Position numbers and translations under genes: made by a program. A DNA stretch of 25,919 nt from a virus, in the IMG/VR virus record IMGVR_UViG_3300030104_000293, positions 1 to 25,919 of that record; one strand, written 5' to 3'. This document shows positions 1 through 25,919 of this stretch, in pieces. Numbering within the stretch: the stretch's first letter is position 1; each line of letters begins with the position of its first letter. The notes beneath the pieces are model-generated. The model saw only the letters and a list, made by a program, of their open reading frames with translations, had not been told where the DNA came from and ran no database searches.

Positions 1-483
1 ATCTTTGCTAAACTTAGATACTTGATTGTTGGTTGTGATTGTAAATGGGTAGTAGTAGACCACCTACACATGCTTGTCAGTGCCTTGGGTGAAGGAGATG
101 AGCGAAGAGCCATTGATAATATTATGACTAGGCTTAGAAGTTTGGTTGAAGAAACCAATGCCGGTTTAATTTTAGTCTCACACCTAAGAAGAGTTGATGG
201 TAACAAGGGACATGAGAATGGTATTGAAGTTTCACTATCACATTTGCGAGGCTCAAATAGCATTGGACAACTTAGTGATTGTGTGATAGCCTTAGAAAGA
301 AATCAACAGTCAGACGACCCTGATGAAGCTAGGACAACTCGATTAAGAATATTAAAATCAAGATACACCGGTGATGTTGGGGTAGCTACTCACTTACTGT
401 ACGACAAAGAAACAGGGAGACTATCTGAGGGCTTCGACACAGAACTTGATGTTGAAGATAATCAAGCCTCGATAGAATTTTAA
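1..483 (+). CDS. T7 gp4-like replicative DNA helicase, C-terminal part (5' end outside window)
   Basis: The reading frame is open to the left edge, so only the last 160 residues are seen; an internal TTG at 22 is not a real start. The segment is the RecA-fold core of a DnaB-family hexameric helicase. A Walker B strand ends in VVVDH, followed by a helix with GEGDERRAIDNIMTRL. A motif H3-like strand has LILVSHLRR, and a motif H4-like block has LRGSNSIGQLSDCVIALERN. An RILKSRYTGDVG strand and an acidic tail ending in Phe complete it. Order and wording closely follow T7 gp4, where the acidic C-terminal tail ending in Phe contacts the polymerase. The primase half, if present, lies outside the window. 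The stop overlaps the start of the polymerase gene by one base (TAATG), implying translational coupling. It should unwind DNA at the phage fork in the cytoplasm. Confidence 0.92.
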   Translation: MFAKLRYLIVGCDCKWVVVDHLHMLVSALGEGDERRAIDNIMTRLRSLVEETNAGLILVSHLRRVDGNKGHENGIEVSLSHLRGSNSIGQLSDCVIALERNQQSDDPDEARTTRLRILKSRYTGDVGVATHLLYDKETGRLSEGFDTELDVEDNQASIEF

Positions 484-2264
484 TGGAATTAGTATTTGAT
501 ATAGAAACAAACGGTTTACTTTGGGAATCTTCTTTTAAGAATGAAGAAGGGGAAGTAGAAACCCTACCACCTGCATCTGTAATCTGGTGCATTGTTGCTA
601 TTGATAATCAAGATAATGTTTATACTTTTAAACCTTCTCAAATTGACGAGGGCATTGAGTTTTTAAAATCTGCTGATGTATTGGTTGGGCATAACATCAT
701 AGGTTTTGATATTCCTGCTATAGCTAGAATCAAACATGTTGATTTATCTGAACATGTTAGAATCATTGATACTTTGACCCTATCAAGATTGCTACACCCT
801 ACTCGTGAGGGTGGGCATAGCCTAGAAAAGTGGGGGTGGAAACTCAACTGCCCTAAGTCAACTGCTCCTATGTTTGATGAATACAGTGACTCAATGTTAG
901 ATTATTGTGTCCAAGATGTGAGGTTAAACAAGAAAGTTTTAGAGAAACTTAGGCAAGATGGGGTGGGTTTTGCTAAAGAATCAGTAGAAATAGAGCATGA
1001 AATAACAAAAATACTAACACAACAAGAACTAAATGGTTTTCTTTTTAATGAAAGACAAGCCATGGAATTATTAAGTTCTTTGAATCAGAGAAAGAAAGAA
1101 GTAGAAGATGAAGTACATGATACCTTTAAACCTAAGTGGGTTCCTGTTAAAGAGGTTACACCTAAGTTAAAAAAAGATGGTACTTTATCTAAGTCAGGAC
1201 TAACTACTATAGAATATGAAGAACGAGTAGCTGATAATGATATTACTCCTTTCACTAGAAAAGAACTTAAAGAATTTAACTTAGGGTCTCGTCAACAGAT
1301 AGGACAATATCTAATAGACTTTGGTTGGAAGCCAAAAAGATTTACTCCAACCGGACAACCTATTGTAGATGAGGGAACATTAAGTAAAATATCACATATA
1401 AAAGAAGCTCAATTAATAGCTGAATATCTATTAATACAAAAAAGAGTAGGACAAATTGAATCTTGGTTGGATAGTTTGAAACCTGATAATCGTGTACATG
1501 GAGCAGTAATATCTACAGGTGCCATTACAGGTAGAATGACACACAGAAATCCAAACATGGCTCAAGTCCCTGCTGTTTATAGTCCTTATGGTAAGGAATG
1601 TAGAGCTTGTTGGATAGTGGCTGAAGGTTATAAGCTAGTGGGTGTTGATGCTTCAGGATTAGAATTAAGAATGTTAGCCCACTATATGTCAGATAAGGAG
1701 TACATAAATGAAATTATCAACGGAGACATTCACACAACTAATAGAGAGTTTGCTGGTCTTAAATCAAGAGATGAGGCTAAGACTTTCATCTATGCACTTA
1801 TATACGGTGCCGGAGATGAAAAAATTGGAAGCATCATTGAAGGAGATAGAAGAGATGGTAAACGGCTGCGAGAACAGTTTCTTAATAGTCTACCAACACT
1901 TAAGTCTCTTAAGACGAGAGTTGACCGAGCAGCTAGCAAAGGCTTCCTCAAAGGATTAGACGGAAGAAAAATATTTTTAAGACATAAACATGCCGCTTTA
2001 AATACTTTATTACAAGGAGGAGGAGCCATAGTAATGAAAAAAGCTTTGGTACTTTTAAATGATAAACTTAAAACTTGTAATATTGATTTTAAATTTGTGG
2101 CAAATATTCACGATGAATGGCAGATAGAAGTTAAAGATTCTCAAGCCAATCAAGCAGGACAATTAGCAGTACAAAGTATTCAAGATGCCGGAGAGTATTT
2201 TAACATGCGTTGTCCTCTTGATGGTGAATTCAAAGTAGGAGACAATTGGAGTGAAACCCACTAA
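483..2264 (+). CDS. Family A DNA polymerase with 3'-5' exonuclease domain (T7 gp5-like)
   Basis: This 593-aa protein is the phage replicative polymerase. Residues 1-160 form a DEDDy proofreading exonuclease: Exo I D6/E8 in FDIETNGLL, Exo II D76 in GHNIIGFDIPAI, Exo III Y141 and D145 in YCVQDV. Residues 165-593 are the polymerase. Motif A has D389 in GVDASGLELR, motif B runs R429, K433, Y437, Y441 in a YGAGDEKIG context, and motif C is HDE at 543-545. Length is somewhat below T7 gp5 (704 aa), with shorter insertions in the exonuclease and thumb regions. All catalytic residues are present, so both activities are expected. Y437 occupies the E. coli Pol I 762 position and is Tyr, as in T7. It lies between helicase and nuclease, the T7 gp4-gp5-gp6 order, and should be the leading and lagging strand replicase. 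No strong ribosome site precedes the start; coupling to the helicase stop is likely. Confidence 0.97.
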   Translation: MELVFDIETNGLLWESSFKNEEGEVETLPPASVIWCIVAIDNQDNVYTFKPSQIDEGIEFLKSADVLVGHNIIGFDIPAIARIKHVDLSEHVRIIDTLTLSRLLHPTREGGHSLEKWGWKLNCPKSTAPMFDEYSDSMLDYCVQDVRLNKKVLEKLRQDGVGFAKESVEIEHEITKILTQQELNGFLFNERQAMELLSSLNQRKKEVEDEVHDTFKPKWVPVKEVTPKLKKDGTLSKSGLTTIEYEERVADNDITPFTRKELKEFNLGSRQQIGQYLIDFGWKPKRFTPTGQPIVDEGTLSKISHIKEAQLIAEYLLIQKRVGQIESWLDSLKPDNRVHGAVISTGAITGRMTHRNPNMAQVPAVYSPYGKECRACWIVAEGYKLVGVDASGLELRMLAHYMSDKEYINEIINGDIHTTNREFAGLKSRDEAKTFIYALIYGAGDEKIGSIIEGDRRDGKRLREQFLNSLPTLKSLKTRVDRAASKGFLKGLDGRKIFLRHKHAALNTLLQGGGAIVMKKALVLLNDKLKTCNIDFKFVANIHDEWQIEVKDSQANQAGQLAVQSIQDAGEYFNMRCPLDGEFKVGDNWSETH

Positions 2265-2673
2265 AAAAGACCGAAAGAAATTTGATATAGATTTAGAGTT
2301 CGGTAGTATCAGAGAAGACAAAGTAGCAGAGATGCTATGTAATAAACGAATAGAAGTCAAATCTGAAAGAGGTATGTGGATGGATACTGGAAACATAGCT
2401 ATTGAATATGAAAGCTATGGTAAACCTTCTGGTATTGAAGCAACTGAATCAGACTATTGGTTTCATCATCTTTGTGTCGGCGATAAAGAATACTGCACCT
2501 TAGTATTTCATACTGAAGTTTTAAGAACTATAGTTAAAGAACTAGATAGTTTTAAAACCGTAGCCGGAGGAGACCACAATGCTAGTAGAATGTGGTTAGT
2601 TAATTTACAAAAGCTATTTTCATCTGATGTTATCAAAGCTTTTAAGGAAATAGAAGATGAGCAAAAGAAATAA
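2251..2673 (+). CDS. Putative PD-(D/E)XK-type nuclease, small
   Basis: A 140-aa protein with a GTG start overlapping the polymerase stop by 14 bases; an AGGAG about ten bases upstream supports this start. The core reads LEFGSIREDKVAEML (about 15-29), then IEVKSE with E35 and K37, then DTGNIAIEYESYGKPSGI (about 46-62) and a T/S-x-x-x-D-Y-W strand near 65-70. An acidic helix, E-x-K strand and following strand with a conserved Glu match the PD-(D/E)XK nuclease fold; similar EVK...TGNIAIEY...GKPSGI proteins are widespread in phages without a proven role. It probably cuts or resolves DNA during replication, recombination or host-genome degradation. The position next to the polymerase and a second nuclease supports a DNA-processing role; the specific substrate is unknown. 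Confidence 0.65.
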   Translation: MKPTKKDRKKFDIDLEFGSIREDKVAEMLCNKRIEVKSERGMWMDTGNIAIEYESYGKPSGIEATESDYWFHHLCVGDKEYCTLVFHTEVLRTIVKELDSFKTVAGGDHNASRMWLVNLQKLFSSDVIKAFKEIEDEQKK

Positions 2674-3535
2674 AAATTTAGATACCTTAGTAGAAGATAT
2701 CTACAGCACTATCGGAGTTCTTTCTGCCGGTGAAAAAATTAAAATACCTAAGAAATTAATAGAAGAATTAGGTGTTGATATTGCTAGTTGTGTGCAGGAG
2801 TGGGCTACTCCATTAAAAAGAAACAAAGCAACTACTCAAACCCTAAGAATGTCTAACATCGGTAAGCCTGAAAGGCAGCTGTGGTACGACATGCACGAAG
2901 AGAAAGATAAAGATTCTGAGTTACAACCTTCTACCTTTATTAAATTTTTATATGGACATATCTTAGAAGTGTTACTAATATTTTTCATTAAACTTGCAGG
3001 ACATAGAGTTACAGCTGAGCAAAAAGCCGTATCTGTTAAAGGTATTAAGGGACACATGGATTGTAAAATTGATGGTGAAGTAGTAGATATTAAGACCGCT
3101 TCTGGTTATTCTTTTAGAAAGTTTAGAGAAGGTACATTAGCAGAGCAAGATACCTTTGGATATATGGCTCAGCTCGCAGGATATGAAGAAGCAGAGAAGA
3201 CATCTCAAGGTGGATTTTTAGCATTCAATAAAGAGACAGGAGAATTAGCCCTGTTTCGTCCTCAAGACCTTGACAAACCTAATATAAAGTCTAAAATAGA
3301 TAGAGTAAAAAAAATTATCAAGTCGGATTCTCCACCTGATTATTGCTTTACTGCAGTACCGGAAGGTCAGTCTGGTAACATGAAGTTACCTAAAGAGTGT
3401 ACTTTCTGCCCATATAAATTTACATGTCGAGCCTCTTCCAATGATGGAAAGGGTCTTCGTGTATTTAAGTATGCTAAAGGACCAGTATATTTTACTAATA
3501 TAGTTAAGGAACCTAACGTAGAGGAAGTATTATGA
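2657..3535 (+). CDS. PD-(D/E)XK exonuclease, RecB/Cas4-like, in the T7 gp6 position
   Basis: A 292-aa protein starting inside the end of the preceding nuclease (17-base overlap). The nuclease core shows G100-H101 and E104 in YGHILE, then GHMD with D135, then VVDIK with D144 and K146, and a QLAGY helix motif (Q172, Y176). Together these form the RecB/AddB/Cas4 signature. Cysteines C248, C251 and C257 (ECTFCPYKFTC) lie near the C-terminus; in Cas4 and AddB such cysteines hold an iron-sulfur cluster, with a fourth earlier Cys. C230 or C45 could supply the fourth here. In marine T7-like phages a protein of this type sits where T7 has gp6, so the likely role is a 5'-3' exonuclease removing RNA primers, feeding recombination or degrading host DNA. 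Function is inferred from motifs and position. Confidence 0.78.
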   Translation: MSKRNKNLDTLVEDIYSTIGVLSAGEKIKIPKKLIEELGVDIASCVQEWATPLKRNKATTQTLRMSNIGKPERQLWYDMHEEKDKDSELQPSTFIKFLYGHILEVLLIFFIKLAGHRVTAEQKAVSVKGIKGHMDCKIDGEVVDIKTASGYSFRKFREGTLAEQDTFGYMAQLAGYEEAEKTSQGGFLAFNKETGELALFRPQDLDKPNIKSKIDRVKKIIKSDSPPDYCFTAVPEGQSGNMKLPKECTFCPYKFTCRASSNDGKGLRVFKYAKGPVYFTNIVKEPNVEEVL

Positions 3536-3789
3536 ATGGAAAGAAAGCAAAAAGATTAAGAAGAAAAAGTGAAGAACTATTAATTCAATGGTTGCAATCA
3601 ATGGTTCCAGAAGGAGAAGACGCTACTAGGATTAGTTTAAAGAACTTGAAAGAATTTTTACCAGAGCAAACTCACATCTATGCTAACAATAGATTCATGT
3701 TGAGTGCTTACTCATTGCGTTGGTTTTATAAACAAGTAAAGAAAAACCCAGACATAACATTAGAAGAATTAGGAATCCCAAATGTATAG
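3532..3789 (+). CDS. Conserved small phage protein of unknown function
   Basis: An 85-aa basic protein whose start overlaps the exonuclease stop by four bases (ATGA). The N-terminus is strongly positive (GKKAKRLRRKSEELL), followed by a predicted helix, then HIYANNRFMLSAYSLRWFYK near residues 47-66 and a short acidic tail. I recall similar small proteins with a Y-x-N-x-R...S-x-R-W-F-x-K core in cyanophages and other marine phages, none with a defined role. There is no signal peptide and no membrane segment. The basic N-terminus and location among replication genes would allow nucleic-acid binding, but this is only a guess. Confidence 0.7.
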   Translation: MNGKKAKRLRRKSEELLIQWLQSMVPEGEDATRISLKNLKEFLPEQTHIYANNRFMLSAYSLRWFYKQVKKNPDITLEELGIPNV

Positions 3790-4072
3790 ATTTAATGAAG
3801 ATGATTTAATAGCAGAACTAAAAGATTATATTGATGATACTTATAAACAACACTATGCTATAAATAAATATCAAGCTACAGATATTATTATAGACGCAGG
3901 ACACGGAGTAGGTTTTAGTATTGGTAATATAATTAAATATGCTAAAAGGTACGGTAATAAAAATGGTTATAATAGAAAAGACATTATGAAGATATTACAT
4001 TATGCAATTATATTATTATATATTCACGACGGTACAGACCCTTATTTAAAAAAGGATAATGATGGTAGATAA
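3782..4072 (+). CDS. DUF3310 (SaV-like)-type putative nucleotide kinase
   Basis: A 96-aa protein overlapping its upstream neighbour by eight bases. It has an early HY pair (24-25) and then GFSIGNIIKYAKRYGNKNG (44-62), followed by DIMKILHYAIILL. The G-N-x-I-K-Y-x-x-R-x-G-x-K core followed by an aliphatic helix is the pattern of the DUF3310 family. T7 gp1.7, reported to be a nucleotide kinase, belongs to that family. Placed directly before the ribonucleotide reductase large subunit, it would plausibly help convert deoxynucleoside monophosphates for phage DNA synthesis. The family match is from a short motif, so function is tentative; a structural role in nucleotide metabolism without kinase activity is also possible. 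Confidence 0.55.
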   Translation: MYRFNEDDLIAELKDYIDDTYKQHYAINKYQATDIIIDAGHGVGFSIGNIIKYAKRYGNKNGYNRKDIMKILHYAIILLYIHDGTDPYLKKDNDGR

Positions 4073-5951
4073 AATAGGAACAAAAGAATACTTAGGTATA
4101 AAGATAGATTACGACAACGAAAAAATTTTAGATAAATTTAGTTTAGATACTTTAAAAGATAGATATTTCACAGGAGAAGAAACACATGCACAAGAAGCAT
4201 TCGCAAGAGCCTCCGTCTTCGGAGCCACCTTCAAAGGTGTCACAGATTTTGAACTCGCTCAAAGACTTTATAACTACAGTTCCCGCTGTTGGTTTATGTT
4301 TAGCACCCCTATACTTAGTAACGGGGGAACCAAGCGTGGGCTTCCTATTAGCTGCTTCCTTAATTATGTACCTGACAGCAGGACTGGTCTTTCATCTCAT
4401 TATGATGAGAACATTTGGTTGGCAAGCTCGGGTGGAGGTATCGGTGGATACTGGGGAGACATTCGTAGTAATGGTATATCTACTGCTCACGGTAGTAAGT
4501 CTACTGGTTCAATCCCCTTTATGCATGTTGTAGACTCACAGATGTTAGCCTTCAATCAAGGCGTAACAAGACGAGGAAGCTACGCCGCATACATGGATGT
4601 TTGGCACCCTGAGATTGAAGAGTTTATAAATATGAGGAAAGAATCCGGTGGAGATATAAATAGAAAATGTTTAAACCTACACAATGGAGTTAATATTAAT
4701 AATGAATTTCTTAAAGCAGTAGAAGAAGACGCTGATTGGAGATTGATAGACCCTAAAACAAATGAGCCAACTAAAATTATTAATGCCAGAGAACTATGGT
4801 GGCAAATAATAAATGCTCGTGCTGAAACAGGAGAGCCTTACATTGTCAATATAGATAAGTGTAATGAAGCTTTACCACAAAAACAAAAAGACTTAGGCTT
4901 AGAAATCAAACAAAGTAATCTATGTTCTGAAATAACTTTACCAACAGATGAAGAAAGAACAGCTGTTTGTTGTTTGTCTTCAGTTAATTTAGAACACTTT
5001 GATGAATGGTCAAAAGATTCTTTTTTTATTGCAGATTTAATAACAATGTTAGATAATGTATTACAACACTTTATTGATAATGCTATTGATACAGAAAAAC
5101 TAGGAGAATATAATGCAAATTTTAAAAGGTTTAAAAAATACATACGAAAAGGTAAAAGAGGTTTTACTAAAGCTGCTTACTCAGCTTACAGAGAAAGGTC
5201 GATTGGCTTGGGAGCGATGGGGTTTCACGCCTACCTTCAATCCAAACAAATTCCTTTTGAAAGTATCTATGCATCTGGATTTAATTATAAAGCGTTTAAA
5301 CACATCAAGACAAAATCTTTGGAATCTTCTCAAAGACTTGCTGATTCGAGGGGGGAAGCTCCTGATATTTCTGGTAGTGGGTTTAGGTTTGCTCACCTTC
5401 TTGCTGTTGCTCCTAATGCTTCTTCTAGTATTATTTGTGGCGGAACATCTCCTTCGATTGAGCCGTACCGTGCTAATGTTTATACACACAAGACTTTATC
5501 CGGAAGCTACCAAGTAAAGAATAAATATCTTGAAAAACTTTTTAAGGCTAAAGGAATTAAAGGTAAAAAATTAACTGAGTTATGGAAAGATATAGCCGGA
5601 CAAGATGGTTCTGTTCAGCATTTAAAAGTATTAACTGAAGAAGAAAAAGAAATATTTAAAACAGCAAATGAAATAAATCAAATCTGGGTTGTAGAACATG
5701 CACATCAAAGACAAGATTTTATTTGTCAATCTCAGTCAGTAAATTTATTTTTTGTTTTGCCTAAAGCTACTGAACCTCAAGCAGTACATGATGAATACAT
5801 GCAGTATGTAAATGATGTACATTGGTATGGAGCTAGTAAGTTAAAATCTTTATATTACTTTAGGTCAAACGCAGCTAGGAATGCTGAGAATGTAAATGTT
5901 AAAATACCTAGGATAAAACTAGATGAAGGTTGTATAGCTTGTGAGGGATAA
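4059..5951 (+). CDS. nrdA: Class I ribonucleoside-diphosphate reductase, alpha subunit
   Basis: A 630-aa large subunit that reduces ribonucleoside diphosphates to deoxyribonucleotides. Catalytic residues are all visible: C99 in GLPISCF and C304 in AVCCLSSVNL (the redox pair), N287-C289-E291 in SNLCSEITLP (radical and acid/base residues), Y599-Y600 in LYYFRS (radical transfer path) and a C-terminal C625-x-x-C628 shuttle motif. The N-terminus begins almost directly with the alpha-barrel entry segment (LKDRYFTGEETHAQEAFAR), so the regulatory ATP-cone of E. coli NrdA (761 aa) is absent. Loss of the cone removes dATP shut-off in known enzymes. Start at 4059 overlaps the previous gene by 14 bases; Met2 at 4062 is an equally possible start. 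The matching beta subunit is encoded at 6324, separated by two small genes. Confidence 0.97.
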   Translation: MMVDKIGTKEYLGIKIDYDNEKILDKFSLDTLKDRYFTGEETHAQEAFARASVFGATFKGVTDFELAQRLYNYSSRCWFMFSTPILSNGGTKRGLPISCFLNYVPDSRTGLSSHYDENIWLASSGGGIGGYWGDIRSNGISTAHGSKSTGSIPFMHVVDSQMLAFNQGVTRRGSYAAYMDVWHPEIEEFINMRKESGGDINRKCLNLHNGVNINNEFLKAVEEDADWRLIDPKTNEPTKIINARELWWQIINARAETGEPYIVNIDKCNEALPQKQKDLGLEIKQSNLCSEITLPTDEERTAVCCLSSVNLEHFDEWSKDSFFIADLITMLDNVLQHFIDNAIDTEKLGEYNANFKRFKKYIRKGKRGFTKAAYSAYRERSIGLGAMGFHAYLQSKQIPFESIYASGFNYKAFKHIKTKSLESSQRLADSRGEAPDISGSGFRFAHLLAVAPNASSSIICGGTSPSIEPYRANVYTHKTLSGSYQVKNKYLEKLFKAKGIKGKKLTELWKDIAGQDGSVQHLKVLTEEEKEIFKTANEINQIWVVEHAHQRQDFICQSQSVNLFFVLPKATEPQAVHDEYMQYVNDVHWYGASKLKSLYYFRSNAARNAENVNVKIPRIKLDEGCIACEG

Positions 5952-6106
5952 TGCCTAAGAAATCAAAGCTACAGTTTACAACAGGACATCAACCAGTAAC
6001 AGGAGCAAGAGGTAAGAAGACTTCTATTGGGAGAAACAATGTAGGTTTTTCTCGGATGAATAAAAACAAGAAGAGGTCTTGGAAAAAATATAGAGGACAA
6101 GGATAA
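5951..6106 (+). CDS. Small basic conserved phage protein (51 aa)
   Basis: A 51-residue open frame whose ATG shares one base with the nrdA stop (TAATG), with GAGGGA just upstream as a ribosome site. It starts MPKKSKLQFTTGHQP, continues GARGKKTSIGRNN and ends NKNKKRSWKKYRGQG. It is very rich in Lys, Arg, Gly and Ser and nearly free of acidic residues. I recall similar tiny proteins with a K-K-R-S-x-K-x-Y-R-G-Q-G ending in marine phages, usually in replication or nucleotide regions. The composition would suit DNA, RNA or ribosome binding; there is no evidence for a specific job. Tight packing and codon-perfect junctions argue that it is real. Confidence 0.65.
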   Translation: MPKKSKLQFTTGHQPVTGARGKKTSIGRNNVGFSRMNKNKKRSWKKYRGQG

Positions 6107-6127
6107 AAATTAAAAGAGGAAGAGTAA

Positions 6128-6355
6128 ATGAACGGAGAATTATTTAAAGCTTTAGAAAAAAAATATGAAGCACAAAAAACGATAGCTAAGACTAATTTAA
6201 AATTATATCTTAGTGACCCAGTTGCAGTAGCTGACCATCCTGATATGGTTGAGACTATTGATAAGTTATTTAAAGAATATGCAGAAGCAGTAGAGTATAT
6301 TAAAATATTAAGAGAGTTAGATTATGAGCTTGTTGGGAACGAGAGAATACTATAA
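6128..6355 (+). CDS. Small conserved phage protein of unknown function
   Basis: A 75-aa protein preceded by a good purine-rich ribosome site (AGAGGAAG) seven to ten bases before the ATG. It is predicted to be almost entirely helical with many heptad-like Leu/Ile positions. The middle reads LYLSDPVAVADHPDMVETIDKL; a similar L-Y-L-x-x-P-V...H-P-D-hydrophobic pattern occurs in small cyanophage proteins of unknown role. It lies between the two ribonucleotide reductase subunits and its last 32 bases overlap the nrdB start, so the two are probably translated together. No catalytic motif, signal peptide or membrane segment is seen. Confidence 0.65.
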   Translation: MNGELFKALEKKYEAQKTIAKTNLKLYLSDPVAVADHPDMVETIDKLFKEYAEAVEYIKILRELDYELVGNERIL

Positions 6356-7334
6356 ACCATTTGATGATGCTTGGATGTTTGACTACTATGTCTTACAAAA
6401 CCAAATGCATTGGATGCCAGAATCTGTGCCTTTACACACAGATGTTAAAGATTGGCAAGACCTTACTGAGGTAGAAAAGAATTTACTTACACAGATATTT
6501 AGATTGTTTACTCAATCAGATGTAGATGTAGGTGCAGGTTATATTGATAGGTACATGCGTATCTTTAAGAAACCAGAAGCTAGAATGATGATGGGTTCAT
6601 TTGCTAATATGGAATCTATTCATCAACATGCTTACAGTTTATTACTTGATACTGTTGGTATGCCCGACAATGAATATAAAGCCTTTGCTGAATATGAAGA
6701 GATGTCTGACAAGCATGAATACATTAGCGATATTAAAACAACCAGACAAGATAAGAAAAGTATAGCTAAAACTTTAGCAGTCTATTCAGCTTTTACAGAA
6801 GGGCTACAATTATTTAGTAGCTTTGCAATCTTATTAAACTTCCCAAGGTTCGGTAAGATGAAAGGCATGGGACAGATAGTTACATATTCTATTCGTGACG
6901 AATCTATGCATGTAGAAGCAATGACAAAATTATTCAGACAATTTATACAAGAAAATATAGATATATGGACAGATGAATTTAAAAAAGAAATATATCAGAT
7001 ATGCCGAGAGATGGTTAAGCTTGAAGATAAATTCTTAGATTTAGTTTTTGAAATGGGTAACATTCAAGGATTAACTAAAGAAGATATGTATAAGTACAAC
7101 CGTTACATCGCAGATAGAAGACTTTTACAGTTAGGTCTTAAAACTAACTACAATCAAAAAGAGAATCCTCTTACTTGGATAGACGAAGTAATGGGAGTTG
7201 AACATCAAAACTTTTTTGAGGGTCGAGCAACTTCTTATATGAAAGCAGGGCTAAGAGGACGACAAGATAAAGTTACATTTAGTAACTTGGAGAATACAAA
7301 TGAGCCAGAAAGAAGCGAACCTAATAAGCTTTAA
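6324..7334 (+). CDS. nrdB: Class I ribonucleoside-diphosphate reductase, beta subunit
   Basis: A 336-aa small subunit that holds the diiron/tyrosyl-radical cofactor for the adjacent NrdA. The metal ligands line up with E. coli NrdB in residue and spacing: D66 (D84), E97 and H100 (E115, H118), E159 (E204), E193 and H196 (E238, H241). Y104 sits at the radical Tyr122 position (E-x-x-H-x-x-x-Y), so this is a tyrosine-radical type rather than a radical-Tyr-lacking subclass. The start at 6324 gives the usual short N-terminus (LLGTREYYKPF) and overlaps the upstream gene by 32 bases in another frame. The C-terminal tail, which in the family binds the alpha subunit, is acidic and Asn/Glu-rich and overlaps the next gene. 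Confidence 0.97.
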   Translation: MSLLGTREYYKPFDDAWMFDYYVLQNQMHWMPESVPLHTDVKDWQDLTEVEKNLLTQIFRLFTQSDVDVGAGYIDRYMRIFKKPEARMMMGSFANMESIHQHAYSLLLDTVGMPDNEYKAFAEYEEMSDKHEYISDIKTTRQDKKSIAKTLAVYSAFTEGLQLFSSFAILLNFPRFGKMKGMGQIVTYSIRDESMHVEAMTKLFRQFIQENIDIWTDEFKKEIYQICREMVKLEDKFLDLVFEMGNIQGLTKEDMYKYNRYIADRRLLQLGLKTNYNQKENPLTWIDEVMGVEHQNFFEGRATSYMKAGLRGRQDKVTFSNLENTNEPERSEPNKL

Positions 7335-7527
7335 AGTATTACTGACCAGAGAAAACAAAATAGTGACAGAACTTAGTATGCTTCCAGAGAATGAAGTTGA
7401 TAATGTGTTTTCGATTTGTGAAAAAGAAATAATTAAAAATATTATTAGAAACGCAAAGACTAAGTTAGACCCTCTACATAAGTTTTTAGAAAGAGAAGTT
7501 AATGCTTTAGTAACAAATGAAGTTTGA
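7300..7527 (+). CDS. Hypothetical small protein
   Basis: A 75-aa protein starting inside the 3' end of nrdB (35-base overlap; GGAGAA lies upstream of the ATG). It is predicted to be an N-terminal beta strand pair (LISFKVLLTRENKIVTEL) followed by helices with charged residues (ENEVDNVFSICEKEIIKNI). I do not recognise the family. There is no signal peptide or membrane segment. Its position at the end of the nucleotide-metabolism genes and overlap with the next gene suggest it belongs to the same transcript. An accessory factor to the reductase is possible but unsupported. Confidence 0.55.
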   Translation: MSQKEANLISFKVLLTRENKIVTELSMLPENEVDNVFSICEKEIIKNIIRNAKTKLDPLHKFLEREVNALVTNEV

Positions 7528-7807
7528 TTTAGAAGAATTAAAAAATTCCAAAAGAATATTTAAGTCGGCTACTCCGAAAGGAGATATGTCTTGGTATGTT
7601 AAATGGATATCAAGTTTTATAATTGTAACTGCTATGTCTTTACGAGGCGTGGAAGGTATGCAATTATATGATTTAAGTTTATCTATTATAGGAGTATCAG
7701 GTTGGTTGTTCGTAGGATTACTTTGGAAAGATAGGGCATTAATAATATTAAATGCAGTTGGTCTAGCTTTTTTAATAAAGAATCTTATTACTGCAATATT
7801 TTCTTAA
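7517..7807 (+). CDS. Small membrane protein, three predicted helices
   Basis: A 96-aa protein overlapping the previous stop by 11 bases. After a charged N-terminus of about 25 residues it has three hydrophobic segments: about 27-43 (ISSFIIVTAMSL), 54-69 (LSIIGVSGWLFVGLLW) and 74-93 (ALIILNAVGLAFLIKNLITA). A W-K-D-R-A-x-I-I-x-N segment links the second and third. I recall similar short proteins with a W..DRA..I.N core in marine viruses and alphaproteobacteria, without known function. It is the last gene of the rightward arm, just before the convergent junction, and would sit in the inner membrane. A holin-like or exclusion role is conceivable but not supported by any specific motif. Confidence 0.6.
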   Translation: MKFDLEELKNSKRIFKSATPKGDMSWYVKWISSFIIVTAMSLRGVEGMQLYDLSLSIIGVSGWLFVGLLWKDRALIILNAVGLAFLIKNLITAIFS

Positions 7808-7915
7808 TTTTTTAAAAATCGACCGCACACAATCTCTTGTAAGACATTCTTTTAATGTTAGTAATGATATCCTTTGGATTTTTAATAAAAGTTCTTAGAG
7901 AGCCTCTGAGTAGCT

Positions 7916-9724
7916 CTATGAGGATTTAGCCTTATTTTGAGGGAAATATATGGTAATTGGCTCTGATTTACCCTTGACCATAATACTATCTATCTTTTCG
8001 TAAGCAAAAACATCACCCGCTAGTTCTTTAGTGTACTCAGAAATAATAATCTTCCATTGTTTGTAATCATTTCTGCCAGCAGTTGCTTCAAGTCTAGCTG
8101 ATAAATTAACTGCATCACCTACTACTGAGTAATCAAATCTAGTTTCACTTCCCATATTCCCTACAATACAAATTCCGGAGTTCACTCCAGTCCCTACATT
8201 GATAGGTGGTAAGTCTAATCCTTGTTCTTTAAATTGTTTATTTAGTTCTACTGTTGCTTGTTCTATTTCTATCGCAGATTTAATAGCTAACTCTGCATGA
8301 TTCTTACAAGGGAGAGGTGCATTCCAAAATGCCATAATACAATCGCCCATATACTTATCTATGGTTCCACCATTAGCAAGGATAATTTTTGTCATCTTAT
8401 CTAAGTAGGTATTGATAAGTTCTACTAAGCCTTCAGGGTCATCATTATTTTTAAATACTTCTGACACAGGAGTAAAGCCCATAATGTCTGTGAACAAGAA
8501 CGTCATCTCTTTTCTTTCTCCACCTAGCTTAAGAAGCTCTGGATTCTTTTGTAGCATAGCTACCATGTCTGGAGATAGATAAGTTCCAAATTGTTTTTTA
8601 ATCTGTTGTCTAAGTTTGAACTGAGTTCTAAAGTTTAAATAGAACTGTTGAGCGGCTACCACAAACATACTTATCAAACTCCAAGTAACATCTATTAGAT
8701 ATCCTATAGAAATAAAGTAATATCCTAGGTAGGCTACACCGGACATTGCAGTTCCTGCTAATGCTATACCCCAAGTAAGTCCAAAGTAACTAACAACAAA
8801 AGCCACTAATAAGACTGAGGTGCATAATAATAATAGTTCAACAAACAATCTATAGTCTGGTATCTGAGGTGATTCAATTAAAATACTTTCAGCAAGAGCC
8901 GCTTGAATCTTGTGAGGTTCTAATAAGCCCTTTGGTGTAGCTAGTTGAGGCATTACCCCTGCTGCAGTAACTCCTACAAATACAAACCTACCTGCAACAT
9001 CCATTTCTTTTAGTGTAGTCTGTGGTGTATCAACCCAGCTAATCCACTTTCTACCCATACTATCTGTATTTATTTCTGGTAAATTTCTAACTCTTATTTG
9101 TTCTATTCCGTTTTCGTTTGTTTTTATTTGATAGGTTGAAGCATCTACTAAAGTTTTTAATACTTCCGTACCAAAAGCAGCAACCCAACCGTCGGGTGTT
9201 TGTTGTAATAAAGGTAATCTTCTAACAAGGTTATCTACATCTACTGGAGCAGATACTGCACCTTGTGCTGCAGAACTTTGTAGTTCGGGAATGTTTTGTA
9301 GAAAGCCCGTAGCTTTAGGTAAGACTACATCTGGACCAAGTATAACTGTACCATGTGTCTTTGGATAATCTCCATTATTAAATTCAGGCATAGCTAAGAT
9401 ACTAGGTGAATAACTTAGAGCTGTACTAAAATCTTTATCGCCACCAAATCTATCTTCTTGAGGAAACAGTATAACCCAACCGACTCCAATAGCTCCGTTG
9501 TTTAATAAATCAATGTGAATTTGAGCAAGGTCTTGTCGGGGAAAAGGATAACCACCTCTTTCTTGTACATCTTCTTCTGTTATATTAAGAATAACAAAAT
9601 GTCCTGAAGGCTCTGGAGTTTCTACAAAGGTATCAAAGGTTTTTAATCTTAGTATTTCTAGGGGTACAAAATTAAAAAGTAAAGGTACGATTAGTAGGGC
9701 TAGTAAAGGTATTGACCACTTCAT
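7916..9724 (-). CDS. CHASE2-domain class III adenylate cyclase
   Basis: A 602-aa inner-membrane enzyme expected to make cAMP from ATP. An N-terminal anchor (about 4-22) leads to a periplasmic CHASE2 sensor domain (about 25-285). Three membrane helices follow (about 293-363), then a linker with FGTYLSPDMV and a cytoplasmic cyclase domain from about 402. Catalytic residues are complete: metal ligands D413 (FTDIMGFT) and D461 (YMGDCIMAFW), base-selecting K457 and D531 (DYSVVGD), and transition-state N540 and R544 (NLSARLE). The Lys/Asp pair favours ATP over GTP. The gene starts two bases after the FecR stop and is the last gene of the leftward transcript. CHASE2 cyclases and FecR proteins are often neighbours in bacterial genomes, so the pair was probably acquired together. 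The periplasmic ligand is unknown. Confidence 0.93.
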   Translation of the reverse strand: MKWSIPLLALLIVPLLFNFVPLEILRLKTFDTFVETPEPSGHFVILNITEEDVQERGGYPFPRQDLAQIHIDLLNNGAIGVGWVILFPQEDRFGGDKDFSTALSYSPSILAMPEFNNGDYPKTHGTVILGPDVVLPKATGFLQNIPELQSSAAQGAVSAPVDVDNLVRRLPLLQQTPDGWVAAFGTEVLKTLVDASTYQIKTNENGIEQIRVRNLPEINTDSMGRKWISWVDTPQTTLKEMDVAGRFVFVGVTAAGVMPQLATPKGLLEPHKIQAALAESILIESPQIPDYRLFVELLLLCTSVLLVAFVVSYFGLTWGIALAGTAMSGVAYLGYYFISIGYLIDVTWSLISMFVVAAQQFYLNFRTQFKLRQQIKKQFGTYLSPDMVAMLQKNPELLKLGGERKEMTFLFTDIMGFTPVSEVFKNNDDPEGLVELINTYLDKMTKIILANGGTIDKYMGDCIMAFWNAPLPCKNHAELAIKSAIEIEQATVELNKQFKEQGLDLPPINVGTGVNSGICIVGNMGSETRFDYSVVGDAVNLSARLEATAGRNDYKQWKIIISEYTKELAGDVFAYEKIDSIMVKGKSEPITIYFPQNKAKSS

Positions 9725-9725
9725 A

Positions 9726-10838
9726 TTAACTACTCTGTTTAATTGTTATCTTAGAAGAGCTACCACCATTAACAATAATCTGTGTACTTTTACCGTTCTG
9801 TACAAGTATGACTGTATACGAGGCTGATTTATCTAAATCAATTCTTACAGTATCTTCTAAGGCTTTGTAGAAAGTTAAAGTATTATCAGTAGTAAAAGTA
9901 TTGATTTGTGTTTCAGCATCGAAACCAAATGAAGTTCCTTTTAAATCTAAGTCAGCCTTTAATAAAGTTTCTGTTTGGTCCAGCTCATTGATATCCTCAA
10001 TAATATTTAAAAGGTCTTCAAGAAAATTTACATCGAGGTAGTTTATATCTAGCTCAGAAAACTCTAAATCATCTTGAGCTAAGTAGTCTATATCTAAGTC
10101 TTCAAATTCTAAGTAGTCTACATCTAATATATTATTGCTACTGGTGTCTGTTGTTGTTTCAGTTAAACTTATTTCTTCTTTCGGTGGATTAACAATTAAC
10201 ATGTTGTCAATCAACTGCGTAGTAATATCGAGTATAACTGGCTTAGATGGTTCAGTCTCAAACATAGAAACTGTAGTAGCTTGGAAGGGCTGATTGAGTA
10301 CTACCTCACCTGCAGCAGTAGCTACAAGTATTTCTCCACTTGGAGTACCATCATCTTTAGGTAGTAATATAATAAGAGATTCACCTAGTTCATTTACTGT
10401 CAGAGTGAAGTCGGTCCCACGAATTGACACGTTGGCACTTGGTGTCCTAATAGCAATGTTTTCTTTATTGATGTTGTTTAGTTTACCAGTAATAAACCTA
10501 GCAGTTCCACTAGTAAAATTAAGAGCCATCTTAGATTTAGATGGATTAGGGTCATAAATAAATTCATCTATGAGCAATTCAGAATGCTCGGTCAGACGAA
10601 CTTGGGTATCATTAAGGAAGGTAATACCCATCCTACCGTTAGAAGTTTCTACATTATCAAAACTTTCTATACTAAAAGATAAGGCAGCATCATAAGGTGC
10701 ATGTTCCCTAACGACCCTGCCGTTACCTTTAAGTTCTGTAATATTTCCTATGCTAACATCCGACTGCTGTTCCGCCATCATCTTGTATGACGCAAACACT
10801 GCCGTTATCACCAGAAGAAATAATCTTAAGCCAATCAT
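9726..10838 (-). CDS. Periplasmic FecR-domain protein with acidic pentapeptide repeats
   Basis: A 370-aa protein with an N-terminal signal sequence (hydrophobic core about 3-17). A FecR domain follows at about 55-150: FDNVETSNGRMGITF, then T-x-V-R-L-T-E-x-S-E-L, ending with TPSANVSIRGTDFTL. Residues 237-276 form eight consecutive five-residue units with Leu second (such as ILDVD, YLEFE, DLDID, ELDIN, YLDVN), and a beta-rich tail follows. FecR-type domains act as envelope signal-relay or ligand-binding modules. Next to a CHASE2 cyclase the simplest idea is an envelope partner or sensor input for it, which is inference. The start at 10838 overlaps the curlin gene by 86 bases with no clear ribosome site. 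Starting at Met20 or Met21 would shorten the overlap but remove the signal peptide, so I keep Met1. Absence of a TonB/sigma-factor pair argues against a classical iron-sensing role. Confidence 0.82.
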   Translation of the reverse strand: MIGLRLFLLVITAVFASYKMMAEQQSDVSIGNITELKGNGRVVREHAPYDAALSFSIESFDNVETSNGRMGITFLNDTQVRLTEHSELLIDEFIYDPNPSKSKMALNFTSGTARFITGKLNNINKENIAIRTPSANVSIRGTDFTLTVNELGESLIILLPKDDGTPSGEILVATAAGEVVLNQPFQATTVSMFETEPSKPVILDITTQLIDNMLIVNPPKEEISLTETTTDTSSNNILDVDYLEFEDLDIDYLAQDDLEFSELDINYLDVNFLEDLLNIIEDINELDQTETLLKADLDLKGTSFGFDAETQINTFTTDNTLTFYKALEDTVRIDLDKSASYTVILVQNGKSTQIIVNGGSSSKITIKQSS

Positions 10839-11472
10839 TATTTAATGTACTAAGTTGCTGTATATTAAAAGTTCGTGAATCACCTGTCTGGTCTAGGTAA
10901 AAGTACCCGCCAGCATATCCACTACCGTCAAAAGTTACACTATTACTGTCACCATCTATATCAACCCACGAAGTGCCGCCATCATAATTGATGTCGAAGT
11001 CCAGTGTATTTGAACTCCCGTTTATCACCCAGTCCAAGTCGGTATTACTAGCCATAGCACTTGTCCCTACATTGAGGGTAAAGTCATTGCTATCACCAGT
11101 AGCCTGAACATTAAAGTCTGAGCTATCAGCACCATAGGTATTAGTTGGGTCAACTTGAATAGTAAATTCATTTGAACTACCATCAAAATTAAAATAGCCT
11201 GTAATATTATCTCCTAAGATATCACCATAGAATAAGTTATAGTCTCCTATTTGGTTAATATCTAGAGTTAATGTAGAGCCATCTAAGTCTAATGCAGTTA
11301 GGTTTCCTGCTGAAGAATTTAAACCACCGATGATGTTTCCACCACCAAGTTGTTCTAAATCTATGTTAGCAGTATCGCCTGATTGGTCTATATATATTTC
11401 ATTATCATCCCCGTATATCAATGCACTCGTCAGCATCAACATCACAAGGCTTATCAATTTCAAAGTTTTCAT
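10753..11472 (-). CDS. Secreted curlin-repeat (amyloid-type) protein
   Basis: A 239-aa protein with a clear signal peptide (about 1-21, cleavage probably after YG). The mature part is acidic and rich in Asp, Asn, Ser and Gly. It consists of roughly eight strand-turn-strand units of about 21-25 residues. Examples are IDQSGDTANIDLEQ (28-41), INQIGDYN (72-79), VQATGDSNDFTLNV (122-135), DIDGDSNSV (171-179) and LDQTGDSRTFNIQQ (193-206). The Q-x-G-D-x-N core is the curlin pattern of CsgA and CsgB, where units stack into a beta-solenoid fibre. Encoded directly after csgF and csgG, it is the natural client of that pore. Two Cys near the end (C227, C239) are unusual for curlins. Whether it is fibre subunit or nucleator cannot be decided, as only one such gene is present. 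Confidence 0.83.
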   Translation of the reverse strand: MKTLKLISLVMLMLTSALIYGDDNEIYIDQSGDTANIDLEQLGGGNIIGGLNSSAGNLTALDLDGSTLTLDINQIGDYNLFYGDILGDNITGYFNFDGSSNEFTIQVDPTNTYGADSSDFNVQATGDSNDFTLNVGTSAMASNTDLDWVINGSSNTLDFDINYDGGTSWVDIDGDSNSVTFDGSGYAGGYFYLDQTGDSRTFNIQQLSTLNNDWLKIISSGDNGSVCVIQDDGGTAVGC

Positions 11473-12265
11473 ATTTCCAATACCCTCTATTTATTCCTAT
11501 TTTTATTAAATTTAATACGCCAGCTTCTATTGCCTTTTGCAAAGCTATAGAACCAGCTTCATTCTCAGCGACTCCTCCCTCTATCTCTACGAGTTCAGTA
11601 CCCATTTCAATAAAGCGAAAGAAATCTTGAGAAACACTTGTTGATAAAATATTTTTAGAAACCGTAGTCTCCATTAATACTTCACCAGTAGACACAGAAA
11701 CTAGTCTTAATGAAATAGTAACTACATCTTCTCTATACTGAGTACTATTACCTATGCCTAGATACCTAGCACCCAATCCACCAGTTTCAATATTGGTATC
11801 ATAAGATAAGACACCACCCTGTATTATAAGACCAGCAAATAATAAAGGTTGAAGCTTTATATCTTCTTCAAAGTTTTCTCTGGTTGACCGAATAAGTTGT
11901 CGTTCTTTAGTAAGATTATCTAATCCTACTCTTTCAACAACTCTAAAAAATTGTCCATTAGATGCATGCTTTAAAGCCCTAATGAGTAAAGCTTCAGGAG
12001 CTTGTGTGACTGCTGTGCTAAACATAGCAAAGCTACTGTTGCTTTTTCTTTGTCCTGTTAAATCTTGAAAGCTGTCTCTATACACTGCTACTACAGGTCT
12101 ATTTTCTGCAGGCGGTAAACTTGCTAATTCTTCTGATTGCAAATCTAAAACTTGAGCAGGCTTTCTATCTTGTGTTATAAATAAGTCTTCGTTCTTTGCT
12201 ATTACTGCACAACTAGAAAGTAAAACTGCCAATAGGCAAACTGATAACTGTTGTATTCCCTTCAC
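11405..12265 (-). CDS. csgG: CsgG-like outer-membrane curli secretion channel lipoprotein
   Basis: A 286-aa lipoprotein matching E. coli CsgG (277 aa) along its whole length. Signal peptide and lipobox LLSSC give lipidated C19, and no Asp at +2 predicts outer-membrane sorting. Shared blocks include VAVYRDSFQDLTGQ (59-72), FSTAVTQAPEALLIRALK (82-99), VERVGLDNLTKERQLIR (110-126), GGLGARYLGIGNSTQY (162-177), VSTGEVL (191-197) and GINRGYW (257-263). CsgG forms a nonameric barrel that exports unfolded curlin; here F82 keeps the constriction Phe56, but the neighbouring Asn55 is Met81 and the Tyr51 region reads SNSSFA. Its start lies inside the csgF end (53-base overlap) and its tail overlaps the curlin gene by 68 bases. 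Two extra C-terminal Cys (C274, C281) are unusual. Identification is firm; cargo is inferred from the adjacent curlin gene. Confidence 0.95.
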   Translation of the reverse strand: MKGIQQLSVCLLAVLLSSCAVIAKNEDLFITQDRKPAQVLDLQSEELASLPPAENRPVVAVYRDSFQDLTGQRKSNSSFAMFSTAVTQAPEALLIRALKHASNGQFFRVVERVGLDNLTKERQLIRSTRENFEEDIKLQPLLFAGLIIQGGVLSYDTNIETGGLGARYLGIGNSTQYREDVVTISLRLVSVSTGEVLMETTVSKNILSTSVSQDFFRFIEMGTELVEIEGGVAENEAGSIALQKAIEAGVLNLIKIGINRGYWKYENFEIDKPCDVDADECIDIRG

Positions 12266-12662
12266 TATCTGTAATCCTTAATGTTATAACTCCGTCAACA
12301 ACTTCATATTCTATGGTGTTGCCTTCTAATTCTAATATCCCACTATCACTAGGGGTTTCTCCAAATAAATTCTCTACTAGTTGTCTAGATAGTTGTGCAT
12401 ATATTCTAGACTCTAAGTTTCTTATAAATCTTGCAAGAGTTGTGTTTTCTGCATCTCTTTCTATTTGTTCTTGCAGTGCTTTTATTTCTTCTTTTATTGT
12501 CATCTTACGCATGTGTTCTTGATTCTCAATCGTAAGATAATGTGCTGAAGTTCCTATACCACTAAAGCTAGGACTTTTAAATTTATGTACCATTTCATCA
12601 GCATCAGCAAAGCCACTAACACCTAGTACCAAGACTATAAATATTGTACTTAGTATTTTCAT
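12213..12662 (-). CDS. csgF: CsgF-like curli assembly factor
   Basis: A 149-aa secreted protein matching CsgF. An upstream in-frame ATG at 12704 exists, but I place the start at 12662. That Met begins a proper signal peptide (MKILSTIFIVLVLGVSGFADA) and has AAGGA about eleven bases upstream, whereas the longer version overlaps the preceding gene and puts charge before the signal. The mature N-terminus MVHKFKSPSFSGIG matches the CsgF segment that inserts into the CsgG channel (MTFQFRNPNFGG in E. coli). The middle is helical (LARFIRNLESRIYAQLSR) and the C-terminus is a beta domain (VVDGVITLRITDSEGNT) like that of CsgF. In E. coli CsgF caps CsgG at the surface and helps anchor and nucleate fibres. 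Order csgF-csgG-curlin supports a working secretion unit. Confidence 0.9.
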   Translation of the reverse strand: MKILSTIFIVLVLGVSGFADADEMVHKFKSPSFSGIGTSAHYLTIENQEHMRKMTIKEEIKALQEQIERDAENTTLARFIRNLESRIYAQLSRQLVENLFGETPSDSGILELEGNTIEYEVVDGVITLRITDSEGNTTVISLPIGSFTF

Positions 12663-12675
12663 TTCTATTATTTCC

Positions 12676-12963
12676 TTAATCTTTTCGCTGGTCTTTTTTT
12701 CCATCTGCTCTTGCTAACCTATCTACATCTACGGGAACGCCCATAGCGGTTCTACACATTGTATCTATTCTTATTATGTCATTATCTATTTGTCTTACTC
12801 TATCTATTAAAGCTACTATCATGCTGTGTTGTGTATCTAATTTCTTATGAACGTCGGCGATTAGGTGGTTAAACAGTTTCCAGACCATCCAACCTGCGGC
12901 GACTGCAAAAGCTGCAGGAATACCTACAGTTTCTAATAAATCCATCCATGTTTTTGTATTCAT
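12676..12963 (-). CDS. One-helix membrane protein, possible lysis accessory
   Basis: A 95-aa protein with one hydrophobic segment (about 14-37, GIPAAFAVAAGWMVWKLFNHLI) and a predicted coiled coil after it (KLDTQHSMIVALIDRVRQID), ending in a charged tail. Its start shares one base with the stop of the holin-like gene (TAATG) and csgF begins 13 bases after its end. Small one-helix proteins with a following coiled coil are common beside holins in phages, sometimes annotated as BhlA/UviB-like holins. I place it tentatively in the lysis cassette as a holin partner. It is not CsgE: it lacks a signal peptide and the cysteines of that family. A role linking lysis and the curli genes is not shown. Confidence 0.6.
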   Translation of the reverse strand: MNTKTWMDLLETVGIPAAFAVAAGWMVWKLFNHLIADVHKKLDTQHSMIVALIDRVRQIDNDIIRIDTMCRTAMGVPVDVDRLARADGKKDQRKD

Positions 12964-13406
12964 TATCTTCCTTTTGCTAAACTACCACCAAAGTACATGC
13001 CAATAATAGCTGATACTAGGTTAGTATCTAACTGAGTTATTACCAAGCCCTCGAAAGTTATCCATTCAAATATTTCTTTACCTTCTGTAAAAAACAAAAA
13101 GCCCGGATTCCATTGTGTATACCCTACTGTTACTAATACATCTGGATAGTACACAGCAACTAGTTTAGGAAATACAACAATAGCAAACACAGAACTTAAA
13201 GCTATAATTCTTCTAGTCCAAGCAAAGCCTTTATCTTTTTGTCCGGCTTCAATAGATTGCTTTCTAGCTTTCATATCAAACTCACCACGAGTTATAAGAA
13301 GCTTTTCATTCTCTGCTTTAGCCTTACGACTTTCAGCCCAGATACTCATTAATCCACCAAGAATTGTCGAGGCTAACATAGTAATTATTTCAAACGGAAA
13401 GCCCAT
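12963..13406 (-). CDS. Three-helix holin-like protein
   Basis: A 147-aa membrane protein. A short N-terminal helix (about 5-22, FEIITMLASTILGGLMSIW) is followed by a charged, Lys/Arg-rich region. A second membrane segment (about 66-85, RIIALSSVFAIVVFPKLVAV) and a C-terminal hydrophobic segment (about 129-143, VSAIIGMYFGGSLA) complete it. Overall shape and the ending resemble the phage/gene-transfer-agent three-helix holin family. It follows a lysozyme gene by one small gene, and overlaps its neighbours by one base each, so it most likely forms the inner-membrane lesion that releases the lysozyme. Assignment is by topology and context, not by a catalytic motif. Confidence 0.7.
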   Translation of the reverse strand: MGFPFEIITMLASTILGGLMSIWAESRKAKAENEKLLITRGEFDMKARKQSIEAGQKDKGFAWTRRIIALSSVFAIVVFPKLVAVYYPDVLVTVGYTQWNPGFLFFTEGKEIFEWITFEGLVITQLDTNLVSAIIGMYFGGSLAKGR

Positions 13407-13555
13407 TAAAATTCTCCTAACATAAACTTTTCCATCTCTTCTTCATACAAAGGTCTATAGTCTTCCATAGTAAACCAAGGTAAACCAAGATGTGTTCTAA
13501 CCTTGCAGTTTTCCTGCCAAGCTTCTTCTAATTGTTGTTCAGTGTAGAGGAGCAT
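13406..13555 (-). CDS. Small hypothetical protein (49 aa) in the lysis cassette
   Basis: A 49-residue open frame starting at 13555, 17 bases inside the end of the lysozyme gene, and ending with a TAATG junction to the holin-like gene; a TTAGGAG near its end serves that next gene. It reads MLLYTEQQLEEAWQ, then CKVRTHLGLPWFT, then MEDYRPLYEEEMEKF. This is an amphipathic, acidic, Tyr/Trp-containing sequence without signal or membrane segment. I recall similar tiny proteins (Y-T-x-Q-Q-L...C-x-V-R-T) in other marine phages near structural or lysis genes. Function unknown; the perfectly nested junctions support it being translated. Confidence 0.62.
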   Translation of the reverse strand: MLLYTEQQLEEAWQENCKVRTHLGLPWFTMEDYRPLYEEEMEKFMLGEF

Positions 13556-14006
13556 TGTTAATATCCTCTAATATTTTTATAGTTTTACTTACTTCTTCCA
13601 TACGTTTTCTTATACCGGGCTTACCTAATTCAACAGCATTTTTATATTCTTTGTTATTTAAAAACTCTATAGCTGCTTCTTTATATTTTTTTTCATTTAG
13701 AAGTTTTATTGTTTTAGGGCTTTGTCCTATTGAGCCTCTGTAATATTCACTAAATAAAGCAACTTGAATTTCTGTCGGGTAAGAGTTAAAAGCAGGTAAT
13801 AAATTATTAATCTCTTTTAATCTAATATTTACGTCTTCAGTTAAAAATTGTTCAGCTTGTTCTAGTGTAATAACATCTTCTTCTTTAATAGTCGGACCGT
13901 ATCTTCCATATCCAATAGTATAATATTTTTCAGATTTTATAGGTTTATAAGCTTCTAATTTTAAACCTTCTTCTTTTCTAATATTAGCTTTAATTAAATC
14001 TAGCAT
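13539..14006 (-). CDS. Phage lysozyme (GH24-like endolysin)
   Basis: A 155-aa muramidase-type endolysin. I start at ATG 14006, which has GGAAG eleven bases upstream; a GTG at 14024 would add six residues. IRKEEGLKLEAYKP gives the catalytic Glu (E13, T4 E11), YYTIGYG holds T30 (T4 Thr26), and PGIRKRMEEV near 130-139 matches the family's closing helix. The T4 catalytic Asp20 position is Pro22, and the usual His of GYGH is Arg35. Many phage lysozymes of the EKYYTIGYG subtype also lack the T4-like Asp, so this may be a subfamily trait rather than inactivation. It has no signal peptide and so would depend on the adjacent holin to reach peptidoglycan. It directly follows the large virion protein gene. 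Confidence 0.8.
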   Translation of the reverse strand: MLDLIKANIRKEEGLKLEAYKPIKSEKYYTIGYGRYGPTIKEEDVITLEQAEQFLTEDVNIRLKEINNLLPAFNSYPTEIQVALFSEYYRGSIGQSPKTIKLLNEKKYKEAAIEFLNNKEYKNAVELGKPGIRKRMEEVSKTIKILEDINNAPLH

Positions 14007-14024
14007 AAGAATAAAAGCTTCCAC

Positions 14025-17000
14025 TTAATCTTTTTTACTTTCAGCAAAGCCTAGCCTGTCCATCTGTTCTTGATAAGGCTCGTCAGTAATAGGATTGATA
14101 CGGTCTGCTGGGTCCTCTTTTGTTTGAGGAACATCTGGTCCTGTTACTAAGCCACCTGTTACTCTTCTTTCTCTTATTTTTTCTGTTAGGCTTCTAGAGA
14201 CTGTTTCACCTATACCTTCTTCCTCCATAAGCTCTTCAAAAAATTCCATATCTTGTTCACTTATATTTTCTAAATCTAAAATAGGTAATTGTTTAAACTT
14301 CCAATTATTTGTCGCTATAGTATCTAAAATAGCTCTTTTATCTTCGCCACTTCTTATAACTTCTGCTAATAAAGTCTTGTAAGATTCTTCTCCTATTATA
14401 ATAGGATGAAAATTATTTGTTAAAAATTGTAAGTCTGTTTTATTTTCTTTTTTAAAACTTGTATTATCTTTTATAATTTCTCCTAAAGTTAAAGGATTTA
14501 TGTCAAAATATTTAGCAGCTTCTACAGCTTTTATAGCTTCAACATAATCTCTGTAATAAGATGAGTTTATTTCTAAATGTTTGTTAAGAATATCTTGTAA
14601 AGAAATTGAACTATCAGTTTTTGCATCATTAATTAATTTATGTAATTCATTTCTATATTGCTTGTATGTACCATCTAAGCCTTTTAATTTAAATGATAAT
14701 GCATTTTCTGCTTTTACTTCTGTAAGAGGATTAAATCTTAAACCTGTAGCATTAACTATTAATTCTCTACCAGAATCTATAGGGTTGTCATATTTATCTT
14801 TAGGATTTTCCTCAGTTAATTCACGATAAATAGAGTTTCCTAATTTATCCTCTTTATATAATTGACGAATTGTTTGAGGTATAAGAGTTTCAAACGCATA
14901 TTCAATTTTTTTACCAGTTATATCAAGAATGTCATCAGTTTCAACAATACCTATTTTATTTTTAGTTTTACTATCCTCTGCTTGAAATAATACATCAATA
15001 GCTCTTTCAGTAAAAAGAGCCTCATCTACAAAAGGTTTAAAATATTCTTTTGCGCCTTCAAAAACAGCATCTGATATTCTTTTAAAAGCACTATCAGCAG
15101 GAGTATTAGGGTCTAGTAATTCTCTTAAAACACCTCTAATAGCATTATTTACAGGTGCATCTGGGTCAGTAAATTGTGTATCTATATAATATAAATTACC
15201 TTCTTTGTCTGTCATATAAACCCACTCACTATTTTTTTCCCACGGCGCACCATATAAATCTTTATAATTTCTGTCGTCTTCTTCTGTAACTCCAAATAAA
15301 TTACGACTAGCAGTAGAAACTGCAGTAGTTCCAAAAGCACCATAAGTTATTTTACCTGCTAATCTATCAAAACCTCTTTGCATTAAAACTTTGTTATTAG
15401 AGTTTATTTCATACCAACCTCTTTTGTAAGTTTCAATAGTATTTCTAAATCTTTCAGCATGGAAAGAATAAAAATTACCAAAGGGTAAAGTTCTAAGTCT
15501 TTGCGCTACAAAAGGAACTAACTCATAAGTTGGAAAGGTATTTCTAACTATGTCTGCTGCTTCTTGTTTTAGTTCTGCTAAAGTTTTTTGAGTATTAATT
15601 GGTTTTAATTTTTCAGCCTGTTGTAAAACTTTTAATTCTTTATCAAAAGCAGCTATTCTAAATAAATCATCTTCAGCTACATATAAATCTGTTGTTTTAT
15701 TAAAAATTTCTTGTGCTTTATCTTTAGAAGCTTCTAAAATATTTTTATCTTTATTTTTTATAATAGAAGAATCTTTAAAAAAATCATCACCTACTTTTAA
15801 TGTAGCTTGGTTATTAATTAATCTTTTAAAATCTCCAACTTTAACATTTTGATTAACAATTCCTAGCTCTAAAAATTCAGCATAAATTTTTTGTAATTCT
15901 TTATCTCCACCTTTAGTTAATCTGTCTTGTAAAATTTTAAAAGCATTTCCTGTTTCAGCACTAAAAGGATTCATACCATTTGAAAGCATTATAGTTCCTT
16001 GACCATAAGTATTTCTTAAATGAGTATAAAGATTACCGACGGTAGCAGCAGCTTGACCATAACCTTTTGCCATTAAAAACATACTATAAACTTGTTCAGC
16101 TCCTTCCCTAATCTTGTTTTTATTAACAGTATTAAAAAGTCTTGCTATTTCTGGCGTAGTTTTTAAACCATTTAAAGCACCAAACTCTGCACCTTCAATT
16201 GTTGCAGACTGAAATCTAAAAAAATCATCTTTTTGTCTTTGAGTTTTGGCAGAAGCAGCAAATTTTTCAGCTTGTTTAGGTGTAAAGAAAATTTTATTAT
16301 TTCCTGCTTTATACAGGTCATCATAAAGTTTAGCATTAAATATATCATTTGATAAATTAGAAACAGTTCTAAAAATTCTTGTAGTAGCATCTTCTTTACC
16401 TAATAATTTTTGAATTGGTTCTGCAAATTGTTTTCTTTTTTTATAAACAATGTTTAAATTTCTCATTTTTTGATTTTTAAACATATCGTCTAAAAATTTT
16501 TTATAATCTTTACCCTTAGTACCATCTAATAAATTTTTAATTTGTACTTCCATTCTGCTTCTTAAAGCATCATCAGATAAAGATTTATACCCGTAAGTAC
16601 CTTTATTTTTTTTAACTAAATAATCTACTGCGTCATCAATTCTTTGTTGAGAAGGCTTAGACTTAACATCTTCAAATCTTCTGTAACTTTGTCTTAAATA
16701 TTTACCAAGATTTTTTCTAATTTCTGTTTTAAGTTCACTAGAAATTCCTTTTTGTTGTAGTAATTGAGAGCTTAAATCATCAATAGTTTGCCTAATTTCT
16801 TTAAGTTGAGTTTTAACTTCTTTAGGTAAATTTTTATATAGCTTAGTTCTTGTAACATTGTTTTGCGCAGTTAAAATATCCTCTATAAATTTATTTAATT
16901 CATCAGCATTTTTAAAATAATTTTTAGCCGATAACTTTTTTAATTGAGTTTCTAAATTTGTAGCTAAGTTTTCTGCTCTGGAAGCCCATGCTATTTTTGC

Positions 17001-18521
17001 TTTATCAGAAGCTTTAATAATATTAAAAAGTTCTGCGTTTAAATATCCTTCTGATTTAAAATTCTTACCAATTTTTTGAAAAGCTCTGATAATTCGGTTA
17101 CTAGAAAGCATTAAACTTTTTCTGGTATCTTCAACAGTTTTTTTATTAATTTTACTTTTTGAATTTTTACTATTTTTTGAAGCTGAGTTTTCAACAGTTG
17201 CTTTAAATTGTTTTTTAGCTTTTGGGGTTAAATTTCTAAGTCCTTGCATTGCTGCAATAATACTATCTCGTGATATATTGTATGTACCTTTAGCCGCAGA
17301 AAAAACACCAGCAAGTCCACCTATTAAAAATAAATCTTCAACTAGAAGTCCTAGTCTATTTTCAGCTTCTGATAATTCTGCAGGGTCTGTTAAATCTAAG
17401 TAATCAAAAAATTCTTCAGCTAAGTCACTTCTTTCAGACAACCATTCCCCTAAAGCATAAGCAAATCTGCCTTCTTCTGGGTCCAAACTAACTTGTAAAG
17501 CATACTGCGCTTTAGCATAAGTAGGCGCACCTCTAACCATTATTGTTCTAGCTCGGTTTGCTATATTAGCAGCAGTAGAAGTACCAGCAGTATAAGTTCC
17601 ATATTTTTTAATAAAATCATCTACTTTTTTTTGACTCTTCTTATCAACTAATTTAGTAAAACCTTTTTTACCTATAATATAATTAGCAACAAACTCACCT
17701 ACACCGACAGTAAGTTGTCCAGCAATTGTTTTAGGTTCTTTAGTTGTGTAAATTAAAGTGCCGTCGTCCTGCATTACAACTTCCATATTTTCATATCCTG
17801 CTAAACGACCACCAAAAGTAGCGCCGGCAACATCAGCAAATTCATCGTATTTTTCTCCAGTACCAATTTTTTCTTTTAATTTAGTACCTCCAGCAATAGG
17901 ACTTGTAGCCCAATCAACTAAACCTAAAGCACTATCATAAACAAAACCACCAAAATCTAGGGTTCCTGAAACAACTTCTTCAGCAAAATTACCTGATATT
18001 TTTTCAAGCTCATCAGGAATATAATCTCTTATTCCTTTTTCCTTTAAAGTAGTTAATGTTGTACCAGCCTTTTGAGTTAAAATTCTTTGATATCTTTCTT
18101 TTTGTTTAGTATCTAATGAATCATAGTAAAGAGGAGTACCATCTGCATAGTACCCAATTTTTTGTCTTTTAGGAGCTGGTTTATTAGGATTTAAAAAGTC
18201 AGGAAGATTATCTTCACCATAAAAAGATATAAAATTTGTATAGCTTTCGCTTCTTTCTTTTTCAGATAAATTATTTAAATTATAATTTAACTTTTCAACA
18301 GCTTCATTTAAAGGTAATTTTTCTGTTCCAAAATAATTTTGTTTTTTATACTCTATAAGATTTAATGTTTTATCATCTAAAGTTAAATTTTTATAATCAT
18401 CAGAAAAAACATCTGTAACCCCTAAATCAATTAATTCTTTATCTATAAATTCATTTAATTCTTTAGCATTACTAACACCATATAGTTTATATAAAGCTTG
18501 TTGTTCTTGATTATAATTCAT
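14025..18521 (-). CDS. Very large internal virion / DNA-ejection type protein (T7 gp16 analogue)
   Basis: A 1498-aa largely helical protein, Lys/Glu/Asn-rich with long coiled-coil-prone stretches (about 430-760). A hydrophobic stretch near 390-412 (LGLLVEDLFLIGGLAGVFSA) could insert in a membrane. A PFGNFYSFHAERFRNTIETY segment lies past the middle (about 1040-1060), a wording I recall from very large virion proteins of marine phages. The C-terminus ends with GGLVTGPDVPQTKEDPADR and a Y-x-E-Q-M-D-R-L-G-F motif typical of phage internal proteins. Size, position after two other putative ejection proteins and adjacency to lysis genes match T7 gp16 (1318 aa). No lytic transglycosylase motif is seen at the N-terminus, unlike gp16, so peptidoglycan cutting on entry would need another protein. 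A tape-measure role is the main alternative. Confidence 0.72.
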   Translation of the reverse strand: MNYNQEQQALYKLYGVSNAKELNEFIDKELIDLGVTDVFSDDYKNLTLDDKTLNLIEYKKQNYFGTEKLPLNEAVEKLNYNLNNLSEKERSESYTNFISFYGEDNLPDFLNPNKPAPKRQKIGYYADGTPLYYDSLDTKQKERYQRILTQKAGTTLTTLKEKGIRDYIPDELEKISGNFAEEVVSGTLDFGGFVYDSALGLVDWATSPIAGGTKLKEKIGTGEKYDEFADVAGATFGGRLAGYENMEVVMQDDGTLIYTTKEPKTIAGQLTVGVGEFVANYIIGKKGFTKLVDKKSQKKVDDFIKKYGTYTAGTSTAANIANRARTIMVRGAPTYAKAQYALQVSLDPEEGRFAYALGEWLSERSDLAEEFFDYLDLTDPAELSEAENRLGLLVEDLFLIGGLAGVFSAAKGTYNISRDSIIAAMQGLRNLTPKAKKQFKATVENSASKNSKNSKSKINKKTVEDTRKSLMLSSNRIIRAFQKIGKNFKSEGYLNAELFNIIKASDKAKIAWASRAENLATNLETQLKKLSAKNYFKNADELNKFIEDILTAQNNVTRTKLYKNLPKEVKTQLKEIRQTIDDLSSQLLQQKGISSELKTEIRKNLGKYLRQSYRRFEDVKSKPSQQRIDDAVDYLVKKNKGTYGYKSLSDDALRSRMEVQIKNLLDGTKGKDYKKFLDDMFKNQKMRNLNIVYKKRKQFAEPIQKLLGKEDATTRIFRTVSNLSNDIFNAKLYDDLYKAGNNKIFFTPKQAEKFAASAKTQRQKDDFFRFQSATIEGAEFGALNGLKTTPEIARLFNTVNKNKIREGAEQVYSMFLMAKGYGQAAATVGNLYTHLRNTYGQGTIMLSNGMNPFSAETGNAFKILQDRLTKGGDKELQKIYAEFLELGIVNQNVKVGDFKRLINNQATLKVGDDFFKDSSIIKNKDKNILEASKDKAQEIFNKTTDLYVAEDDLFRIAAFDKELKVLQQAEKLKPINTQKTLAELKQEAADIVRNTFPTYELVPFVAQRLRTLPFGNFYSFHAERFRNTIETYKRGWYEINSNNKVLMQRGFDRLAGKITYGAFGTTAVSTASRNLFGVTEEDDRNYKDLYGAPWEKNSEWVYMTDKEGNLYYIDTQFTDPDAPVNNAIRGVLRELLDPNTPADSAFKRISDAVFEGAKEYFKPFVDEALFTERAIDVLFQAEDSKTKNKIGIVETDDILDITGKKIEYAFETLIPQTIRQLYKEDKLGNSIYRELTEENPKDKYDNPIDSGRELIVNATGLRFNPLTEVKAENALSFKLKGLDGTYKQYRNELHKLINDAKTDSSISLQDILNKHLEINSSYYRDYVEAIKAVEAAKYFDINPLTLGEIIKDNTSFKKENKTDLQFLTNNFHPIIIGEESYKTLLAEVIRSGEDKRAILDTIATNNWKFKQLPILDLENISEQDMEFFEELMEEEGIGETVSRSLTEKIRERRVTGGLVTGPDVPQTKEDPADRINPITDEPYQEQMDRLGFAESKKD

Positions 18522-18535
18522 ATTTTTATATAAAT

Positions 18536-20197
18536 TTATGGACGAAAACTAGTGTCAGCATTTGTTCTAAAGTCATCTAAAAAATTACTTGATGAGCCTC
18601 CTGAGATAGAATCTATTACTTGATTTAAAACATTTGTTTTGTTTAGTTTGTAAAGATTATAAATATAATCATCGTACTTACCACTTTGTAAATTACTTTG
18701 TATTTGTGCATCATCTAAATTTTTAAACTCTGGAACTACGTTTCTAAAGTGTTCAAATTGTCCTTGTGTTGTTGCTTGAACAACACTTATTTTAAAATTA
18801 AAAGCGTCATTTGTTCCATCTCTTGTACCTATACCATTTTTAGCAAGCATAACTTCACTTGCTATTTCTGCCATATAAGTAGTTCTTATTGAATTAACTA
18901 ATTGATTGTCAGCAGTTCCAAATTCTTTTAAAATACGGTCTTCTATAAACTTATTTCTTAGTTCATTTTTTCTTTCTGGGTCTAAGTCAGGGTCTAGGTC
19001 ATACAAGAAATCAACTGTACTATCTACTGAGTATGTCAGTTTATCAATATAAGAAACCTCCATACCTAGTTGGTTAGCTGATAATTCTTTTATCCTGTAT
19101 TTAAAGTCTCTATCATATTGTGATTGAGCAGCTACCTCTTCATCTGTTGGATTATTTACATCAGCTACTTCTGGTCTTGGTCCCATTATTGCTACTACTT
19201 TATCTTTATTATCTTCTTGAATTGCCGTTAGTTGATATGACACAGGTTCATCTAAATAACTTGTTAATACTGTGTTTACATTTCCTACAGTATAAACATT
19301 TCCGTCTTTAGATAGCCCTCTTGCATCTCTTAATAAATTATCTTGTAAATTTTTGTCAACGCCTGCATCATCTAAAATTTCATAAGCTGATTCTATGTCT
19401 ATAGTAAAGTTTTGAGATTCTGCTCTCAAATCTTCTATATTTATAGCTAAAGTTGTTTGAGCTTCATTATCTGTAAATAAATCTTTTCTTCTAGCAATTC
19501 TTTTATCAGCTAATTCTTTAGTGCTATTAATATCTTCTTTTAATGTTATTTCATCTCCGCCTAAACCGGGGATAAAAGATAAAGCCTGATGAATAACACT
19601 TAAATTTTTTGGTTGAGTATAATACTTTTGCTTAGCTTTATAATAGTCATCGTAAGGCTTAAAGTAAGCTTCTTTAGTTCTAACAAAAACTTCTCTAGCA
19701 TCTTCTCCTTCCCCTACTGTTATAGTAGGAACACCTTTCATTTCATCTAGGTGTCTTTGATATAAAGTACCATCAATATAATTTCTTTTTAATTCTCGTT
19801 TTTTATTAATAAAATCTTGACTATATAAATCTTCTTCGCTAAAACCATCTATACTACCATAATTTTCGTTAAACCAATTTTCTGCTAAATCATCATAATA
19901 AGTGTATTGCTTATTAGAAGAAGCATTTATAGCGTCATTACTTTCAATAAGTTTTATTGATTTATCAAAGTCTGCTTGAAGTCCAGCATGTTTTAAAACT
20001 TTCTCATCTTCTAAAGCTTGTAAATTTTTTAAAACTTTATTTTTTTTATTGTTTTCCCATATATCCATGAAAAATAAACCTACTTGTGCTTTTCTTTTTC
20101 TTTTTTGAAATTTTTTATCTCTATTAAAAGCTCCTTTGGCAATGTCATACCATGAACTTTGAGGACTTAATAAACTTTTAAAATTATCATCTGCCAT
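18536..20197 (-). CDS. Putative internal virion protein (T7 gp15-like position)
   Basis: A 553-aa hydrophilic, mostly helical protein sharing its first base with the stop of the upstream gene (TAATG). The N-terminus has a basic, Trp-containing stretch (FNRDKKFQKRKRKAQVGLFFMD split around 24-45) and the middle contains acidic helices with many Tyr and Asp. I see no enzymatic motif, signal peptide or membrane helix. By order (small protein, this protein, then a 1498-aa protein) it occupies the T7 gp15 slot of the ejected core complex. Function as a virion or ejection protein is inferred from position, length and composition only. Confidence 0.62.
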   Translation of the reverse strand: MADDNFKSLLSPQSSWYDIAKGAFNRDKKFQKRKRKAQVGLFFMDIWENNKKNKVLKNLQALEDEKVLKHAGLQADFDKSIKLIESNDAINASSNKQYTYYDDLAENWFNENYGSIDGFSEEDLYSQDFINKKRELKRNYIDGTLYQRHLDEMKGVPTITVGEGEDAREVFVRTKEAYFKPYDDYYKAKQKYYTQPKNLSVIHQALSFIPGLGGDEITLKEDINSTKELADKRIARRKDLFTDNEAQTTLAINIEDLRAESQNFTIDIESAYEILDDAGVDKNLQDNLLRDARGLSKDGNVYTVGNVNTVLTSYLDEPVSYQLTAIQEDNKDKVVAIMGPRPEVADVNNPTDEEVAAQSQYDRDFKYRIKELSANQLGMEVSYIDKLTYSVDSTVDFLYDLDPDLDPERKNELRNKFIEDRILKEFGTADNQLVNSIRTTYMAEIASEVMLAKNGIGTRDGTNDAFNFKISVVQATTQGQFEHFRNVVPEFKNLDDAQIQSNLQSGKYDDYIYNLYKLNKTNVLNQVIDSISGGSSSNFLDDFRTNADTSFRP

Positions 20198-20802
20198 TAT
20201 TCTTCTCCTTTACTTAATAAACTTTCTTGTGTTTGTACTGGTTCTTCAACTCTTTCTAAAAGACTTGGTTCAATTTCAATATCTTCTACCATTTTTTGTA
20301 TTTCTTCTGGTACTACTTTAGGATTAATTTGCTCTACACTTTTTCTTTTAATATCTTCTAAAGAAGCAACAGATTTTGATATTTTTTCAATTTGTTTATC
20401 AGGGTCCATAGTAGCAGGTCTATCATTATCTCCTGCTTCTAACTGATAATTTATTTCTGCTTTTTCAGCTAAAGCCATAATCATATACATTGTTGGTTCC
20501 ATCAATAACATCATTAAATCAGGATTCCATTTACCTTCAATAAAACCTGTATATAAAACAATGGAAGCAATATCTATTACTCCAACACCGTTATTTAAAG
20601 AAATTAAAACATTAGCTGTAGTTTCAGGTACAGTTAAAACATCAAAAACTTCATACATAGCTTTACGAGGTTCAGTAAACTCTGGAGGTCTTTCCCAGTT
20701 ATAAGGTTCTTCTGGAGAGTTTGTTAGACTTTGTCCGGGTATAGCTCTGCCACGATTTATTGACGAACCTAAAAATTTTTCTGCTTTTTCTGATATTGCC
20801 AT
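20197..20802 (-). CDS. Putative virion protein of a conserved marine-phage type
   Basis: A 201-aa protein with an N-terminal AIPGQSLTNSPEEPYNWERP motif (16-35), then a helical domain with KAMYEVFDVLTVPET (about 47-61). Near residues 84-105 it reads YTGFIEGKWNPDLMMLLMEP, and a predicted acidic tail follows. I recall proteins with P-G-Q-S-L-T-N-x-P...P-W-E-x-P-P and G-K-W-N-P-D-L motifs in many marine tailed phages, where they are virion-associated. Two hydrophobic patches (about 66-88 and 97-112) might contact membrane. It could fill the T7 gp14 slot in the ejection complex. The start overlaps nothing and has a purine-rich AAGGAT about nine bases upstream. Confidence 0.65.
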   Translation of the reverse strand: MAISEKAEKFLGSSINRGRAIPGQSLTNSPEEPYNWERPPEFTEPRKAMYEVFDVLTVPETTANVLISLNNGVGVIDIASIVLYTGFIEGKWNPDLMMLLMEPTMYMIMALAEKAEINYQLEAGDNDRPATMDPDKQIEKISKSVASLEDIKRKSVEQINPKVVPEEIQKMVEDIEIEPSLLERVEEPVQTQESLLSKGEE

Positions 20803-20817
20803 AATTGTATCCTTATT

Positions 20818-21798
20818 TTATGTTGGCATAGGCACTGTTGTACCTACCATTCCTTGATTATATTCTTGTAAATATTGTGGAGTACCAATACCAAAACTAT
20901 AACTATTTGTAAGCTCTTTAAAGCTTGGCGCTCTTGTTGCATTATTAGAAGCCATCCATTGTGAAGACATATCTTGAACATACATTTGTTGCGCAGCTTC
21001 AGTAGGCATTAAACCAGCAGGAGCTTGCGCTCGATGAGCAGGTTCTTCTGTAAAATATTTATCCTGAATATATCCTCCTATTTCACCTCTAACAACATCT
21101 CCAGTAGCTTCTGAAATACTTTCAGGCATTACATCTTCTGTAACAAACTGTTTTGTTTCAACACCTACTTTTTTAACCATTTCGCCATATCTACCTGCTT
21201 CAAATAAATCTGTATAAGCTACATCTGTTAAGTCACCTTCATAACCTTTTTTACTTATTTCTCTTGCTATTTCAGAATCAGGTACTTCGACTTTAAAATT
21301 TAAATCTGGAGATATATTTTTAGTTTCTAACCTTACAGGGTCAAATGATTGTGTTAAATCAGCACTTACTTTTTCGACGCTTTCAGTTATTGTAGAACTT
21401 GAAGAAAGTTCCATAGAGCCATCTACAACTTTTTTATCTAATTCACTTTGAAATAAATTAAAAGCTTCTTGATTTGAAGAAGCTTTATCAATAGAATTTA
21501 AAACATCTTTTGAGCTAGTTATAGTTTCTTGTAAACTACTTGCTGTTCTTTGTAATGTTTCTGTTGTTACTTCTTCTGCTACCTCTCCTGCTACCTCTTC
21601 TGCAACTACTTCACTTATACCGGGTTTTACAGGAGGTGCGGTTGCAAATAAACCTTGCACACCTTGCATTAAACTTCTAGCTGCCCAACCCATAGCCATT
21701 GATAATCCTATGGTACCTACTATTCTACCTAACTTTGTAGAAAATAATTTTCCTACTCCTTTTTTAATTTGTCTACCTTTTTTTCTTAACCATCCCAT
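20818..21798 (-). CDS. Putative virion protein with basic-hydrophobic N-terminus
   Basis: A 326-aa protein. The first 20 residues are strongly basic (MGWLRKKGRQIKKGVGKLF), followed by a hydrophobic stretch about 26-52 (GRIVGTIGLSMAMGWAARSL then MQGVQGLF). The remainder is Ser/Glu/Val-rich and helical, with an Ala/Pro/Gln/Met-rich C-terminal quarter (AQAPAGLMPTEAAQQMY). The basic-plus-hydrophobic start resembles internal virion proteins that act on membranes during DNA entry in marine phages. It lies nine bases after the 947-aa gene and 15 bases before the 201-aa gene, inside the run of structural genes. Function is inferred from composition and context; no family is recognised with confidence. 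Confidence 0.6.
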   Translation of the reverse strand: MGWLRKKGRQIKKGVGKLFSTKLGRIVGTIGLSMAMGWAARSLMQGVQGLFATAPPVKPGISEVVAEEVAGEVAEEVTTETLQRTASSLQETITSSKDVLNSIDKASSNQEAFNLFQSELDKKVVDGSMELSSSSTITESVEKVSADLTQSFDPVRLETKNISPDLNFKVEVPDSEIAREISKKGYEGDLTDVAYTDLFEAGRYGEMVKKVGVETKQFVTEDVMPESISEATGDVVRGEIGGYIQDKYFTEEPAHRAQAPAGLMPTEAAQQMYVQDMSSQWMASNNATRAPSFKELTNSYSFGIGTPQYLQEYNQGMVGTTVPMPT

Positions 21799-21807
21799 AT
21801 TTTTCTC

Positions 21808-24651
21808 CTATCCTGAATATCTTCCTAGATAACCCCCATTATAAGAATTACCCACTGATGTTAATAAACTTTCTAAATAATCATCATAAGTTTTACCTGC
21901 ATCTCCTTCATTAGCTAAAGCCGTAGCAATAATTTGAGCTTTTCTATTTTCAGAACCTTCGAAAGCTCTAAAATCAAAGTCAGCTTGGTCTCTTAATTCT
22001 TGCCACAAAAATGATTGAGCTTGTGATGACATATTAAAAGCATTCATAGCATTTTGCATATTAACTTGATTTTGTGCGGCTGTATTAACTAAATTAGATT
22101 GTCTTCGCCATTGAACATTAGACTGCTCAACTGCTGCTGAATTTTGAGCATTAAACTGGTCTCTTGCAAAATCTTGTTGTGAATTAAACTGGTCTACTTG
22201 TGTGCTTAATTGAGCATTAAATCTGTCTACTTCAGTTTGTCTATTTGCATCTCTAGCAGCTGCAGCATTTAATTGAGTTGCATTAAACTGAGACATAGCG
22301 TTCATTTGTGAAGAATTATATTGTTCCATATTAGCTTCCATACTTGCTAAAAATTGTGCTGTTTGATTTTCAGATGTAGCTCCAAATTGTGCTGCTGCAT
22401 TTTCAGCTGATTGATTTGTTAATAATCTTTGTTGATTTTGTTGAGCTTTAAGTATATTTGCTTGTTGTTCATTAGATAAATTAGTCATATCATATTGTAA
22501 AAATGCTTGAGCATGTTGAGCTGCTACTTTAGTTCTAGCATCTAAATTAGCTAACTCTAGTGAAGCTAAAGTTGTAGCGTCTTGCATAATTGCTTGTTGT
22601 TCAGCATTAAAATCATTTAAAGTAACAGTTTGCATAAATTTACTATTAGCTAATTCTGTTTGTTGTTCAAAATTAAACTTAGTCATATCCATATTAGCAA
22701 CAACAGAAGCTTTTTGCATAGCTGTTTGTTGGTCAACATTTAATTGTGCTAATCCTAACTGTTGTGCTAAGTCAGCATTTCTAATATTTAATTGCATTCT
22801 TGCATTTAAGTTAGCTAATTCTGTTTGTTGAGATGCATTTAATCTTTCTGACTCAGATTGATTTTTTGCAGATAAATTAGCTAATCTTAATTGTTGCTCA
22901 GCAGACATATTAGCTTTATCCATGTCTTGCTTTAATTGAGCATTTCTTGATAAGAAATCTGCAGCTGTTTGCATTTCAACTAATCTAGCTTGATTTTCTG
23001 CGCTTTGGTCTGCACCAGCGGCTTGAGCTTCTATTTGTAACTCAGCTAAATTTACTTGTTGTTCGTTACCTAAATTTTGAGAATTTATTGCTTGTTGATT
23101 CTGTGAACGTAAAACAGCAGCTTGTTGTTGATTCTGCAAGTTTTGTGTTCTAGTTTGTTGTTGTTGTTCAGCAGTAGTTATAACAGCTTGTTGTGTAAAT
23201 TGACTTTGTAATGTAGCCATTTGCTGAGCCATTTGCGCAGTTTGACTTGCAGCATCTTGTCTATTAGAAAGATTTTGCATTCTTAATTGTTGTTCTTGTG
23301 AAGACTGTTGTAAATTTGCTTGTTGTTGATTGCTTAAATTTTGAGCTGCTCTAGTTTGTAAAGCTTGTGCATTTCCTTGTGCCATTGGAAAAGCACTTTG
23401 AATAATTGCATTAAAAATAGCATCTCTACCCACTGTTGAAGGAAGCATTCCTCTCATTGCCATGTTTTGATTAACAACATCTACAGCTGGTTTAGCCCAT
23501 ATAGGTATTTCTCCATTTTCTAAACCGCCTAATAAAATTTCCATTTGAGAAGATACTAAAGCTTCTGAAGGTAAAGCAGCAATAGCAGCTTGAATTTCTA
23601 CTGGTTCAGTATCTACTTGAGCTTCTACACTTGCTGGGTCTTCTACAATAGTAGCTGAGATATCAGAAGGTAAATTACCAACTTCAGCTATCATATCAGC
23701 AGCGGCTCCTTGAGCAGCTACTCCTTTTACTATTCTTTGTTGTGCAGCTTCATAATTAACCTGTTCAATTATTTGTGCTGCTTCTCTACCAACTGCATTT
23801 TCATCAACAATAGCATTTCTACTTCTTTCTTCTGCTAAAGGTGTTTCTGAAACTTGGCTGCCTAAACCTACAACAGCTTCAGTAAATGCTCCTGCTGAAA
23901 TAGTGCCTTCAACACTATTAGCCATGCTTGCAGCTACGTCTTGCTCTACAATTTTTGCAGCTTGTGTAGGTCCATTAAGTTTGGCGTATTCTGTTAAATT
24001 TATTTTAGCTTGGTCACTAAAATTTCTAGTAGCTTCTTGAACATCAGCATTTAATTCTTTAGTTACAGCAGTGTAAGTTCCAGCTTCAATGTCTGTAAAA
24101 TTAGCAGGTAAATCTGCTTTTTCAATTGTTTCATCAGCAACAGTTGTAACAGTTTCTATTGGTGCGTCAACTGGTGTTGTAGTTGCTACTACTCTTTCAT
24201 CAACTCCGGGAACACGCATAGCAGTTTCTTGTTGTTCTCTAATTCTAACTTGTTCCCCTGTTTCTGGGTCTATTTCAAAACCTGACTCTACTGCTGGGTC
24301 TATAATTGCTTCGCCTTGAACACCTAAACCAGCAGCAATATTTTCAGCTCCCGCTCCTGTTCTTCCAATTCTTTCTCTTCTTGCTATATCTTCTGGGGAC
24401 GGTGTAGGTTCTGGTGATGGTGGGGTTATAGGGTCTGGCGGACCGTTTGGTTCTCCCCCATTACCTCCATTGGTAGATGTTTGACTATAATCTGCTTGTT
24501 GTCCTTTGGCTCCTTTACCCGTGCCTCCGTAACTTAATCTTCCGCCCTCTTGTAATACTTTTCTAATTACACCAATAACTGAGCCACCTTGTCTATAGTC
24601 AGCTCTTTTAGATACTGTTCTTGTTCTTTTGTTTTTATTTTTTCTTGCCAT
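21808..24651 (-). CDS. Long Gln/Asn/Ala-rich virion protein with 11-residue repeats
   Basis: A 947-aa protein. It begins with a basic stretch (MARKNKNKRTRTVSKRADYR), then a Gly/Pro linker (about 41-86), an Ala/Glu-rich region to about 360 and a compact domain with EIPIWAKPAVDVVNQNMAMR (381-400). From about 430 to 870 it becomes a Gln/Asn/Ala-rich rod, with an 11-residue periodicity best seen at 579-853 (units such as LAQLNVDQQTA, MTKFNFEQQTE, LNDFNAEQQAI, QFNAQLSTQVD in near register). A folded C-terminal region follows (FLWQELRDQADFDFRAFEGS). Hendecad repeats imply a long right-handed coiled coil. Similar Q/N-rich proteins with the WAKPA-like domain occur among marine phage structural proteins. 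It is likely a virion shaft, tail or internal rod component. Confidence 0.68.
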   Translation of the reverse strand: MARKNKNKRTRTVSKRADYRQGGSVIGVIRKVLQEGGRLSYGGTGKGAKGQQADYSQTSTNGGNGGEPNGPPDPITPPSPEPTPSPEDIARRERIGRTGAGAENIAAGLGVQGEAIIDPAVESGFEIDPETGEQVRIREQQETAMRVPGVDERVVATTTPVDAPIETVTTVADETIEKADLPANFTDIEAGTYTAVTKELNADVQEATRNFSDQAKINLTEYAKLNGPTQAAKIVEQDVAASMANSVEGTISAGAFTEAVVGLGSQVSETPLAEERSRNAIVDENAVGREAAQIIEQVNYEAAQQRIVKGVAAQGAAADMIAEVGNLPSDISATIVEDPASVEAQVDTEPVEIQAAIAALPSEALVSSQMEILLGGLENGEIPIWAKPAVDVVNQNMAMRGMLPSTVGRDAIFNAIIQSAFPMAQGNAQALQTRAAQNLSNQQQANLQQSSQEQQLRMQNLSNRQDAASQTAQMAQQMATLQSQFTQQAVITTAEQQQQTRTQNLQNQQQAAVLRSQNQQAINSQNLGNEQQVNLAELQIEAQAAGADQSAENQARLVEMQTAADFLSRNAQLKQDMDKANMSAEQQLRLANLSAKNQSESERLNASQQTELANLNARMQLNIRNADLAQQLGLAQLNVDQQTAMQKASVVANMDMTKFNFEQQTELANSKFMQTVTLNDFNAEQQAIMQDATTLASLELANLDARTKVAAQHAQAFLQYDMTNLSNEQQANILKAQQNQQRLLTNQSAENAAAQFGATSENQTAQFLASMEANMEQYNSSQMNAMSQFNATQLNAAAARDANRQTEVDRFNAQLSTQVDQFNSQQDFARDQFNAQNSAAVEQSNVQWRRQSNLVNTAAQNQVNMQNAMNAFNMSSQAQSFLWQELRDQADFDFRAFEGSENRKAQIIATALANEGDAGKTYDDYLESLLTSVGNSYNGGYLGRYSG

Positions 24652-24742
24652 TTTTTTTCCTACTTTTTATAGTTTTTAAAAGCTTAGAAGGCTCGCCTAT
24701 AGCAATTAATATTGCTACTCCTTTACCTTTTTTCTTAGCCAT
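24635..24742 (-). CDS. Tiny basic phage protein (35 aa)
   Basis: A 35-residue open frame beginning MAKKKGKGVAILIAIGEPSK and ending KSRKKNGKKK. AAGGG lies five bases before the ATG. Its start overlaps the previous gene by eight bases and its end overlaps the 947-aa gene by 17 bases. It has a short hydrophobic centre (VAILIAIG) between two Lys-rich ends. I recall very similar tiny proteins (M-x-K-K-K...G-x-A-I-x-I-A-x-G) beside structural genes in other marine phages. Role unknown. Its small size makes the call uncertain, but spacing and ribosome site are good. Confidence 0.5.
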   Translation of the reverse strand: MAKKKGKGVAILIAIGEPSKLLKTIKSRKKNGKKK

Positions 24743-24998
24743 TTTTACCCTTGTTATAAATCATTTCAAAAATCTTATCGATTTTTTCTCCTAGTTTTTC
24801 TAATCTATCCATTACTTGTTCCATTTCGTCTTTGACCTCTATTTTAGTTACATAATTTTTAGCTATGTCTTCTCTAGTTTTATTTAATAATATGTCTTGT
24901 CTTTTTAGCTCTGCAGTATTTTGTCTAATGTTATATAACAATGGAGCTACTACTAATGTAATAATTACATTCCAAACTAAATAAGGTGTAAATTCCAT
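24735..24998 (-). CDS. One-helix membrane protein with coiled coil
   Basis: An 87-aa protein with an N-terminal membrane segment (about 6-22, YLVWNVIITLVVAPLLY). A charged coiled coil follows (LKRQDILLNKTREDIAKNYV, then EVKDEMEQVMDRLEKLGEKI). The K-N-Y-V-T-K-x-E-x-x-D-E-M pattern is frequent in small phage proteins found near tail, lysis or virion genes, where holin-like or virion roles have been suggested. A similar architecture occurs at 12676-12963, but the sequences do not obviously match. It lies one base after the oxygenase-like gene in the same transcript. Confidence 0.6.
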   Translation of the reverse strand: MEFTPYLVWNVIITLVVAPLLYNIRQNTAELKRQDILLNKTREDIAKNYVTKIEVKDEMEQVMDRLEKLGEKIDKIFEMIYNKGKNG

Positions 24999-24999
24999 G

Positions 25000-25698
25000 C
25001 TATTCTTTTTCCATTATGTCCCAACAATTTAAGTTGGAAGCTATTGTTCTTCTTTCTCCTTCTCCTTTAAATGGGTACACCATGTGTTGTAACCAAGAAG
25101 GAAATACTAATAATTTACCTACCTCTGGTGTCATTACAAATGACTGTGGTGGTCTTAGTCTTTCTGTATCAAGTACCGAGTTCATTCCATATTGAAATGC
25201 TATACAGCCATCACTATGTCCAGATTCGTTATACAGCGAATATGTCGGTGTGTTAGCTTCTGCTTTAGCTCCTATTTGTTCTGGAACTTTAGTCCAAGCA
25301 GTAGTTGATATTCCCATTACTGTTTTAGTACCATGGTCATGTATAGGATTATAGTCTCCATCATAACTGTGTACTGACCAAGTCTCGTCTATCATTACTT
25401 GTTTAGAGTTCTTAAGTTTTGTACCAGCTCCTGAACTAGCAAAATGATTTATATAATCAGCTCCTAAGTTACAAACAAGTTTGTTATACTCAACCATTCT
25501 TTCATCTTCATGGTCTAATAAAAGCTGTTCGCCTTTATGTATTTGTCCAACCAATGAATGTTTTAAAGATTGTCTATCTTTCTTTTCTTTATACTCATCC
25601 ATGTAATCGTTTACAGAATCAATCATACTTTGAGGCATGGTTGTTTCTAAAACAAACACAGACGGCATAACATGCATCTGAAAAGTCTGTTCTGTCAT
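25000..25698 (-). CDS. 2OG-Fe(II) oxygenase-like protein
   Basis: A 232-aa protein resembling the putative 2OG-Fe(II) oxygenase family 5 found in phages and bacteria. Key parts are DYNPIHDHGTK (115-125; H120, D121, H122 candidate iron ligands), a G-I-S-x-x-A-W-x-K-V-P strand (129-139), then GKLLVFPSWLQHMVYPF (194-210; H205 distal His) and GERRTIASNLN with R216 or R217 for 2-oxoglutarate. The beta-strand order fits the double-stranded beta-helix fold. Substrate is unknown; related phage proteins are thought to hydroxylate protein residues. Lying in the virion gene run it might modify a structural or host protein. It starts immediately after a TAATAA end of the upstream gene; start chosen at the ATG at 25698. 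Confidence 0.75.
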   Translation of the reverse strand: MTEQTFQMHVMPSVFVLETTMPQSMIDSVNDYMDEYKEKKDRQSLKHSLVGQIHKGEQLLLDHEDERMVEYNKLVCNLGADYINHFASSGAGTKLKNSKQVMIDETWSVHSYDGDYNPIHDHGTKTVMGISTTAWTKVPEQIGAKAEANTPTYSLYNESGHSDGCIAFQYGMNSVLDTERLRPPQSFVMTPEVGKLLVFPSWLQHMVYPFKGEGERRTIASNLNCWDIMEKE

Positions 25699-25701
25699 TT
25701 A

Positions 25702-25919
25702 TTAACTAGGTACGCTAAATCCGTTATCTGGTGTACTTGCTGCTGGTGGGTTTGTAATAACGCTATCTACTTGACTAGCAAATACTGCATCCCATTGAGA
25801 TACAGGACATAGTGCTACTAGATTAGCATTACTCCAACTACCTTTAGCTTTAAGTGTAAAGTTTGCATTACCATCATCATCTAATTGTGGAACAACAAAA
25901 CTGAAAGTAGTAGTGTAAT
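25702..25919 (-). CDS. C-terminal end of an unidentified protein (N-terminus beyond window)
   Basis: An open frame enters from the right edge and ends with TAA at 25702, immediately followed by a second TAA and the next ATG. The visible 71 residues include TFSFVVPQLDDDGNANFTL, then KGSWSNANLVALCPVSQWDA and a flexible Pro/Ala/Ser/Asn tail ending GFSVPS. Beta-strand character and the loose tail suit a virion or tail-associated protein, but no family is recognised. It is the first visible member of the leftward transcript. Confidence 0.6.
   Translation of the reverse strand, partial: YTTTFSFVVPQLDDDGNANFTLKAKGSWSNANLVALCPVSQWDAVFASQVDSVITNPPAASTPDNGFSVPS

Follow-up and report, generated by a model that had tools for sequence, protein, structure and literature searches.

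A virus record of 25.9 kb (IMGVR_UViG_3300030104_000293, positions 1-25,919; the whole 25,919-nt stretch analyzed is referred to here as the window) carries six consecutive genes that close the late arm at its 3′ end. We read them, with a probability of about 0.55, as an accessory cassette for late amyloid export and envelope signalling. In this reading no CsgE gates the CsgG-CsgF pore, through which curlin would leave the cell late in infection to polymerise on the surface of the infected cell. An exported FecR-domain protein would serve as anchor or nucleator at the periplasmic or outer face, a CHASE2 cyclase would monitor either this protein or the envelope and make cAMP accordingly, and a small membrane protein, p95, would connect the cassette to the inner membrane with its coiled coil in the cytoplasm. 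The likely benefit would be to wrap dying cells and debris in a coat, sticky or shielding, that alters adsorption and encounter. This reading draws on domain matches, conserved gene order, a Q/G/N ladder in the curlin-like protein and standard cyclase residues; on the constant presence of the cyclase, the linkage of p95 and a bacterial relative with the same gene order; and on the likeness of the FecR domain to an adhesin anchoring domain (5ix9) together with a curlin-like last strand, IxIxQ.

The window consists of two convergent arms. On the plus strand a replication arm with the end of a DnaB-type helicase, a DNA polymerase and a ribonucleotide reductase (named by synteny with HTVC115P) ends at 7807, while the minus strand runs from virion genes through lysozyme and a holin-like membrane protein into the cassette, which ends at 7916. 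In reading order the cassette and its upstream neighbors are as follows.

13539-14024, minus strand: lysozyme, upstream neighbor (PF00959, 5.8e-13)
12963-13406, minus strand: 147-aa membrane protein, holin-like (phrog_38283, 6.1e-7, a family of unknown function)
12676-12963, minus strand: p95, single transmembrane segment plus coiled coil, virus-specific (phrog_18771, 1.2e-20)
12213-12704, minus strand, probable start 12662: CsgF (PF10614, 2.3e-17)
11405-12265, minus strand: CsgG outer-membrane pore (PF03783, 9.6e-50)
10753-11472, minus strand: curlin-like repeat protein (Q/G/N ladder; all-beta model)
9726-10838, minus strand: exported FecR-domain protein (PF04773, 4.3e-10; IxIxQ end; fold matches)
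7916-9724, minus strand: CHASE2 class III adenylate cyclase (PF05226, 1.9e-26; PF00211, 1.9e-18; catalytic residues)

The initial annotation had reported csgF, csgG, a curlin gene and a FecR-domain gene in tandem on one strand. This was borne out, with all four ORFs open and Pfam matches for CsgF, CsgG and FecR, but the cluster was incomplete, since p95 and the cyclase had been missed, and it lies at the 3′ end of the virion and lysis run, behind the lysozyme and holin-like genes, and not inside it. A phage-encoded amyloid secretion unit, now of six genes, is still the best reading. The export signals it described correspond to hydrophobic N-termini seen by eye, along with a lipobox-like LSSC in CsgG, and its end point for the cluster coincides with the likely csgF start. 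Adjacent cassette ORFs nearly touch or overlap by at most 86 bases, the cyclase gene beginning one base past the FecR-domain gene, which suggests one translationally coupled unit. The 147-aa membrane protein had no Pfam match above cut-off and is termed holin-like from its position and hydrophobic stretches, and the "late" timing of the cassette would likewise follow from gene position. The window held 11 predicted promoter sites where shuffling gave 25.8 on average, and 5 terminators against 3.0; a repeat search returned short, chance-like families only.

With respect to the export genes, the CsgF and CsgG domains both scored above the Pfam cut-off, as expected of a type VIII (curli) secretion system. 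The curlin-like protein was harder to place: it reached 15.9 bits against PF07012, below the cut-off of 20.7, and 4.1e-4 against the NCBIfam CsgB model, far under that model's cut-off. Nevertheless, 19 aligned viral proteins share an invariant ladder of Q30, G32, Q41, G43, N46, G76, N79, G98, N101, G126, N129, N155 and N177, and GxxN occurs eight times in the window protein against a shuffled mean of 3.1, a count reached in 19 of 5000 shuffles. Its structure model was all-beta (pLDDT 82.8, pTM 0.81). Foldseek returned no match at E 0.001; VIA-align placed general beta-solenoids on top (best Z 16.2), with the CsgA fibril at Z 11.5 and an rmsd of 8.7. A PDB sequence search ranked the curlin 8c50 (E 0.21) behind 2l0d (5.6e-4). 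The missing Foldseek match and the sub-threshold Pfam score of curlin both weaken the preferred reading. So does a Pfam scan of 20 window ORFs, in which nothing of the CsgE type came up.

FecR anti-sigma regulators carry an N-terminal anti-sigma part ahead of a transmembrane segment and the FecR domain. The 370-aa cassette protein has its hydrophobic segment right at the N-terminus and no anti-sigma part, FecR (residues 62-150) being its only domain above the Pfam cut-off; by its sequence it would not class with those regulators. In a structure model of moderate quality (pLDDT 71.0, pTM 0.49), the FecR domain resembled the PupR anti-sigma signalling domain (Foldseek 4.7e-5) and the "cell surface anchoring domain" of adhesin 5ix9 (Foldseek E 0.042, sequence E 0.0039; TM 0.70 by target, rmsd 1.6 over 62 columns). 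By Foldseek E-value the anti-sigma domains rank above 5ix9, which counts against the proposed role, and a literature search on 5ix9 found nothing related. The terminal strand, IxIxQ, is curlin-like and invariant in 19 viral rows; in a second alignment the first position is Val in Melnitz, and the Gln is missing from the bacterial TMED17. We hypothesize that this protein anchors or nucleates curlin.

The window cyclase combines a CHASE2 domain with a class III catalytic domain and has standard residues at all six catalytic positions (D413, K457, D461, S533, N540 and R544), among which we take to be the two metal Asp, the Lys and the transition-state Asn and Arg. Fifteen aligned cyclases extend to the site of the transition-state Asn, and three of them (L046, L083 and L099) have Ser there; that of L041 ends before it and was left out. 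The two halves of the protein differ in how they are shared: the window and L009 agree to 80% in CHASE2 and to 44% in the catalytic part, L059 and L046 to 70% and 35%, and L046 and Melnitz to 33% and 78%. Going by these alignments, the two parts have separate histories, with catalytic domains swapped under a conserved CHASE2. All 62 distinct podophage-type FecR loci with RNR-beta nearby have the cyclase. It shares the FecR strand in 50 of them and lies on the other strand in 12, which counts against the preferred reading.

The window phage is related to SAR11 phages, and from this we infer a SAR11 host. cNMP-binding domains were detected in 2 of 60 Pelagibacteraceae genomes (10 of 14 well-known control genomes) and class III cyclase domains (PF00211) in 2 of 60 (control 5 of 14). 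Against the viral cyclase model the two ORFs with PF00211 scored 1.5e-236 and 5.5e-199, and they may themselves be on phage contigs within MAGs. No cNMP-binding domain was found in 19 chosen module-bearing phage records (the window not among them) or in many window ORFs scanned with Pfam. The cAMP would thus be made without an evident receptor, and the presumed host seems poorly equipped to read it. The two Pelagibacteraceae genomes that do have the domain speak against this, and some genomes may be incomplete, or a divergent receptor may have escaped detection. A literature search on cAMP in Pelagibacter gave no paper naming Pelagibacter among the matches listed.

The linkage of p95 (95 aa) to the export genes is very tight. 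All 79 distinct viral csgF genes found through CsgG or the cyclase and having at least 1.5 kb of upstream sequence have p95 within 1.5 kb upstream, and 226 of 226 do so once loci fetched through p95 are added; each search covered the best 80 loci. Conversely, where a distinct p95 gene has 1 kb or more of sequence after it, csgF or csgG follows in 156 of 157 cases. The sole exception, L464, counts against the linkage; it lacks csgF on the strand of p95 and carries the module on the opposite strand of the same contig. Among annotated phages p95 occurs in six records, the HTVC008M and Melnitz records that hold csgG. At E 1, 24 p95 members matched 26 Pfam families. No kinase domain was among 25 of these, and neither a catalytic nor a dimerisation domain of a histidine kinase was found in p95; three of the 24 had a weak YvrJ match (best 0.0094). 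Lys and Arg were commoner after the transmembrane segment than before it in all 24, which predicts a cytoplasmic coiled coil.

The window phage does not belong to the lineage in which podophage modules were described. At thresholds of 80 aa or more and E 1e-8, 14 window ORFs matched HTVC115P (bases 1-50000) and one matched the HTVC023P-type genome 023Pt_psg01 (bases 10000-59769), with eight matches in the fetched part of HTVC008M and six in that of Melnitz. The polymerase is 50-52% identical to those of HTVC115P, HTVC104P and HTVC103P (next best 41%), and a 1498-aa virion protein is 27% similar to HTVC027P and 023Pt_psg01 over a quarter of its length. By shared gene content, then, it is kin to HTVC115P and falls outside the HTVC023P type as represented by the genome compared. 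CsgG was matched in 7 of 50,697 phage records (two HTVC008M, four Melnitz strains and one 1.5-kb "Salmonella phage"), and HTVC115P, HTVC104P and HTVC103P were not among them. HTVC115P carries small ORFs and an Hsp20 gene at the corresponding junction, which suggests that the cassette was inserted as an accessory element at the meeting point of the arms. The module is present in unrelated phage types. The gene order recurs across the 80 viral loci fetched with CsgG, within the reach of each contig, save that in some the cyclase is on the other strand. An assembly chimera with host DNA was considered and rejected as unlikely, given that the module and the same flanks recur in many viral contigs and that, outside the cassette, the window resembles phages of the HTVC115P type in its genes.

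The position of the cassette directly behind lysozyme and a holin-like gene fits a role proposed for Melnitz (PMC9004378), that of the CsgG-CsgF pore as an outer-membrane lysis or timing device; p95 would then be a holin-like partner and curlin a plug or passenger. In keeping with it are the weak YvrJ matches of p95 and the lysozyme-family gene that 30 of 77 distinct loci without a convergent RNR-beta have no more than 3 kb past the cyclase, but the other 47 show no lysozyme match there and the retention of curlin, FecR and cyclase is left unexplained; we consider this account unlikely. It is less probable still that the fibres coat the cell early and block superinfection, as proposed in PMC9599517. 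While carriage by unrelated phages and a cyclase in the RNR arm in 12 of 62 loci, possibly transcribed earlier, speak for it, csgF, csgG and curlin end the virion and lysis arm, where synthesis would come when exclusion is least useful. Uptake of small molecules through an ungated pore, with curlin and FecR secondary (PMC9599517, PMC7029224), would agree with the absent CsgE, but CsgF, as argued in PMC7029224, and curlin are conserved and unnecessary for uptake, and we hold this to be improbable.

Against late amyloid export and signalling itself, Melnitz, a cultured carrier, showed no clumping (PMC9004378). The cassette is real and conserved, and probably a functional curli export and signalling unit. 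A more tentative extension, which we would doubt more readily than accept, is that the module has become more than a captured bacterial curli operon: with p95 obligatory, cyclase catalytic domains exchanged and a host family nearly devoid of cAMP receptors and class III cyclases, it could be a self-contained device coupling envelope to amyloid, its cAMP reaching some phage or host receptor or being exported as an intercellular message.

Among bacteria, 78 bacterial-genome CsgG loci, the best of a longer list, were scanned with the viral models. Seventy had no FecR, cyclase or p95 match; the others were Hyphomonas TMED17, a cut contig of a Pelagibacter MAG (L094) and six loci with p95, all MAG contigs. 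A cyclase match beside csgG occurred in five, L088, L090, L091, L099 and L089 (TMED17). The first four also carry p95, L088, L090 and L099 have further ORFs similar to reference phages outside the module, and all four are probably phage contigs in MAGs. From these 78 loci, the view that bacterial curli operons often include FecR and cyclase was rejected. The TMED17 locus lies on a 705-kb contig of a bacterial chromosome, itself a MAG, between a TonB-type receptor gene and ordinary metabolic genes (families assigned by eye). FecR-domain matches at 1e-10 were common in Alphaproteobacteria (138 of 385), but only TMED17, the search centre, was better than 1e-40 (next 2.9e-36); among 398 Pseudomonadota a single genome reached 1e-40, and among 101 in the family of TMED17 a single one reached 1e-10. 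In a CsgG tree 32 rows (24 viral, seven MAG contigs and TMED17) stood apart from 56 other bacteria (SH-aLRT 99), with TMED17 within the viral side (SH-aLRT 80, end branch 1.47). Nesting of TMED17 within the viruses was not retained, as a grouping of the 31 virus-type rows without it was not rejected (p-AU 0.479).

Curli-type modules in ocean phages are already published, and the central claim is not new. That pelagimyophages carry csgF and csgG was reported by Zaragoza-Solas 2020 (PMC7029224), who suggested "sibling capture" as their role. Buchholz 2022 (PMC9004378) described the pore genes in Melnitz, and Wittmers 2022 (PMC9599517) a T8SS module in myophages and in nine podophage genomes of the HTVC023P type, handling the HTVC103-type as a separate lineage and proposing superinfection defence, aggregation or uptake. 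The functions suggested in the initial annotation (coating infected cells, gluing cells or decorating progeny) had mostly been put forward before, and its supposition that a dedicated curlin gene is less described does not hold, a curlin gene in a PolA podophage appearing in PMC9599517. No functional test was found in the available text of these papers. HTVC103P, HTVC115P and "ribonucleotide" are all absent from the main text of PMC9599517, and in the literature searched, figures and supplements apart, no earlier report of the module in the HTVC115P/HTVC103-type lineage was found. What is added here is this lineage, the p95 linkage, the TMED17 operon, cAMP without an evident receptor and the swapped catalytic domains. 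Three of these, p95, the cAMP and TMED17, are worth following, as they raise the questions of what p95 does in export, what reads cAMP and where the module originated. SAR11 cells are described as lacking T8SS genes (PMC9599517); should fibres form, infected SAR11 cells would acquire an amyloid surface only via infection.

In comparison with known systems, the window follows the gene order of the pelagiphage module (PMC9599517: "HK", CsgF, CsgG, CsgA/B, FecR, often a second CsgA/B, adenylate cyclase) and, like HTVC008M and Melnitz, has csgF, csgG, curlin, FecR and cyclase after one or two short genes. It differs in having one p95 and no second curlin match, and in an HTVC115P-like instead of an HTVC023P-type carrier. 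By position, copy number (one or two) and shortness p95 is probably the "HK" gene and, if so, that gene has no kinase domain. A Burkholderia operon linked to biofilm (PMC5192318) likewise sets an exported FecR-domain protein beside a CHASE2 sensor, but there CHASE2 is on a histidine kinase, FecR comes with LysM, and csg genes are not mentioned in the available text. Bacterial curli operons share CsgF, CsgG and curlin-type genes with the cassette, whereas FecR, cyclase and p95 went unmatched in the 70 loci above. TMED17, a single and thin case, speaks against the statement that bacterial T8SS operons lack FecR and cyclase: its csgF, csgG, curlin, FecR and CHASE2 cyclase genes lie on one strand in the order of the cassette, although it has no p95 match, a 504-aa curlin and a FecR protein without the terminal Gln. 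This suggests that FecR and cyclase arrived with the module and that p95 is a virus-specific addition.

The viral-type csg module, together with two genes for p95, the 95-aa single-TM and coiled-coil protein encoded upstream of csgF, was present on six MAG contigs labeled Bacteroidota or Rhodobacteraceae (L088, L090, L091, L092, L099 and L103), which are probably misbinned phage. When 60 Pelagibacteraceae genomes were searched for class III adenylate cyclases, only two matches were obtained:

L509, 277-2028, class III cyclase match
L510, 1495-3285, class III cyclase match

Both matched the viral cyclase model (E 1.5e-236 for L509 and 5.5e-199 for L510), and the two sequences may derive from phage that was assigned to SAR11 MAGs during binning. 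A CsgG match was also found in OR851715.1, a 'Salmonella phage' record of 1,499 bases which carries no annotation and looks like bacterial DNA.

With respect to the cyclase genes of loci L009, L041, L046, L057, L083 and L099, several catalytic domain types were observed beneath related CHASE2 sensors, and in three of these cyclases the transition-state Asn is replaced by Ser. Of the 77 distinct loci without a convergent ribonucleotide reductase (RNR-beta) gene, 30, including L222, L243, L245 and L251, have a gene of the lysozyme family no more than 3 kb downstream of the cyclase.

The cassette of locus L464 (7650-15628) is rearranged: its two p95 genes share a strand, and the remaining module genes lie on the opposite one. 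Inspection by eye of the window showed another small gene at 24735-24998, with a hydrophobic segment at the N-terminus and a coiled-coil-like remainder; as judged by eye, its resemblance to p95 is in layout only.
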